From Acidisoma sp. PAMC 29798 (lineage in GTDB: Bacteria; Pseudomonadota; Alphaproteobacteria; Acetobacterales; Acetobacteraceae): a stretch of DNA of 64,000 nt. This document shows, in pieces, positions 1 to 64,000 of this stretch (positions are counted from its first letter, which is position 1; every line of letters begins with the position of its first letter). The translations under genes were made by a program, and so were the position numbers. Under the pieces are notes generated by a model. That model made no database searches. It was not told the DNA's origin and was given only the letters and a program-made list of their open reading frames with translations. The DNA lies in NCBI RefSeq assembly GCF_030252425.1, contig NZ_CP126994.1, forward strand, positions 2,599,001-2,663,000, read 5' to 3'.

Positions 1-1
1 C

Positions 2-889
2 GGCCCGCTCGGCGGCCGCGAGGGCAAGAAGGTCACGTCCCGCCAGATCCGCGATCGCTTGATGCATGAAGTGCAGGGCAACGTGGCCCTGAAGATTACC
101 ATCAGCACTGAGACGGACGCCTTCGAAGTGGCAGGCCGCGGCGAATTGCAGCTCGGCGTGCTCATCGAGCAGATGCGCCGTGAAGGTTTTGAGCTGACCA
201 TCGGTCGCCCCCGCGTCCTGACGCGCGCCAATCCGGAAACGGGTGAGCGCGAGGAGCCGATGGAAGACGTGCTGGTCGATGTGGACGAGCCCTATTCCGG
301 CGTCGTCGTCGAGAAGATGAGCCGCCGCAAGGGCCAGTTGCAGGACATGCGCCCCTCCGGCGGTGGCAAGCAGCGCCTGACCTTCCGCATGCCCAGCCGT
401 GGCCTGATCGGCTATCACGGTGAATTCCTGACCGATACCCGCGGTTCGGGCATCATGAACCGTCTCTTTGCGGGCTACGGTCCCTGGCAGGGCGTCATCG
501 AAGGCCGCCGTAACGGCAGCCTGATCTCCAACCTCGATGGCGAGGCCGTGCAGTATTCGCTGTGGTATTTGCAGGAGCGCGGAACGCTCTTTGTGAACCC
601 CGGCGACAAGGTCTACACCGGCATGATCGTCGGCGAGCATAGCCGCGACAATGATCTCGACGTGAACGTGGTCAAGGAAAAGAAGCTCACCAATATCCGC
701 GCCGCCGGCAAGGATGATGCGATGCTGCTGATCCCGCCCCGCCGCATGTCGCTGGAGCAGGCGATTGCCTATGTCGAGGATGACGAGTTGGTGGAAGTGA
801 CGCCGGCGGCGATCCGTCTGCGCAAACGCCATCTCGACCCGAATGCCCGCAAGCGCGCCGATCGCTCTTCGGACTCCGACGCGGCGTAA
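2..889 (+). CDS. typA: Ribosome-associated GTPase TypA/BipA, C-terminal part (5' end outside window)
   Basis: This is the last 295 residues of a TypA/BipA translational GTPase, which binds ribosomes and acts in assembly and stress or cold adaptation. The frame is open to the first base, so the GTPase domain lies upstream of the window. Family hallmarks are visible: GRGELQLGVLIEQMRREGFE in the EF-G domain III-like part, the domain V-like region PSRGLIGYHGEFLTDTRGSG, and the TypA-specific end with KKLTNIRAAGKDDA and RLRKRHLDPNARKR. The ATG at 59 is internal, not the start. A strong terminator follows 10 bases after the stop, so this gene ends its transcript. Confidence 0.95.
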   Translation, partial: GPLGGREGKKVTSRQIRDRLMHEVQGNVALKITISTETDAFEVAGRGELQLGVLIEQMRREGFELTIGRPRVLTRANPETGEREEPMEDVLVDVDEPYSGVVVEKMSRRKGQLQDMRPSGGGKQRLTFRMPSRGLIGYHGEFLTDTRGSGIMNRLFAGYGPWQGVIEGRRNGSLISNLDGEAVQYSLWYLQERGTLFVNPGDKVYTGMIVGEHSRDNDLDVNVVKEKKLTNIRAAGKDDAMLLIPPRRMSLEQAIAYVEDDELVEVTPAAIRLRKRHLDPNARKRADRSSDSDAA

Positions 890-898
890 GGCGGCGAC

Positions 899-930
899 AA
901 AAACCCCCGGGCATCCCCCGGGGGTTTTTC
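899..930 (+). terminator. Rho-independent terminator after typA
   Basis: Directly visible hairpin: AAAAACCCCCGGG, a short CATC loop region, then CCCGGGGGTTTTT. The stem is very GC-rich with a T run on the plus strand and an A run on the other side, so it could work in both directions. It sits between typA and the mazEF-like pair. Confidence 0.9.
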
Positions 931-959
931 GTTGTGGGTGTTCTTCGCACCTCACTCCG

Positions 960-993
960 TTGCATGTAACGCACCAATGATGTAACATTACAT
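960..993 (+). promoter_or_regulatory. Promoter and dyad operator of the mazEF-like operon
   Basis: A plausible promoter TTGCAT (960-965), 17 bases, TAACAT (983-988) precedes the antitoxin gene. The -10 lies inside a perfect inverted repeat ATGTAA-CA-TTACAT (980-993), and a second ATGTAAC copy sits at 964-970. Type II antitoxins usually bind such dyads to autoregulate their operons; that this one does so is inference. Confidence 0.5.
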
Positions 994-1014
994 GGAATGT
1001 GGAGGATGAAGGCA

Positions 1015-1239
1015 ATGGCAACGCCTCCCGGGAATGCCCGCGTTCAGAAGCACCGCGACGCGTTGCGCCACGCGGGTCTGCGACCGGTGCAGATTTGGGT
1101 GCCGGATACGCGGCGGCCGGAGTTCGCGGCGGAATGTCGGCGGCAATCCGTTCTCGTGGCAGAAGCCGATCGGTCTGATATGGGTTTGCGCCAGTTCATG
1201 GATGAGGCCATCGCGGATCTTGACGGCTGGACCGCATAG
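1015..1239 (+). CDS. MazE-like antitoxin (DUF3018-type)
   Basis: Small 74-residue protein whose N-terminal half (QKHRDALRHAGLRPVQIWVP) matches antitoxin MazE-like proteins of the DUF3018 type. It should bind and neutralise the toxin encoded immediately downstream. The ATG at 1015 was chosen because GGAGG at 1001-1005 is spaced 9 bases from it; ATG 997 and 1006 are in frame but poorly placed for that site. The stop TAG (1237-1239) overlaps the toxin GTG start by one base, indicating translational coupling. A dyad lies directly upstream. Confidence 0.8.
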   Translation: MATPPGNARVQKHRDALRHAGLRPVQIWVPDTRRPEFAAECRRQSVLVAEADRSDMGLRQFMDEAIADLDGWTA

Positions 1240-1562
1240 TGCGGGGCGACTTGCTGACAGTGGCCGTCCACGGCGATTTCGGAAAACATCGCCCCGCATT
1301 GGTCATCCAAGCCGATCAGTTCAGCGAGCACACCACCGTCACCGTGTTGCCGCTGTCGAGCAGCATGGTCGATGCGCCCTTGCTCCGCATCACTGTGCAG
1401 CCCAGCACTGAGAACGGTCTGCGAGCACCGTCCCAGGTGATGATCGACAAGGCCACGACGATTAAGCGCGAGAAGGCGGGGTCGGCCTTCGGTCGCATCG
1501 AAACCGCGACGTTGGTAGAGATCGAGCGATGTTTGGCCGTCTTTCTGGGCATCGCGAAGTAA
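1239..1562 (+). CDS. MazF/PemK-family endoribonuclease toxin
   Basis: 107-residue protein starting MRGDLLTVAVHGDFGKHRPA, the usual beginning of the MazF/PemK fold (RGD-V followed by G-RPALVIQ). The family cleaves mRNA at short motifs. The central TVLPLSS and the later QVMIDKATTIKREKAGSAFG segment correspond to the conserved MazF core (Q-x-x-x-D-K). It starts at GTG, overlapping the antitoxin stop. It appears complete, so the pair is probably functional. It could be a stabilising module of mobile origin, but no mobile genes flank it. Confidence 0.85.
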   Translation: MRGDLLTVAVHGDFGKHRPALVIQADQFSEHTTVTVLPLSSSMVDAPLLRITVQPSTENGLRAPSQVMIDKATTIKREKAGSAFGRIETATLVEIERCLAVFLGIAK

Positions 1563-1616
1563 CACACGAGGGTTTGCGCGGGTGACGAATCGCCCGTTTG
1601 CGTGACACCCTGCGGC

Positions 1617-2921
1617 ATGTCGGAACCCCGCCCCGAGTCCCTCACCCTCCGCGCCATCCTGACCGATCGGCGCCTGCTCCTGATGACGGGCTTCGGCTTC
1701 GCCTCTGGCCTGCCGCTGCCGTTGTCGGGTTTTACCCTGCGGCAATGGATGGCCGAAGGCCATCTCGGCCTCGGCGTCATCGGCCTCACCGCCTATATCG
1801 GCCTCGCCTATTCCCTCAAATTCCTCTGGTCGCCGGTCTTCGACAACGCCGCGCCCGGCCCCCTCGCCGCACTCGGCCGCAGGCGCGGCTGGCTGCTCGC
1901 CGTCCAACCGCTACTGACCCTCGCCTGTCTGGCGATGGTCCTGGCGAGCCCGACCGCCGCGCCCATGTTGCTCATCACCTTCGCGGCCCTGCTCGCCTTC
2001 TGCTCGGCGAGCCAGGACACCATCATCGATGCCTGGCGCATCGAGAGCTTTCCCGAGGCGCAGCAGGGCACGGCCCTCGCCGGCTATATCTGGGGTTATC
2101 GCGCCGCCCTATTGATTTCCGGCGCCGGCGCCATCGCGCTGGCCACGCCCTGGGGCTGGCACGGCGTCTTTGCCGCTATGGCCGCGCTGACGCTCATCGG
2201 CCCGATCGTCACCCTGCTCGCGCACGAGCCTGAACCGGGCGCCGCCGTGGCGCGCATGCTGACGGAAACGCTGTCCTTCGCCCAACGGTTCGCCCGCTCG
2301 GTGATCGAGCCGCTGGGCGAATTCATGAGCCGGAAGGGCGCTTACACAATCCTCGTCTTCATCGTGCTGTTCCGCCTGGGGGAAGCAATGGCCGGCACCA
2401 TGCTGCCGCCCTTCTATCGCTACCTCGGCTTCGACCGCGCCCAGGTGGCGCTTGCCAACGGCCCGACCTCCCTCGCCGCCGTTCTGATCGGCGCAGCACT
2501 CGGCGGCTGGCTGGTCGTGCGCATCGGCACCGGCCGCGCCTTGCTCATCACCGGCTGCTTCCAGACGCTCTGCATGGCGATGTATGCCGTGCTGTCCTAC
2601 AATCCAGGCAACCACCATGTTCTGATCGCCACCGTGGCGATCGAGGCTTTCGCCGAGGGGCTCGCCGACGCCGCCTTCATCACCTACCTCTCGGGGCTCT
2701 GCGATCGGCGCCATACCGCCACGCAATATGCCCTGCTCTCCTCCATCGCGGCGCTGGCGCTGCGAACCGTCGGCGGCCTGTCCGGCTTCATGGCGGCGGC
2801 GCTGGGCTGGCACGCCTTCTATGTGATGACGGCCCTGGCCACGCTTCCCTCGATCGCAGTGATGGTCTACCTCCTGACCTATTATCCGCCGGAACGACGT
2901 CGGATCGCACAGGAGGGATAG
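1617..2921 (+). CDS. ampG: AmpG-like muropeptide MFS permease
   Basis: 434-residue inner-membrane transporter of the AmpG branch of the major facilitator superfamily, which imports anhydro-muropeptides for cell-wall recycling. The N-terminus carries the AmpG-type GFASGLPLPLSGFTLRQWM followed by KFLWSPVFD and RRRGWLLAVQP. Hydrophobic segments are spread along the whole protein, consistent with 12 helices. ATG 1617 is preferred; an in-frame GTG at 1602 would add five residues. There is no ampC or ampD gene nearby, so the substrate assignment rests on family resemblance. It is followed after four bases by the CoA-transferase genes, which look functionally unrelated. Confidence 0.82.
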   Translation: MSEPRPESLTLRAILTDRRLLLMTGFGFASGLPLPLSGFTLRQWMAEGHLGLGVIGLTAYIGLAYSLKFLWSPVFDNAAPGPLAALGRRRGWLLAVQPLLTLACLAMVLASPTAAPMLLITFAALLAFCSASQDTIIDAWRIESFPEAQQGTALAGYIWGYRAALLISGAGAIALATPWGWHGVFAAMAALTLIGPIVTLLAHEPEPGAAVARMLTETLSFAQRFARSVIEPLGEFMSRKGAYTILVFIVLFRLGEAMAGTMLPPFYRYLGFDRAQVALANGPTSLAAVLIGAALGGWLVVRIGTGRALLITGCFQTLCMAMYAVLSYNPGNHHVLIATVAIEAFAEGLADAAFITYLSGLCDRRHTATQYALLSSIAALALRTVGGLSGFMAAALGWHAFYVMTALATLPSIAVMVYLLTYYPPERRRIAQEG

Positions 2922-2925
2922 CCGT

Positions 2926-3639
2926 ATGGCTGTGTCCAAAATCCACGACAGCGCGACGAACGCTCTGGCCGATGTTCTGAAGGACGGCATGCTCATCCTG
3001 TCCGGCGGCTTCGGCCTCTGCGGCATTCCGAGCGCCCTGATCGCCGCCATCCGCGACAGCGGCGTCACCAACCTGACCATCGTTTCCAACAATGCGGGCA
3101 TCGACGGCGTCGGCCTCGGGGTGCTGCTGGAGACCAAGCAGGTCAAGAAGATGGTCTCGTCCTATGTCGGGGAGAACAAGCTGTTCATGCAGCAGTTCCT
3201 GGCGGGCGAGTTGGAGATCGAGTTCAATCCGCAGGGCACGCTGGCCGAGCGCATTCGCGCCGGCGGCGCCGGCATTCCGGCCTTCTTCACCCGCACCGGC
3301 TATGGCACCTCGGTCGCCGAGGGCAAGGAAACCCGGCAGTTCGAAGACGGGCATCACTATGTGATGGAACGCGGCATCGTGGGTGACCTTGCCATCATCC
3401 ATGCCTGGAAAGGCGATAGCGAGGGCAACCTGATCTACCGAAAGACCGCGCGCAATTTCAACCCGATGATGGCGACCGCCGCCAAGATGACGGTCGTCGA
3501 AGTCGAGGAATTGCACGATGCCGGCAGCTTCGACCCCGATCATATCGTGACCCCCGGCATTTACGTGCAGCGGCTTGTGAAGCTGGACCACATCGACAAG
3601 CGTATCGAACAGCGCACCACGCGCCCGCGCGCCGCGTAA
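2926..3639 (+). CDS. scoA: 3-oxoacid (succinyl-CoA:acetoacetate) CoA-transferase subunit A
   Basis: 237-residue alpha subunit of a class I CoA-transferase that moves CoA from succinyl-CoA to acetoacetate or a related 3-oxoacid, allowing use of ketone bodies and PHB-derived acetoacetate. The family signature [15 protein letters not shown] is near residue 25. Residues [14 protein letters not shown] and the C-terminal [13 protein letters not shown] fit the succinyl-CoA:3-ketoacid type. The ATG at 2926 has GGAGGG upstream. It is followed after 11 bases by the beta subunit. Acetate or adipate CoA-transferase activity cannot be excluded. Confidence 0.92.
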
Positions 3640-3650
3640 GGAGAGCGACC

Positions 3651-4301
3651 ATGGCCTGGACCAGGGACGACATGGCGGCCCGCGCCGCGCGCGAAGTGCA
3701 GGACGGGTTCTACGTCAACCTCGGCATCGGCATCCCGACCCTGGTGGCGAATTTCATTCCGCCCGGCCTGTCGATCATCCTGCATAGCGAAAACGGCATG
3801 CTCGGCATGGGACCGTTTCCTTATGAGGGCGAGGAAGACGCCGACCTCATCAATGCCGGCAAGCAGACCGTGACGGTGCTGCCCACCACCAGCTTCTTCG
3901 ACAGCGCCGAGAGCTTCGCGATGATCCGGGGGGGGCACATCAACCTGTCCATCCTCGGCGCGCTTCAGGTGGCCGAGAATGGCGACCTCGCCAACTGGAT
4001 GGTGCCGGGCAAGATGGTGAAGGGCATGGGCGGCGCCATGGACCTCGTCGCCGGCGTCAAGCGCGTGGTGGTGCTGATGGAGCATACCGCCAAGGGCGAG
4101 GCGAAGATCCTGCGTGCGTGCACCCTGCCGCTAACAGGCAAGGGCGTGGTCGATCTCATCATCACCGATCTCTGCGTCTTCGACGTCGCCCGGCCGGGCC
4201 TGACGCTGGTCGATCTCGCGCCGGGCGTGACGGTGGAGGAGGTGCGCTCCAAGACCGAAGCGCCCTTCACCGTGCATGGGGATCTCGCGAAGGCGGCCTA
4301 G
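3651..4301 (+). CDS. scoB: 3-oxoacid CoA-transferase subunit B
   Basis: 216-residue beta subunit completing the CoA-transferase. It carries the catalytic Glu motif [10 protein letters not shown] near residue 46, where the glutamate forms the glutamyl-CoA thioester in this family, and the start [20 protein letters not shown] typical of SCOT beta. Strong ribosome site GGAGAGCGACC before ATG. Its last four bases overlap the stop of the convergent MFS gene, so the two transcripts run into each other without an intervening terminator. Confidence 0.93.
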
Positions 4302-5518
4302 GCGCGGGAGAGGCGCCAGATCGGGATCGCCAGCGCCGCGCCCGCGATCGTGGCGACGGCAGCGAGGGACGCCATGGCGGTGAACAGCCCGAACCAGGTG
4401 GCGAGCAGACCGATGCCCAAGACCGGCAATAGATTGCCGGTATAGCCTGCGACATAGGTCAATGACACGATGGTCGCGCGCCCGTTCGCCGGCGCACTGC
4501 GGCTTCCCAGCGCGGCGGCGCCGGAAAAGCACGCCCCGTAGCCGAGGCCCGTGCAAAGCGTGCCGAGGCCGAAGAGAATGGCCGAGCCGATGGCGGCGGC
4601 AAACGTCGCGATCACTACCCCGCAGGGCAGCATCACCACGCCGACCAGCAGCACCTTCAATGGCGGCCGCTTGCGGCAAGCAAGCTGCGCGCTGCCGCCG
4701 ACAACTTGAAAGACCGCGACGGTCAGGCCGGCCAGCGCCGGATTGCTGATGCCGACGAGACGCCGCGCGAAGCTCGGGCCCAGGCCGAGAAAGGTGCCGG
4801 CGACCATGAAAGTGAGCGCCAAACCGGCGCAGGCGACGAAAAAGGGTGCGCCCGCTTCGCGTATCAGCGCGCCCAGTTTCGGTGACACCCGGTCGCGCCG
4901 CGCGACAGGTGTAGCTTGCGCTGAGGCCCAAGGCGCCAGCCACAATCCGATCAGTACGACCAGGGCCGCCACCGCGAGCAGAACGAAGGGTGTCACGGTC
5001 GGCGCCGCGCCGGTTTGTATGGCGATACCACTGACCACGGGACCGATGACGCCGCCGGCTGTCATCGCGACGGTCGCCACCACCGCCGCGCGGGTGCCGT
5101 CCCGCGCCGGATCGAGTTCGAGCAGCGCCGCCGTCGCCGGACCCACGGCCGCGCCAGTTCCGATACCGGCGAGAATGCGCCCGACCAGAAGCATCGGCAC
5201 GCTCTGAGCCACGGCCATGACGACCGCGCCGATGAGGACGGCCACCAGGCCGGTGCATAGCAACAGGCGGCGGTCCCCCAGGAGATCGGAAATGCGGCCG
5301 AGCAAGCACAGAGCAAGCAGCGTGCCGGCACAATAGGCGGCATAGATCGCCGTCAGAACCGAGGCGTCGAAATGCCAGCGATCCTGATACAGGCTGTAGA
5401 GCGGCGACGGCGCACCACTCCCGCAGAGCGTGACGGCGATCGCGGCGATGACCAGCGCCCTTGCCGCGCGCGGGTTGGGTCGCGCGTCGGCCCGTGCAGG
5501 CGAAAGGCCAAGCGACAT
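4298..5518 (-). CDS. MFS transporter, probable drug or metabolite exporter
   Basis: 406-residue major facilitator superfamily protein with about 12 hydrophobic segments. The N-terminal [19 protein letters not shown] and [12 protein letters not shown] correspond to helix 1 and the conserved loop between helices 2 and 3. The substrate cannot be read from sequence. Transcribed alone, convergent with scoB. Upstream lies a composite palindromic repeat rather than a recognisable regulator. Confidence 0.8.
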
Positions 5519-5550
5519 GGGAGACTTTCGAGAGGCTGGTCTTGAGAAGC

Positions 5551-5649
5551 GTCATTCGCGCACGCGATGCGCGAACCTACCCGCTCGGGCACCTTAACGG
5601 CATATGGGCGCCACAGCGGGTAGGTCCGCGGATCAAGTGCGCGGATGAC
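5551..5649. repeat. Composite palindromic repeat, family A, copy 1
   Basis: About 100 bases made of two head-to-head units: a left arm beginning GTCATTCGCGCACGCGATGC, then CCTACCCG, a spacer, CGGGTAGG, and a right arm ending CGCGGATGAC. The closest copy is at 29881-29980, and a single hairpin unit is at 55070-55098. All three lie between genes. This is a REP/BIME-like arrangement. Confidence 0.75.
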
Positions 5650-5685
5650 AACTAGAACGGGGTGCCGGGTAACGGGTGATTTTGC

Positions 5686-6348
5686 CTAGCGCAGAGACTC
5701 GTATTTCTCCAACTGCCACGCGGCCGGTTCCGCCGCCGCATCCGTGTACCAAGTATCGACATGCGGAAAGGCGCGCACGGCGTCACAATAGGCGCGCGAC
5801 GCATCGCTCAGCGGCGGCGCATAGGTCAGCAAGCGCGCAACCACGGGCGCGAACATGATGTCGGCCCCCGTGAAGCGCTTGCCGAACAGGAAGGGGCCGT
5901 CTTCGCCGAATTCGTGCCGCGCCTCCTCCCACACCGCCTCGATGCGCGCGATATCGGCGAGCGCACCTTCGGTCTGCCCCAACCCCGCATAATCGTCCCG
6001 TCCGATATTCATCGGCATGGCCTGGCGCAGGTCGCGGAAGGAGGCGTGCATTTCGGCGGCGACCGCCCGCGCCATCGCGCGCGCACGGCGGCCCTTGGGC
6101 CACAGCTTCGGCTCAACCTCGGCGCAGTATTCGATGATGGCCAGGCTTTCCCAGACACGCGCGCCGTCATGCTCCAAATAGGGGACTAGCCCGCTGGGCG
6201 TCGCGTCCTTCACGGCCGAGGTCTGGCCACCGGCCAGGGGAATGAGGACCTCTGTCACGTCGAGGCCCGCGCAGGCGACGGCCAGCCAGCCGCGCATGGA
6301 CCAGGATGAGTAGCGTTTCGTGCCGATGACCAGGCGTCCGTCGCTCAT
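5686..6348 (-). CDS. Glutathione S-transferase family protein
   Basis: 220-residue protein with an N-terminal thioredoxin-like GST domain (IGTKRYSSWSMRGWLAV) and the conserved PSGLVPYLEHDG followed by ESLAIIEYCAE, the glutathione gamma-glutamyl binding segment. The C-terminal helical domain ends in GADIMFAPVVARLLTYA. The KRYSSWSMRG start is typical of the maleylacetoacetate-isomerase/YfcF-like subgroup, but substrate is unknown. The ATG at 6348 was chosen because the upstream extension (to 6405) is not GST-like. It is divergent from the MarR gene and could share control with it. Confidence 0.85.
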   Translation of the reverse strand: MSDGRLVIGTKRYSSWSMRGWLAVACAGLDVTEVLIPLAGGQTSAVKDATPSGLVPYLEHDGARVWESLAIIEYCAEVEPKLWPKGRRARAMARAVAAEMHASFRDLRQAMPMNIGRDDYAGLGQTEGALADIARIEAVWEEARHEFGEDGPFLFGKRFTGADIMFAPVVARLLTYAPPLSDASRAYCDAVRAFPHVDTWYTDAAAEPAAWQLEKYESLR

Positions 6349-6456
6349 TGTCGTATCCACCGATTGTCCTGGCTTCAAAGTCACCGAGGTGCGGGGCCGA
6401 GACAACCTCCACTTATGCGCGGCCGGAATGACATATCTTCAAAACCGCACATAGAC

Positions 6457-6476
6457 GTTATCATAACAGGCGTTAT
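6457..6476 (+). promoter_or_regulatory. Overlapping dyads at the marR start, probable MarR operator
   Basis: GTTAT-C-ATAAC (6457-6467) is immediately followed by AGGC and another GTTAT (6472-6476), so ATAAC-AGGC-GTTAT forms a second inverted repeat sharing the middle half-site. The block abuts or overlaps the start of the MarR gene. MarR proteins usually repress their own operon through such sites; this assignment is inference. Confidence 0.5.
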
Positions 6477-6978
6477 GGTCATGGTTGTGAGCAGTTTCCC
6501 CCAAGAGGATGACCTCCTCCTCCTCATCAGCGACACGGCGCGCATGATCGGCACTTATGCTGATCGGCTGGCGCGTCGGCATGGCATGACCAAGGCGCAA
6601 TGGGTGGTGATGATCCGCCTCGATCGCAATCCCGGCCTCTCCCAAAAAGACCTCGCCGATATGATGGAAGTCGAGCCGATCACCGTCGGCCGCCTCGTCG
6701 ATCGTCTGGAGCGGCGCGGGTTCGTCGCGCGTGAGCCGGATGAGCAAGACCGTCGCATCTGGCGCCTGCGCCTTTTGCCGGCGGCGACCCCGCTTCTCAA
6801 GATCATGGCCGGTCATAAAGCGGATATTGCCGCGATGCTCGGCTTCGGAATCCCGGATGCGGTCGCCGCACCCATGCGGGTCGGCCTGATGCAGGCCAAG
6901 GCCAATGTGACGGCCGCGTTGAAAAACGCGGATGGGCCGGGCGACCGGGACGACAGCAAACAGGCAGCGAGCGTCTAG
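6475..6978 (+). CDS. MarR-family transcriptional regulator
   Basis: Winged-helix repressor of about 167 residues. The MarR core is clear: GMTKAQWVVMIRLDRNPGLS, then the recognition helix region QKDLADMMEVEPITVGRLVD, then the wing segment RLERRGFVAREPDEQDRRIW. Candidate starts are ATG 6475, ATG 6481 and GTG 6487; all lie within or beside the dyad, and the choice is uncertain. Its stop is one base from the ATG of the efflux adaptor gene, so regulator and pump form one operon. Ligands are presumably pump substrates such as phenolic or lipophilic toxicants (inference). Confidence 0.88.
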   Translation: MVMVVSSFPQEDDLLLLISDTARMIGTYADRLARRHGMTKAQWVVMIRLDRNPGLSQKDLADMMEVEPITVGRLVDRLERRGFVAREPDEQDRRIWRLRLLPAATPLLKIMAGHKADIAAMLGFGIPDAVAAPMRVGLMQAKANVTAALKNADGPGDRDDSKQAASV

Positions 6979-6979
6979 A

Positions 6980-8128
6980 ATGAACCAGATTTCGACGCGC
7001 GACCGCACCACGGCGGACGCGGGCAATACGCCTACGCCTGGCTCGGCCCAACCCGGACAATCCGCGGCACAGGCCCCGGCCGCTAAGCCACCTGCCAAGC
7101 GACGCAGCCTGCTGCGCCCGATCCTCATGCTCGGCGGCATCGGCGTGGTGGTGGTCGGCAGCGGCTATTTCTGGCTGAACGGTGGCCGCTACATGTCCAC
7201 CGACGACGCCTATGTGCAGGCGGCCGAGGTCAATGCCACCACCGACGTCTCCGGCATCGTCGGCCAGATCGACGTGCATGAGGGCGACACGGTCAAGGCG
7301 GGTCAGCCGCTGTTCCGGTTGGGCCAGCATCACTTCCAAATCGCGCTAGACGGTGCGCGCGCCAAATTGGCGCAGACGGCGCTGATGCTGACGGCCATGG
7401 AACAAGACTACCAGCGCATGCTGCGCGACAGCGATACCGCCAAGGCCCAGGTCGCCGGCGACCAGGCGAGCTTCGGGCGCTATGCCTCCCTCATTAAAAG
7501 CGGTGGCGTGACCCGCGCCGAATATGACGACGCGAAATACAAGCTGCAGGCCGACCAAGCGAATGTCGCGGCACTGGATGAGGCCGCGAAAACCCAGCTC
7601 GCCAAGCTCGGCGGGGATGCGACCAAGCCTGTCGAGCAGATGCCCGATTACCTCAGCGCTCAGGCGGATGTGGCGGAGGCGCAGCGTCAGCTCGACCATA
7701 CGATCGTGCGCGCGCCGTTCAACGGCATCGTCACGAACGTCGAATCCTTGCAGCGCGGCCAATACCTCATGGCGTCAGCGTCGGCCTTCGGCATCGTCTC
7801 GACCGATGACGTCTTCATCACGGCGCAGCCAAAGGAGACGCAGCTCACGCATGTGCGGGAAGGCCAGCCGGTCACCATCACCGTGGACAGCTATCCCGGC
7901 AGCAGCTGGAAGGGCGAGGTGCAGTCCATCGCCCCGGCCTCTGGCTCCCAGTTCTCGCTGCTGCCCGCTGAAAATTCCTCCGGCAATTGGGTGAAGGTGG
8001 TGCAGCGCATCCCCGTTCGCATCAAGATCACCGGCGGTCCCACCACCATGCCGCTGCGCGCCGGCATGAGTGTCGTCGTCTCAGTCGATACGGGCCATAT
8101 CCGGCACGTCCACGATCTGATCCCATAA
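6980..8128 (+). CDS. emrA: EmrA/HlyD-family membrane fusion protein
   Basis: 382-residue periplasmic adaptor of a tripartite drug efflux pump. A Pro/Ala-rich cytoplasmic tail is followed by a single membrane helix (residues about 46-66). The EmrA hallmark STDDAYVQAAEVNATTDVSG starts the biotinyl-lipoyl domain, an alpha-helical hairpin follows (about 130-225), and IVRAPFNGIVTNVESLQRGQ closes the lipoyl fold. It sits between the MarR gene and the 14-TM pump, with four bases to the next start. No outer-membrane TolC is encoded here. Confidence 0.9.
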   Translation: MNQISTRDRTTADAGNTPTPGSAQPGQSAAQAPAAKPPAKRRSLLRPILMLGGIGVVVVGSGYFWLNGGRYMSTDDAYVQAAEVNATTDVSGIVGQIDVHEGDTVKAGQPLFRLGQHHFQIALDGARAKLAQTALMLTAMEQDYQRMLRDSDTAKAQVAGDQASFGRYASLIKSGGVTRAEYDDAKYKLQADQANVAALDEAAKTQLAKLGGDATKPVEQMPDYLSAQADVAEAQRQLDHTIVRAPFNGIVTNVESLQRGQYLMASASAFGIVSTDDVFITAQPKETQLTHVREGQPVTITVDSYPGSSWKGEVQSIAPASGSQFSLLPAENSSGNWVKVVQRIPVRIKITGGPTTMPLRAGMSVVVSVDTGHIRHVHDLIP

Positions 8129-8132
8129 CGCC

Positions 8133-9695
8133 ATGAGCGAGACGCTTCCGCTTCACGCCCGGATCACGCCCGCCACGCGCATGATCATCACGGTCTGCGT
8201 CATGCTCGCGACCTTGATGCAGGCGCTGGACAGCACCATCGCGAACGTCGCGCTGCCCTATATGCAAGGCACGCTGTCGGCGAATTCCGACCAGATCAAC
8301 TGGGTGCTGACGTCTTACGTGGTCGCTGCGGCGATCATGACCGCGCCGGTGGGTTGGCTGAGCGCGCGCTTCGGCACCAAGAACGTTCTTCTGGTCAGCC
8401 TGATCGGCTTCACCGCCACCTCCATGCTGTGCGGCATTGCCGGAAGCATTGGGGAGATGGTGATCTTCCGCTTCCTGCAAGGCGTGTTCGGTGCGGCCTT
8501 GGTGCCGCTGTCGCAGTCCACGCTCCTCAATATCTATCCGATGGAAAAGCGCGGCTCCGCGATGGCCCTCTGGGGCATGGGCGTGATGTTGGGGCCAATT
8601 TTGGGGCCGACGCTCGGTGGCTATCTGACCGACCTCTACAACTGGCGTTGGGTGTTCTTCGTCAATCTGCCCTTCGGCATCGCGGCGACCCTCGGGGTGA
8701 CCGCCTTCATGCGCGAGGAGGGGGAGCGTAAGGTGAAGGGCTTCGACTTCCTGGGCTTCGGCATTCTCGCCGTGGCGCTCGCCGGCCTGCAATTGGCCTT
8801 GGATCGCGGTGAGACCAAGGACTGGCTGAGCTCGAACGAGATCATTTTTGAGACGGTGCTGGCCGCCCTCGGCTTCTATCTCTTCACCGTCCATATGCTG
8901 ACCTCGGATCGGCCTTTGCTGCCGAAAGGCATCTTTACCGACAGCAATTTGCTGAGCGCGATCCTGATGATGTTCCTGGTCGGCCTGGTGCTGCTGTCGA
9001 GTTCGGCGCTGCTCGCGCCCTATCTGCAACGGCTGTCGGGCTATTCGGTGCGCGCGGCGGGTTTGGAAATGGCCCCGCGCGGCTTCGGTACCATGGCCGC
9101 GATGATGCTCGCGGGTAGGTTGGGCACCAAGGCCGATCCACGGCTACAGATCCTCGTCGGCATCATCCTCATGGGTGGGTCATTGTGGGAGATGACGCAG
9201 TGGACGCCAGACGTTTCCAGCAACGCCATTCTCATCACGATCGTGATTCAGGGTTTCGGCATGGGTTTCGTCTTCATGCCCTTGCAGCTCATCGCCTTCG
9301 CGACGCTCAATCCGATGCTGCGAGGGGATGGCGCTGCCGCACTGAGCCTGACGCGCAACATCGGCATGGCCATCGGCACTTCGGTAAGTTCAGCGGTGGT
9401 GTCGCACATGACGCAGTATGAGCATGCAGTGCTGAGCTATTTCGTGACGCCCTTCGCGCATGTCTTTCATCATGACGTCGGCACGGTGGGCAGTGTCATG
9501 ATGGACCCGACGACGGCGGCTGGGGCCGTGGCGCTCGATGCCATGGTGACGCGGCAGGCCAGCATCGTGGGCTACGGCGATGCCTTCATGCTGCTGACGC
9601 TGTGTACCGTGCCGTGTGTTTTTCTGCTGCCGATGATGCGCCGCGCCAAGGTGGCGCCGATCAAGGACCCAACCGCCCACGCCGCGATGGATTGA
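8133..9695 (+). CDS. emrB: EmrB/QacA-family (DHA2) drug efflux MFS transporter
   Basis: 520-residue inner-membrane proton/drug antiporter of the 14-helix DHA2 family. It has the DHA2 motif LDSTIANVALPYMQG after the first helix, the loop motif GWLSARFGTKNVLL, and the antiporter motif GMGVMLGPILGPTLGGYLTD. It forms the inner-membrane part of the pump with the adaptor encoded just upstream. The final gene of the marR-emrA-emrB operon; a degenerate family B repeat follows its stop. Confidence 0.92.
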   Translation: MSETLPLHARITPATRMIITVCVMLATLMQALDSTIANVALPYMQGTLSANSDQINWVLTSYVVAAAIMTAPVGWLSARFGTKNVLLVSLIGFTATSMLCGIAGSIGEMVIFRFLQGVFGAALVPLSQSTLLNIYPMEKRGSAMALWGMGVMLGPILGPTLGGYLTDLYNWRWVFFVNLPFGIAATLGVTAFMREEGERKVKGFDFLGFGILAVALAGLQLALDRGETKDWLSSNEIIFETVLAALGFYLFTVHMLTSDRPLLPKGIFTDSNLLSAILMMFLVGLVLLSSSALLAPYLQRLSGYSVRAAGLEMAPRGFGTMAAMMLAGRLGTKADPRLQILVGIILMGGSLWEMTQWTPDVSSNAILITIVIQGFGMGFVFMPLQLIAFATLNPMLRGDGAAALSLTRNIGMAIGTSVSSAVVSHMTQYEHAVLSYFVTPFAHVFHHDVGTVGSVMMDPTTAAGAVALDAMVTRQASIVGYGDAFMLLTLCTVPCVFLLPMMRRAKVAPIKDPTAHAAMD

Positions 9696-9711
9696 TCATC
9701 ACCACGCATTG

Positions 9712-9744
9712 GTAGGGCGGATGAGCGCAGCGTTATCAGCCACC
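9712..9744. repeat. Dispersed repeat family B, degenerate copy
   Basis: GTAGGGCGGATGAGCGCAGC followed by GTTATCAGCC. The same 30-base unit recurs at 26839 and twice near 63413-63487. Here the right arm reads ATCAGCC instead of ATCCGCC, so the palindrome is damaged. It lies in the convergent gap between emrB and the threonine dehydratase gene. Confidence 0.75.
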
Positions 9745-9761
9745 ACACGGGGATGGCGAAC

Positions 9762-10961
9762 CTACGCCCGGCGGACGATGTAGCTCTCTTCCAACTTCGC
9801 CTGGATCGCGGCACCGTGGGCGGCGTCCCGCGCCTCGATCATCACCTCCAACTGCGCGGCCTGAACGGTCGGCGAGGTGAACAGCCGGTGATGCGATACC
9901 TCGATAATATTGCCGCCCTCATTGCCGATGCGCGTGGAGATGTCGCCCAAGACGCCGGGGCGATCAGGGATTTCCATGATCACCCGCAGCAGCCGCCCAT
10001 CGCGCAGCAGGTTGCGCAGCAGCGTATTGGCCAGAATGCGCGCGTCGATATTACCGCCACAAATAGGAATGCCCACCCGCTTGCCGGCGAAACGATCTGG
10101 ATAGGTCAAGACCGCCGCGAGCGCGGCAGCGCCGGCGCCTTCCGCCACCATCTTGGCGCCTTCCGCGAGCATGGCGATGCCCTGCTCGACCGCCGCTTCC
10201 GGCACCAGCAGAACCTCCGTGCCCAGGTCGCGCAGGATGGCGAAGGTCAGTTCCCCCACGTCCCGCACCGCGATGCCCTCGGCGATCGTTGAGCCGCCAA
10301 CCGAAACGGGCTGGCCCGCGAGGCGCTGGGCCATGGCACTGTAGCTATCGACCTCGACGCCGATCACTTCGATGTGCGGGTTCATAGCGCACGCCGCGAC
10401 GGCGCAGCCGGACAGCAATCCGCCGCCACCGACCGGCACGACCAGCGCATCGAGATCGGGAAAGTCCTGCAACAGTTCCAGGGCCAGCGTCCCCTGCCCC
10501 GCGATGATGCCGGCATCGTCATAGGGGTGGATGAAGACCAGCCCTTCGGTCTCCGCAAGGTGATGCGCATGGGCTGCGGCTTCGGCCAACATCTCCCCAT
10601 GCAGCACCACGCGCGCGCCCCAGGCCGCCGTGCGCGTGACCTTGGTGACCGGCGTGAAGCGCGGCATGACGATCGTGGCGGCAATGCCCAGCAGATGCGC
10701 GTGGCGCGCCACCGCCTGCGCATGATTGCCGGCGGACATCGCCACGACGCCGCGTGCCTGCTCCTCGGGCGTCAGCAGGGCCAGCCGATTGGCGGCACCA
10801 CGCTCCTTAAAAGCGCCGGTGGCCTGAAGATTATCGAGCTTGAGGAAGATTTCGGCGCCCGTCGCCCGGCTGAGAGAATCAGAGCGGATGGCGGGCGTGC
10901 GCAGCACGCGGCCGGCGATGCGCCCGGCCGCGGCCTGCACGTCGGCGAAGGTGACAGTCAT
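9762..10961 (-). CDS. ilvA: Threonine ammonia-lyase (threonine dehydratase) with ACT domain
   Basis: About 399 residues; PLP enzyme deaminating threonine (or serine) to 2-oxobutyrate. The PLP-lysine motif is in LQATGAFKERGAANRL, the substrate loop is SAGNHAQAVA, and the Gly-rich phosphate cup is VPVGGGGLLSG. The C-terminal region from about residue 320 (VIMEIPDRPGVLGDISTRIG) is an ACT regulatory domain, as in the roughly 400-residue class. ATG 10961 is favoured; GTG 10976 overlaps the greA stop and would add five residues. It could be catabolic or biosynthetic. Last gene of the carA-carB-greA-ilvA string. Confidence 0.87.
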   Translation of the reverse strand: MTVTFADVQAAAGRIAGRVLRTPAIRSDSLSRATGAEIFLKLDNLQATGAFKERGAANRLALLTPEEQARGVVAMSAGNHAQAVARHAHLLGIAATIVMPRFTPVTKVTRTAAWGARVVLHGEMLAEAAAHAHHLAETEGLVFIHPYDDAGIIAGQGTLALELLQDFPDLDALVVPVGGGGLLSGCAVAACAMNPHIEVIGVEVDSYSAMAQRLAGQPVSVGGSTIAEGIAVRDVGELTFAILRDLGTEVLLVPEAAVEQGIAMLAEGAKMVAEGAGAAALAAVLTYPDRFAGKRVGIPICGGNIDARILANTLLRNLLRDGRLLRVIMEIPDRPGVLGDISTRIGNEGGNIIEVSHHRLFTSPTVQAAQLEVMIEARDAAHGAAIQAKLEESYIVRRA

Positions 10962-10972
10962 GGCGCGGCCGA

Positions 10973-11452
10973 TCACCCGTACCGGATCGAGACGATCTCG
11001 TAGGAGCGGTCGCCACCCGGCGCGGGCACCGAGACGGTGTCGCCGACCTTCTTGCCGATCATCGCCTTGGCGAGCGGCGAGGAGATCGACAACAGCGCCT
11101 GCTTGATGTCCGCTTCATAGACACCGACGATCTGATAGCTGGATTCTTTCTCGGTCTCCTCGTCCAGCAGCTTTACATGAGCGCCGAACTTGACGTGGTC
11201 GCCCGTGAGCGTGGTCGGGTCGATGACCTCGGCGGCCGAAGTGACCTCCTCCAGCTCCTGAATGCGGCCTTCGATGAAAGACTGACGCTCCCGCGCGGCA
11301 TGGTATTCGGCGTTCTCGCTCAGATCGCCATGCGCGCGCGCCTCGGCGATGGCACGAATAACGGCCGGCCGCTCTTCGGCACGCAGTTGGCGCAACTCCG
11401 TCTCAAGGCGAACGAGGCCGGGTCCGGTCATCGGGAATTTCTGCACGCGCAA
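10973..11452 (-). CDS. greA: Transcription elongation factor GreA
   Basis: 159 residues. GreA rescues backtracked RNA polymerase by stimulating transcript cleavage. The N-terminal coiled coil contains the acidic tip motif [16 protein letters not shown], and the C-terminal FKBP-like domain ends in [20 protein letters not shown]. The family normally begins a few residues before K-x-PMT, which supports the TTG start at 11452; the first ATG (11431) would remove that segment. It lies 55 bases after carB and overlaps the next gene's possible GTG start. Confidence 0.95.
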
Positions 11453-11506
11453 TCCTCGCAGTCACAAACAACGAAGCCGGATCACGGATGACCCGGCCCC
11501 CGCTCT

Positions 11507-14749
<3,243 letters not shown>

Positions 14750-14751
14750 GG

Positions 14752-16155
14752 TTAAACCTTCTCGCCCATCATCGCCACGAAGCGGTGGAACAGGTGGTGA
14801 CTGTCACTCGGCCCCGGACTTGCCTCGGGGTGGTACTGCACCGAGAAGGCGCGCTTGGCTGGCGCCGCGATGCCTTCGTTACTGCCGTCGAACAGGCTGA
14901 CATGGGTGATCGTCACGCCTTCGGGGAGCGACTTGTCATCGACTGCGAAGCCATGGTTCTGGCTCGTGATCTCGACCTTTCCGGTGACGAGATCCTTCAC
15001 CGGCTGATTGGCGCCGCGATGACCGCGATCAAGCTTATAGGTTTTGGCGCCTAGGGCGCGGGCGAGAAGCTGATGACCGAGGCAGATGCCGAACACCGGA
15101 ATCTCCGCCGCGAGCACGCCCTGAATGGCGGCTTCGGCATAGACGCCGGTTGCCGCCGGATCGCCGGGACCATTCGACAGGAACACGCCATTGGGCTTGT
15201 GGCGCAGAATATCCTCCGCCGTCGCATCGGCGGGCACCACCGTCACGCGGCAACCGGCGGAGGCGAGGCTGCGCAGGATATTGCGCTTGGCGCCGTAATC
15301 GACGGCGACCACATGGTGGCGCGGCGCGGTTTGGTGGCCCGGCGCCTCACCCCATTGCCACACCGTCGCGTCCCATTCGTAAGTCTGGGCGCAAGACACG
15401 GCCTTGGCGAGGTCCATGCCTTCCAATCCCGGCCAGCCGGCGGCCTGGGCGCGCAGGGCGGGAATGTCGAAGCGCCCGCTCGCGGGGTAGCACAGCACAG
15501 CCGTCGGCGGTCCGCCGTCACGGATGCGGATGGTGAGCGCCCGCGTGTCGATTCCGCCGATGCCAGGCAGATCGACCGCGACCAGCCAATCCTGGAAGCT
15601 GCGCGTCGCCCGCCAATTGCTCGGCGCCGTGATGTCCTGCGCGGTGATCAGACCGAGGGCGGCGGGCGTCGTCGCCTCGTCATCCTCGGGATTGGCGCCG
15701 ACATTGCCGATATGGGGGAAGGTGAAGGTGACGATCTGCCCGGCGAAGGACGCGTCGGTCATCGTCTCCTGATAGCCGGTCATGCCGGTGTTGAAGCAAA
15801 GCTCCCCCACGCGGGCCGCGCCATACTGCGTATGGGCGCCGAAGCCCCTGCCCCACCACAGACTGCCATCCGACAGCACCAGAAGCGCGTTCGCGCCCTC
15901 GGGGATCGCGAACTCGGGCGGAACGGCGTCTGGCATGGCGTGCATGTCCTTGGAGGTCGAGGTCAGCGCTTCAGCGACGCCGGGCATGTCACCCAGGGAC
16001 AGGCCGGTCGCGGCGATGATGGCGCGCCAATGACGGGACGGGATCACCCCGGACTGCCGCCATTTTCGGAGCGCTTCGCTCCCGACATTGGTAAGACGGG
16101 CCGCAGCCTCGGGACCGCCGAGGCGTTCTACGATATCATTGACTGTCACGGGCAT
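14752..16155 (-). CDS. carA: Carbamoyl-phosphate synthase small subunit with N-terminal HTH-like domain
   Basis: 467 residues from ATG 16155, about 75 longer than usual. Residues 1 to about 65 resemble a Cro/YdaS-type helix-turn-helix ([20 protein letters not shown] then [17 protein letters not shown]). Residues from about 75 are a normal Car[21 protein letters not shown], the class I glutaminase nucleophile in FGICLGHQ, and the HPE of the triad in [14 protein letters not shown] 16185 and GTG 16164 are alternative starts. An internal AAGGA ten bases before Met74 (15936) could allow a domain-free CarA. I recall a RefSeq domain name (carph-isopro) that may describe this N-terminus, unverified. 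The HTH may sense or regulate pyrimidine supply; that is inference. Confidence 0.93.
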
Positions 16156-16168
16156 GGCCCTCACATAC

Positions 16169-16183
16169 GGGAAGAGATTTCCC
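16169..16183. promoter_or_regulatory. Inverted repeat upstream of carA (site 1)
   Basis: GGGAAGAGATTTCCC, an inverted repeat GGGAA-N5-TTCCC, lies 14 bases upstream of the carA ATG within its leader. A copy matching at 12 of 15 positions in the same orientation lies 50 bases away (16219-16233). Candidate operator. Confidence 0.45.
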
Positions 16184-16218
16184 AATTCAACGCTCTTCTC
16201 ATTTCAGGAGGCTGAGCT

Positions 16219-16233
16219 GGGAAAAAATTTCCG
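16219..16233. promoter_or_regulatory. Inverted repeat upstream of yqeY (site 2)
   Basis: GGGAAAAAATTTCCG, the second copy of the dyad at 16169-16183. The centre-to-centre spacing is 50 bases, close to five helical turns. It lies 30 bases upstream of the yqeY ATG, so a protein bound to both sites would cover the entire divergent promoter region. Confidence 0.45.
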
Positions 16234-16262
16234 CGAGGGCGGAGCGAAGCGGGAGACGAAAC

Positions 16263-16721
16263 ATGGCCATCCGGGACGATCTGAGCACGGCGATGAAGAC
16301 GGCGATGAAGTCTGGCGACACCGCCCGGCTGTCCACCATCCGCATGATCCTGTCGCGGCTCAAGGACACGGACATCGCGGCTCGGCCCAAGGGCGTCGAG
16401 AAGATCGCGGATGACGAGGTGCTCGCCATGATGCGCAGCATGATCAAGCCCCGGCGCGAGGCGATCGAGCTCTACGAAAAAGGCAATCGCCCGGAACTCG
16501 CCGCCAAGGAAGAGGCCGAGATCACGGTCATCGAGGGCTTCCTGCCCAAAAGCCTGGACGATGCGCAGATGAAGGCGGCGTCCGAGGCGGCAGTCGCCTC
16601 CACCGGTGCCACGGGTCCGAAGGACATGGGCCGCGTCATGGCGGCGCTCAAGGCCGAGCACGGCGCGGCGCTGGATATGTCGCGCATCGGCGCCTTCGTG
16701 AAAGCCGCACTCGCGGGCTGA
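16263..16721 (+). CDS. GatB/YqeY family protein
   Basis: 152 residues, full length for the YqeY family, which shares its fold with the C-terminal tRNA-binding part of the GatB amidotransferase subunit. Its cellular role is not settled. Visible family features: MAIRDDLSTAMKTAMKSGDT, the STIRMILSRLKD segment, and the C-terminal GPKDMGRVMAALKAEHG. GGGAGA is well placed before the ATG. Seven bases separate it from dnaG, so it leads the yqeY-dnaG-rpoD operon, a common alphaproteobacterial arrangement. Confidence 0.93.
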   Translation: MAIRDDLSTAMKTAMKSGDTARLSTIRMILSRLKDTDIAARPKGVEKIADDEVLAMMRSMIKPRREAIELYEKGNRPELAAKEEAEITVIEGFLPKSLDDAQMKAASEAAVASTGATGPKDMGRVMAALKAEHGAALDMSRIGAFVKAALAG

Positions 16722-16728
16722 CGCAGGC

Positions 16729-18567
16729 ATGGCGCTTCCCCCATCCTTTCTGGATGAGCTGCGGGCCCGCACGCCTCTGGCGGCGCTGATCGGGCGGCGT
16801 ACCAAACTCACGCGCTCGGCGCGGGACTGGAAGGGCTGCTGCCCCTTCCATAACGAGAAGTCGCCCTCCTTCTACGTCTATGCCGACCACTATCACTGCT
16901 TTGGCTGCGGCGCGCATGGCGATGCCATCGGCTTCGTCATGCAAACGCAGAATGCGGCCTTCATGGAAGCCATCGAGCAGCTCGCCGCCGAGGCCGGGCT
17001 GGAAGTGCCGCGCGCCTCCCCCGAGGCTGTCGCGGCCGAGCGCAGGCGCGCCGACCTGCATGACGTGCTCGCCGCCGCTGCCAGTAATTTCCAGGCGCGG
17101 CTGATGACAGCCGAGGGCCGCCCAGCGTTGGACTATCTTCGCAAGCGCGGCCTGACGGAGGACACCATCCGGCGTTTCGGCCTCGGCTATTCCGGCGCCG
17201 GACGCGGCGCGCTGGCCGCCGACTTGGCGCGGGAGGGCATCGAACAGCTGCAATTGGTCGAAGCCGGGCTCATGAAGCAGGCAGAGGACGGCCGCATGGT
17301 CGATCTGTTCTACGGCCGGGTGATGTTTCCGATTCGCGACCCACGCGGACGCGCCATCAGCTTCGGCGGCCGGATCATGAATGACGGCCAGCCGAAATAT
17401 CTGAATGGGCCCGAGACGGCGCTCTTTTCCAAGCGGCGCACCCTCTATGGCCTCGATCTTGCGAAGCTGGAGCTGGCCAAGGCCCGCAAGCCGGCAACGA
17501 GCGATGGCAAGCGGCAGGGTCTTGTGGTGGTGGAAGGCTATATGGACGTGATCGCCCTTGCCCAAGCAGGATTTCCGGCCGTTGCCCCCCTCGGCACGGC
17601 GCTGACCTCTGAGCAGCTCGATGCCCTGTGGCAGCAGGATGAGCGGCCGGTGTTTTGTTTCGATGGCGATAGCGCCGGCCGCAAGGCGGGCCGCCGCGTC
17701 ATTGGCCTCGCTTTACCGCTGCTGACGCCGGAGCGCAGCCTGGGTGTGGTGGTCCTGCCGGAGGGTGAAGACCCCGATACCGTCGTAGGAAGGCGCGGCC
17801 GCCAAGGCATGGCGGATGAACTGACGCGCGATGAACTCGGCAGCGCCATCTACGGGCTGATCAAGGATGAGATCGGTCCCGCGTCGCCTGAAGGATGGGC
17901 GCGGCTGCGCAACCGGCTGGACGAAACGTCGAAATCGATTCCCGATCGCGCCTTGGCCGATACCTACCGCACCACGCTGCGCGACCGTTGGTATGCGGAT
18001 AAAGGCGCCCAGTCCCGCGGGGCCTTCAAGCAGAAGCAGGACCGTGGCCCCTGGAAATCCGCGCCACCTGCACGACTTATTGGTGTGCGCCCGCGGATGA
18101 GCGACGAAACCACCGAACATGAACGCGGCCGGGTGCTCCTCGCTATTCTCCTCGCCCATCCAATTTTACTGCCCGATCTCGACGAACCTTTGGAGATGCT
18201 GGACCTGCCAGAGCCGCTTGCGCAGTTGCGCGCTGCGATGGGCGCATGGTTGGCGAGCCACCCGATCCTTGACTCGGAGGCCTTGAACGCCCATCTCCGC
18301 CGGCTCGGATTGGATATGGTGGTCTCGGCCGTGTTGGACGCGCGGCCTTTGCCTGCGGGTGCAATGCCGGAAGCGGCACCGGCGGACGCAGCCTATCAGT
18401 GGTGGCAGATTTACGGATTTATGCGCGGGCCACATATCGAGGCGGATCTAAGGGTTGCAGAACGTGATTTCGTGGCCGATCCGACCGAGGCCAATCAGCG
18501 CAGACTCATCGCGCTGACACAGTCCTGGAACCGCGTCCGACGCGGAGAAACCGATGCCACTGTTTGA
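16729..18567 (+). CDS. dnaG: DNA primase DnaG
   Basis: 612 residues; synthesises RNA primers at the replication fork. The N-terminal CHC2 zinc domain is intact (C38, H41, C57, C60 in CCPFHNEKSPSF and CFGCGAHGD). The TOPRIM catalytic core carries VVVEGYMDVIALAQAG near residue 264 and FCFDGDSAGRKA near 309, with the acidic metal-binding residues present. The C-terminal helicase-interaction region is present but diverged, as usual. Followed by rpoD after 78 bases. Confidence 0.97.
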   Translation: MALPPSFLDELRARTPLAALIGRRTKLTRSARDWKGCCPFHNEKSPSFYVYADHYHCFGCGAHGDAIGFVMQTQNAAFMEAIEQLAAEAGLEVPRASPEAVAAERRRADLHDVLAAAASNFQARLMTAEGRPALDYLRKRGLTEDTIRRFGLGYSGAGRGALAADLAREGIEQLQLVEAGLMKQAEDGRMVDLFYGRVMFPIRDPRGRAISFGGRIMNDGQPKYLNGPETALFSKRRTLYGLDLAKLELAKARKPATSDGKRQGLVVVEGYMDVIALAQAGFPAVAPLGTALTSEQLDALWQQDERPVFCFDGDSAGRKAGRRVIGLALPLLTPERSLGVVVLPEGEDPDTVVGRRGRQGMADELTRDELGSAIYGLIKDEIGPASPEGWARLRNRLDETSKSIPDRALADTYRTTLRDRWYADKGAQSRGAFKQKQDRGPWKSAPPARLIGVRPRMSDETTEHERGRVLLAILLAHPILLPDLDEPLEMLDLPEPLAQLRAAMGAWLASHPILDSEALNAHLRRLGLDMVVSAVLDARPLPAGAMPEAAPADAAYQWWQIYGFMRGPHIEADLRVAERDFVADPTEANQRRLIALTQSWNRVRRGETDATV

Positions 18568-18591
18568 TAAGCCTATGATGATCAGAATAGC

Positions 18592-18607
18592 GCCCCAATC
18601 TTGGGGC
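18592..18607 (+). promoter_or_regulatory. Hairpin in the dnaG-rpoD gap
   Basis: GCCCCAA-TC-TTGGGGC forms a perfect seven-pair stem 39 bases before the rpoD start. There is no T run, so it is not a simple terminator. In macromolecular-synthesis operons this gap often holds a processing or attenuation element; the role here is inference. Confidence 0.4.
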
Positions 18608-18645
18608 ATGAACGCCAAGCGGTCCACGGCGGAAGGGTGTAAATA

Positions 18646-20598
18646 ATGGCAACCAAACCTGCTGCAACTGCTGAGGCGCCGGCGCCCGACACCGACACCG
18701 AGACCACGCTCGACACGCAATCCGGTGCCGTGAAGCGCCTGATCGCGAAGGGCAAGGAACGCGGCTACATCACCTTCGACGAGCTGAACGCCGTCCTTCC
18801 GCCGGAGCAGAATAGCTCCGAGCAGATCGAGGACGTGATGTCGATGCTCAGTGAAATGGGCATCCAGGTCGTCGAGGGCGAGGAGAACGAGGAAGGCGAG
18901 CCTGCGGCCGCCAAGCCCGCCGAAGCCGAGGAAGAGGAAGGCACCGAGCAGGCCGGCAATATCAATGCCGAGACCGCCGGACGCACCGATGACCCGGTTC
19001 GCATGTACCTGCGCGAAATGGGCAGCGTCGAGCTGCTGTCGCGCGAAGGCGAAATCGCGATCGCGAAGCGGATCGAAGCCGGCCGCGACATGATGATCAG
19101 CGGCCTGTGCGAAAGCCCGCTGACCTTCCGCGCCATCGTCGCCTGGCACGACGCGCTGAAGAACGGCAAGATCCTGCTGCGCGACATCATCGATCTTGAA
19201 GCGACACAGGGCATGGGCAATCCGCCCGTGGAAGGCGCCGAGGCCGAAGACCCGGATGCCGTGGCACCCCCGGCGCCGCCGGCCTTCGAAGCCGCCGAGG
19301 AATCCGATGACGAGGAAGGCGAAGGCAGCAGCCTGTCCCTGTCCGCGCTTGAAGAGAAGCTGAAACCCGACACCCTCGCGACCTTCGAGGAAATCGAGGC
19401 GCTGTACAAGAAGCTGCACAAAGTGCAGCACAAGCGGCTGGAATCGATGACCAGCGGCGAGGAAATGAACGTGCGCTCTGAAAAGAGCTACGTGAAGCAG
19501 CGCGAGGAACTGGTCGCGAAAGTGCGCCAGGTCCGCTTGCACAACAATCGTATCGAAGAGCTGGTCGCTCAGTTCAAGCAGCTCAATCAGCGGCTGACGA
19601 CGATGGAAGGCCAGATTCTGCGGATGGCGGAAGCCAGCAAGGTCGGCCGCGAGGAATTCCTGCGCGAATATCGCGGCAGCGAGCTGGACCCCAACTGGAT
19701 CGAGCGCGTCAGCACCCTCTCGACCCGAGGCTGGAAGCTGTTCATCGCCAAGAACGGCGAGCAAGTCGCGGCCTTACGCAGCCAGATCGGCGCTATCGCG
19801 ACGGATGCGAGCCTGCCGATCGAGGAATTCCGCCGCGTCTATATGACCGTCAGCCGTGGCGAGCGGGACAGTGCACGCGCCAAGAAGGAGATGATCGAGG
19901 CGAACCTCCGCTTGGTGATTTCGATCGCCAAGAAATACACCAATCGCGGCTTGCAGTTCCTTGACCTCATTCAGGAAGGCAATATCGGCCTGATGAAGGC
20001 CGTCGATAAGTTCGAGTATCGCCGCGGCTACAAGTTCAGCACCTATGCGACCTGGTGGATCCGCCAGGCGATCACGCGCTCGATTGCCGATCAGGCTCGG
20101 ACCATCCGCATCCCGGTCCATATGATCGAGACGATCAACAAGCTGGTTCGTACCTCGCGCCAGATGCTGCATGAAATCGGCCGCGAGCCGGCGCCGGAAG
20201 AGCTTGCCGAGAAGCTCGGCATGCCGCTGGAGAAGGTGCGCAAGGTCCTCAAGATCGCCAAGGAACCGATCAGCCTCGAAACGCCGATCGGTGACGAGGA
20301 AGACAGCCATCTCGGCGACTTCATCGAGGACAAGAACGCGATCATCCCGCTGGATGCCGCAATTCAGGCCAATCTGCGTGAGGCGACGACGCGGGTGCTG
20401 TCCAGCCTGACGCCGCGTGAGGAGCGTGTGCTGCGTATGCGCTTCGGCATCGGCATGAACACCGACCATACGCTGGAAGAAGTCGGCCAGCAGTTCAACG
20501 TGACGCGCGAGCGCATTCGGCAGATCGAGGCGAAGGCGCTGCGCAAGCTGAAGCACCCGAGCCGCAGCCGAAAGCTGCGCAGCTTCCTGGACGATTAA
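18646..20598 (+). CDS. rpoD: RNA polymerase primary sigma factor RpoD (sigma 70)
   Basis: 650 residues, housekeeping sigma factor. The N-terminal region 1.1 includes [20 protein letters not shown]. Region 1.2 has [20 protein letters not shown]. An acidic non-conserved insertion spans about residues 190-235. Region 2 (-10 recognition and melting) has [20 protein letters not shown] and [20 protein letters not shown]. The region 4 helix-turn-helix has [20 protein letters not shown] at the end. All landmarks of group 1 sigmas are present. Confidence 0.98.
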
Positions 20599-20603
20599 GC
20601 GGC

Positions 20604-21212
20604 GTGGCGGTCGGCCCGATGTTCGGACAACCCCGCGGCGGGGGGATGCAGGAGCCACCAACGATCACGCGCGTCAGCGTGGCGGTGACGTTCCTGCGCA
20701 TGAACGAACGGCCGGCCGCCTTCGCACCCAGCTTGCCGGACAATGCAACGGTGACGCATCTGCGGGCACCTTCGAATGAGGTCTATCGCGATCTCCAGAA
20801 GAATGTCGGCGGCCCATATTTGTGGTGGCTGCGCCGCGTGATGCCGGATGCGCAGCTGACCACGGTGCTGCGCAACCCACAGCTGGGCATCCATCTCCTG
20901 ACGGTCGATGGCGAGACCGCCGGCTTCTACGAGCTTGACGCGACACCCTGGCCGATCGTCAACCTCAATTACTTTGGCCTCATGCCGCATGCGATCGGCA
21001 AGGGTCTTGGCTATGCTTTCCTGCAACATGCCCTGGCAAATGCCTGGTCCGGTCCGATCCGCGGCATGACGGTGAACACCTGCACCGCCGATCATCCGCG
21101 CGCCTTGCCCACCTATGAGCGCGCCGGCTTTCGCCGCATGAAGACGATTACGGAAGTCTGGAACATCCCGAACCAGCTTGGCTTCACGATCCCGGACCAT
21201 CTGAAAGCATAG
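20604..21212 (+). CDS. GNAT-family N-acetyltransferase
   Basis: About 190-202 residues. The acetyl-CoA binding motif of GNAT enzymes is seen in LMPHAIGKGLGYAFLQHALA, preceded by the beta-strand motif ETAGFYELDA; the motif B end is ALPTYERAGFRRMKTITE. The substrate is unknown. GTG 20604 gives the longest form, while ATG 20619 and ATG 20646 are alternatives; the first 35 residues look non-conserved. It follows rpoD after five bases and precedes a glycosyltransferase by six, so it is probably read through from rpoD at some level. Confidence 0.78.
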   Translation: MAVGPMFGQPRGGGMQEPPTITRVSVAVTFLRMNERPAAFAPSLPDNATVTHLRAPSNEVYRDLQKNVGGPYLWWLRRVMPDAQLTTVLRNPQLGIHLLTVDGETAGFYELDATPWPIVNLNYFGLMPHAIGKGLGYAFLQHALANAWSGPIRGMTVNTCTADHPRALPTYERAGFRRMKTITEVWNIPNQLGFTIPDHLKA

Positions 21213-21218
21213 CCACGG

Positions 21219-22244
21219 ATGCGCGTGACGTTCCTCGTCCCCGGAAACTTTCCACCGACGACAGGCGCGATCGTCTACGACAACCGGCTTGCGGGCGCGC
21301 TACGCGACCTGGGGCATGAGACCACGATCATTCCCATCGCCGGTCAGCACCCCTTGCCGGATGACGCCGCGCGGGCATCGGCGGCGGCTGTGCTGGCCGA
21401 GCATAGTGGCGGCGACGCATTGATAATAATCGACGGGTTCTGTCTTTACGCCTTCGACGGTCTGGGCGCGGGGCTCGGTCGCGCGATCGGCCTGGTGCAT
21501 CACCCGATCTCCGGCGAACCAAATCTCCCCGATGCGGAACGCACGGTCTTCGCGGCAGCCGAGGCGCGCCTCATCCCGTCATTGCGCCGCGTGCTGGTGC
21601 CGAGTGCGGATGTCGCCGCGCGCATCGCGACACTGCACGCATGCGTGGATGTGCTTGCCCCTGGCATGCCAGATGTGGGTCGCAGCGCGGGCTCCGGCGG
21701 CCCGTCATGCCATCTCATCGCCGTGGGCAGCCTGATCCCGCGCAAGGGGCATGACGTGGTCCTGCGGGCCCTCGCAGGCCTTCCCGACCTCGACTGGCGG
21801 CTGACCCTCATCGGCGACGGCGGCATCGACCCCGTGCATGCGACGACGCTGTACGCCCTTGCTGAAAGCCTTGGCATCGCCGCGCGGGTGACCTTCGCCG
21901 GTTCGTGTGGCGGCGATGAAATGGAAAACTTTTGGCGCAGCGCGGATATCTTCGTGTCGGGCAGTGACCATGAAGGCTACGGCATGGCGGTGGCGGAAGC
22001 CGTTCGTCGTGGCATTCCCCTGGCCGTGACGACGGGTGCGGCAGCAACCGACGTCATTCCCGCCACATGCAGTGCGGTCGTGCCTCCGCGCGACTATGTG
22101 CAACTCACCAAGGCGCTGCGGCGGTTGGTGTTCAGCACGCCGCTGCGCCGCGCGCTGAGTGACGCCGCGTGGGACGCCGGCCGTGCCTTGCCTACGTGGC
22201 AGGATCAGGCAAACCGGTTCGTAGATCTGGCAACCTCAGACTAA
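21219..22244 (+). CDS. Glycosyltransferase, GT4-like (group 1)
   Basis: 341-residue retaining glycosyltransferase. The N-terminal GT-B half starts MRVTFLVPGNFPPTTGAIVYD; the C-terminal nucleotide-sugar binding half contains AVGSLIPRKGHDVVLRALAG and the catalytic-Glu region SDHEGYGMAVAEAVRRGIPL. Acceptor and donor sugars are unknown; an isolated gene such as this may act in glycolipid or envelope polysaccharide synthesis. A convergent terminator region follows. Confidence 0.85.
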   Translation: MRVTFLVPGNFPPTTGAIVYDNRLAGALRDLGHETTIIPIAGQHPLPDDAARASAAAVLAEHSGGDALIIIDGFCLYAFDGLGAGLGRAIGLVHHPISGEPNLPDAERTVFAAAEARLIPSLRRVLVPSADVAARIATLHACVDVLAPGMPDVGRSAGSGGPSCHLIAVGSLIPRKGHDVVLRALAGLPDLDWRLTLIGDGGIDPVHATTLYALAESLGIAARVTFAGSCGGDEMENFWRSADIFVSGSDHEGYGMAVAEAVRRGIPLAVTTGAAATDVIPATCSAVVPPRDYVQLTKALRRLVFSTPLRRALSDAAWDAGRALPTWQDQANRFVDLATSD

Positions 22245-22265
22245 TACGAAAAAAGCCTGACACGA

Positions 22266-22294
22266 AAAAAGGCGCCGCTCGCGCGACGCCTTTT
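22266..22294. terminator. Bidirectional terminator between glycosyltransferase and histone-like genes
   Basis: AAAAAAGGCG ... CGCCTTTT forms an eight-pair stem around a GC-rich loop that can pair further, with an A run on one side and T run on the other. A second hairpin (about 22304-22340, AAGCCGA ... TCGGCTT with GCGCG-CTTT-CGCGC at its tip) lies nearer the histone-like gene. Confidence 0.8.
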
Positions 22295-22344
22295 CCTCGA
22301 CAGAAGCCGACAGCGCGCTTTCGCGCGTTGTCTTCGGCTTATGA

Positions 22345-23190
22345 TCAGTCCGTGGTCTCGGATTCCGGCATCGGCATCGTGTCCGACGCGGTTTCCATCG
22401 GGCTCATGACGGGCTCCTTCGCCTTGCGCGGGCGACGGATCTTGGTCGGCATCGGCGCGGGCGCCTCAACCTTCGGTGCCGTCATGCGGCGCGTCTTCGG
22501 CTCGGGCTTCGCCACGGCCGTCTTACGCGTTGCAGGCTTACGAGCGACCGGTGTCTTGCGAGCAACCGGTGTCTTGCGAGCGACCGGTGCCGCCTTGCGT
22601 GCGGTCGTGGCGGGCTTGCGCGTCGTCGCCGTCTTGCGAGCGACCGGAGCGGCCTTGCGGGTCGCTGCGGGCTTGCGCGCCGTGACCGTTTTGCGCGCGG
22701 CGGGCGCGGCCTTGCGGGTCGCCGGCTTGCGTGTTGCGGCAACCTTGCGGGTTGTCGCCGTCTTGCGCACCGAGGCGGTGGTCTTCGCGGCGGCACGCTT
22801 CGGCGCGGCGGCCATCTTACGGCCCGCGGGCTTACGCGTCGTCGCGGCCTTCGTCGCCGCTGGCTTGCGACGCGTGCTGACCGGTGTCTTGGCAGTTGCA
22901 GTCTTGCGTGTCGTGGCCTTCGCAACTGGCTTCTTGACGGCGGCCTTGGCGGCGACCGGCTTCTTCACGGCAACCTTCTTGGCCGCCACTTTCTTCAGCG
23001 GCGCCTTCTTGACCGCAGCGCGTGGGGTCTTGGCAGCCTTCGCGACCTTGGCGGCTTTAGCAGCGGGCTTACGCGTCGCGGGCTTCGCGGCGGTGGCACG
23101 CTTGACTGGTCCACGCTTCGTGGGGGCCTTGATGGCCATCGGCTGGGCGCGCGGGGCAGTGCCCACGTCACCCGTATTATCATTACTCAC
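22345..23190 (-). CDS. Histone H1-like, Lys/Ala-rich nucleoid protein
   Basis: 281 residues, extremely rich in Lys, Ala, Arg, Thr, Pro. Most of it is imperfect repeats of the RKPATRKAAPVARKT type, like the C-terminal tail of histone H1 and the bacterial Hc1/AlgP-like proteins that coat DNA. The C-terminal 45 residues become acidic and methionine-rich. No folded domain is recognised. The GTG at 23190 is chosen because AAGGAG lies seven bases before it; GTG 23337 is in frame (AAGGA four bases upstream) and would add 49 residues with a different composition. Likely binds DNA or RNA nonspecifically and compacts the nucleoid (inference). Confidence 0.75.
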   Translation of the reverse strand: MSNDNTGDVGTAPRAQPMAIKAPTKRGPVKRATAAKPATRKPAAKAAKVAKAAKTPRAAVKKAPLKKVAAKKVAVKKPVAAKAAVKKPVAKATTRKTATAKTPVSTRRKPAATKAATTRKPAGRKMAAAPKRAAAKTTASVRKTATTRKVAATRKPATRKAAPAARKTVTARKPAATRKAAPVARKTATTRKPATTARKAAPVARKTPVARKTPVARKPATRKTAVAKPEPKTRRMTAPKVEAPAPMPTKIRRPRKAKEPVMSPMETASDTMPMPESETTD

Positions 23191-23487
23191 AGCGTCACTC
23201 CTTCGTTTGGTCGTTAATGTCCAAGTCACACTCGCCGGAGGCGCGTCCGGCCGGTCAGCTATTTTGTCGTCGTCCCACTCACTCTGGCACCCGCTACTCC
23301 GGCAATTGGGCCAGACCACATAAAGTTCCAGCGGCACGTCTTCCTTTTTCTCAGCAAGGGTGCCTCAGAGTTTGTCTTCCATGACACGGGATTTGACCGA
23401 ACTTCCCGAACCGCACGCCAGGCCACCTCGCACGCTCCACGACTCGCGCACCACGATCGCTTTTTCCGCTATCCCAATTCTCAAATG

Positions 23488-23514
23488 AAACTGTCAAGAA
23501 AAAGGCGACAGTTT
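23488..23514. promoter_or_regulatory. Perfect 8-base inverted repeat, possible operator
   Basis: AAACTGTC, 11 bases, GACAGTTT. A further half-site GAACTGTCGA occurs about 35 bases on. Located in the intergenic stretch between the divergent histone-like and DUF983 genes. No regulator is identified. Confidence 0.35.
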
Positions 23515-23820
23515 ACCGCTTTGCCACGCATTTTTATTGCAACCGAACTGTCGAGCCGATCGCCCCAGGCGCGCGAAGCGGCGGAAGTCGGTCGTGTTCC
23601 GGATCGGACAGGCTTTCAAACATCAAGACTTCAACACGACCTTTGAAACCTCGTGCGGCACGCGGGCGTGGTGCGCCGCGCGCAATCGGTCACGACGGAC
23701 GGGTTCTGGACCTGCGCACGAAAATCTCCGTCCAACCACCCGCGAACGGGCCTGCGCGCCGTGCCGTCACCGATTCGCAAGACCCCGATCTGGTCACAGC
23801 GTCGAGTTCCTTTCTTCGCC

Positions 23821-23848
23821 GCCCGGTTTCTTCTAGAAGAAGCCGGGC
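23821..23848. promoter_or_regulatory. 28-base near-perfect palindrome
   Basis: Arms GCCCGGTTTCTTCT and AGAAGAAGCCGGGC are complementary at 13 of 14 positions with no spacer, centred on TTCTAGAA. It lies about 80-110 bases upstream of the DUF983 gene. It could be an operator or a transcript-end hairpin; there is no T run on either side. Confidence 0.4.
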
Positions 23849-23929
23849 GATCGGTGCGAAGGATGACCCTGTCTCGTGACCGCGACGCTCCTGAAGTCGT
23901 GATGTATCGCAGCGTGCTTTGCCGCAACA

Positions 23930-24373
23930 ATGATGGGCAGAACCCCCATGCCAGACGCCAACGGTCCCGTACACTGGCGACCGAACCGAGAGCCGAAACA
24001 GTCCGCCTGGCCGTTGCCCGGCATGACGACGGCGATCCTGCGCGGCATGGCGAAACACTGCCCCGCCTGCGGGGAGACGAAACTGTTCCGTGCCTATCTG
24101 AAGGTCATGCCGAGCTGCGCCTACTGCGGCGCGCCGCTGGGTCTGTATCCATCGGACGATGCGCCGCCCTACATCACCATGCTGGTGCTGCTGCATATCA
24201 TCATCCCCATCATCCTCATTCTCGAGACAACGACCGATCTTCCGCTCTGGGCCTATGGAGTCATATTCCTGCCCCTCGCGGCCGTCCTCACGCTTGCCCT
24301 TCTTCCGGTGGTGAAGGGCGGCATGATCGGCGTGCTGCTGAAGCTCGGTCTGGATCGCCAGCCGGATGAATGA
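23930..24373 (+). CDS. DUF983 family membrane protein
   Basis: 147 residues (or 141 from ATG 23948). A rubredoxin-like pair of cysteine motifs (HCPACGETKLFRAYLKV and SCAYCGAPLG) precedes two hydrophobic segments (about residues 82-105 and 107-125), the standard layout of DUF983, a family common in alphaproteobacteria and of unproven function. The last bases overlap the next start (ATGAATGA), so it is coupled to the UPF0262 gene. Confidence 0.88.
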   Translation: MMGRTPMPDANGPVHWRPNREPKQSAWPLPGMTTAILRGMAKHCPACGETKLFRAYLKVMPSCAYCGAPLGLYPSDDAPPYITMLVLLHIIIPIILILETTTDLPLWAYGVIFLPLAAVLTLALLPVVKGGMIGVLLKLGLDRQPDE

Positions 24374-24860
24374 CGCCCTCACCCCGCATTTGTCGCGCGT
24401 GACCTTCGCGGATGATGTGGTGATCGATCTGCCCCCGATGGTGGAGGGAGATCGCGCCCAGGCAGTACGCGATCTTGAGGCGGGAAACTACTTCGCGCCC
24501 CGCCACGCCGGTGCCGGCCCCTTCGTGCTGATCCTCGGCGTGCGGGACGGTCGGCTGCTGTTCGATATTCGCGACGAAGCGATGCAGCCGGTGACGCTGA
24601 TCGGCCTGGCGCTCGGGCCGCTGCGCCGCCTGATCAAGGATTATGTCATGCTGCTCGACAGCTATGCGGTCGCGGTTCAGGACGGGCGGGAGGCGCGCAT
24701 TCAAGCCATCGACATGGGCAGGCGCGGTCTGCACAACGAGGGCGCCGCGCTGGTCGCGGAGCGGCTGCGCAACAAGGTGGATCTTGATCTCGACACGGCG
24801 AGACGCCTTTTCACATTGATCACGGTGTTGCATCACCGGGTCGCGGGTTACTCAGGATGA
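24366..24860 (+). CDS. UPF0262 family protein
   Basis: 164 residues. The sequence pattern matches UPF0262, an alphaproteobacterial family without a known role: GNYFAPRHAGAGPFVLILGV, RDGRLLFDIRDEAMQPV, and the signature LGPLRRLIKDYVMLLDSYAV with a conserved helical C-terminus containing ARRLFTLITVLHHRV. Overlaps the DUF983 gene by eight bases and is followed by mtnA after ten. Confidence 0.85.
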   Translation: MNDALTPHLSRVTFADDVVIDLPPMVEGDRAQAVRDLEAGNYFAPRHAGAGPFVLILGVRDGRLLFDIRDEAMQPVTLIGLALGPLRRLIKDYVMLLDSYAVAVQDGREARIQAIDMGRRGLHNEGAALVAERLRNKVDLDLDTARRLFTLITVLHHRVAGYSG

Positions 24861-24870
24861 AAAGCACCTC

Positions 24871-25956
24871 ATGAAGATCAACGGCGTCGCCTATCGGAGC
24901 CTCTGGCTCGACGAGGACGGCTGGTCCATTCGCATCATCGACCAGACCAAGCTGCCGTGGTCGCTGACGATCCTGCGCCTGTCGCAGGTCGCGGAGGTCG
25001 CCGAGGCCATCCGCACGATGCAGGTGCGCGGCGCGCCGCTGATCGGCGCCACCGCCGCGTACGGCCTGTGCCTGGCGCTCCGGGTAGATGCGTCAACCGA
25101 CGCCATGGAGCGCGACGCCGCCATGCTGGCCGGTACTCGCCCGACCGCCGTCAATCTGCAATGGGCGATCGACCGGATGTTGACGCGGCTGCGCAATACC
25201 CGGCCCCAGGATCGCGTCGCGGTCGCGTATGAAGAAGCCGCCGCTATCGCGGATGAAGACGTGGCGCAGAACGAAGCGATCGGCCGCCATGGCCTGGACC
25301 TCATCCGCGCGCGCCAGACGCCGGGCAAGCGCGTCAATGTCCTGACGCATTGCAATGCCGGCTGGATCGCCACGGTCGATTGGGGCACCGCGCTGGCGCC
25401 CATCTATATGGCGCATGATGCCGGCATCGACATCCATGTCTGGGTCGATGAAACGCGCCCGCGCAACCAGGGCGCGGCACTGACGGCCTGGGAACTCGGC
25501 AGCCACGGCGTGCCGCATACGGTGATCGCGGACAATGCCGGCGGCCATCTGATGCAGCATGGCGAAGTCGACATGGTGATCGTCGGGACCGACCGGGTGA
25601 CGCGCGGCGGCGATGTCGCCAATAAAATCGGCACCTACCTCAAGGCGCTTGCGGCGCATGACAACGACATCCCCTTCTGGGTGGCGCTGCCTTCGACGAC
25701 CATCGACTGGACCATCACCGATGGCGTGAGGGAGATTCCGATCGAGGAGCGATCGGCCACGGAAGTCACCTTGATGACCGGGCAAATGGCGGATGGTTCT
25801 CTCGCCACCATTCAAGTGACACCCAATGGCAGCGGCGCCGCCAACCCCGCCTTCGATGTCACGCCTGCGCGTCTCGTGACCGGCATGATCACCGAGCGCG
25901 GCTGCTGCGATGCGAGCCCCGAAGGTCTGCTGTCGCTGTTTCCCGAACGCGCGTGA
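24871..25956 (+). CDS. mtnA: S-methyl-5-thioribose-1-phosphate isomerase
   Basis: 361 residues; isomerises methylthioribose-1-phosphate to methylthioribulose-1-phosphate in methionine salvage. Family signatures are intact: VRGAPLIGATAAYGLCLAL, the catalytic cysteine in LTHCNAGWIATVDWGTAL, and the catalytic aspartate region IVGTDRVTRGGDVANKIGTY. No other salvage genes (mtnB, mtnC, mtnD) are in the window, so the rest of the pathway must be elsewhere or bypassed. The stop overlaps a possible GTG start of the next gene. Confidence 0.94.
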   Translation: MKINGVAYRSLWLDEDGWSIRIIDQTKLPWSLTILRLSQVAEVAEAIRTMQVRGAPLIGATAAYGLCLALRVDASTDAMERDAAMLAGTRPTAVNLQWAIDRMLTRLRNTRPQDRVAVAYEEAAAIADEDVAQNEAIGRHGLDLIRARQTPGKRVNVLTHCNAGWIATVDWGTALAPIYMAHDAGIDIHVWVDETRPRNQGAALTAWELGSHGVPHTVIADNAGGHLMQHGEVDMVIVGTDRVTRGGDVANKIGTYLKALAAHDNDIPFWVALPSTTIDWTITDGVREIPIEERSATEVTLMTGQMADGSLATIQVTPNGSGAANPAFDVTPARLVTGMITERGCCDASPEGLLSLFPERA

Positions 25957-26828
25957 CGCCGATGCGCTGGACGCTCGCAGCGCCGCTGCTCTGCGGCGTT
26001 CTGGCGCTGGGCGCCTGCGCCACCAAACTGCCGCACGCGGTCGCGACCGGCGCACGCGCACCGCAGTCATTGTCGGCCTGCGTCGCGCAGGTGGATGACG
26101 CACAGGAACCGCCCTTCGTGCGCGGCTGCTATCAGCCCTTCTCGCGCGAGGCAGCCGTCGCCTTCGCACTCGGCGAATGGCGAGCCTGGGGCCAGGTCGT
26201 GTACGATGACGATCCGCATACCGAGCTGCCGCCCGATCCCAACACCAAAGCGGAGCGGCAGGACGGCAATTGGCAGCGTGTCGGGCTCTATTGGTGGCTC
26301 GGCATGAACCAGAGCGACGCTGCCATCGGCTGGACAGGCAAGCATGATGAGACGGGCGCGCAATTCGCGCCGGAAGACGATGGCCACTATGCGTGGTCGG
26401 CCGCCTTCATCTCCTTCGTGATGCGCATGGCCGGTGCCGGGCCGAGCTTCCCCTATTCCGAATCACACAGCGATTATATCAATGCGGCAGCGCAGGAGAC
26501 GGCGACCAACCTGGGGCAATATGCCCTTCAGGCCGAGCCACCGGAAAGCTACGCGCCGCAACTGGGCGACCTGATTTGTTTCGGCCGCGGGGCTGCTGAA
26601 AAACTGCATTACGCGGACTTGCCGGCCGGACATTTCCCCGGCCATTGCGGCATCGTCGTCGCCCGTCAGCCGGGGCAGATCAGCATCATTGGCGGCAATG
26701 TGGCGGATGCGGTGGCGCTGACGCATGTACCCGTGACGGACCAGGGCATGATCGCGCAGACGGACGGCACTGTGCTCGACACACGCTATCCGTGGCTGGT
26801 CGTCATCCGTGTGTTGTACGCGATGTAG
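25953..26828 (+). CDS. DUF2272 domain lipoprotein
   Basis: 291 residues (288 from ATG 25962). A signal peptide ends in the lipobox LALGAC, so it is probably a lipid-anchored envelope protein. The body matches the DUF2272 type, with SREAAVAFALGEWRAWGQ, WSAAFISFVMRMAGAG and the H-C-G-I-V region around FPGHCGIVVARQPGQI. The invariant tryptophan/serine and HCG pattern recalls NlpC/P60-like or CHAP folds, so a cell-wall amidase role is conceivable but unproven. A family B repeat follows the gene. Confidence 0.8.
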   Translation: MTPMRWTLAAPLLCGVLALGACATKLPHAVATGARAPQSLSACVAQVDDAQEPPFVRGCYQPFSREAAVAFALGEWRAWGQVVYDDDPHTELPPDPNTKAERQDGNWQRVGLYWWLGMNQSDAAIGWTGKHDETGAQFAPEDDGHYAWSAAFISFVMRMAGAGPSFPYSESHSDYINAAAQETATNLGQYALQAEPPESYAPQLGDLICFGRGAAEKLHYADLPAGHFPGHCGIVVARQPGQISIIGGNVADAVALTHVPVTDQGMIAQTDGTVLDTRYPWLVVIRVLYAM

Positions 26829-26838
26829 GGTGGAAGGT

Positions 26839-26868
26839 GTAGGGCGGATGAGCGCAGCGTTATCCGCC
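26839..26868. repeat. Dispersed repeat family B, intact copy
   Basis: GTAGGGCGGATGAGCGCAGC followed by GTTATCCGCC. Arms GGCGGAT and ATCCGCC pair perfectly around the core GAGCGCAGCGTT. Lies between convergent genes. Confidence 0.8.
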
Positions 26869-26897
26869 TTCCAAGCCTCGTCACCCGCGCGAGCGTG

Positions 26898-27308
26898 TTA
26901 CCTTTGGTGCCACGGCAGGCCGGACGCTTTCCATCCGGACACCTGACCGCGATGGCCCTGCGCATCGGGCGGCCCCTCAAAGCCTTCCGCAACGTTGAAC
27001 ACGGTGGTGAAACCCGCCGCCGCAGCCGCCTGCGCCGCTGCCATGCTACGTGCCCCGCTGCGACAGATGAAATAGGTCGGCGTCTCTGGCGCAATGCCGG
27101 CCTGGCGCAGATGATCGATGAACGCACCGTTGCGCTGCATCGTCGGATAGACCTGCCAGGGAATCAAAACGACCTCCCGATTGAGGTCGGCGAGGTTCGG
27201 AACACCCACGAAATTCCACTCGGCGTCGGTGCGAACATCCACCAGTTGCGCCTGAGGATCGGCCTGCAGCGCCTGCCAAACCTTGTCGGCGTCGATGTCT
27301 TCGATCAT
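26898..27308 (-). CDS. Rhodanese-like domain protein
   Basis: 136 residues, single rhodanese domain. The start VWQALQADPQAQLVDVRTDA and EWNFVGVPN are typical, and the active-site loop is FICRSGARS with the catalytic cysteine present. Such proteins transfer sulfur or act in thiol chemistry; partner unknown. Divergent from the AI-2E-type permease. Confidence 0.88.
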   Translation of the reverse strand: MIEDIDADKVWQALQADPQAQLVDVRTDAEWNFVGVPNLADLNREVVLIPWQVYPTMQRNGAFIDHLRQAGIAPETPTYFICRSGARSMAAAQAAAAAGFTTVFNVAEGFEGPPDAQGHRGQVSGWKASGLPWHQR

Positions 27309-27345
27309 GTCTTTTCTCCGTCACACGCGCGCAAGGATAGGCCTG

Positions 27346-27480
27346 ATGACGACACCCGACCAGACGGCGGTCGATAGCCTGATCGGTACGATCGGCGGCC
27401 CCGGCTATCAATCCACGCTGTTTAACCCCACATACACGCTCTTGTCTTACCGGGCCGGTCGCCGGCCTTGCGCGGGGTAG
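27346..27480 (+). CDS. Possible small protein, 44 residues
   Basis: A short open frame begins ATG with AAGGA eight bases upstream and ends six bases before the permease start. Its product contains a YQSTLFNPTYTLLSYRAGR stretch. I recognise no family, and it may simply be leader sequence of the permease gene. Confidence 0.2.
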   Translation: MTTPDQTAVDSLIGTIGGPGYQSTLFNPTYTLLSYRAGRRPCAG

Positions 27481-27486
27481 CCATCA

Positions 27487-28650
27487 ATGCCGACACCTTC
27501 GGCGCTCGACGTCATCAAGGACCCCGACGCAAACGCGGCACGTGGTGCGCTGGAACAGAAGCTCGGCCTGGTCGCCGAGCCGCCCGCCGCTGACCCGCGT
27601 GGCGCGGAGATGCCGCTGCCGCGCAGCCCGCAGACCGTGTTCCTCGGCATCCTGACGCTCATTGCCATTCTCGCCTGCCTCTATGTCGCGCGCGACATCG
27701 TTTTGCCCGTCGTCCTCGCTCTGGTGCTCAAGCTGCTGTTCCAGCCACTGGTGAAGGTGTTGGAGCGTATTCACATTCCCAAGGCGGTCGGCGCGCTCGT
27801 CTCGATCGCTCTTTTATTGGGCGTGTTCGTCGGTCTCGGCATGCTGCTATCGAGCCCGGCCTCACGTTGGGCGACGCAAATTCCGCAGGCCTGGCCGATG
27901 CTGAAAAAGCGCTTCGCCGTCCTGCAAGCGCCGATCGACCATATCCAGAACACGCTCGACAGCATGGGCGTGCATCTGTCCGGCGCCGGCAGCGACTCCT
28001 TCCTGTCCCATCCCGTCAGTATGGTCACCGCCGTGTTCAGTGGCACCGGCACCGTCGCGTCCAATCTTCTCGAAACCCTGCTGGTGCTGTTCTACCTGCT
28101 GGTCTTCGGTGAAACCTTTCTGCGCCGTCTGGTGGAAGTGCTGCCGCGTTTCGACGACAAGCGCGAGGCGGTGGAAATCTCCCAGCACATGGAGAAGGAC
28201 CTTTCAGCCTATTTGCTGACGATCACCATCATCAACGCCCTCGTGGGCTGCGGCACGGCGATCGTCATGTGGATCTGCGGCGTGCCGGGTCCGATCCTTT
28301 GGGGCGTCGTCGCCTTCTGCCTCAACTTCGTGCCGATCCTCGGGCCGTTCTGCGGCATCCTGCTGTTTCTCGCCGTCGGTCTGGTCACCGAAGGCTTCGT
28401 CTGGATCGCGGTGCTGCCGGCCGGCCTGTATTTCGCCATCCATGTGGCGGAGGGCGAGATCATCACGCCGATGCTGCTCGCCAGCCGCTTCACCATCAAT
28501 CCCGTGGCGGTCATGCTGTCGCTGATCTTCTGGTATTGGATGTGGGGCGTAGCGGGCGCCATTCTCGCGGTGCCGATGCTGGCGATCCTCAAGATCATCT
28601 GCGACCGACTGCGGCCCTTCCGCGCCTTCGGCCATTTGTTGGAAGGCTAG
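27487..28650 (+). CDS. AI-2E (PerM/TqsA) family permease
   Basis: 387-residue membrane protein of the AI-2E family. Hydrophobic helices begin near residue 50 (ILTLIAILACLYVARDIVLP). The C-terminal family motif region includes GVVAFCLNFVPILGPFCGIL and FTINPVAVMLSLIFWYWMWG. Members export autoinducer-2 or act as sodium/proton antiporters; the substrate cannot be assigned here. It is followed by a GTG-started flavoprotein gene with one base between, so the two are cotranscribed. Confidence 0.88.
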   Translation: MPTPSALDVIKDPDANAARGALEQKLGLVAEPPAADPRGAEMPLPRSPQTVFLGILTLIAILACLYVARDIVLPVVLALVLKLLFQPLVKVLERIHIPKAVGALVSIALLLGVFVGLGMLLSSPASRWATQIPQAWPMLKKRFAVLQAPIDHIQNTLDSMGVHLSGAGSDSFLSHPVSMVTAVFSGTGTVASNLLETLLVLFYLLVFGETFLRRLVEVLPRFDDKREAVEISQHMEKDLSAYLLTITIINALVGCGTAIVMWICGVPGPILWGVVAFCLNFVPILGPFCGILLFLAVGLVTEGFVWIAVLPAGLYFAIHVAEGEIITPMLLASRFTINPVAVMLSLIFWYWMWGVAGAILAVPMLAILKIICDRLRPFRAFGHLLEG

Positions 28651-28651
28651 C

Positions 28652-29836
28652 GTGGAGACATTTGACGCCGTCATCATCGGGGCCGGCGCTGCCGGGCTGA
28701 TGGCGGCGATAACAGCCGGCCAACGCGGCCGGCGCGTGCTGCTGCTGGACCATGGCGCGGCACCGGGCGCCAAAATCCTGATATCCGGTGGCGGTCGCTG
28801 CAACTTCACCAACCGCGTCGCACCGGCAGGGCGGTTCCTGTCGGCCAATGCGCATTTCTGCAAATCCGCCCTCAGCCGCTATACGCCCGCCGACTTCATC
28901 GCCCTCGTCGATCGCCATGGCATCGCCTGGCACGAAAAGACGCTCGGGCAATTGTTCTGCGACGGCTCGGCCAAGCAGGTGGTGGAGATGCTGGTCGCGG
29001 AATGCCGTTCGGCGGGCGTGGAGATGCGCCTCGGGCAGGCGGTGCGGAGCATCGCGCATGATGGCGCCTTCGTCGTGGAGACGGGCCAGAACCGCATCAG
29101 AGCCGCCGCGCTGGTCATCGCCACGGGCGGCCTGTCGATCCCCAAGCTGGGCGCAACAGGCTTCGCGTATGAGGTCGCGGCACAGTTCGGCGTGCCGGTA
29201 ACACCTGTCCTGCCTGCCCTGGTGCCGCTGACCTTCAACGAGCCGGAGGTCGCCATGATGCGGGCGCTGTCGGGCGTCTCGCTGGTGGCGCTGGTGAGCA
29301 TCGGCAAGACCGTGTTTCGCGAGGCGATGCTGTTCACCCATCGCGGCCTGTCGGGTCCCGCGATCCTCCAGGCGTCGAGCTATATCGGTGCCGGCGAGGC
29401 CCTGACGATCGACCTTGTGCCGGATCGAGATGCCGCGTCGCTGTTGCTGGCGCGCAAGCGGGAGCGGCCGCGCATTGAGTTGCGGACGGCGCTGGCGGAG
29501 CTTCTGCCCCAGCGCCTGGCGCAGGCCCTTGCACCGGACGGTGAGGCCGCGCCGATCGGCGGTTTGGCGGACAAGGTGCTGGTGGCGATGGCCGAGCGGC
29601 TGAAGCGCTGGCGGCTGACACCTTCGGGCTCCGAAGGCTACGCCAAGGCCGAGGTCACGCGCGGCGGCATCGATACCCGCGCGCTGTCGTCGCAGACGAT
29701 GGAGGCGCGGACGGTGCCGGGGTTGTATTTCGTGGGTGAGGCCGTGGACGTGACCGGCTGGTTGGGCGGTTACAATTTCCAATGGGCCTGGGCGAGTGGC
29801 TTCTCGGCGGGGGAGGCCATCGGAGCATCGTCTTAA
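28652..29836 (+). CDS. HI0933/BaiN-like FAD-dependent flavoprotein
   Basis: 394 residues. The N-terminal dinucleotide-binding fold is clear (DAVIIGAGAAGLMAAITAGQ), followed by GAAPGAKILISGGGRCNFTN, the family's conserved segment. The C-terminal FAD-closing motif reads LYFVGEAVDVTGWLGGYNFQ then WAWASGFSAG. Resembles the TIGR03862-type proteobacterial subgroup; the reaction is unknown. GTG start one base after the permease stop. Confidence 0.87.
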   Translation: METFDAVIIGAGAAGLMAAITAGQRGRRVLLLDHGAAPGAKILISGGGRCNFTNRVAPAGRFLSANAHFCKSALSRYTPADFIALVDRHGIAWHEKTLGQLFCDGSAKQVVEMLVAECRSAGVEMRLGQAVRSIAHDGAFVVETGQNRIRAAALVIATGGLSIPKLGATGFAYEVAAQFGVPVTPVLPALVPLTFNEPEVAMMRALSGVSLVALVSIGKTVFREAMLFTHRGLSGPAILQASSYIGAGEALTIDLVPDRDAASLLLARKRERPRIELRTALAELLPQRLAQALAPDGEAAPIGGLADKVLVAMAERLKRWRLTPSGSEGYAKAEVTRGGIDTRALSSQTMEARTVPGLYFVGEAVDVTGWLGGYNFQWAWASGFSAGEAIGASS

Positions 29837-29880
29837 ACGCATCGTCATCCGGCGATGACAAATGCCACCGCCCCCTCACC

Positions 29881-29980
29881 GTCATCCGCGCACTTGATGC
29901 GCGGATCTACCCGTTGCGGCGCCCACACGCCGTCATGGCGCCAAAACGGGTAGGTTCGCGGATCAAGTCCGCGAATGACG
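29881..29980. repeat. Composite palindromic repeat, family A, copy 2
   Basis: Two head-to-head units: GTCATCCGCGCACTTGATGC, then CTACCCG, a spacer containing GGCGCC on both sides, CGGGTAG, and GATCAAGTCCGCGAATGAC. Same architecture and most of the same bases as 5551-5649. It sits between two convergent genes. Confidence 0.8.
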
Positions 29981-30022
29981 GATAATGGGGTGGGCGACGA
30001 AGCAGTACGAACAGCAGCTCCG

Positions 30023-31030
30023 TTACCAAACCGCCAGCTTCGCCAACAAATCCCGCTTCACCTCGGGCGGGGCGAAGGACGCCTCGACCGAAGTGCGCGC
30101 CATGGCTCGGATTTCGTCATCGCCCCAGCCGAAGGCCTCCACAAGCCGGACATATTCGTCGACGAGCGTCGTCTCCAGAAGGGCCGGATCGTCACTGCCG
30201 ATCGAGACGGGAATGCCGTGGCGACGCAGCTTGTCGATCGGGTGGTCCGCATAGCTGGCAAATAGACCGAGGGTCACATTGCTGGTCGGCGTGATGTCGA
30301 GCGGAATGCCCCTGTCACGCAATTCATCCATCAGCGCAGGGTCTTGCAGCGCGCGCACGCCATGATCGATGCGCTCGGCACCCAGCAGATGAATCGCGTC
30401 CCGAATGCCGTCCGGACCGCTCGATTCGCCGGCATGGACAGTGCGACGGAACCCGGCCTCCGCGGCGCGGCGGAAGGCGTCTGCAAACCGCGGACCGGTG
30501 CGGCCGGCCGAAGCCTCATTCCCATCGATCGACAGCGCCACGATGCGCGGATTGGCGAGGTCGATCATCATGTCGAGCAACTCGGTCGCCTCATCGGCCG
30601 TCTGATGGCGCAACAGGCTGAGGCAGACGCCGACCGGCGGCAGACCGTCCATCTCGGCCGCCGAGAAGCCATGGTCGAGGGCGGTGATCAGTTCGGGCAG
30701 CCGGTCACGCCAGGCCGGCCAATGGGTGGGATTGATGATGGCATCGGCATAGCCCGCGCCATTATCGGCCATGCGCTGGCTGAAATCATAGGCCATCGTC
30801 TCGATCTGCTCGGAGGTGCGAACCAGCCCGCAACTCCAGTCGAGGAAGCCCAGAAACTCGCTGAGGTTGCGGAAGGTGAACAGCGCCTCTGGCGGCCGCG
30901 GCAGGGGTTCCCCCGCCTCCGCCGCCAGAGCCACGATCTGCGCACGCTCGAAACAGCCTTCGAGGTGAACATGAATCTCCGCCTTGGGCAGAGAGAGCAG
31001 TCTCTGCCGGTCGGCGGCGCGTGCAATCAC
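30023..31030 (-). CDS. add: Adenosine deaminase family protein
   Basis: 335 residues. All catalytic residues of the family are visible: zinc ligands H20 and H22 in KAEIHVHLEG, H199 and E202 in VHAGES, H223 in IDHGV, and D280-D281 in GSDDPAL. It deaminates adenosine, or possibly adenine, to the hypoxanthine product in purine salvage. The adenine-deaminase branch and aminodeoxyfutalosine deaminase are alternatives because the DD context reads SIGSDDPALL rather than the SLNTDDP of classic enzymes. GTG start overlaps the upstream nitroreductase stop. Confidence 0.85.
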   Translation of the reverse strand: MIARAADRQRLLSLPKAEIHVHLEGCFERAQIVALAAEAGEPLPRPPEALFTFRNLSEFLGFLDWSCGLVRTSEQIETMAYDFSQRMADNGAGYADAIINPTHWPAWRDRLPELITALDHGFSAAEMDGLPPVGVCLSLLRHQTADEATELLDMMIDLANPRIVALSIDGNEASAGRTGPRFADAFRRAAEAGFRRTVHAGESSGPDGIRDAIHLLGAERIDHGVRALQDPALMDELRDRGIPLDITPTSNVTLGLFASYADHPIDKLRRHGIPVSIGSDDPALLETTLVDEYVRLVEAFGWGDDEIRAMARTSVEASFAPPEVKRDLLAKLAVW

Positions 31031-31626
31031 GCCGGGAAGCCGCCTTCGAAGGCGATCTCGGCGACCGGCTTGCGCGGGCTCGGCATTTCACGGCCCTGCA
31101 AAAACTCGGGCAGGATCGACTTGTCGCCGAGCTTGCCGACGGCGACGGCTGCCTCGACGCGATACCCGGCCGGCAGGCCGAGTTCGGCTGCGGCGCGCGG
31201 CATGTCGAAGCCGGCCATGCCGTGGCAGTGCCAGCCGAGCTTCGAGCCTTGCAGCGCAAAGGCCGCCCAGGCGGCGCCAGCGTCGAATGAATGACTATGC
31301 GAGGGCACCGCTTCTTTAGCGCCCGGCGGCTGCATCATGGGGTTGGACGCGATCACCAGAAGCGCGCCGGCGCGCTTGGCCCAGCTCTGGTTGAACTCGT
31401 TCAGCAGGTCCAGGAACTTGTCCCAATGCTCGGTCCCACGAATGGCATAGAGGAACACCCAGGGCTGCGAATTGTAGGAGGACGGCGCCCAACGCGCGGC
31501 CTCGATCATCGACATCAGGTCTGCCTGGGGGATCGCCTCTTCGGTAAAGGCGCGGGGCGACCAGCGCTCCAGGAAGATCGACTCGATGTCGTGATCCGCA
31601 GTCCGTCCGTTGACGTTCATCGTCAT
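31027..31626 (-). CDS. Nitroreductase family protein
   Basis: 199-residue FMN-dependent oxidoreductase. The N-terminal FMN-binding signature is RWSPRAFTEEAIPQADL followed by ARWAPSSYNSQPWVFLYA; the C-terminal region has LPAGYRVEAAVAVGKLGD. Such proteins reduce nitroaromatics, quinones or other acceptors; the natural substrate is unknown. ATG 31626 or 31620. Overlaps the adenosine deaminase start by four bases, so the two share a transcript. Confidence 0.88.
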   Translation of the reverse strand: MTMNVNGRTADHDIESIFLERWSPRAFTEEAIPQADLMSMIEAARWAPSSYNSQPWVFLYAIRGTEHWDKFLDLLNEFNQSWAKRAGALLVIASNPMMQPPGAKEAVPSHSHSFDAGAAWAAFALQGSKLGWHCHGMAGFDMPRAAAELGLPAGYRVEAAVAVGKLGDKSILPEFLQGREMPSPRKPVAEIAFEGGFPA

Positions 31627-31652
31627 AAGCGCGTGCCTTTGTCGTTGAGAGA

Positions 31653-32504
31653 TCAGTGAGTAACAGGCTTGGCGTTCCGCAAGGCTTCCGCCTCCGCATA
31701 GAACTTCTTTTCCCAGGCCGAGTGGTTTTCCACGCCTTCGCGAATGAAGGGTGTGAAGATTGCGATACTGAGCAGCGCCTTGTGGAACAGGTTTGCCGGG
31801 AAGCGCAGCGGCTTGTCGAAATCCACGAACAAAACCACCCGCGTCTCATCGGAATGATTCCAGGCCTCATGCTCGAAGGCGTCGTCGAAGATCAGGGCGC
31901 GGCCTTCCTGCCAATGGCAGATCTCGGTGTCGACGCGGATGGCGATCTTGTCGGGATGGGGCGGCACCTTCAGGCCGAGATGCAGCCGCAGCACACCGTT
32001 ATACGGGCCGCGATGCGCCGGCAGATGCTTGCCGGGCTCGAAGATGGAGAACATCGCCGTCCGCAGGCCAGGGATCGTCTGCACGATGCGCCAGGTCTCA
32101 GGGCAGAGGGCGGTGTTGCGCGCGGAGGTATTGCCATAGCCGGTCAGGAAGAAGGTTTTCCAGCCCTGGTCGGTGCTGATGGTGGCGACGTCGGTCGAGA
32201 TATCGCTGAAGGCCGGCAGCTCATTCTTGCGCGTCAGCACGTGATCCAGCTCGGTGCGGATCGCCTGCCATTCGCGTTCGATCTGATAGGCCCAGGGGAA
32301 GGTGGCGAGGTCATAGACCGGCGGATTGCCGACCTTGGAACAACGAAGGTTCAAGCGCTCGACCCAGGCGACGACGGACATGATGGCCCGGGTGGTGAGG
32401 CTGGGGCGGCTCATTGGCTTGATGCCGTCGGTGCCGAAACTCTGCTGGGCCGCAGGTTTATGCGGCCCGGTCTGGTTCGTAACGGTCTGATCGATCGCGT
32501 TCAT
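31653..32504 (-). CDS. Aspartyl/asparaginyl beta-hydroxylase family protein, LpxO-like
   Basis: 283 residues. The Fe(II)/2-oxoglutarate dioxygenase core is visible: first metal His and neighbours in HRGPYNGVLRLHLGL, then CHWQEGRALIFDDAFEHEAWN with the distal His and the following basic residue region DETRVVLFVDFDKP. Size and the absence of a tetratricopeptide part match LpxO/OlsC-type enzymes that 2-hydroxylate lipid A or ornithine-lipid acyl chains. The exact lipid substrate is inferred only. A hydrophobic segment near residues 35-50 and a C-terminal one fit membrane association. Confidence 0.75.
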   Translation of the reverse strand: MNAIDQTVTNQTGPHKPAAQQSFGTDGIKPMSRPSLTTRAIMSVVAWVERLNLRCSKVGNPPVYDLATFPWAYQIEREWQAIRTELDHVLTRKNELPAFSDISTDVATISTDQGWKTFFLTGYGNTSARNTALCPETWRIVQTIPGLRTAMFSIFEPGKHLPAHRGPYNGVLRLHLGLKVPPHPDKIAIRVDTEICHWQEGRALIFDDAFEHEAWNHSDETRVVLFVDFDKPLRFPANLFHKALLSIAIFTPFIREGVENHSAWEKKFYAEAEALRNAKPVTH

Positions 32505-32555
32505 TCTATCCTCCGCAAGCGTCTCCTGATACGCCAGCGGCCGCGGGTTTGGCGA

Positions 32556-32601
32556 GTGGCCGTCACGCGTCTGTCATAAGACGGTAGCGCGTGACGGCCA
32601 C
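32556..32601. repeat. Perfect 14-pair inverted repeat
   Basis: GTGGCCGTCACGCG, an 18-base loop, then CGCGTGACGGCCAC. It lies downstream of nrdJ and upstream of the LpxO-like gene, with a second structured repeat right beside it. It may serve as a transcript-end or REP-like element. Confidence 0.6.
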
Positions 32602-32615
32602 CGGCCACAAAGGAT

Positions 32616-32700
32616 GTCATGCTCGGCGCAGGCCGAGCATCCACGTCTTCTTTGGGTCCCACAGGCAAGACGTGGATGGCACGCCTTCGCGTGCCATGAC
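32616..32700. repeat. Multi-branched palindromic element, REP-like
   Basis: Nested dyads in 85 bases: outer GTCAT/ATGAC; hairpin GCTCGG-CGCAGG-CCGAGC; inner pair ATCCACGTCTT/AAGACGTGGAT; hairpin GGCACGC-CTTC-GCGTGCC. Folded, this is a cloverleaf-like shape directly after the nrdJ stop. Likely a REP-type element or the nrdJ transcript end. Confidence 0.6.
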
Positions 32701-32708
32701 GAGAACTT

Positions 32709-35700
32709 CTACGAGCAGCCGCTGGTGCTGCCGCAGGTGACGCATTTCAGGCAGGTGCCGTTTCGGACCATGGTGAAGTTGCCGCATTCGGGGCAGCTAT
32801 CGCCCTCATACCCCTTCACCTTCGCTTCCCGCATCCGGCTGGCGCGATCGTCCCCCGTCGGTGCCATCGCAACGGCCGTTGCCGCCAAGCGCGAGGATCC
32901 GCGCACGAACCCCTTGCTGACATCGCGCTGGATACCGGCGAGCGCGGAGCGCGCCTCCTCCGCCGTCTGGCTGCCGGTGCGCGGCAGATTGCCCTCCGTC
33001 TCCCCGCCGCCGAGCGTGTCCGGCATCAGGTCGGACGGATCGACATGCGCGAGATCATTGCGCGCGAGATAGGAAATGGCGAGTTCGCGGAAGATATAGT
33101 CGATGATCGAGGTCGCCATGCGGATGGCCTCGTTGCCCTGCACCATGCCGGCGGGCTCGAAGCGCGTGAAGGTGAAGGCCTCCACGAACTCCTCCAGCGG
33201 CACGCCGTATTGCAGGCCGATCGAGATGGCGATGGCGAAGTTGTTCATCAGCGAGCGGAAGGCGGAGCCTTCCTTGTGCATGTCGATGAAAACCTCGGCG
33301 AGGCTGCCATCCTCGTATTCGCCCGTCCGCAGATAGACCTTGTGGCCGCCGACCGAGGCCTTCTGCGTATAGCCCTTGCGGCGATCCGCCAGGCGACGAC
33401 GCTCGGCACGATGAATGACGCGCTCCACGATCCGTTCGGCCATCACGGTGGCCTGCGCCGTCGGGTTCATGGCGATCAACTCCTCCGCCTCATCCGCGTC
33501 ATCGATCAGCATCGAGGACAGCGGCTGGCTGAGCTTGGAGCCGTCGCGGTAGAGCGCATTGGCCTTGAGGCCGAGGCGCCAGGACAGCAGATAGGCTTGC
33601 TTGCAATCCTCGACCGTGGCCGCGTTCGGCATGTTGATGGTTTTTGAAATCGCGCCGGTGATGAAGGGCTGTGATGCCGCCATCATGCGAATGTGGCTCT
33701 CGGCGGAGAGGAAACGCACGCCGATGCGGCCGCAGGGGTTGGCGCAATCGAAGACCGACAGATGCGCGGGATCGAGTTCCGGCGCGCCTTCCAGCGTCAT
33801 CGCGCCGCAGATGTAGGTGTTTGCGGCCTCGATCTGGGCGCGCGTGAAACCGAGTGCCGTTAGCAGATCGAAACCGGGCGCGGCGATCGCTTCCGCCTTC
33901 AGGCCGAGCGTGCCGGTGAGGAAGTCCTCCCCAAGCGTCCATTTGTTGAAGACGAACTTGATGTCGAAGGCGGCGAGAAGCTGCGATTCCACCTTCTCCA
34001 ACTCGGTCGCGCCGAAGCCCTTGGCAGTCAGGCTCTGCTGGTTGATGGCGGGCGCGCCGGTCAAGGTCGCATGGCCCACGGCATAGCGGATCATGCGATC
34101 ACTCTGCTCGGCCGTATAGCCGAGGGTTGCCAGCGCATCGGGCACGATGCGGTTGATGATCTTGAAATAGCCGCCACCGGCGAGCTTCTTGAACTTCACG
34201 AGGGCGAAGTCCGGCTCGATGCCGGTCGTGTCGCAATCCATCACCAGACCGATGGTGCCGGTGGGGGCCACCACACTGACCTGAGCATTGCGATAGCCGT
34301 AGGCCTCACCCATCGCCAGCGCCTCGTTCCAGACATCGGCGACGGCACCGGCAAGACCGGGATCGGGGCAATGGGCGCGCAGGAAGGGTACCGGCGCTAC
34401 GGTCAAGTCCTCATAGGATTCGGTGCCGCCCTGCGCCGCGCGGCGATGGTTGCGGATGACCCGCAGCATCGACTCCCGATTGGCGGGGAATTCCGGAAAG
34501 GCACCGAGCTGGGCTGCCATCTCGGCCGAGGTGCGATAGGCGACGCCGGTCATGACGGCGCTGATGCCGGCACAGATCGAACGGCCGCCATCGCTGTCAT
34601 AGGACAGGCCGGCTGCCATCAGCAGGCCGCCGAGATTGGCGTAGCCGAGGCCGAGCGTCCGATAGTCATAGGACAGGCGGGCGATTTCCTTGGAGGGGAA
34701 CTGCGCCATCAGCACGGCGATTTCCAGAACCACGGTCCAGATCCGCACGCCATGCGTGAACAGCGCCGTATCGAAATGGCCATCTTCGCGCCGGAAAGCG
34801 AGCAGGTTCAGCGAGGCGAGATTGCAGGCGGTGTCATCGAGAAACATGTATTCCGAGCAGGGATTGGACGCATTGATGCGTCCACCGGCCGGGCAGGTAT
34901 GCCACTCGTTGATGGTCGTGTCGTATTGCACCCCTGGATCGGCGGAGGCCCATGCGGCGGCGCCGATCTGGTCCCACAGCGCGCGCGCCTTCAGGGTCTT
35001 GTGAACCTTGCCATCCGTGCGGCGAATGAGGTTCCAATCCTTATCGTCCAGCACCCGCTGCACGAAGTCGTTCGTGATCCGGACGGAGTTGTTGGAATTC
35101 TGGCCGGCGACGGTCAGATAGGCTTCGCTATCCCAATCGGTGTCATAGGTGCGGAAGGCAAAGCTCTCTTCGCCCTGGCGCGCGGCTTCGATAGCGCGGC
35201 GGATATAGTTTTCCGGGATCGCGCAGTCCTTGGCCTTTCGCACGGCGGCCTTCAGCAGCGAATTCTTGGTCACGTCATAGGCGCCATCGCCCAGATCGGC
35301 GGTCGCGTCACGGCACGCGAAGACCACGCCGTCCAACTGGCGCTTCGTCATCTTGGAGCCGGCGACCAGGGCCGCGACCTTCTGCTCCTCGATGACCTTC
35401 CAATCGACATAGGCCTCGATATCCGGATGATCGACATCGACCGAGACCATCTTGGCGGCGCGGCGGGTGGTGCCGCCGGACTTGATGGCGCCGGCGGCGC
35501 GGTCACCGATCTTGAGGAAGCTCATCAGACCGGAGGACCGGCCGCCGCCGGACAGACGCTCCCCGTCGCCGCGCAGCTTGGAGAAGTTGGAGCCGGTGCC
35601 GGAGCCGTATTTGAACAAGCGGGCTTCGCGCACCCAAAGATCCATGATGCCGCCTTCGTTCACCAGATCGTCTGACACCGACTGGATGAAGCAGGCATGC

Positions 35701-36287
35701 GGCTGCGGATGCTCATAGGCGCTGGTGGACTCAACAACCTTGCCGGTTGCGGAGTCGACGTAGAAGTGGCCCTGAGCGGGACCGTCGATGCCGTAAGCCC
35801 AATGCAACCCGGTGTTGAACCACTGCGGCGAATTCGGCGCCGCCATCTGCTTGGCCAGCATGAAGCACAGCTCGTCACGGAAAGCGCGGGCATCAGCCTC
35901 GGTGTCGAAATAGCCGCCCTTCCAACCCCAATAGGTCCAGGTGCCGGCCATACGGTCAAAGACCTGGCGCGCCGTGGTCTCACCGGTCAGGCGCTCGGCT
36001 TCGGGGAGCTTCGCCAGCGCGTCCTGATCGGGCACATGGCGGCGCAGCCAGCTCGGCACGCCGGCCTCCTCGACCGGCTTGAGGGCCGCCGGGATGCCCG
36101 CCTTGCGGAAATACTTCTGCGCCAGAACATCCGACGCGACCTGCGACCAGGCCTTGGGTACCTCGATATCGGCGAGGCGGAAGATCACCGACCCATCGGG
36201 ATTGCGGATTTCGCTGGTGGTGCGGGCGAACGCGATGTCGCCGTAGCGACCGTCGGCGTCCGTGGTCAATTCCCTCTCGAAGCGCAT
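32709..36287 (-). CDS. nrdJ: Vitamin B12-dependent ribonucleotide reductase, class II
   Basis: 1192 residues; reduces ribonucleotides to deoxyribonucleotides using adenosylcobalamin, without an oxygen-dependent partner subunit. Conserved RNR elements include [20 protein letters not shown], the [13 protein letters not shown] segment of large NrdJ proteins, and [20 protein letters not shown]. The C-terminus is a Cys-rich zinc-ribbon-like tail (CPECGNF, then [14 protein letters not shown]). No nrdAB genes are in the window. I saw neither a cobalamin riboswitch nor a clear NrdR box in the 314 bases upstream, though an unexplained dyad is there. Confidence 0.96.
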
Positions 36288-36601
36288 GACGATCGGTCCT
36301 TATCAGCCTTGGATTGCGGAAGCGCCGATCTGTCGATGACGGCGCCGTTACCCAAGATGTAGTAGGCAAACTGTCTTAGAGCAACCAGATGTTGCTTATT
36401 GACAGGTCTGCGTCATCGGCGCAGGGCGCACGGTGATACGAGACTACGCGAGGTTGCGGGGTTTTTGGAAGACGAATCGCAGGGGTTGCAACGGGCAGCG
36501 ATGAGCGTGACCTTAACGCCACGCTCATCATCCCTCCATCGACTCGTAGACGACAGAATCGTTTGAGAATCGGGGCTTGAAGCCCGATCCTCACGTGGAC
36601 C
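36288..36601. other. Gap upstream of nrdJ
   Basis: 314 bases without a convincing gene. It holds the nrdJ leader and promoter, a nested dyad (36371-36405), a ten-pair hairpin GATGAGCGTG/CACGCTCATC (36500-36529), and a smaller hairpin ATCGGG/CCCGAT (36569-36588) just after gloA that may mark its transcript end. Confidence 0.5.
36371..36405. promoter_or_regulatory. Nested dyad upstream of nrdJ
   Basis: CTGTC-N5-GCAAC-N5-GTTGC-N5-GACAG, a 35-base symmetrical arrangement centred about 100 bases before the nrdJ start. It could be an operator or an RNA hairpin with an internal loop. It does not match the NrdR box as I know it. Confidence 0.35.
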
Positions 36602-37003
36602 TCAGTGACGCTCGATGAGTTCGATCTTGTAGCCGTCCGGATCTTCGATGAAAGCGATGACGGTGGTGCCGAATTTCACCGGCCCCGGCTCGCGCGAAAT
36701 CTTGGCGCCGGCGGCGCGCAGCTTCTCACAGGTCGCATAGATATCGGAGACGCCGAGGGCGAGATGGCCGAAGGCGGTGCCCGGCTCATAGTGATCGACG
36801 CCGTAGTTATAGGTCAGTTCCAGCGCGGTATGGGTTGTCTCGTCGCCGTAGCCCACGAAGGCGAGGGTATATTTGCCGTCGGGCACGTCCGTGCGGCGAA
36901 GCTCCTTCATGCCGAGATGCTCGGTGTAGAAGGCGATGCTGCGCTCCAGATCGCTGACGCGGAGCATGGTATGGAGGTAAGTGAATTCCTGGGTCTGGCT
37001 CAT
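36602..37003 (-). CDS. gloA: Lactoylglutathione lyase (glyoxalase I)
   Basis: 133 residues, normal length. It converts the methylglyoxal-glutathione hemithioacetal to S-lactoylglutathione. The four metal ligands are present: H11 (YLHTMLRV), E62 ([10 protein letters not shown]), H80 (FGHLALGV) and E128 (GYKIELIE), the pattern of the short, typically nickel-type enzymes. Divergent from the RelE/ParE module. Confidence 0.94.
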
Positions 37004-37021
37004 GACGCGCGTTCCTTATGA

Positions 37022-37051
37022 TTGGGCGGGTGCAGAGGTGTGCTATACCTC
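37022..37051 (+). promoter_or_regulatory. Promoter with dyad for the RelE/ParE module
   Basis: TTGGGC (37022-37027), 16 bases, TATACC (37044-37049). The -10 overlaps an inverted repeat GAGGT-N7-ACCTC (37035-37051), the expected position for an antitoxin operator. The antitoxin ATG is 20 bases downstream. Confidence 0.45.
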
Positions 37052-37070
37052 GGCCAATTGGAAGGTGGGT

Positions 37071-37244
37071 ATGACCGAGCAAAAGTCGATTTTTGATGTT
37101 GAACCTGATGAGGCTCTAGAGGCCCGGCTTGATGACGAAGCGGAAGCGGCTTGCTCTGCCGGTCGCGTCGTGTCTCACGCTAGGGTCATCGAGTGGCTGA
37201 AGTCGTGGGGAACATCTGACGAACTGCCGCGCCCGATCCCGTAG
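37071..37244 (+). CDS. Putative antitoxin of a RelE/ParE module
   Basis: 57 residues. The sequence EALEARLDDEAEAACSAGRV then SHARVIEWLKSWG resembles small antitoxins paired with ParE-like toxins, in which the C-terminal helix contacts the toxin and the N-terminal part dimerises. ATG 37071 has AAGGTGGG upstream; a longer frame from 36981 would run into the promoter and is not favoured. Followed by the toxin after five bases. Confidence 0.75.
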   Translation: MTEQKSIFDVEPDEALEARLDDEAEAACSAGRVVSHARVIEWLKSWGTSDELPRPIP

Positions 37245-37249
37245 CGCCT

Positions 37250-37531
37250 TTGACTGACATCGTTTGGACCGAGCCAGCGCTCGCGAATCTTCAAGCCATC
37301 CGCGATTACATACAGCAGTTCAATCCCTATGCTGCGGTCACGGTGGCTGCGGACCTCATCGCGACTGGCAATGGTCTGATCAATTTCCCGTATCGCGGAA
37401 GGCCTGTTCGCGGCACCAGCATGCGGGAGGTCGCGTCTTGTTACCCCTATATCATCCGTTACCGGATAAGCGGCGAGGATTTGGTCATTCTTCGTATCCG
37501 CCACGCGTCACGCCGGCAGACCATCCCATAG
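37250..37531 (+). CDS. RelE/ParE-family toxin
   Basis: 93 residues with the ParE fold pattern: IVWTEPALANLQAIRDYIQQ (N-terminal strand and helices), GNGLINFPYRGRPVRGT, and SCYPYIIRYRISGEDLVILR with the final RHASRRQ. ParE-like toxins inhibit gyrase, RelE-like ones cleave mRNA; the start resembles ParE more. TTG start (37250). A family B repeat lies shortly after. Confidence 0.85.
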   Translation: MTDIVWTEPALANLQAIRDYIQQFNPYAAVTVAADLIATGNGLINFPYRGRPVRGTSMREVASCYPYIIRYRISGEDLVILRIRHASRRQTIP

Positions 37532-37540
37532 CCACGTCGG

Positions 37541-37569
37541 AGGGTGGAAAAGCGCAGCGCATTCCACCG
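37541..37569. repeat. Dispersed repeat family B, GGTGGAA variant
   Basis: AGGGTGGAAAAGCGCAGCGC followed by ATTCCACC. Arms GGTGGAA and TTCCACC pair, and the core GCGCAGCG is shared with the GGCGGAT version. Between the toxin and lpxI genes, which converge. Confidence 0.75.
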
Positions 37570-37589
37570 AAGCCGCCTGATCGTCCGCC

Positions 37590-38438
37590 TCAGCTTTTCA
37601 GCGAGTCGGCGCCTAGCCCGAGGATAAAGAACCCCGCCGCGTCAGCCGCCGCGATCATGCGGTCGCGGTCCATGATGATCGTGCCCCCGCCCTCGAAAGC
37701 CAGGCCACGTAACCCGGCCTCGACGGCGCCCCTCACCGTCTCCTCCCCGATCGTCGGCAGGTCGGCGCGGCGGTCCTGGCCCGGCTTGACCAGCTTGACC
37801 AAGACGCCGCCAGGCCCTGGCCAGGCCAAAGGCCCGCAGCGCTTGAGCATGGCGTCCGTCCCCTCGACCGCCTCCACCGCGAGCACGATGCCGGCCTGAA
37901 CGACGCAGCCCTGCCCGACATCGGCGGTCCCAAGGGCGCGGCAAACGGCAATGCCCCGCGCAATATCCGTCGTCGCTTGCTCATCCGGCCCGACCTTGGT
38001 CATCAGGCCGGCGCGGCCGACCAAACCGCCGAGCACCTCATGCGCGCCGAGAACGCGAAACCCCTCCTCCCCCAAGACGCGGATCACCGCCTTCAGCAGG
38101 CCGTCATCGCCGGCAAAGGCTGCGCGCCCGATCCGGGTGAGCAGACGCATGCCATCCGCTTCAGGCCGGAGATCGAAGAAAGAGGGTCGCTTGATCGGCC
38201 CCACGAGCACCAGATCGCCGCAACCTTTCTCGCGCAGCAGCGTGAGCATGCGGTTGGCAGCGCCCATGCGCATGAAGACATGGGGAAAGGGCGCCAGCCG
38301 ATCGGCCTCCGCATGACCCTCAAGGCCGATGATGAAAACCGGCCGCCCGGTCGCCTGAGCCGCGATTGCGACGGACGCCGGCAGCGGGCCGCTTCCGGCG
38401 ATGATCCCCAGGCCCGTCGGCGCAGATGCGTCGGTCAG
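37590..38438 (-). CDS. lpxI: UDP-2,3-diacylglucosamine diphosphatase LpxI
   Basis: 282 residues if translation begins at CTG 38438. It hydrolyses UDP-2,3-diacylglucosamine to lipid X, replacing LpxH in many alphaproteobacteria. The frame upstream of the first ATG (38273) encodes the conserved LpxI start LGIIAGSGPLPASVAI and FIIGLEGHAEADRLAPFPHV, so the ATG is internal. Between the preceding stop (38450) and that segment there is no ATG, GTG or TTG. CTG 38438 overlaps the lpxA stop (CTGA) and has GAGGA six bases upstream. The C-terminal domain contains QAGIVLAVEAVEGTDAMLKR. Last gene of the 14-gene block. Confidence 0.9.
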   Translation of the reverse strand: MTDASAPTGLGIIAGSGPLPASVAIAAQATGRPVFIIGLEGHAEADRLAPFPHVFMRMGAANRMLTLLREKGCGDLVLVGPIKRPSFFDLRPEADGMRLLTRIGRAAFAGDDGLLKAVIRVLGEEGFRVLGAHEVLGGLVGRAGLMTKVGPDEQATTDIARGIAVCRALGTADVGQGCVVQAGIVLAVEAVEGTDAMLKRCGPLAWPGPGGVLVKLVKPGQDRRADLPTIGEETVRGAVEAGLRGLAFEGGGTIIMDRDRMIAAADAAGFFILGLGADSLKS

Positions 38439-39250
38439 GCGGCGTCCTCAGTCTCAACCGCACGGCTGTCGCGCCGGATAAGACCGCGTTTGCTCGGTGC
38501 CTCGATGAAGCTGAGAATCTCAGCGACAATGGGGTCAGCCCCGTAGCGCATCCGCGTCTCGGCCACACGCGCGGCAAACAGACCGTCATGACGGAACAGC
38601 AAGCGGAAGGCGGCGCGGAGCCCGCGAATGGCAGCCGGGTCGAGTCCTCGCCGGCGCAAGCCGACAATGTTCAAACCGGACAACCGGGCGCGATTGCCCA
38701 TGACCATGCCGAAGGGAATGACATCGGCTTCGACACCCGAAACACCACCGACCATCGCGCCACGCCCGATACGGACGAACTGATGCAGCGCGGCGCTGCC
38801 GCCGATGACGGCGCCATCCTCGATCGTAACATGGCCGCCCATCACGACATTGTTCGCCGCGATCACGCCGTTGCCGAGCGTGCAATCATGAGCCACGTGA
38901 ACCACGGCCATGAGAAGGCACTTCTCGCCGACCCGCGTGATGCCAGCGCCCGTCGCGGTGCCCCGGTGGATCGTACAATGCTCGCGCACCTGTGTTCCGG
39001 CGCCGATCTCGCAACGGGTCGGCTCGCCGCGATATTTGAGATCCTGGGGCGGCAGGCCAACGCTCGCAAAGGGATACAGAATCGTCCCCGTGCCGAGACG
39101 CGTATGGCCGTCGATGACCACGTGGGACATCAGCTTGACGCCGTCCTCAAGGACAACATTCGGCCCGATGTGGCACCAAGGGCCGATTTCGACCCCGGCA
39201 CCGAGCACAGCGCCCTCCGCCACGAGGGCGGCCGGATGGATGAGCGTCAC
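38435..39250 (-). CDS. lpxA: UDP-N-acetylglucosamine acyltransferase LpxA
   Basis: 271 residues. It adds the first 3-hydroxyacyl chain in lipid A synthesis. The left-handed beta-helix hexapeptide repeats run through the first 190 residues ([20 protein letters not shown] onward), with the catalytic-His region [16 protein letters not shown] (His about 125), followed by a helical C-terminal domain. GTG start overlaps the fabZ stop (GTGA), and the stop overlaps the lpxI start. Confidence 0.96.
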
Positions 39251-39747
39251 GAACCAACCGACTCCATGATCATCGCCGCGAATGTCGCTTCCGCCACGGA
39301 TACCCCTTCGACCCGCGCGATGCCGTGGAATTTCCAGACATTGCCGCGATGGCGCTGCTTGACCACATGCACCTGCAGCCGGTCGCCTGGCAGCACGGGG
39401 CGGCGAAACTTGGCGCCCTCGACGGACATGAAATAGACCACCCGGCCACGCGCTTCCGGCCCCAAGGTTTCCACCACGAGAACAGCAGCGGTCTGCGCCA
39501 TGCTCTCGATAATGAGAACCCCAGGCATGACCGGGTGGTTGGGGAAGTGGCCCTGGAAGAACCCCTCGTTGATCGAGACATTCTTGATGCCGATGGCTGA
39601 GACGTTCTTGATCATATCGACGACGCGATCGATCAGCAGAAACGGATAGCGATGCGGTATCGCCCGCATAATGCCAGCAATATCGACGACATGCCTGACG
39701 TTGGTCTCGTCGGTCACGGCGAGGCCGTGATCAGTCTCAGCATCCAT
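39247..39747 (-). CDS. fabZ: 3-hydroxyacyl-ACP dehydratase FabZ
   Basis: 166 residues, slightly long N-terminus. It dehydrates beta-hydroxyacyl-ACP in fatty acid synthesis and competes with LpxA for the same substrate, which explains the conserved neighbourhood. Hot-dog fold motifs: [17 protein letters not shown], catalytic His in [20 protein letters not shown], and [19 protein letters not shown]. Five bases separate it from lpxD. Confidence 0.96.
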
Positions 39748-39752
39748 GGGCC

Positions 39753-40811
39753 TTAGTCCACGCTCGGGTGGTGTTTGGCCGCATCATCGCGCCGCATGAG
39801 GCGGCGAAGATATGCGACCTGACGAAAGAACTCTCTCACCGGCTCGGCCGGACTGCCGACAACTTCGGCACGTGCCGCCACGTCCGCCATAACGCCAGCT
39901 TGGGCGCCGATCTTCGCGCCACGTCCAATATGGAGATGACCCGCAAATCCTGCCTGACCCGCAACGGTGACGTGATCATCAAGAATAGTCGATCCTGAGA
40001 TCCCGACTTGCGCCACGATCACGCAGCCCCGGCCAAGGCGCACGTTATGTGCAATCTGAACCGAATTGTCGAGGCGCGACCCTGCGCCGATGACCGTATC
40101 CTGGGAAGACCCGCGATCGACCATGGAATTGGCGCCGATTTCGACATCATCCTCGATAATGACCCGGCCAAGCTGCGGAACCGTGATGAATCCCTCGGGC
40201 GTCACCTCGAAGCCGAAGCCTTCCTGCCCCAGGCGCGCGCCCGGCAAGATGAAGACGCGATTGCCGATCAAGCTGTGGCTGATCGTGCAACTGGCGGAAA
40301 TCCTGGTGTCTTCACCGATCTCGACACCGGGCCCGATCGAGACGAGCGGCCCGATGCTGCTGCGCGCGCCAATGCGGGCGCCTGCACCGATCACGGCCAG
40401 AGGTCCGATTTCCACCGAGTCGTCGATCATCGCCGTCGGATCGACGACCGCCGACGCATGAATGCCGGGTGAGGCCGCTTCGCGCGGATGAAAAAGGCCG
40501 GCGACGCGTGCCCAAGCGGCGTATGGGCTCGTGGCCACCAGGGCGACCGCCGTTGCCGGAACCTGGTTCACCAGCGCGGCATCCAAGATCACCGCGCCGG
40601 CGCGGGTGCCCGATAGCGCTGCCATATAGCGGCGATTGGTAAGGAAACTGACCTCGGTCGGCCCCGCCGTCTGCAGCGGGGCCACGCCCGTGAAGCACGC
40701 GTCTGTCGGCAGTCCCTCTGCCGACAGACGCATGACCTCAGCGAGACGTGCGAGAGAGAACGGACCTTGCCGCCGGAAGAACCGCGGATCTCCAGCGACC
40801 GGGGCAATCAA
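39753..40811 (-). CDS. lpxD: UDP-3-O-(3-hydroxyacyl)glucosamine N-acyltransferase LpxD
   Basis: 352 residues. It adds the N-linked hydroxyacyl chain to the LpxC product. The N-terminal domain begins [20 protein letters not shown] and is followed by beta-helix hexapeptides from about residue 115. Conserved [20 protein letters not shown] and [20 protein letters not shown], the latter with the catalytic-His region, are clear. The TTG at 40811 is the only start close to the family's usual N-terminus. Confidence 0.95.
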
Positions 40812-40814
40812 AGC

Positions 40815-41621
40815 TTACTGACCCTGCTGTGCCTGCATCGACGCCGCAGTCACATTCGCGAAAGCCGCATCGGGCGGCACCACGACGGACGGCATCACCA
40901 GGTTCAGCTCCTTCGTGACTTCATCGCTGATGTCGAAGGAATTGATGTTGAGGGCGACCTGGGCGCGATGCAGCACGAGGTTCATGCCCCGGCTTTGCGC
41001 GACCTGGCGGATCACCGCGATCAATGTGCGTTCGACCTGGCCGAGTGCCACCTGGGCAGCGGCTTGGATCCGGGCTTCATGGTTGCGGAAAACGATCTGC
41101 GAATTGGCGACACGCTGCTGGAGCGCCATTTCACGGGCACGCAGTTCGTCGGGCGGCAGATGCGCGCGCGGATCGGCGAGCACTGCCTGGGTCCGACGCC
41201 AAACCTCCTGCTCGGCCTGGGCTTGCTTCGTCAGCGCGGCGCGGCGCGCCTGGATTTCCTTATCGACAGCCTGCGCCGCAGTCGAACCCTGCAATACATC
41301 AGGGACGCCGATCACACCGATCGTCGGCACCGGCGCGACATCACCCTTGGACAAGGGGGGCAAAGCCGGGATCGGCGCATTGGCCTGCGCCTGAACGGCG
41401 GCCGTCGCGGCGGCGTCAACCTTGGGGTCGGTGGGCGCCGGCGGCATCGCGGGCATAGCCACTGGCGCGTATTTCTGAGCGCGATGCGACTTGGAGGCAC
41501 CTGCCGCCGCATGCGGCGCCCCCTGGCTCGGAACGAACCAACCAGGCTGAGAGGTTTGTGCCTGCCCGAGGGACGGCGCGAGAACAACCGCGGTCGCGAT
41601 GGCGACGGCGTAGCGGGACAT
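40815..41621 (-). CDS. OmpH/Skp-family periplasmic chaperone
   Basis: 268 residues, notably longer than the usual 160-190. A signal peptide (SRYAVAIATAVVLAPSLGQA) is followed by about 80 residues rich in Ala, Pro and Gln. An OmpH-like coiled-coil core follows (AAQAVDKEIQARRAALTKQA, VWRRTQAVLADPRAHLPPDE). It should carry outer-membrane proteins to the BAM complex encoded directly upstream. ATG 41621 was chosen because it gives a clean signal peptide; the longer frame overlaps bamA. Whether the extra Ala/Pro segment does anything is unknown. Confidence 0.85.
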   Translation of the reverse strand: MSRYAVAIATAVVLAPSLGQAQTSQPGWFVPSQGAPHAAAGASKSHRAQKYAPVAMPAMPPAPTDPKVDAAATAAVQAQANAPIPALPPLSKGDVAPVPTIGVIGVPDVLQGSTAAQAVDKEIQARRAALTKQAQAEQEVWRRTQAVLADPRAHLPPDELRAREMALQQRVANSQIVFRNHEARIQAAAQVALGQVERTLIAVIRQVAQSRGMNLVLHRAQVALNINSFDISDEVTKELNLVMPSVVVPPDAAFANVTAASMQAQQGQ

Positions 41622-41635
41622 ATATCGCAATGGAG

Positions 41636-43993
41636 TTAAAACCTTGTGCCGAAGCCGAAGCGGAATACTTGGGTCTTGTCGTCGGTGTATTTTACGAGGG
41701 GATCGGCCAAGTCGATATTGATCAGACCGAAGGGCGTATCCCACGAGAAGCCTACACCGGCAGCGACGCGCGGCGCCGGCGTGCCGTAGATTGGGCCGTT
41801 TGACTCTTTAACGCCGGACAGCGCACCGACATCCACAAAGACCCGGCCCGTGAGCCCAATATCCGGCGAAATCGGCAGTGGGAATCGAACTTCCGTCGTC
41901 TGCGTATAGATGAAATCACCACCGAGGCTATCGCCGGTTGCCTTATCATGGGGACCGGCACCGCCCTGCTCGAAGCCGCGCATATTCTGGCCGCCGAGAA
42001 AGAAGTTATCGATGATGAATTGCCGGCCACCGTAGTTATAGAGGTAGCCGGCGCTGCCCGAGAGGGCCAAGGTCCAGAGGCTATTGCCCGAGAAGTAGTC
42101 GAGCGGCACGTAAAGGCCGCCATCCAACTTGGCACGGACATAGTCCGAATCGCCACCGAGACCGGCCAGATCCGTGCTGAGGCGAAGGATATAGCCGTCA
42201 TGCGGATCGATGATGCTGTCGCGCTGGTCATAGGTCAGCGTCTGCCCGATCTGGGACAGCAGCGACCACCCGGCCTCATCCGAGATGTAAATGCTGGCGC
42301 CGGATTCGATGTTGTACACATCGCGATCGACGAGCGAGTAGTTCACCTGCTGCGACATATGGTCGTTAAAGGCATATCCGGTCCGCACCGTGACACCGGT
42401 GCGGGATTCCTCGTAGCCAGAAACGTCCTGATTATCGTCCGTTGTGTGGAACAGGTCGCCGCCGAGCAATAGGTTGCGGTCGAGGAAATACGGGTCGGTG
42501 ACCGACAGATCGACCTGACTGGCGCGCTGCGCGAGAACGCCCGTGATACCGGCATTGATGCCGGTGCCGATGAGGTTCTTTTCGCTGAGGCCAAGATCGA
42601 TCAAGGCGCCGTCATCGCTCGAATAGCCGCCGCCGATGGTCAGAGAGCCGGTCGATTGCTCCTGAACATTGGTGGTCAATACGATCTTATCCGGCGCCGA
42701 CCCTGGCTCGGTATTCATGCCGACATTCTTGAAATACTGGAGGTCCATCAACCGCTGACGCGACCGCTTGATGGCGTCAGCGTTGAACGCGTCCCCTTCG
42801 GCGATCTGGAACTCGCGCCGGATGACCTTATCCTCGGTGCGGGAATTGCCGCTGATGTCGATCCGCTCGACGAAGACCCGCGGTCCCTCGACGATATCGA
42901 AGGTGACATCGACGACATGCCGGCCCCGGGCATCGACATGCTTATGCAGGATCGGATTGACCAGGACGAAGGCATAGCCGCGCCCCTGCACGTCGCTGGT
43001 GATGGCCTGAACGGTTTGGGTGACGGAATCACCATTGAACCAATCGCCCTTGCCCATCTGCAGGTCGCCCCTGAGGGTCGAACCATCGAGATGCGGCAGA
43101 TGCGAGACGATCTTCAGGTCACCAACATGGTAGCGCGGCCCTTCATTCATCACGAAGGTGACGAAGAAGGACGAGCGATCCGGCGCCAGCTCGGCATTGG
43201 TGCTGAGAAGCTGGAAGTCCGGGTAGCCACTGCGCAAGTAGAAACGCTTCAGAAGGTCGCCATCGAGGCCGACCCGCGCCGGATCGTAGGAGTCACTGGA
43301 GGACAGGAAACGCCACCAGGCGCTTTCGCGGCTGGAAATGACCGTCCGCAGCGTGCCCTCGCTGTAATGCTTGTTCCCCACGAAGGCGATGCGGCTGATG
43401 AAGGTGGCCCGGCCATCATGGATGCGGAACACCAGATTGACCCGGTTTTCCGGCAACTGAATGATCTGCGGCACGACCGTGGTCGAGTAATAGCCCTTCT
43501 TAGCATAGGCGTCCAAAATCGCCTGGCGGTCGGCCTCAGCGGCCTCGGCCGTATAGACCGAGCGGGACTTCAGCTGCGTAGCGTCCGCGAGGTTCGCGCG
43601 CGTCAGCTGGTTGTTACCCTCAAAGGCGACCTGGCTAATCAGCGGATTTTCCACGACCTGAACCACAAGGTCATTGCCCGTACGCGCGATCGCGACGTTC
43701 TTGAACAAGCCCGTGGCATAGAGGGTCTTGAGGCTCTGATCGATCAATTTAGGATCGAAGGCATCACCCGGAGAGAGCAGCATATAGGAAGCGATGGTCC
43801 CGCTCTCGATCCGGTGGTTGCCCTCCACATCGATCGCCACGATCGTATTGCCGGCTTGCACCACCCTGGATGGCGCATGCTGAACGGGCGCATGCTTGTG
43901 AGTGCGCAGAGGCACCTGGGACAAAGCTGCACCGGGGACAAACGCGGGCAGAAGGCAGGCTGTTGCGAGCAGCGCAGCACGAGTGCGAAGCAA
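41636..43993 (-). CDS. bamA: Outer membrane protein assembly factor BamA
   Basis: 785 residues from TTG 43993, which follows a GGGAG site by about eight bases and gives a signal peptide (LRTRAALLATACLLPAFVPG). A GTG at 44062 would add 23 residues before it and looks wrong. Five POTRA repeats occupy about residues 50-400 (for example IVAIDVEGNHRIESGTIASY). The C-terminal beta barrel ends KTQVFRFGFGTRF with a terminal Phe. The conserved barrel loop motif GRVF (substituting VRGF-type element) and NMRGFEQGGAGP are visible. It inserts beta-barrel proteins into the outer membrane. Confidence 0.95.
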   Translation of the reverse strand: MLRTRAALLATACLLPAFVPGAALSQVPLRTHKHAPVQHAPSRVVQAGNTIVAIDVEGNHRIESGTIASYMLLSPGDAFDPKLIDQSLKTLYATGLFKNVAIARTGNDLVVQVVENPLISQVAFEGNNQLTRANLADATQLKSRSVYTAEAAEADRQAILDAYAKKGYYSTTVVPQIIQLPENRVNLVFRIHDGRATFISRIAFVGNKHYSEGTLRTVISSRESAWWRFLSSSDSYDPARVGLDGDLLKRFYLRSGYPDFQLLSTNAELAPDRSSFFVTFVMNEGPRYHVGDLKIVSHLPHLDGSTLRGDLQMGKGDWFNGDSVTQTVQAITSDVQGRGYAFVLVNPILHKHVDARGRHVVDVTFDIVEGPRVFVERIDISGNSRTEDKVIRREFQIAEGDAFNADAIKRSRQRLMDLQYFKNVGMNTEPGSAPDKIVLTTNVQEQSTGSLTIGGGYSSDDGALIDLGLSEKNLIGTGINAGITGVLAQRASQVDLSVTDPYFLDRNLLLGGDLFHTTDDNQDVSGYEESRTGVTVRTGYAFNDHMSQQVNYSLVDRDVYNIESGASIYISDEAGWSLLSQIGQTLTYDQRDSIIDPHDGYILRLSTDLAGLGGDSDYVRAKLDGGLYVPLDYFSGNSLWTLALSGSAGYLYNYGGRQFIIDNFFLGGQNMRGFEQGGAGPHDKATGDSLGGDFIYTQTTEVRFPLPISPDIGLTGRVFVDVGALSGVKESNGPIYGTPAPRVAAGVGFSWDTPFGLINIDLADPLVKYTDDKTQVFRFGFGTRF

Positions 43994-44205
43994 AGAACGC
44001 GTCTCCCTCAGTTCCGGCTCATAGAGAGGCCGGTCAGCACAGCCGGCCGGGTCGGCTGGCACGTCTTATAGGCCGGCGGATCACCGCGCCGATGGCGTGG
44101 AAAAACGCGCTTTAGGCCGTTGATAGTCCGGCAATTTAACCCGAAAGGCGTTGCCCATCGAAATTTGCCCTAACGCACGGCACGTCGTCGCGGCAAGCGA
44201 TTTCT

Positions 44206-44226
44206 GGTCTCGCTGTTAACGAGACC
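44206..44226. promoter_or_regulatory. Hairpin in the rseP-bamA gap
   Basis: GGTCTCG-CTGTTAA-CGAGACC, seven perfect pairs, in the 264 bases between rseP and bamA. Weak flanking T content makes full termination doubtful; it may attenuate or separate the upstream and downstream parts of the block. The rest of this gap probably contains a bamA promoter, which I could not pin down. Confidence 0.4.
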
Positions 44227-44257
44227 GTTATCGGAGCCGCAATCGAGCCTCCTTACG

Positions 44258-45370
44258 TCATCCAGCGAGATGCGTCACCCAGCGAACGAAGCCTAACTGC
44301 GTCACATCGTTCCAGGTGGCGAAGACAAACAGGCAAAGCAGCAAGGCAAAGCCCGCGCGGAAGCCATATTCCTGGGTGCGAGCAGAGATCGGGCGGCCGC
44401 GAATGGCCTCCGCGAGGTAGAACAACAAGTGGCCACCATCCAGGACGGGAATCGGAAAAAGGTTAATCAAGCCGAGGTTCACAGACAGCACCGCGATGAA
44501 GGACACCAAGCTGGCGATGCCCAGGGCCGCGACCTGACCGGACAGGGCAGCGATTCGCAGCGGGCCGCCGAGCTGGTTCAGACCGGTGCGATGGGCGACG
44601 ATCTGCCACAGGCCATTCAGCGTCTCCCGCCCGACCGTCCAGGTTTCGAGCAGGCCTTCTCGCACCGCATCCACCGGCCCAAGGCGCTTGAAGACCTGCG
44701 GACCTTCCATGACACCCAGCACGCCATGCTGGCCGCCATGCCCATCAGGCGCGCTGCCGATCGTCAGTTGCAGCATGATCGTATTCTGGCCGCGCAGCAG
44801 CGTCAGAGGAACGCTTTTGCCAGGGTTCGGCGCGACCTGATGCTGGATATCCTGGAAGCTTTGGATCGCCTGACCGTCGATGCTTTCGATGCGGTCGCCC
44901 GGCTTGATATTGGCGGTCGCCGCCACGGAATTCGGCATGACCTTGCCGATCACCGGGTCGGGCATCGGCTTGCCGACCGCCGCGAAGAGCCCAACGAACA
45001 GAACGGCCGCCAGGACAAAATTGGCGATCGGCCCGGCTGCGATGACGATCATGCGCCGCCAGACGGGTTTTTCATGGAAGGTGCGGCCGGATAGCCAGGC
45101 CGCCCGCTCCTCCACCGTCGCGTCCTGCGGACGCTCCTGCCCGTGCAGCTTCACGTAGCCGCCGAGGGGAATCCAAGCGAGCTTCCACACGGTGCCGCGC
45201 CGATCGGTCCAGCGCGCGATCGATTGCCCGAAGCCGATGGAAAAGGCTTCGACGTGAACGCCCATCCAACGCGCGGCCGCGTAATGGCCCATTTCATGGA
45301 CAAAAACGAGGACGCCGAGGACGACGGCGAAGGACGCGAGAGTACGGAGCAGTTCGGGGAGAGCGTGCAT
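44258..45370 (-). CDS. rseP: Site-2 intramembrane zinc metalloprotease RseP
   Basis: 370 residues. The zinc-binding HEMGH is in VFVHEMGHYAAARWMGVHVE near residue 25, a PDZ domain follows at about 120-210 (NIKPGDRIESIDGQAIQSFQ), and the third metal ligand is in NLFPIPVLDGGHLLFYLAEA. Four membrane segments are expected. It cleaves anti-sigma factors and signal-peptide remnants; which anti-sigma factor is used here is unknown. It lies between dxr and bamA, as in many Gram-negatives. Confidence 0.95.
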   Translation of the reverse strand: MHALPELLRTLASFAVVLGVLVFVHEMGHYAAARWMGVHVEAFSIGFGQSIARWTDRRGTVWKLAWIPLGGYVKLHGQERPQDATVEERAAWLSGRTFHEKPVWRRMIVIAAGPIANFVLAAVLFVGLFAAVGKPMPDPVIGKVMPNSVAATANIKPGDRIESIDGQAIQSFQDIQHQVAPNPGKSVPLTLLRGQNTIMLQLTIGSAPDGHGGQHGVLGVMEGPQVFKRLGPVDAVREGLLETWTVGRETLNGLWQIVAHRTGLNQLGGPLRIAALSGQVAALGIASLVSFIAVLSVNLGLINLFPIPVLDGGHLLFYLAEAIRGRPISARTQEYGFRAGFALLLCLFVFATWNDVTQLGFVRWVTHLAG

Positions 45371-45428
45371 GATCGAGGTTTCTACTGCCTGACATCGCCG
45401 CGGTCACGCGGCACTTAAAAGGGAGTGG

Positions 45429-46607
45429 TCACGCGGTACTTGAGCGTGACGGGATCATCGCTTGAGCCGCCGCGCGCGCGGCGGCGTCCAGCGCGATGAT
45501 GGTGTCGAGATCGGTCGCGGGCGGAGCGCCGAGGCGGGCAAGCACCCCCTCCACCATGCTGACGATGTCGAGGAAGCCGATCCGCCGTTCCAGGAAGGCG
45601 GCGACCGCCACTTCATTGGCGGCGTTCATGATCGCGGGGGCACCGCCGCCTGCGGCCAACACCTCTCGTGCGACGCGCAGAGCAGGAAAGCGCACCTCGT
45701 CCGGCGGCGCGAAATCGAGCTGGGACAGCGCCGCAAGGTCGAGCCGCTGGGCGGTGGTGCGAATGCGGCCGGGCCAGCCCAGAGCGTGGGCGATGGGAAT
45801 ATGCATATCCGGCGCGCCGAGCTGCGCGATCATGCTGCCATCGTGGTAGCAAACGATGCCATGCACGACGGATTGGGGATGGACCACCACCTCCACCGCG
45901 TCACCGGCCAGCCCGAACAGTCGGGCCGCTTCGATGATCTCAAGCCCCTTGTTCATCATGGTGGCCGAATCGATGGAGATCTTGGCGCCCATCGACCACA
46001 CCGGGTGACGCAGGGCCGCTTCCGGCGTGATCGCGGCCATGGCGTCCAGGCTCGTCGTCCGGAACGGGCCGCCCGACGCGGTCAGGATGATGCGCTCCAC
46101 CGTGCCGCGATTAGGGGCGTCTAGGCATTGGAAGATCGCGTTATGCTCGGAATCGACCGGCAGGAGCAGCGTGCCCGAAGTCCGAACCGCGTCCATCATG
46201 ATGTCGCCGGCCGAGACCAGCACTTCCTTATTCGCGAAGGCGATGGCACCGCCCCGGCGAATGGCGGCCAAGGTCGGATGGAGGCCCGCCATGCCAATGA
46301 TCGCCGCCATGGTCCAGTCCGCCGGCAATGCCGCCGCTTCCGACACCGCATCCGCGCCGGCAGCCGCCTGGATATTCGTGCCGGACAATGCCGCGCGCAG
46401 CGCAGGCAGGGCAGATTCATCGTAAATCACGGCGATCTCCGCGCCGCAGAGCTTCGCCTGCTCGGCCAGGAGTGCCACGTTGCGACCACCCACCAGCGCG
46501 CGCACGCGGTAGCGCGCCGGGTCGGCCAGGATGAGGTCCAAGGTCTGGGTGCCGACGCTGCCGGTGCTGCCCAAGATACTGACGGTCTTCACGTCTGCGG
46601 TCTTCAT
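45429..46607 (-). CDS. dxr: 1-deoxy-D-xylulose 5-phosphate reductoisomerase
   Basis: 392 residues. It makes MEP, the committed step of the non-mevalonate isoprenoid pathway. The NADPH motif is VSILGSTGSVGTQTLDLI; the active-site segments are LTASGGPFRTTSLDAM and SMGAKISIDSATMMNKGLEI. The ATG at 46607 overlaps the cdsA stop (ATGA), so it is preferred over GTG 46613. It feeds UppS, encoded two genes upstream. Confidence 0.97.
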   Translation of the reverse strand: MKTADVKTVSILGSTGSVGTQTLDLILADPARYRVRALVGGRNVALLAEQAKLCGAEIAVIYDESALPALRAALSGTNIQAAAGADAVSEAAALPADWTMAAIIGMAGLHPTLAAIRRGGAIAFANKEVLVSAGDIMMDAVRTSGTLLLPVDSEHNAIFQCLDAPNRGTVERIILTASGGPFRTTSLDAMAAITPEAALRHPVWSMGAKISIDSATMMNKGLEIIEAARLFGLAGDAVEVVVHPQSVVHGIVCYHDGSMIAQLGAPDMHIPIAHALGWPGRIRTTAQRLDLAALSQLDFAPPDEVRFPALRVAREVLAAGGGAPAIMNAANEVAVAAFLERRIGFLDIVSMVEGVLARLGAPPATDLDTIIALDAAARAAAQAMIPSRSSTA

Positions 46608-47461
46608 TGCCACAGTAATACTCCCTCTCCGATGGCGGCGGCGACAAGCGCCGCCACGGGCGCTGCGGTCAACATGCCATCCAGCCTATCGAGCAAACCG
46701 CCATGCCCTGGAATCGAGCGACCCGAATCCTTGACCCCGAAATGCCGCTTGAGCCCGCTTTCGAGCAAGTCGCCGATCTGCGAAGCGGCGCCCAAAATGA
46801 CGGCAATCAGCACGCAATGCGCCACCGCGATGGGCCCGCCCGCCCAGAGTGCGACGCCATAGCCAACGAGACCGGCCGCCAATAGGCCGCCGATTGCGCC
46901 TGAGCGGGTTTTACCGGGCGAGATCTGGGGCGCGAGCTTCGGGCCGCCGACCAGACGGCCGACCAGATAGGCGCCGATATCGCTCGACCAAATGATGAGC
47001 ACCAGGAACAGCATATCCCACCGCCCGACCAGCGGCACATGCCGCAGCCGGACCATGGCGATCGCCGCCGGAGCGACATAGACGAAACCGGCGACCAGCC
47101 AAAGCGCATGGCGGTCCCGTCCGAACAGCACGTACCCGAGTGCCGCGAGACAGGCGGCCAGAAAAAGGGCGGCGGGCGCGCCGGCGGCCATGGCCACGAT
47201 CGGAACGGCACCCATGCCCACAGGCAGCAGGATCACGGGCCATCGGCGCGGTTCATCGCCGTTCATCCCCGCCCATTCGGCCGCACATCCGGCCGCACCA
47301 AGGGCGACCAGAAGCGCCCATGGTCCCTTACCAAGCCAAAGGCAGGCCAAGGCCAGCGGCGCCAGGATGGCGGCGGAACTGATGCGCTTGCCAAGGTCAC
47401 CCCATCGCCGGCCACGCTTCGGGTCGTTCGCCCCGGCGGCGCGGTCAGTCGACGTTGGCAC
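46604..47461 (-). CDS. cdsA: Phosphatidate cytidylyltransferase
   Basis: 285 residues, multi-spanning inner-membrane enzyme making CDP-diacylglycerol for phospholipids. The C-terminal CDP-DAG synthase signature SGLKRHFGVKDSGRSIPGHG is intact, and the helices start near residue 30. GTG start, overlapping the end of uppS by 17 bases. A hydrophilic N-terminal 28 residues is unusual but not unique. Confidence 0.95.
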   Translation of the reverse strand: MPTSTDRAAGANDPKRGRRWGDLGKRISSAAILAPLALACLWLGKGPWALLVALGAAGCAAEWAGMNGDEPRRWPVILLPVGMGAVPIVAMAAGAPAALFLAACLAALGYVLFGRDRHALWLVAGFVYVAPAAIAMVRLRHVPLVGRWDMLFLVLIIWSSDIGAYLVGRLVGGPKLAPQISPGKTRSGAIGGLLAAGLVGYGVALWAGGPIAVAHCVLIAVILGAASQIGDLLESGLKRHFGVKDSGRSIPGHGGLLDRLDGMLTAAPVAALVAAAIGEGVLLWQ

Positions 47462-48230
47462 CGTAGCGCCGCTCTCGCCGTCCGAATTCCGCCAGGGCGA
47501 CCGTCAGATCCTGGGCGCAGAAATCCGGCCACAGCACATCGAGGAAGACCAGCTCGGCATAGGCGCATTCCCACAGCAGAAAGTTGGACAGCCGCTGCTC
47601 GCCACTGGTGCGGATCAGAAGATCGGGATCAGGCATCGCGGAGGTCGAGAGGAAGCGGCAGAAACCATCCTCGTCCAACGTCTCCGGATCGATCTCACCG
47701 GCCTTGGCGGCACGGGCGACATCGCGCGCGGCGGCCAGGATATCGGTCCGGCCGCCATAGGACAGGGCGATCGTCAAATTCAGGCGACGGTTGTCGGCGG
47801 TGTGCCGCTCGGCGCGGTCGAACTCAGCGCGCAGTTCGGGTGAAAAACGCCCACGCTCCCCGATCACCCGAAAGCGCACGCCGTTCTCACCCAATTCCTT
47901 GAGTTCGCTGCGAAGATATTGCCGCAGGAGAGTCGTGAGGTCGGTCACCTCCGCGGCAGGCCGGCGCCAATTCTCACTGCTGAAGGCATAGAGCGTCAGC
48001 CATTCGATCCCGGAGTCGATCGCGGCCTCGATGCAACGCCGCACTGCCTTGGCGCCGGCATGATGGCCCGCGACGCGCGGCAGGCCCCGCGCCTTCGCCC
48101 AACGCCCATTGCCGTCCATGATGAGGGCGACATGGCACGGCACTGCGGCGGCGCCGCCACCGGCTTTTGCACGAGGCGCCTCCGCCCGTATCGCGGCGGT
48201 CGACAGGTCAGAGGCCATGGCGCTTGTCAC
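47445..48230 (-). CDS. uppS: Undecaprenyl diphosphate synthase
   Basis: 261 residues from GTG 48230 (257 from ATG 48218). This cis-prenyltransferase makes the C55 lipid carrier for peptidoglycan and LPS. Signature segments: HVALIMDGNGRWAKARGLPR with the catalytic Asp, GIEWLTLYAFSSENWRRP, and DLLIRTSGEQRLSNFLLW. The N-terminal 30 residues are Ala-rich and likely dispensable. Sits between frr and cdsA. Confidence 0.96.
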   Translation of the reverse strand: MTSAMASDLSTAAIRAEAPRAKAGGGAAAVPCHVALIMDGNGRWAKARGLPRVAGHHAGAKAVRRCIEAAIDSGIEWLTLYAFSSENWRRPAAEVTDLTTLLRQYLRSELKELGENGVRFRVIGERGRFSPELRAEFDRAERHTADNRRLNLTIALSYGGRTDILAAARDVARAAKAGEIDPETLDEDGFCRFLSTSAMPDPDLLIRTSGEQRLSNFLLWECAYAELVFLDVLWPDFCAQDLTVALAEFGRRERRYGANVD

Positions 48231-48242
48231 AACGACCTGCGC

Positions 48243-48809
48243 TCATACCTGACGAATCTCACGATCTTTTTCGGCGGCAACCTCATCGACGCGCTTCACG
48301 AAGCTGTCGGTCAGCTTCTGCACTTCCTCGGACCAATCCGACGCCTCATCCTTGCTGATCAGGCTTTTCTTCTCCGCCGCCTTGATCTGCTCCATCCCAT
48401 CACGCCGCACGCCGCGCACCGCGATACGCGCGCCTTCGGCATAGCGATTGGCGGCCTTTGCCAGTTCGACGCGACGCTCACCCGTCAACTGCGGAATGGG
48501 CACGCGCACGATCTGGCCGTCACCGCTGGGATTGAGGCCCAGGCCAGAATCGCGAATGGCGGCGACCACGGCATTGACCAGGCTGCGATCCCAGACCTGG
48601 ACCGTGATCATGCGCGCTTCCGGCACCGCAATCGTGCCGACCTGGGTCAGCGGCGTGCTGGTGCCATAGGCCTCGACCTGCACCGGCTCCAACAAGGCGG
48701 GGCTCGCACGACCGGTGCGCAAGCCGCTGCAATCCTTGCGCAGCGTCTCGATCGCGCCCTCCATACGGCGGGACAGATCCTGCTTGATGCTATTCAGGTC
48801 AGTTGCCAC
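48243..48809 (-). CDS. frr: Ribosome recycling factor
   Basis: 188 residues, normal length. With EF-G it splits the post-termination ribosome. The tRNA-like three-helix bundle contains [20 protein letters not shown], the beta domain [20 protein letters not shown], and ending IRRDGMEQ-type helices seen here as [20 protein letters not shown]. Fourteen bases after pyrH. Confidence 0.97.
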
Positions 48810-48823
48810 AGGGTCCTCCTCCG

Positions 48824-49546
48824 TCAGACGTCGCGAATCATCGTATAGGCACCCTCGCCCCGCATGACCGAGGCGAAGGCCCCCACGCGGTGAAGGTTGA
48901 ACACCAGGATCGGGAGGTGGCTTTCCCGCGCCAGGCTGATCGCCGCCGCATCCATCACAGCCAGATCCTGGGACAGCACGTCCAGATAGGTCAGCGTGTC
49001 GTAGCGCTTCGCATCTGGGATCTTATGGGGATCGGCGGAATAGACACCATCGACCTGAGTGCCCTTGAGCAGAGCCTCACAGCCCATCTCAGCGGCGCGC
49101 AAGGCGGCGGCCGTATCGGTCGTGAAGAAGGGGTTGCCGGTGCCCGCCGCGAAGATCACGATCCGGCCCTTTTCCATGTGGCGCTGGGCGCGCCTGCGAA
49201 TATAGGGCTCGCAGAGGCTGGCCATGGGGATGGCGGATTGCACCCGCGTGGGCAGCCCTGCCCGCTCCAGCGCGCTCTGCATGGCGAGGGCATTCATCAC
49301 CGTGGCGAGCATGCCCATGTAATCGGCCTGGGCGCGATCCATACCAGCCGCAGCACCGCGCACGCCCCGGAAGATATTACCGCCACCGATGACGAGGCAG
49401 ACTTCGACGCCCATGGCGACAACAGCGCCGATATCCTGGGCGATTTGAACCATGGTCTGGGTATCGAGCCCATATTCGCCAGGCCCCATCAGCGCCTCAC
49501 CCGAGAGCTTGAGGAGCACGCGCTTATAGAGAGGCTGACCGTCCAT
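48824..49546 (-). CDS. pyrH: UMP kinase PyrH
   Basis: 240 residues, bacterial hexameric UMP kinase of the amino-acid kinase fold. It makes UDP for pyrimidine nucleotides and envelope sugars. Motifs: [20 protein letters not shown] at the start, [17 protein letters not shown]-like segment seen as [20 protein letters not shown], and [20 protein letters not shown] as [21 protein letters not shown] long hairpin separates it from tsf. Confidence 0.97.
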
Positions 49547-49640
49547 GTTGTCCTTGATCTTCAGCGCCTGCGGCGCATCCGGGCTTACAGCTCCGGCGCG
49601 CGCACCCTAAAGACAGGGCACTGGCGCCACAAGGGTCGTC

Positions 49641-49695
49641 AGAGTCGACGGGCGGAAGGGGGGTTTAGCCCCATCCCGCCTGTCGGTCCGACTCT
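49641..49695. promoter_or_regulatory. Long hairpin in the tsf-pyrH gap
   Basis: AGAGTCG ... CGACTCT forms the outer stem, and ACGGGCGG/CCCGCCTGT a GC-rich inner stem around a loop with GGGG/CCCC. No T run follows on the coding strand, so attenuation or RNA processing is more likely than clean termination. Confidence 0.5.
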
Positions 49696-49700
49696 CTATC

Positions 49701-50621
49701 TTAGACGACCGGTGCAAGACCCGCGGTTGCCGCCACTTCCGCGGCGAAATCCGTGACCTGCTTCTCGATGCCCTCACCCAGATGGAAGCGGTCGAAACCG
49801 ACCAACTTCGCGCCGGACTTTGCAACGACCGCGCGCACCCGGCTTTCGCCGTCATGCACCCAGACCTGCTCAAGCAGAACGACTTCTTCGTAGTATTTCC
49901 GGATACGCCCTTCGACCATCTTTTCGATGATCGCCTCGGGCTTGCCGGACGCGCGCGCCTGCTCGCTCAGCACATCGCGCTCGCGCGCCAAGGCCTGCGG
50001 ATCGACGGCATCGACATCGAGCGCATCGGGGCGGGTCGCAGCCACATGCATGCCGACCTGGCGGCCAAGCTGCTCCAAAGCCGCCAGCTCGCTCGGCGCT
50101 TCCAGCGCCACGAGAACGCCGATCTTGCCGAGGCCCGGCTTCAGGGCGTTATGCACATAGGTCGCAACCGTGCCGCTGCTGACCTTCAGCACGCGGACGC
50201 GGCGAATGGTCATATGCTCACCGATGGTCGCGACCATCTGCGTCAACTGCTCAGCCACGGAATGGCCGGTGCCGGGGAAGCTCGCGGCCTTGATGGCCTC
50301 GACATCTTCACCGACGTCGAGCGCGATCGTGGCGACCGTCGTGACGAAATCCTGGAAGGTTTCGTTGCGCGCGACGAAATCGGTCTCGGCATTGATCTCG
50401 ACCATGGCGGCCACGTTCGGGCGGCTGGCGACGCCGATCAGCCCTTCCGCGGCAACGCGGCCAGACTTCTTGGCGGCGGCGGACAGGCCCTTCTTGCGCA
50501 GCCAGTCGATGGCGCCGTCGAGGTCGCCACCGGATTCGGTGAGCGCCTTCTTGCAGTCCATCATGCCCGCACCGGACTTCTCGCGCAGGTCTTTGACCAG
50601 AGCGGCGGTGATCTCAGCCAT
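49701..50621 (-). CDS. tsf: Translation elongation factor Ts
   Basis: 306 residues, nucleotide exchange factor for EF-Tu. The N-terminal UBA-like domain is [20 protein letters not shown], and the conserved [13 protein letters not shown] region is at about residue 80. GGAGATCCCCG precedes the ATG. It follows rpsB after a 99-base gap containing a hairpin. Confidence 0.97.
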
Positions 50622-50666
50622 CGGGGATCTCCGTGTGTTTGGAGTGCTATTTTAGAGAGACAAAGC

Positions 50667-50709
50667 CGTGTTTGAGGTCAAATCGCCTGGCGATTCACCC
50701 TCAAACACG
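50667..50709. promoter_or_regulatory. Long hairpin in the rpsB-tsf gap
   Basis: CGTGTTTGAGG ... CCTCAAACACG, 11 perfect pairs, continued by AATCG/CGATT nearer the loop. It occupies much of the rpsB-tsf gap. An rpsB-tsf intergenic structure that tunes tsf expression is known in other bacteria; the role here is inference. Confidence 0.55.
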
Positions 50710-50720
50710 CTGTCTTCGGA

Positions 50721-51602
50721 TCAGGCGTTCGCCGTCTCGGGCACGGTCTCAGAGGCCGTCTCGATCAAGGTCGCGTCCGAGACCGGCTCGAACTCGGCCG
50801 TCTCGGGCGAGGCTTCCATCGCCGGCTCGATCAGGATCTCGGAGGCGCCATCGGGCAGCAGCACCTCGGGAAGTTCCTCATCGGCGCCGATGTCACGGCC
50901 GGAGGCCGCCATCTCGGCACTGATACCATCCAGCACGGCGCCGGAGATCAGCTCGCAATACAGCATGATGGCGCGAATGGCGTCGTCATTGCCTGGGATC
51001 GGATAGGTGACGCCGGCCGGGTCGGAATTGCTGTCGAGGACGGCGATGACCGGGATGCCGAGCTTATTGGCTTCCTGAACGGCCAGCTTTTCCTTGTTCG
51101 TGTCGATGATGAACAGGATATCGGGCAAGCCGCCCATTTCCTTGATGCCACCGAGCGCACGCTCCAGCTTCTCCTGGTCGCGCGTGATCTCCAGGACCTC
51201 TTTCTTGGTGAGGCCGTGGATTTCGCCGCCGCCGATCATTTCCTCGATCTGGCGCAAGCGCTTGATGCTGGCGGTGATGGTCTTCCAGTTGGTCAGCATG
51301 CCGCCGAGCCAACGGTGGTTGACGTAATACTGGCCGCAACGGCGAGCGGACTCGGCCACATGGTCGGCAGCGGCGCGCTTGGTGCCGACGAACAGCACAC
51401 GGCCGCCATTGGCCGTGGTGTCGCGAACGGCGCGCAGAGCGCGGTCCAGCAACGGCACGGTCTGCTGCAGATCGATGATATGGACCTGATTGCGGATACC
51501 GAACAGATACGGCGCCATGGCCGGGTTCCAGCGGCGGGTGTGATGTCCGAAGTGGACGCCTGCCTCAAGCAATTGACGCAAAGTGAAATCGGGCATCGCC
51601 AT
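50721..51602 (-). CDS. rpsB: Small ribosomal subunit protein uS2
   Basis: 293 residues. The S2 core is complete ([60 protein letters not shown]). About 50-60 residues at the C-terminus are acidic and Ala/Glu/Pro-rich ([19 protein letters not shown]), an extension seen in many alphaproteobacteria. AAGGAG lies seven bases before the ATG. First gene of the 14-gene block. Confidence 0.97.
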
Positions 51603-51906
51603 AGGCGTGCTCCTTTCCTGATGGTCCGGTTGATCCTCCGCGGGGCCGAGCCTTGGAGTGGCACCGGACCCGACCGAATAACCGGCCAGGATAGGCGCCC
51701 CGCGTGCGAATTACCCCGCCTCCAGACATGGAAGCGCGGGCGGCGCTGCTATCGCCCATCGTCGCTGTCATTGCAAGCGCGGGTCCGCGACAGAGGGGGC
51801 GACCCTGCCATCGATTTTTCTACGGTCAGGTATGGACTGCCTCCAAGAGGCATGCGTCGCAGTTATAGATATGGCAAGCAACGCCATGTAAGGGTTTCGT
51901 TTTAAA
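51603..51906. other. Divergent intergenic region between rpsB and the EAL gene
   Basis: 304 bases with no gene. It must contain the promoter of the rpsB block (minus) and that of the EAL-LLM pair (plus). I saw no strong dyad, and no -35/-10 pair good enough to report. Confidence 0.4.
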
Positions 51907-52671
51907 ATGGGAGAGCCTGTGCCCAGCGAACAGACCTGTTCCGCCTGCCGTCAGGCTGAGGACGTGTTTCCGTTTTCGATGGCCTTCCAGCCCATCGTCG
52001 ATATCGTGGAGCAGCGCATCGATGGGTTCGAGGCGCTTGTTCGCGGCCCTGCCGGCGAAGGCGCCGCCGAGGTTCTGGCCCAAGTCACGCCCGAAAACCG
52101 CTATGCCTTCGACCAGGCCTGCCGGGTCCGCGCCATCGATCTCGCCGCGCGCCTGCGGCTCGACCGGCGCCTCAACATCAATTTCCTGCCCAATGCCGTG
52201 TATGAGCCGCGCGCCTGCATTCGCAAGACGCTCGAGGCCGCGTCCGGGGCGGGGTTTCCCCTCGATCGACTGACGTTCGAAATCGTCGAAAGCGAGAGCC
52301 TGGCCAATGTCGCCCATCTGGCGGCGATCATTGTGGAATATCGGCGCCACGGCATCCAAACGGCCCTGGACGACTTCGGAACCGGCTATTCGGGTCTGTC
52401 GCGACTGGCCGACCTCAAGCCCGATATCCTCAAGGTCGATCGCATCCTGATCGACCATTGCGACCAGGACATCACGCGGCGCGCCATCCTTGCGAGCCTC
52501 GTCTCCCTCGGGGCCGCGATCGGCCTCAAGATCGTGTTCGAGGGTGTCGAGCGGCGCGAGGAGGTCGACGCCCTTCGTGAGGTGGGCGCCCGCTTCATGC
52601 AGGGGTTCTACTTCGCCCGCCCGATGTTCGAGGGCCTGGTGCGCGAGGACATGATATCCTTCGCGACATGA
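51907..52671 (+). CDS. EAL-domain cyclic-di-GMP phosphodiesterase
   Basis: 254 residues, an EAL domain alone without GGDEF or a sensor domain, probably cytoplasmic. Catalytic elements appear intact: FEALVRG (residues 41-47, the EAL motif), NINFLPN, TFEIVESE, DDFGTGYSGLSRLADLKPDI with KVDR, FEGVE, and MQGFYFARP. It should hydrolyse c-di-GMP and so favour motility over attachment. A short N-terminal CSAC motif precedes it. The stop overlaps the next start (ATGA). Confidence 0.9.
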   Translation: MGEPVPSEQTCSACRQAEDVFPFSMAFQPIVDIVEQRIDGFEALVRGPAGEGAAEVLAQVTPENRYAFDQACRVRAIDLAARLRLDRRLNINFLPNAVYEPRACIRKTLEAASGAGFPLDRLTFEIVESESLANVAHLAAIIVEYRRHGIQTALDDFGTGYSGLSRLADLKPDILKVDRILIDHCDQDITRRAILASLVSLGAAIGLKIVFEGVERREEVDALREVGARFMQGFYFARPMFEGLVREDMISFAT

Positions 52672-53705
52672 GCAGGTCTTTTCGCCTCAGCGTTCTCGAT
52701 CAAGGCCCCATCGCCGAGGGCGGCAACGGCGGCCAGGCGCTGCGCCAGATCGTCGATCTCGCCAAGGTCGCGGAAGCCGCCGGCTATCACCGCTATTGGA
52801 TCGCCGAACATCACGCGACGCCCGGTCTCGCCTCAGCCAGCCCCGACGTGCTGCTCGGGGCGGTCGGGATGGCGACGTCGCGAATCCGGCTTGGCACCGG
52901 CGGGGTGATGCTGCCGCATTACAGCGCCTTCAAGACCGCCGAGACCTTCAGCATGTTGAGCGGGATGTTCCCCGGCCGCATCGACCTCGGCGTGGGTCGC
53001 GCGCCCGGAAGCGACGGGCTGACGGCCTTCGCCTTGCAGCGGGACCGGCGCGACCGGGCGCCGGATGATTTTCCGGAGCAATTGGCAGAAATGATCGCCT
53101 ATCTCGATGACACGATGCCGGCGAAACACGCGTTCGCGGCTTTGGGCCGCACCTTGCCCGGCCGGCCGGAAAAGCCGGAGCCCTGGCTGCTCGGCTCGTC
53201 GGAGGATAGCGCCGCCTGGGCGGGCGAGCTGGGCCTGCCCTATTGCATCGCCGATTTCATCAATCCGGGTGCAGCACCCCTCGCCCCCGATTACCGGCTC
53301 GGCTTCACGCCAAACGCCCATCGGTCGCACGACAGGCCGTATGTGATGGTCGCGGTCTGGGCGATCTGCGCGGAGACGGAAGCCGAGGCGCAGCGTCTGG
53401 CCGCGAGTTCGAAGATGCTGTTCCGGCTGCTGCATCGCGGCCAGCTCATCGCCGTGCCGTCACCTGACACAGCGGTACGGTTCCTGGAGGCCGAGCCCGA
53501 GCGAGCGAGCGCGTCGCGATCCCGGCGCATGGTTTTGGGCACGCCGGCAATGGTGCGCGCCGGGCTCGAAGCGGTGGCGATGGAGTATCAGGCGGATGAG
53601 ATCATGGTGGTGAACATCCTGTACGACCATGAGGCGCGGCGGAGATCGTATGCGATGCTGGCGGAGGCGTTTGGGCTCACTGCCTCCGCAGTCGTTGCGG
53701 CCTAA
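52668..53705 (+). CDS. LLM-class flavin-dependent oxidoreductase (luciferase-like monooxygenase)
   Basis: 345 residues, TIM-barrel luciferase-like protein. Characteristic parts: LRLSVLDQGPIAEGG-type start (here FRLSVLDQGPIAEGG), AGYHRYWIAEHHATPGLASA, RIRLGTGGVMLPHYSAFKTA, and GRIDLGVGRAPGSDG, the usual MsnO8-like layout. The substrate is unknown. Overlaps the EAL gene by four bases, suggesting cotranscription, although the two functions have no clear link. Confidence 0.9.
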   Translation: MSRSFRLSVLDQGPIAEGGNGGQALRQIVDLAKVAEAAGYHRYWIAEHHATPGLASASPDVLLGAVGMATSRIRLGTGGVMLPHYSAFKTAETFSMLSGMFPGRIDLGVGRAPGSDGLTAFALQRDRRDRAPDDFPEQLAEMIAYLDDTMPAKHAFAALGRTLPGRPEKPEPWLLGSSEDSAAWAGELGLPYCIADFINPGAAPLAPDYRLGFTPNAHRSHDRPYVMVAVWAICAETEAEAQRLAASSKMLFRLLHRGQLIAVPSPDTAVRFLEAEPERASASRSRRMVLGTPAMVRAGLEAVAMEYQADEIMVVNILYDHEARRRSYAMLAEAFGLTASAVVAA

Positions 53706-53707
53706 TT

Positions 53708-54028
53708 TCAGGCGACCGTCGCCAATCCGCTCTTGGCAACGAGCGATAACAGCTTGAGCGATGCGCCTTGCGGATGCTTTTCGCCCCGTTCCCATTGGCT
53801 CACGAGGCCTGTCGTGACATTGAGATAGCGGGCGAAAACGGCTTGGCTTGCCCCTTCCCTGTCTCGAAGCGCCCGAATTTCTGCCGGCGACAGCGGACGT
53901 ATTGGCGTCAGGCAACCTTCGTCAAACTTCCGCATGGTCTGCTTATCAAGCACGCCGAGGGCGGCCAGATCTTCCGCTACCTCGTGGATCTCCGCCATCG
54001 TTCGGCTACGATACTGCTTGGTCATCAT
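53708..54028 (-). CDS. HTH (XRE-type) antitoxin of a RelE/HigB-like module
   Basis: 106 residues. A C-terminal XRE helix-turn-helix (SQAVFARYLNVTTGLVSQWE) follows a linker beginning MTKQYRSRTMAEIHEVAEDL, the layout of antitoxins paired with RelE-like toxins of the toxin-first type. The start (ATG 54028 or 54025) lies inside the toxin remnant's 3' end, the normal overlap for this family. The toxin is truncated, so the antitoxin may now be an orphan regulator. Confidence 0.88.
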   Translation of the reverse strand: MMTKQYRSRTMAEIHEVAEDLAALGVLDKQTMRKFDEGCLTPIRPLSPAEIRALRDREGASQAVFARYLNVTTGLVSQWERGEKHPQGASLKLLSLVAKSGLATVA

Positions 54029-54203
54029 CCGTTACCTCTATCAACACACCAGCAGCCACAGCGTCTGTGATTGCAACGACCTCCAAAGCCAGCATCGTCG
54101 TCGCGAGCAATTTGAACATCGCCAACTCATCATCGCGGATATTGGCCCGCTCATTCTTAAACACGAACGAAGTTTGACACGAAAACCTAACGGGATTTGT
54201 CAC
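54006..54203 (-). pseudogene. Truncated RelE-like toxin, C-terminal fragment
   Basis: The open frame covers only about 55 toxin-like residues: FVFKNERANIRDDELAMFKL, then LATTMLALEVV, ending VAAGVLIEVTDDD. This matches, as I recall it, the C-terminal half of roughly 110-125-residue RelE-like toxins whose corresponding part reads F-V-x-GFAK-x-x-R-x-N-I-x-x-DELA. The N-terminal half, with the active site, is missing; the first ten residues of the frame (MTNPVRFSCQ) do not look like toxin. The break lies about 54170-54200, directly beside the GH19 gene. Confidence 0.7.
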
Positions 54204-54218
54204 ACTGAGTGCGATATT

Positions 54219-55034
54219 TCAACCCAACAACCCCCAGCTTGCGGCGCCGGCGATGCCGTCTGCGGCAAGGCCGGAGGCGGCCTGAAAATGCCGCAGCGCC
54301 ACCTCCGTGCCTGGCCCGAAATCGCCGTCCTGCGCCACCGGATAGCGATGCGCAGCAAGACCCTTCTGGAGCAGTGCGACCGCTTCCCCCATCGCTCCTC
54401 TGCACAGCGTCGGCTGGTCCGCCGCGCTCGGCACAGTCTTCGCGGCCAAGGGCGCGAGCAGGGTCTTGGCGCGGCTGAGATAGGCGCGGCGGCTGTCGAG
54501 GCCGTTCAAACCGCCATTGACCAAGCGCGTCACGGTCATGAGATCGTCGGCGTCGCAGGCCAGATTGATCCTGCGGCGCGACCAGAACGCGCAGGCGACC
54601 GACAGATAGGTGGCGGGATCGTTGACCGTCAGTGGCTTATCCAGCAGCGGCAGGTCGAGCGCCGCACCGGTCACGGCGTAATTCATCCGGCCGGTGAGTT
54701 GGATCAGGCCCCGCCCCTTGTAGCGCGGGCCATCACCCGGCTCGACATTGCCGAGATCACGCCGCCCCTCATAGGCGCGACCATCGGCATATTCCTCCGT
54801 GGTGCAGAAGCCGTCCGACTCGTGGGCGGTCTGGGCGAGGAAATGCGCGATGCGCAGCGGCGTCTCGATGGCGTGTTGGGCTAAGGTGACTGAGAAGGTC
54901 TCCGCCATGCCGTCGATGATCGCGGCCTGCCGCGCGGCGCGGGCCCCGGACTGGCGTGGCACCAGGGCAAAAAGGACGCTGGCATCGATTGCGATCACGA
55001 CCGTCATCCACCTGTTCGTTAGGTGCACTAACAT
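54219..55034 (-). CDS. GH19 chitinase/lysozyme-like enzyme with peptidoglycan-binding domain
   Basis: 271 residues from ATG 55034 (262 from ATG 55007). An N-terminal GH19-type lysozyme domain shows catalytic Glu in QTAHESDGFCTTEEYADG and YKGRGLIQLTGRMNYA, as in phage and bacterial endolysins. A C-terminal PG_binding_1 domain follows (residues about 210-271: GEAVALLQKGLAAHRYPVAQ, DGDFGPGTEVALRHFQAASG). No signal peptide is evident, so release may need a holin or lysis. No phage genes are nearby; it may be a relic or a recent import next to the broken toxin module. Confidence 0.82.
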   Translation of the reverse strand: MLVHLTNRWMTVVIAIDASVLFALVPRQSGARAARQAAIIDGMAETFSVTLAQHAIETPLRIAHFLAQTAHESDGFCTTEEYADGRAYEGRRDLGNVEPGDGPRYKGRGLIQLTGRMNYAVTGAALDLPLLDKPLTVNDPATYLSVACAFWSRRRINLACDADDLMTVTRLVNGGLNGLDSRRAYLSRAKTLLAPLAAKTVPSAADQPTLCRGAMGEAVALLQKGLAAHRYPVAQDGDFGPGTEVALRHFQAASGLAADGIAGAASWGLLG

Positions 55035-55069
55035 ATTTGTTTCGTAACCACAATTTTTATTATCTTCTC

Positions 55070-55098
55070 GTCATCCGCGGACTTGATGCGCGGATGAC
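55070..55098. repeat. Single palindromic repeat unit, family A, copy 3
   Basis: GTCATCCGCG-GACTTGATG-CGCGGATGAC, a perfect ten-pair hairpin equal to one arm of the composite repeats at 5551 and 29881. Confidence 0.75.
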
Positions 55099-55137
55099 GA
55101 GGCGAGTTCGGCGTGGTTCAGCCCAGGTCGTTGGCCT

Positions 55138-58100
55138 TTAAACCTCCTCGACGCTTGACACCCCAGGCAGGATCTTCAACGCCGCCGCGAGCTTCGGAGA
55201 CACATTGAACCGGCCCGGCAGCTTGATCTCGGCCTCCCGATGCTCATCCAGCCTCGGACAGAGCACAACTTCGCCACGTCCCTGCCCTTCGGCCGTCAGC
55301 ATCGCGCGGATATGCGGCACGGCCGCCGTCTCGTTCAGCCAGATGCGCAAACCGACGCCAGCACCGGCGGCCGCCTTGTCGAGCAAGGTCACATCCTGCG
55401 CCGTGATGCGCAAAGCATCGCCCTCCAGCCGCAGATCGACGGTCACCAGCAAAGCCGTGCCTTCGCGCAGCAGTTCGCTCGACCGGGCGAGAATCTCACT
55501 GAATAGCGTCACCTCGAAACTGCCGCCGCCATCCGACAGCCGCACCCAGGCCATGCGGCCACCGGTGCGCGTCGGCCGTATCTTCGGCGCGCCGATCATG
55601 ATGCCCGCAACCTTGGCGCGGCCAAGACCCGCGCCAGCGGCGATCTCCAACTTCGTGCTCGACATCACGCCCAGGCGGCGCAGCGTAGAGGCGAAACTAT
55701 CAAGCGGATGGCTGGTGAGATGAAACCCCACCGCCTCGGCCTCGAAGCCCAGGCGGTCGAGCATCGGCCAATCGGGGATGTCGGGCATCCGCAGCGGCTC
55801 AGGCTTCGCATCCACACCGCCGAAGAGGCCGATCTGGCCGCTGCCACGATCCTCCGCCGTCGCCTGGGCGCGCTTGAGCAGCGTCTCGGCTCCCGCAAAC
55901 AAGGGCGCGCGGCGATTGTCGAGGCTGTCGAAGGCGCCCGCCTTGATCAGGTTTTCCAACTGCATCTTGTTGAGCAGTTTGGGGTCAACGCGTTCGGCGA
56001 AATCGGCGAGATCGCTGAAGGGCCGCGCACCCCGAGCGGCCACGACCGAGACCATGGCCGCCTGCCCGACGCGCTTGATCGCCGCCAGCGCATAGCGGAT
56101 GGCGAGGCTGCCATCCTCCTGCCGTTCCACCGTGAAGTCGGCCGCCGACATATTGATGTCGGGCGGCAGCATTTGGATGCTCATGCGGTTGGCTTCCTGG
56201 CGGAAGGCCGCGAGCTTATCGGTATTGCTGATCGCGAGGCTCATACAGGCTGCGATGAAGGGCACCGGATGGTTCGCCTTCATCCAGGCGGTCTGGTAGG
56301 CGACCAGGGCATAGGCGGCGGCGTGGGATTTGTTGAAGCCGTAATCGGCGAACTTCGCCATGAGGTCGAAGATCTCGCCGGCCTTCGCGGCTTCGATGCC
56401 CTTGGCCTCGGCGCCATCGGTGAAGATTTTGCGTTGGGCTTCCATCTCCGCCCGAATCTTCTTGCCCATGGCGCGGCGCAGAAGATCGGCGGCACCCAGG
56501 CTATAGCCGCCAAGGCGCTGGGCGATCTGCATCACCTGCTCCTGATAGACCATGATGCCATAGGTCTCATCCAGGATGTCCTGAATGTCGGGGTGCGGCG
56601 CTTCCCATTTCTCGCCATGCTTGCGTTGGCAATAGGCCGGGATATTCGCCATCGGGCCGGGACGATACAGCGCCACCGCCGCGATCAGATCCTCGAAACG
56701 GTCAGGCCGCATCTGCCGCAGGACATCGCGCATGCCCTGGCTTTCGAACTGGAACACGCCGCCGGCATCGCCGCGCGTGAGCATCTCGTAGGTCGGTGTG
56801 TCGTCCAGCGGTAGGCGATCGATGTCGACAGTGATGTCGAGCAATTCGAGGAAGGTTGTGGCCCGCCGCAGGATCGTGAGTGTGGTGAGGCCGAGGAAGT
56901 CGAACTTGACCAATCCCGCCTGCTCGACATGCTTCATCGAATATTGCGTGACGAGAAAGTCCGAGCGCGGATCGCGATACAGCGGCACCAGCTCCGACAA
57001 GGGACGATCGCCGATCACCACGCCCGCCGCATGCGTGCTTGCGTGGCGGTACAGACCTTCGAGTTGGAGCGCGATTTCGATCAGCTGCTTCACCGACTCA
57101 TCATCGTCGCGCATCTGTTGCAGGCGCGGCTCACCCGCCACCGCTTCGGCGAGCGTTACCGGTTTCGCAGGATTATTGGGGATCAGTTCCGCGACGCGGT
57201 TCATCTGGCCATAGGGCAGGCCGAGCACGCGGCCGACGTCGCGCACCGCCGCGCGGGCCTGCAATTTTCCGAAGGTGATGATCTGCGCCACGCGATCCGC
57301 GCCGTATTCGTCCCGCACGTAATTGATCACCTCGTCCCGCCGGTCCTGGCAGAAGTCGATGTCGAAATCGGGCATGGACACGCGTTCGGGGTTGAGAAAC
57401 CGCTCGAACAGCAATCCGAAGCGCAGCGGATCGAGATCGGTGATGCTGAGAGACCAGGCGACGACCGAACCCGCGCCCGAACCGCGACCGGGACCCACAG
57501 GAATGTCGCGCGCCTTCGCCCATTGGATGAAGTCGGCGACGATCATGAAATAGCCCGGGAAGCCCATGCGCGCGATGACGCCGAGTTCGTAATCCAGACG
57601 GTCCTTGTAGACCCGCCGCGTTTCCGCATCCGCTTGCATGACGGCGAGGCGACGGTCGAGACCTTCCGCCGCCATCTGGCGCACCGTCTCCTCCTCCGTC
57701 GTGCCTTCGCGCACCTTGGGGCAGACAGGCAGCAGCGGCTTGCGCGTCTCGGCCATAACGGCGCAACGCCGCGCGATGGCGATCGTATTCGCGCAGGCTT
57801 CCGGCATATCCGCGAAGAGTGCGCGCATCACGGCCGCCGGCTTGAACCAATGTTCCGGCGTGACGCGGCGTCGATCGATTTCCGACAGCACACGGCCCTC
57901 GGCGATACAGAGCAGCGCATCATGCGCCTCATGCATCGCGGCATTCGCGAAGTAGCAGTCATTGGCCGCGACCAGCGGCAGGCCAAGCTCATCGGCGACG
58001 GCGACGAGGCCGGGCTCGATCGCCCGTTCGACGGCAAGGCCGTGGCGATGCAGCTCCACCGCGACGCGATCGGGGAAGGCTTCGGCGAAGCGCGACAGCA

Positions 58101-58563
58101 GCAGGCGAGCCTCGGGCATCTGGCCTTCGGCCAGCAGACGGTTGATCGGGCCGAGCGTGCCACCCGTGAGCAGAATCAGCCCCTCGGCATGTTCGAACAA
58201 TCGCTCCAGCGTCACCTGCGGACGCAGGCCGGTTTCCGTCTCCAAGTAGCTGATGGAGGACAGGCGCTGGAGATTGGCGAAGCCGATCTCGGTCTGGGCC
58301 AGCACCACGATGGGCTCGGCGGGCAGGCGCGGCTGATCTTTGCGACCGAGGGCGAGTTGGCAGCCGAGGATGGGCTGCACGCCCTTCCCCACCGCCGCCT
58401 GGCTGAACTCCAGCGCGCCGAACAGATTGCCGGTATCGGTGAGCGCCACCGCCGGCATGCCGTCCGCCGCCGCCAGGGCCGCGAGCTTGTCGGCCTTGAT
58501 TGCGCCCTCGCTGAGGGAATAGGCGGAATGGGCATGGAGATGGACGAAGCCGGTGTCACTCAT
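55138..58563 (-). CDS. dnaE: DNA polymerase III subunit alpha
   Basis: 1141 residues, replicative polymerase. The N-terminal PHP domain (FVHLHAHSAYSLSEGAIKAD) retains its His residues. The polymerase catalytic aspartates are in SMPDFDIDFCQDRRDEVINY near residue 398, and a fingers segment is YRPGPMANIPAYCQRKHGEK. A C-terminal OB-fold domain follows (VAGIMIGAPKIRPTRTGGRM) near residue 985. Slightly short, but complete. Lies downstream of the proS-lolCD genes with a family B repeat pair between. Confidence 0.97.
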   Translation of the reverse strand: MSDTGFVHLHAHSAYSLSEGAIKADKLAALAAADGMPAVALTDTGNLFGALEFSQAAVGKGVQPILGCQLALGRKDQPRLPAEPIVVLAQTEIGFANLQRLSSISYLETETGLRPQVTLERLFEHAEGLILLTGGTLGPINRLLAEGQMPEARLLLSRFAEAFPDRVAVELHRHGLAVERAIEPGLVAVADELGLPLVAANDCYFANAAMHEAHDALLCIAEGRVLSEIDRRRVTPEHWFKPAAVMRALFADMPEACANTIAIARRCAVMAETRKPLLPVCPKVREGTTEEETVRQMAAEGLDRRLAVMQADAETRRVYKDRLDYELGVIARMGFPGYFMIVADFIQWAKARDIPVGPGRGSGAGSVVAWSLSITDLDPLRFGLLFERFLNPERVSMPDFDIDFCQDRRDEVINYVRDEYGADRVAQIITFGKLQARAAVRDVGRVLGLPYGQMNRVAELIPNNPAKPVTLAEAVAGEPRLQQMRDDDESVKQLIEIALQLEGLYRHASTHAAGVVIGDRPLSELVPLYRDPRSDFLVTQYSMKHVEQAGLVKFDFLGLTTLTILRRATTFLELLDITVDIDRLPLDDTPTYEMLTRGDAGGVFQFESQGMRDVLRQMRPDRFEDLIAAVALYRPGPMANIPAYCQRKHGEKWEAPHPDIQDILDETYGIMVYQEQVMQIAQRLGGYSLGAADLLRRAMGKKIRAEMEAQRKIFTDGAEAKGIEAAKAGEIFDLMAKFADYGFNKSHAAAYALVAYQTAWMKANHPVPFIAACMSLAISNTDKLAAFRQEANRMSIQMLPPDINMSAADFTVERQEDGSLAIRYALAAIKRVGQAAMVSVVAARGARPFSDLADFAERVDPKLLNKMQLENLIKAGAFDSLDNRRAPLFAGAETLLKRAQATAEDRGSGQIGLFGGVDAKPEPLRMPDIPDWPMLDRLGFEAEAVGFHLTSHPLDSFASTLRRLGVMSSTKLEIAAGAGLGRAKVAGIMIGAPKIRPTRTGGRMAWVRLSDGGGSFEVTLFSEILARSSELLREGTALLVTVDLRLEGDALRITAQDVTLLDKAAAGAGVGLRIWLNETAAVPHIRAMLTAEGQGRGEVVLCPRLDEHREAEIKLPGRFNVSPKLAAALKILPGVSSVEEV

Positions 58564-58605
58564 GGGGACAGGATAGAGGATTGGTGCGAGTCGCGCGCCG
58601 GTGCA

Positions 58606-58636
58606 TGGCGGAATACGCTGCGCTTTTCCGCCCTAC
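58606..58636. repeat. Dispersed repeat family B, inverted partner of the pair at 58.6 kb
   Basis: TGGCGGAATACGCTGCGCTT followed by TTCCGCCCTAC. Faces the copy at 58646-58675, so the two together form a larger palindrome between lolD and dnaE. Its arms GGCGGAA/TTCCGCC are a third compatible arm version. Confidence 0.75.
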
Positions 58637-58645
58637 ATGCGCGTC

Positions 58646-58675
58646 GTAGGGTGGAAAAGCGCAGCGTATTCCACC
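58646..58675. repeat. Dispersed repeat family B, GGTGGAA variant
   Basis: GTAGGGTGGAAAAGCGCAGC followed by GTATTCCACC. Right partner of the inverted pair with 58606-58636, located directly after the lolD stop. Confidence 0.8.
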
Positions 58676-58677
58676 AA

Positions 58678-59373
58678 TCACCCCATCGCCACGATCTGCC
58701 CGTCCTTCAGCGTCACGCGGCGATCCATCCGCGCGGCGAGATCGGGGTTATGCGTCGCGATCAAAGCGGCAACACCCTGGCCCCGCACCGCCGACAACAA
58801 CTCCGCGAAGACGATCTGCGCCGTCGCGGCATCCAAATTGCCAGTCGGCTCGTCCGCCAAGAGCAGGCGCGGCGCATTGGCCAGCGCCCGCGCGATGGCG
58901 ACACGCTGCTGCTCGCCGCCCGACAGTTTGCCCGGCAGATGCTTGATGCGATGGCCGAGCCCGAAGGCCGTCAGCAGGTGCTCGCCCCGCACCGCCGCCG
59001 TCTTGCGGCCGACACCCGCGATCATTTGCGGCATGACGACGTTTTCCAGCGCCGTGAATTCCGCCAGCAGGTGGTGGAATTGATAGACGAAGCCGATGCT
59101 GTCGCGGCGGATGGCGGTACGCGCGCTGTCACCCAAGGTGCCGCAATCCCGCCCGTCCATCAGCACGCGCCCCCCATCCGGCGTGTCGAGCAGCCCCGCC
59201 AGATGCAGCAGCGTGGACTTGCCGGAACCGGAGGGCGCCACCAGCGCGACGATCTCCCCAGCCCGCAGCGTCAGATCAACCGAGGTCAAAACATCCAGCG
59301 TGCCGGCGGCGGTGCGATAGCTGCGCCGCACGCCTTCCATCACCAGCGGCTCACTCATGACCCCGCTACTCAT
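58678..59373 (-). CDS. lolD: Lipoprotein-releasing ABC transporter ATP-binding protein LolD
   Basis: 231 residues. Walker A is [20 protein letters not shown], the ABC signature is [15 protein letters not shown], and Walker B is [18 protein letters not shown]. It powers extraction of outer-membrane lipoproteins from the inner membrane with LolC/E. ATG 59373 overlaps the lolC stop by eight bases; 59358 is an alternative. Confidence 0.95.
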
Positions 59374-60616
59374 GACGAAGCGCCTCGACCGGATCGGTGC
59401 GCGCCGCGCGCCAGGAGGGATAGAGCGTCGCCAGCAACGACAGCGCGAGGGCCATGATGATGACGTCGGTCACCTCATTCCAATCGAGCACAGCCGGAAG
59501 CTGCTCCAGGAAATAGACGGTGGGATCGAACAGCGTCGTGCCGGTGATGCTCTGCAGGAACTGCCGGATACGCTCGATATTGGCGCAAAAGACCACACCG
59601 AGGATGAAGCCGATCCCCGTGCCCGTAACGCCGATGGAGGCGCCGGCCATCAGGAAGATGCGCATGATGGCGAAACGCCCGGCGCCCAAGGTGCGCAGCA
59701 CCGCAATATCCCGCGTCTTGTCCTTCACCATCATGATCATCGAAGAAATCACGTTAAAGGCCGCGACGATGATGATCAGCGTCAGGATCAGGAACATCAC
59801 GTTCCGCTCCACCGTGACGGCAGCGAAGAAACTGTCATTGGATTGCTGCCAGTCAATCACCTGGATGGGTGATCGGACCAACGCCTGCCGGATCTCCGTA
59901 TTCACCGCGCCGACCTGATCGGGATGCGTCACCATCACCTCGATCTGCGTCACGCCGGCCGAGGAAAAGAAGGTCTGCGCCGCCGCCAGGGGCATGAAGA
60001 CGAAGGTGGAATCATATTCCTGCATGCCGACATTGAAGATGCCGACAACCTTGTAGGCGCGGATGCGCGGAATGGTGCCGATGGCCGTGGCATTGCCCTG
60101 CGGCGAGACGAGCGTCACGTTCGAGCCGAGTTGCAGGCCGAGTTGCCGCGCGAGGCCGCTGCCCACGATCACCGCATTGTCGCCCGTCACGTCATCGATC
60201 GAGCCTTGGAGCAGATGATCGGAGACCGAATGCAGCCCCTTGAGGTCGGGCAGCGTGATGCCACGCACCACACCGCCGACCGCGCCGCCATGATCGCCGG
60301 TGAGCAGCACTTCATTCTGCAAGACGGGCGCAGCCGAGGCGACACCCGGCAAAGCGCGGATCTTGCCCGCCATGGCATCGTATTGCGTGATCTGCGTGCC
60401 GCCGGCGCCATAGACGCCAAGATGGCCGTTCAGGCCGAGGATGCGTGACAGCAGCTCTTCCCGAAAGCCGTTCATCACGCTCATGACGATGATCAGCGTA
60501 GCGACGCCCAGGGCGATGCCGATCAGGGAGAAGATGGCGATGACGGAGACGAAACGCTCCCCCTTCCGGGCGCGCAGATAGCGCCCGGCGACCATACGCT
60601 CGAAGGATCCAAACAT
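59366..60616 (-). CDS. lolC: Lipoprotein-releasing system transmembrane protein LolC/LolE
   Basis: 416 residues. An N-terminal helix ([20 protein letters not shown]) precedes a large periplasmic domain, then three C-terminal helices, with the FtsX-like segment [20 protein letters not shown]. Only one such gene is present, so a homodimer with LolD is likely, as in many alphaproteobacteria. Its ATG shares one base with the proS stop (TGATG). Confidence 0.93.
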
Positions 60617-61950
60617 CAGGCGGGCTTCGCGCTCAGCGATTCCGTGACGCGGGCCATCGCCTCGTCGAGCGTCAGTTCCTCACGCTCACCGGTTGCGCGG
60701 CGCTTGAGTTCGACGCGCCCGGCGGCGGCACCGCGCGGCCCGATGATGATCTGCCAGGGATGGCCCATGAGATCTGCATCGGCGAACTTTACGCCCGCAC
60801 GCTCCGAACGATCGTCGTAGAGGGCGACGGCTTGGAGCTTGCCGTAGACCTCCTCGCACATCGCATCGGTTGCCGCGTCGCCCTGCTTGAGATTGAGGAT
60901 ACCGACGGCGAAGGGCGCCACACTGTCTGGCCAGATGATGCCGGCTTCGTCATGACTCGCCTCGATCAACGCGCCAACCATGCGGCTGATGCCGATGCCG
61001 TAGCTGCCCATTTCGGGGAAGGTTTTTTGGCCGTCGGGGCCCACGACCGAGAAGTTCATCGCGGCGGTGTATTTGGTGCCGAAATAGAAGATGTGGCCGA
61101 CTTCGATGCCACGCCCTTCACGGCGACGATCAGCGCCCACCGCGTCCCACGCCGCAGTGTCGTGCTTCTCCTCGGTCGCGGCATAGTGGGTCGTCATCGT
61201 CTCATAGAAACGGCCGAGATCGTCGGTATTCGCGATGTTGAAATTCGACGCGCTGTAGTCGATGTCTTCGAAAGCCGCGTCATAGAAGACCTGGCTTTCA
61301 CCGGTCGGCGCCAGGATGATGAACTCATGGCTGAGATCGCCGCCGATGGGGCCGGTATCGGCGACCATGGGAATGGCCTTCACGCCGAGGCGCTGGAAGG
61401 TGCGCATATAGGACAGCATCATCTTGCGGTAGCTGATGACCGCGCCCTCGTAATCGAGGTCGAAGCTATAGGCGTCCTTCATGAGGAATTCGCGGCCGCG
61501 CATCACGCCGAAACGCGGGCGCACTTCGTCGCGGAACTTCCATTGAATGTGATACGCGATCTGCGGAAGTTCCTTATAGCTGCGCAGCGACTGGCGGAAG
61601 ATGTCGGTGATCATCTCCTCATTGGTCGGGCCATACAGCAAGTCGCGCTCATGCCGGTCCTTGATGCGCAGCATTTCCTTTCCGTAATCCTCGTAGCGGC
61701 CGCTTTCCTGCCACAGGCTCGCGGGCTGGATCGTCGGCATCAGAACTTCCTGGGCACCGGCCGCGTTCTGCTCCTCGCGCACGATATCGGCGATATTGTT
61801 GAGCACGCGCAGGCCGGCGGGCAGCCAGGCATAGATGCCGGCGGCCATCTGGCGCACGAGGCCGGCGCGCAGCATCAGGCGATGCGAGGCGATCTGCGCC
61901 TCGGCGGGCACTTCCTTGAGGGTCGGGATCAGGCTTCGGGACAGGCGCAT
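60616..61950 (-). CDS. proS: Prolyl-tRNA synthetase
   Basis: 444 residues, class II synthetase without the usual INS editing insertion; this short form is common in alphaproteobacteria. Motif 1/2 region reads [20 protein letters not shown], with the earlier [20 protein letters not shown] start. Motif 3 is [14 protein letters not shown], and the C-terminal anticodon-binding domain begins about residue 345. Misacylated Ala-tRNA clearance presumably depends on a separate protein. First gene of proS-lolC-lolD. Confidence 0.96.
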
Positions 61951-61983
61951 CGGTTGGGGCTCTCTTCGGCTGCGGGCGGGACC

Positions 61984-63030
61984 CTAAAGGTCCGGGCGCC
62001 TCGCCGCCAGAGAGCGAAGCGCGGGGCGCTCCACCAGCGTGGCGACGATCCAGGCGAGGAGCAGGACGCTGGCGAACATCGCGACCAGCCAATAGGACGA
62101 GGACTCGGTCGGATTGAGATGCGTGGTCGCCCAGATGCGGGCGAATACCAGTTCGACGGGCGTATAGACCATGTAGACGGGATAGGAGAGCGCGCCGAGG
62201 GCGACGAGCCCCGGCACCGAGGTCAGGATAGGCGCGCGAGGCGTGGCCAAGGTCCAGAGCAGGCACCATAGGCCCGCGACCGTCACCGCATCGCCCAAAG
62301 CGAAGCCGAGGGCGAGCAGAAAAGCCCCCGCCGTGCCGGGTATCCAGGCGGGTGGCCTGCGCGGCAGAAGGTGCAACAGGCGCACGAGCAGAATGCCTGC
62401 CGCGAACTCCGGAAAAAACCGCAGCAGCGCGCCGTGGTAACTGAGGTTGAGGCCAGAGGAGGATGTTCTGTCCACGACCTCAAGGCAAGCCACTCCGACA
62501 GCGAGGGCTGCGATGGTGCCGCGTCTATCGAACCGGAAGGCCGCCCAGGCGCCCAGTGGAAAGAGAAGATACCCCGCCCATTCGACGCTGATCGACCAAG
62601 ATGGATAATCCCAGGTCCAGCCCCGGCTGAATCCCCAGCCGTTCAGGAGAAGGATTTGGAGAAGCAATTCGTGGCCGTCCGCGCGCAAGGCGTGGTGCGG
62701 TCGGATGCCGCCGGCGCTCGCCGTGAGATAAGCGACGGCCAGAAGAAGCAGGACCGCCAGATGCGTCGGATAGAGGCGAACCAGCCGCTTCCACCAGAAC
62801 TGCGCATAGGCCGAAACGGTCTGCGGCGGGTCGGGATGACGATGCGTCAGGACGAAGCCGGACAGCAGGAAGAAGCCGTCCACGCCCAGATAGCCATGGC
62901 CGATGACCCCGCCTGCCCCAGCGAAATCGAGATGCAGATTCGCGTGATAGGCGAACACCCAGAGGGCCAGCACACCACGTGCCGCCGTCAAATCGGGCAG
63001 GTCGGCACGACGGTCATCGAGTGCTGACAC
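61984..63030 (-). CDS. Acyltransferase 3 (OafA/YrhL-like) family membrane protein
   Basis: 348 residues from GTG 63030; a frame extending to 63204 adds sequence that overlaps the small RNA candidate and is unlikely to be translated. About ten hydrophobic segments. The family's N-terminal motifs are seen: DLTAARGVLALWVFAYHANL with the conserved catalytic His, then GYLGVDGFFLLSGFVLTHRH. Members O-acylate LPS, exopolysaccharide or other envelope glycans. No partner genes are next to it. Confidence 0.88.
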   Translation of the reverse strand: MSALDDRRADLPDLTAARGVLALWVFAYHANLHLDFAGAGGVIGHGYLGVDGFFLLSGFVLTHRHPDPPQTVSAYAQFWWKRLVRLYPTHLAVLLLLAVAYLTASAGGIRPHHALRADGHELLLQILLLNGWGFSRGWTWDYPSWSISVEWAGYLLFPLGAWAAFRFDRRGTIAALAVGVACLEVVDRTSSSGLNLSYHGALLRFFPEFAAGILLVRLLHLLPRRPPAWIPGTAGAFLLALGFALGDAVTVAGLWCLLWTLATPRAPILTSVPGLVALGALSYPVYMVYTPVELVFARIWATTHLNPTESSSYWLVAMFASVLLLAWIVATLVERPALRSLAARRPDL

Positions 63031-63141
63031 GGGCTGGACTTCGGTATAATGCGATGACTTCGTTAATGCATAAGTGTCTGTAAACTTGCGAGAAAGTCGT
63101 TCGATAACGACAATAACGCGTGACAGCCAGATGTCGCGCGG

Positions 63142-63178
63142 ATAAAGAAAAGGCCCGCGCGCAAATGCGCAGCGGGCC
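63142..63178 (-). terminator. Rho-independent terminator of the small RNA candidate
   Basis: On the minus strand, GGCCCGC and GCGGGCC form the outer stem, continued by TGCGCATTTGCGC, then TTTTCTTT follows. A textbook terminator orientated toward the acyltransferase gene, about 112 bases before its start. Confidence 0.85.
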
Positions 63179-63237
63179 AAGTTTAGGGAGGAAACGCCAG
63201 TCACACGGCAGAACGAGGATCAACCTCATCCGTGACT
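63144..63237 (-). ncRNA. Candidate trans-acting small RNA, about 90 nt
   Basis: Minus-strand order: promoter TTGGAC (63269-63264), 18 bases, CATTAT (63245-63240); predicted start about 63237 or 63233; a stem CCAGTC/GACTGG with an inner GAGG-TTGAT-CCTC hairpin; a single-stranded part containing TTTCCTCCCTAAA (63194-63182), which is anti-Shine-Dalgarno; then the terminator. Alphaproteobacterial sRNAs with exposed CCUCCC motifs (for example CcsR-type and alpha-r14-type RNAs) are known, and this has the same architecture. I cannot assign it to a named family, and expression is unproven. Confidence 0.55.
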
Positions 63238-63359
63238 GGATAATGAATTTTCTGATCCGAGGCGTCCAACAAATTTAGTGGCCTCGTTTCGGTATTTTGT
63301 ATGATTTAAGCGCGACGTTGCTCGAAATATAATCAAGCAAGAACATTTGCCCAGAAACT

Positions 63360-63395
63360 AAGCAGGCCACCGCGAGGTGGCCTGCTTTTGTGTTT
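63360..63395. terminator. Terminator with GCGA tetraloop
   Basis: AGCAGGCCACC-GCGA-GGTGGCCTGCT, 11 perfect pairs capped by a GNRA-type loop. The T run (TTTTGTGTTT) is on the plus strand; on the minus strand only TAGTTTCT follows. It is nonetheless the nearest candidate for ending the minus-strand gene at 63494. Confidence 0.8.
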
Positions 63396-63412
63396 GAGGC
63401 GTCGGACGGCGT

Positions 63413-63442
63413 GGCGGATAACGCTCCGCTCATCCGCCCTAC
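63413..63442. repeat. Dispersed repeat family B, inverted partner at 63.4 kb
   Basis: GGCGGATAACGCTCCGCTCA followed by TCCGCCCTAC. The reverse complement of the unit at 63458-63487, 15 bases away, with one base difference in the core. Confidence 0.8.
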
Positions 63443-63457
63443 AAACCCACGCGAGTG

Positions 63458-63487
63458 GTAGGGCGGATGAGCGCAGCGTTATCCGCC
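63458..63487. repeat. Dispersed repeat family B, intact copy
   Basis: GTAGGGCGGATGAGCGCAGC followed by GTTATCCGCC, identical to the copy at 26839-26868. Ends six bases from the stop of the last gene. Confidence 0.8.
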
Positions 63488-63493
63488 GTTAGG

Positions 63494-64000
63494 TCAGCGC
63501 TTCCACCACCCGGACCGCTTGGCCGGGGCGGGCGTGCCCTCACCGATAATCACCGGCTTGATCACGGGCGCTGTCACGACCGGCTCAGGCTCGGGGGTCG
63601 GCTCGACCAAGGCTTCCGCCACAGGCTCGGCGACAACCTTCGCAGCGCGCGTGCTGACACGGCGTTTGCGCGGCGCGGGTGCCACAACCTCGGCAACCGA
63701 TTCAGCGACCACTTCAACCTCCGCGACGGGCACCGGCTCGGCTTCAACCACCGCGACCTTGGCCTTACGAGGACGCGCGACCCGACCACGTGTCGCTTTC
63801 ACGGGAGCAACCTCAACCGGGGTCGCTTCCGTCTCGTCCGAAACGGCGACTTCCACAGGCTCCGCGATCACGGCCTCGGACAGAACTGCCTCGGCGATGG
63901 CGGCTTCGGCCGCGACCTCTTCCTGCACGTCGGCCAAAGCGACCGCCTCATCCACCGTCTCACGCTCCACGGCAACCTGGATCGGTGCCTTGGTCACGAA
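63494..64000 (-). CDS. C-terminal fragment of an acidic, Val/Ala/Glu-rich protein, probably ribonuclease E tail (5' part outside window)
   Basis: The frame is open to the window edge, so the Met at 63997 need not be the start. The visible 168 residues are Ala/Val/Glu/Pro-rich and disordered, with basic islands (RGRVARPRKAKV, PRKRRVSTRAAKV). The end, PVIKPVIIGEGTPAPAKRSG followed by WWKR, resembles the short conserved terminus of alphaproteobacterial RNase E, whose C-terminal half is otherwise unstructured and recruits degradosome partners. A cell-envelope or nucleoid protein of similar composition is possible. Confidence 0.5.
   Translation of the reverse strand, partial: FVTKAPIQVAVERETVDEAVALADVQEEVAAEAAIAEAVLSEAVIAEPVEVAVSDETEATPVEVAPVKATRGRVARPRKAKVAVVEAEPVPVAEVEVVAESVAEVVAPAPRKRRVSTRAAKVVAEPVAEALVEPTPEPEPVVTAPVIKPVIIGEGTPAPAKRSGWWKR

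Follow-up and report, generated by a model that had tools for sequence, protein, structure and literature searches.

MmgR of Sinorhizobium meliloti is, according to the accessible parts of the literature, the first characterised αr8 RNA and the sole copy of this family in its genome (PMC12559287), compared with four copies in the host studied here. It is 77 nt long, depends on Hfq and carries an anti-Shine-Dalgarno motif, as in our reading of the present locus, and it limits PHB in Sinorhizobium, with NtrC/AniA regulation (PMC7143759, PMC8401924, as far as their available sections go). SuhB of Sphingopyxis granuli TFA, a 61-nt RNA, shares the name of the Rfam family and is likened to our locus by its published description only. 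The accessible part of that description has it binding a 5' UTR and lowering ThnR translation with Hfq, its target being thnR of tetralin breakdown (PMC6563040).

SisA-D of Caulobacter crescentus are likewise compared by description: they carry the same 10-mer UUUCCUCCCU, a weak preceding hairpin and a terminator, and stand as four dispersed copies (PMC12559287). In the available sections of this source, SisA represses mRNAs through UUUCCUCCCU with Hfq, the motif pairing upstream of the start codon (tested by point mutation in E. coli that carried Caulobacter Hfq), and is in turn sequestered by the sRNA CrfA. An FGase gene is given there as the usual αr8 neighbour, not as a defining feature, and adjoins sisA (PMC12559287); it was found beside none of the four copies of our host, where PF05013 matches lie at 1.42 and 1.87 Mb of contig C1.

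An αr8 RNA gene in Acidisoma sp. PAMC 29798

Positions 63240-63142 on the minus strand of the window (the whole 64,000-nt stretch of DNA that was analysed) have the layout of an sRNA gene, in which a promoter is followed by a 5' hairpin, the exposed UUUCCUCCCU and, last, an intrinsic terminator. A first-pass annotation made from the letters alone had proposed this arrangement, and every part of it was located. It had also suggested an Rfam search, in which RF00519 (suhB/mmgR) was the sole match above cut-off in the whole window among 4227 families scanned (63137..63216, minus strand; 46.5 bits, gathering score 41, E 2e-06), which makes the RNA an ordinary further member of a family already described, a link that the annotation had not made. 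It is notable mainly for its conserved position ahead of a tRNA-synthetase gene. Rfam describes RF00519 (suhB) as "Makes More Granules Regulator RNA", and its alignment of the window copy shows the common core GGCGUUUCCUCCCUA.ACUU. Among the features of αr8 RNAs, a UUUCCUCCCU core predicted to be single-stranded, a weak hairpin before it and a Rho-independent terminator were found; window copy and Rfam family share the UUUCCUCCCU seed, the UGCC/GGCG stem and the terminator, but the former has a longer conserved block, CUGCCGUGUGACUGGCG, on the 5' side of the seed. Matches to mir-2545, MIR1437, isrD, NmsRb and a betaproteobacterial sRNA all stayed under their gathering scores in the window and were taken as chance or as due to an inverted repeat.

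The AbcR (αr15) RNAs have partial homology to RF00519 and are characterised in the accessible part of the source as tandem RNAs of about 115 nt with three stem-loops and two CU-rich anti-Shine-Dalgarno motifs beside lsrB (PMC7143759). We rejected this assignment: the window has one RNA with one CU-rich motif (judged by eye), and its neighbours are rne, an acyltransferase gene and proS. The Rfam clan rule could mask a weaker αr15 match behind that to RF00519. The earlier claim that no protein-coding explanation fits the region was nearly right. Two mechanical ORFs do run into it (61984-63204 and 63014-63229); a coding explanation through the first was rejected, its acyltransferase domain sitting below about 63000.

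The promoter consists of a -35 element TTGGAC (63264..63269) and, after an 18-nt spacer, a -10 element CATTAT (63240..63245), both on the minus strand, which would place the transcription start near 63233-63238. It agrees with the E. coli sigma-70 consensus at 7 of 12 positions (counted by eye), and a consensus promoter scan of the window did not report TTGGAC-N18-CATTAT. Weak as it is by consensus, the promoter is supported instead by the conserved position of TGGAC, found 73-77 nt 5' of the seed in 18 of the 32 loci aligned below and in 1 of 160 control windows. The full pattern TTGGAC...[CT]AT[TA]AT is present in 4 of the 32; of the 5 loci that belong to the window's genus, the window's own counted, 4 have CATTAT.

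Further along the minus strand, the 5' hairpin GGAUGAGG/CCUCGUUC (63211..63231) is supported by folding and covariation and is followed by a small hairpin UGCCG...UGGCG (63195..63210) directly 5' of the seed, which is nearly invariant in the consensus fold and corresponds to the UGCC/GGCG stem of the Rfam consensus. The seed itself, the anti-Shine-Dalgarno 10-mer UUUCCUCCCU (63185..63194, from the Rfam alignment), occurs once within the 64-kb window; its predicted probability of being unpaired is 0.82-0.92 over the ten start sites tried, and ranges from 0.48 (at L131) to 0.95 across the 32 loci. Folding and a terminator scan agree on the intrinsic terminator GGCCCGC...GCGGGCC with its U-rich tail (63142..63178; stem 63178-63152, tail 63151-63142). 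The 128-nt stretch as a whole has a folding energy of -50.2 kcal/mol, compared with a shuffle mean of -35.1 (z -3.74; none of 200 shuffles as good).

Conservation and spread of the proS-linked type

Comparisons were made with 20 fetched stretches, of which one was the window's own and 19 surrounded longer, usually secondary RF00519 matches among relatives, and with 80 named proS loci, 18 of which contain the exact 10-mer and 14 of which are this sRNA. The remaining four were omitted, with the 10-mer apparently inside a coding stretch in L044, L053 and L054 and with different surroundings in L077. Rows of the alignment had to contain the 10-mer, and 18 fetched stretches and 14 named proS loci made up its 32 rows; of the fetched stretches, L120 was excluded for a single change in the 10-mer, as was L132, which evidently comes from the contig of L038.

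Across these rows, columns 115-146 of the window row include 25 invariant positions, 6 conserved in at least 90% and one that is A in 28 rows and G in 4, so that the 32-nt conserved block around the seed reads CUGCCGUGUGACUGGCGUUUCCUCCCU(A/G)AACU. This is more than the 10-mer that the accessible part of PMC12559287 gives for αr8 RNAs. The CCTCCC element singled out by the first-pass annotation is part of the αr8 10-mer and persists in all but one of the 20 fetched loci (19) as well as in the 14 named proS loci. The expected conservation of the stems was likewise borne out, as both the 5' hairpin and the terminator covary in the 32 loci: changes on both sides were seen at 7 of 8 pairs of the 5' helix and at 4 of 9 pairs of the terminator stem. 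Overall, 94.3% of cells pair, and 11 of 22 pairs show such double changes. The covariation score was 0.273; shuffles gave 0.147, with none of 500 reaching the observed value, and sliding the partners gave 0.07-0.10. The score is favoured by the fact that the structure came from the same alignment. The small hairpin before the seed lacks support from covariation because hardly any variation exists there. The five loci from the window's genus lack the simple outer pairs that the 5' helix has in most other loci, and there the outer helix can pair as CAGUCA(C/U)/GUGACUG (CAGUCAC/GUGACUG in the window).

The host genome has four RF00519 matches above cut-off, at 1.05, 2.66, 3.59 and 4.31 Mb, and the window copy scores 46.5 bits versus 54-59 bits for the other three. 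These stand near an alaS-like frame (as we would name it from its sequence) and a Crp-type regulator (L001), near a Hint-domain protein (L002) and near a gene with a haem-peroxidase domain (L003), and they read UUGGAC(G/A)UUUCCUCCCUAAACU where the window copy has its conserved block. Within this genome, the model R1 reports the window copy only.

Among 60 relatives, RF00519 was matched in 40 at E 0.001 and above cut-off in 38. With stricter filters, R1 matched 118 of 150 sampled genomes of the host's bacterial family at E 0.001. At 56 bits or more it found 95 places in 93 of these genomes (17 of which had contributed rows to the model), the next match scoring 50.4 bits, and its lower-scoring matches include canonical αr8 copies. 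On the 80 named proS loci, R1 recovered the 14 that are this sRNA with scores of 79-106 bits and added six others that reach no more than 31 bits (E up to 0.01). We regard a proS-linked αr8 subtype with a long conserved block, spread through one bacterial family, as mildly new. Our literature search, with most subscription papers outside its reach, found no paper on αr8 RNAs of Acetobacteraceae. The survey of the αr8 family by Lagares, Roux and Valverde from 2016 may already include this subtype.

As a separate observation, six genomes of the same bacterial family that are at least 98% complete (G012, G017, G026, G029, G033 and G034) gave no RF00519 match under the stricter filters. This contrasts with the range given in the available part of PMC12559287, where the αr8 family is said to be present in all Alphaproteobacteria except Rickettsiales.

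Mode of action and genomic neighbourhood

The RNA is very probably a trans-acting, Hfq-dependent anti-Shine-Dalgarno repressor of the αr8 (suhB/mmgR) family with a length of about 85-95 nt, a reading that follows from its homology to αr8 RNAs. It would be transcribed from its own promoter and brought to mRNAs by Hfq, and its CU-rich 10-mer would pair with G/A-rich Shine-Dalgarno sequences and thereby block translation. A trans-acting anti-Shine-Dalgarno sRNA was also what the first-pass annotation had proposed, and the RF00519 match supports it, given that the UUUCCUCCCU common to this family represses in SisA of Caulobacter. The host has an hfq gene (Hfq, E 5.7e-32). The seed contains CCUCC, as does the 16S-type tail GGATCACCTCCTTT, the usual 3' end of 16S rRNA, which is found once in the genome.

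Counting against this reading are the weakness of the promoter by consensus, the lack of an FGase neighbour at all four copies, the altered seeds of some loci described below and the single convincing perfect match found in a target search, where generic Shine-Dalgarno sequences will match such a seed by chance. The exact complement AGGGAGGAAAC occurs at five genome sites, three of them sRNA genes and the other two with no convincing start codon. Searching for GGGAGGAAA gave 24 sites (8 for the reversed-pattern control), including four sRNA genes; at 6 of the 20 others (L141, L145, L146, L152, L155 and L156) a start codon follows within 25 nt and opens at least 60 codons. At L146 this is a GTG 15 nt from the site (168 aa). 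Of the 20, only L145 offers a convincing perfect match to the seed close to a start codon; there GGGAGGAAA lies 4 nt 5' of the ATG of a 334-aa GFO/IDH/MocA oxidoreductase gene (PF01408) and allows nine perfect pairs at the ribosome binding site. This gene is a candidate target and a lead only, because perfect 9-mers miss most real targets.

Downstream on the minus strand follow an acyltransferase 3 gene (61984..63024; PF01757, E 4.1e-24; its start codon is uncertain and the end given is that of the stretch tested) and a gene which we take from its domains (PF00587/PF03129) and sequence to be proS (60616..61950), the usual follower of this sRNA type. Among named genomes, the closest relatives of this proS share 70-76% identity with it and come mostly from Acetobacteraceae (Acidocella, Neoroseomonas, Gluconobacter and others). 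A downstream proS on the same strand was found in 18 of the 20, namely L120 and 17 stretches that have the exact 10-mer, a rate that is not unbiased because the stretches were hand-picked as longer, usually secondary matches. Most of the 18 have no gene in between, with proS about 235-345 nt past the seed. Such an arrangement could be that of a cis-acting leader or attenuator of the proS unit, with a conditional terminator setting read-through into proS. We consider this quite improbable: 6 of the 20 stretches have an acyltransferase gene in between (five of the window's genus, the window included, and L131), proS was not found in two (L123 and L130), and the three further αr8 members of the genome stand elsewhere.

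That the RNA is mainly a sponge or decoy, its UUUCCUCCCU pairing with other sRNAs and repressing few mRNAs directly, is very improbable; αr8 RNAs do pair with the sRNA CrfA in Caulobacter, but in that system it is SisA that represses and CrfA that acts as the sponge, according to the accessible part of PMC12559287.

Upstream, the 3' end of a gene which we named rne (ribonuclease E) from its sequence occupies 63494..64000 of the minus strand; its open frame extends past the window (1065 aa), and its C-terminal part has no Pfam match. Two elements lie between it and the sRNA. At 63360-63387, a perfect 12-bp hairpin AAGCAGGCCACC/GGTGGCCTGCTT was called a terminator on the plus strand only and has a weak tail in the direction of rne. 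At 63413-63487, two inverted 30-nt arms, 97% complementary, hold GGGCGGATGAGCGNAGCGTTATCCGCC. Allowing up to 2 mismatches, the genome contains 94 copies of this repeat, 44 in forward and 50 in reverse orientation, against 0 for a reversed control. Some copies face each other in pairs, and the repeats make up a REP-like family.

It is extremely unlikely that the RNA is merely a 3' UTR or processed remnant of rne with no gene of its own, an alternative the first-pass annotation had considered: rne does lie upstream on the same strand, with the intervening hairpin scored as a terminator on the opposite strand only, but the inverted repeat also intervenes, and rne turned up in no more than 4 of the 20 stretches (L114, L115, L117 and L118), yet RNA and TGGAC element are kept where it is absent.

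Altered copies and the proS-linked subtype

The seed is not kept everywhere: one of the 20 fetched loci, L120, carries a change in it, and so do L035, L047 and L048. In the latter three, R1 matches just upstream of proS (L047 4713-4803, L048 4713-4806 and L035 4746-4843) have a changed seed (UUUACUCCCC, UUUUUUCCCU), and in the two Gluconacetobacter loci L047 and L048 the terminator pairing is broken as well. From their sequences, these look like decaying copies of the proS-linked sRNA. The R1 match in L040 is truncated by the contig end, and in seven other acetic acid loci (L042, L044, L045, L046, L053, L054 and L056) R1 matched nothing up to E 1 and RF00519 nothing above cut-off.

Two further loci are described for their own sake. 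In Azospirillum (L077, 3086-3192), two tandem CCTCCCT elements precede a hairpin about 1.9 kb upstream of proS (R1 30.7 bits; under the Rfam cut-off), and in a member of the Rhodobiaceae (L083, 831-908), CTCCTCCCTAAACTTGG precedes a hairpin far from proS with a weak R1 match (25.1 bits).

The proS-linked copies might constitute an αr8 subtype of their own in Acetobacteraceae, in which the entire block of about 30 nt (CUGCCGUGUGACUGGCGUUUCCUCCCU(A/G)AACU) would serve as a second, more specific pairing surface beyond the 10-mer, with its GUGUGACUGG part as the proposed surface. Its position at proS might link this subtype to translation or to the supply of proline-tRNA, and the subtype would decay in some acetic acid bacteria. 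We put this forward as a speculative and rather unlikely extension of the repressor reading. Taken together, a prediction made from sequence alone has been confirmed and placed in a known regulatory family, and the gain beyond this is a modest one, a proS-linked subtype with a conserved block that is open to mutational testing.
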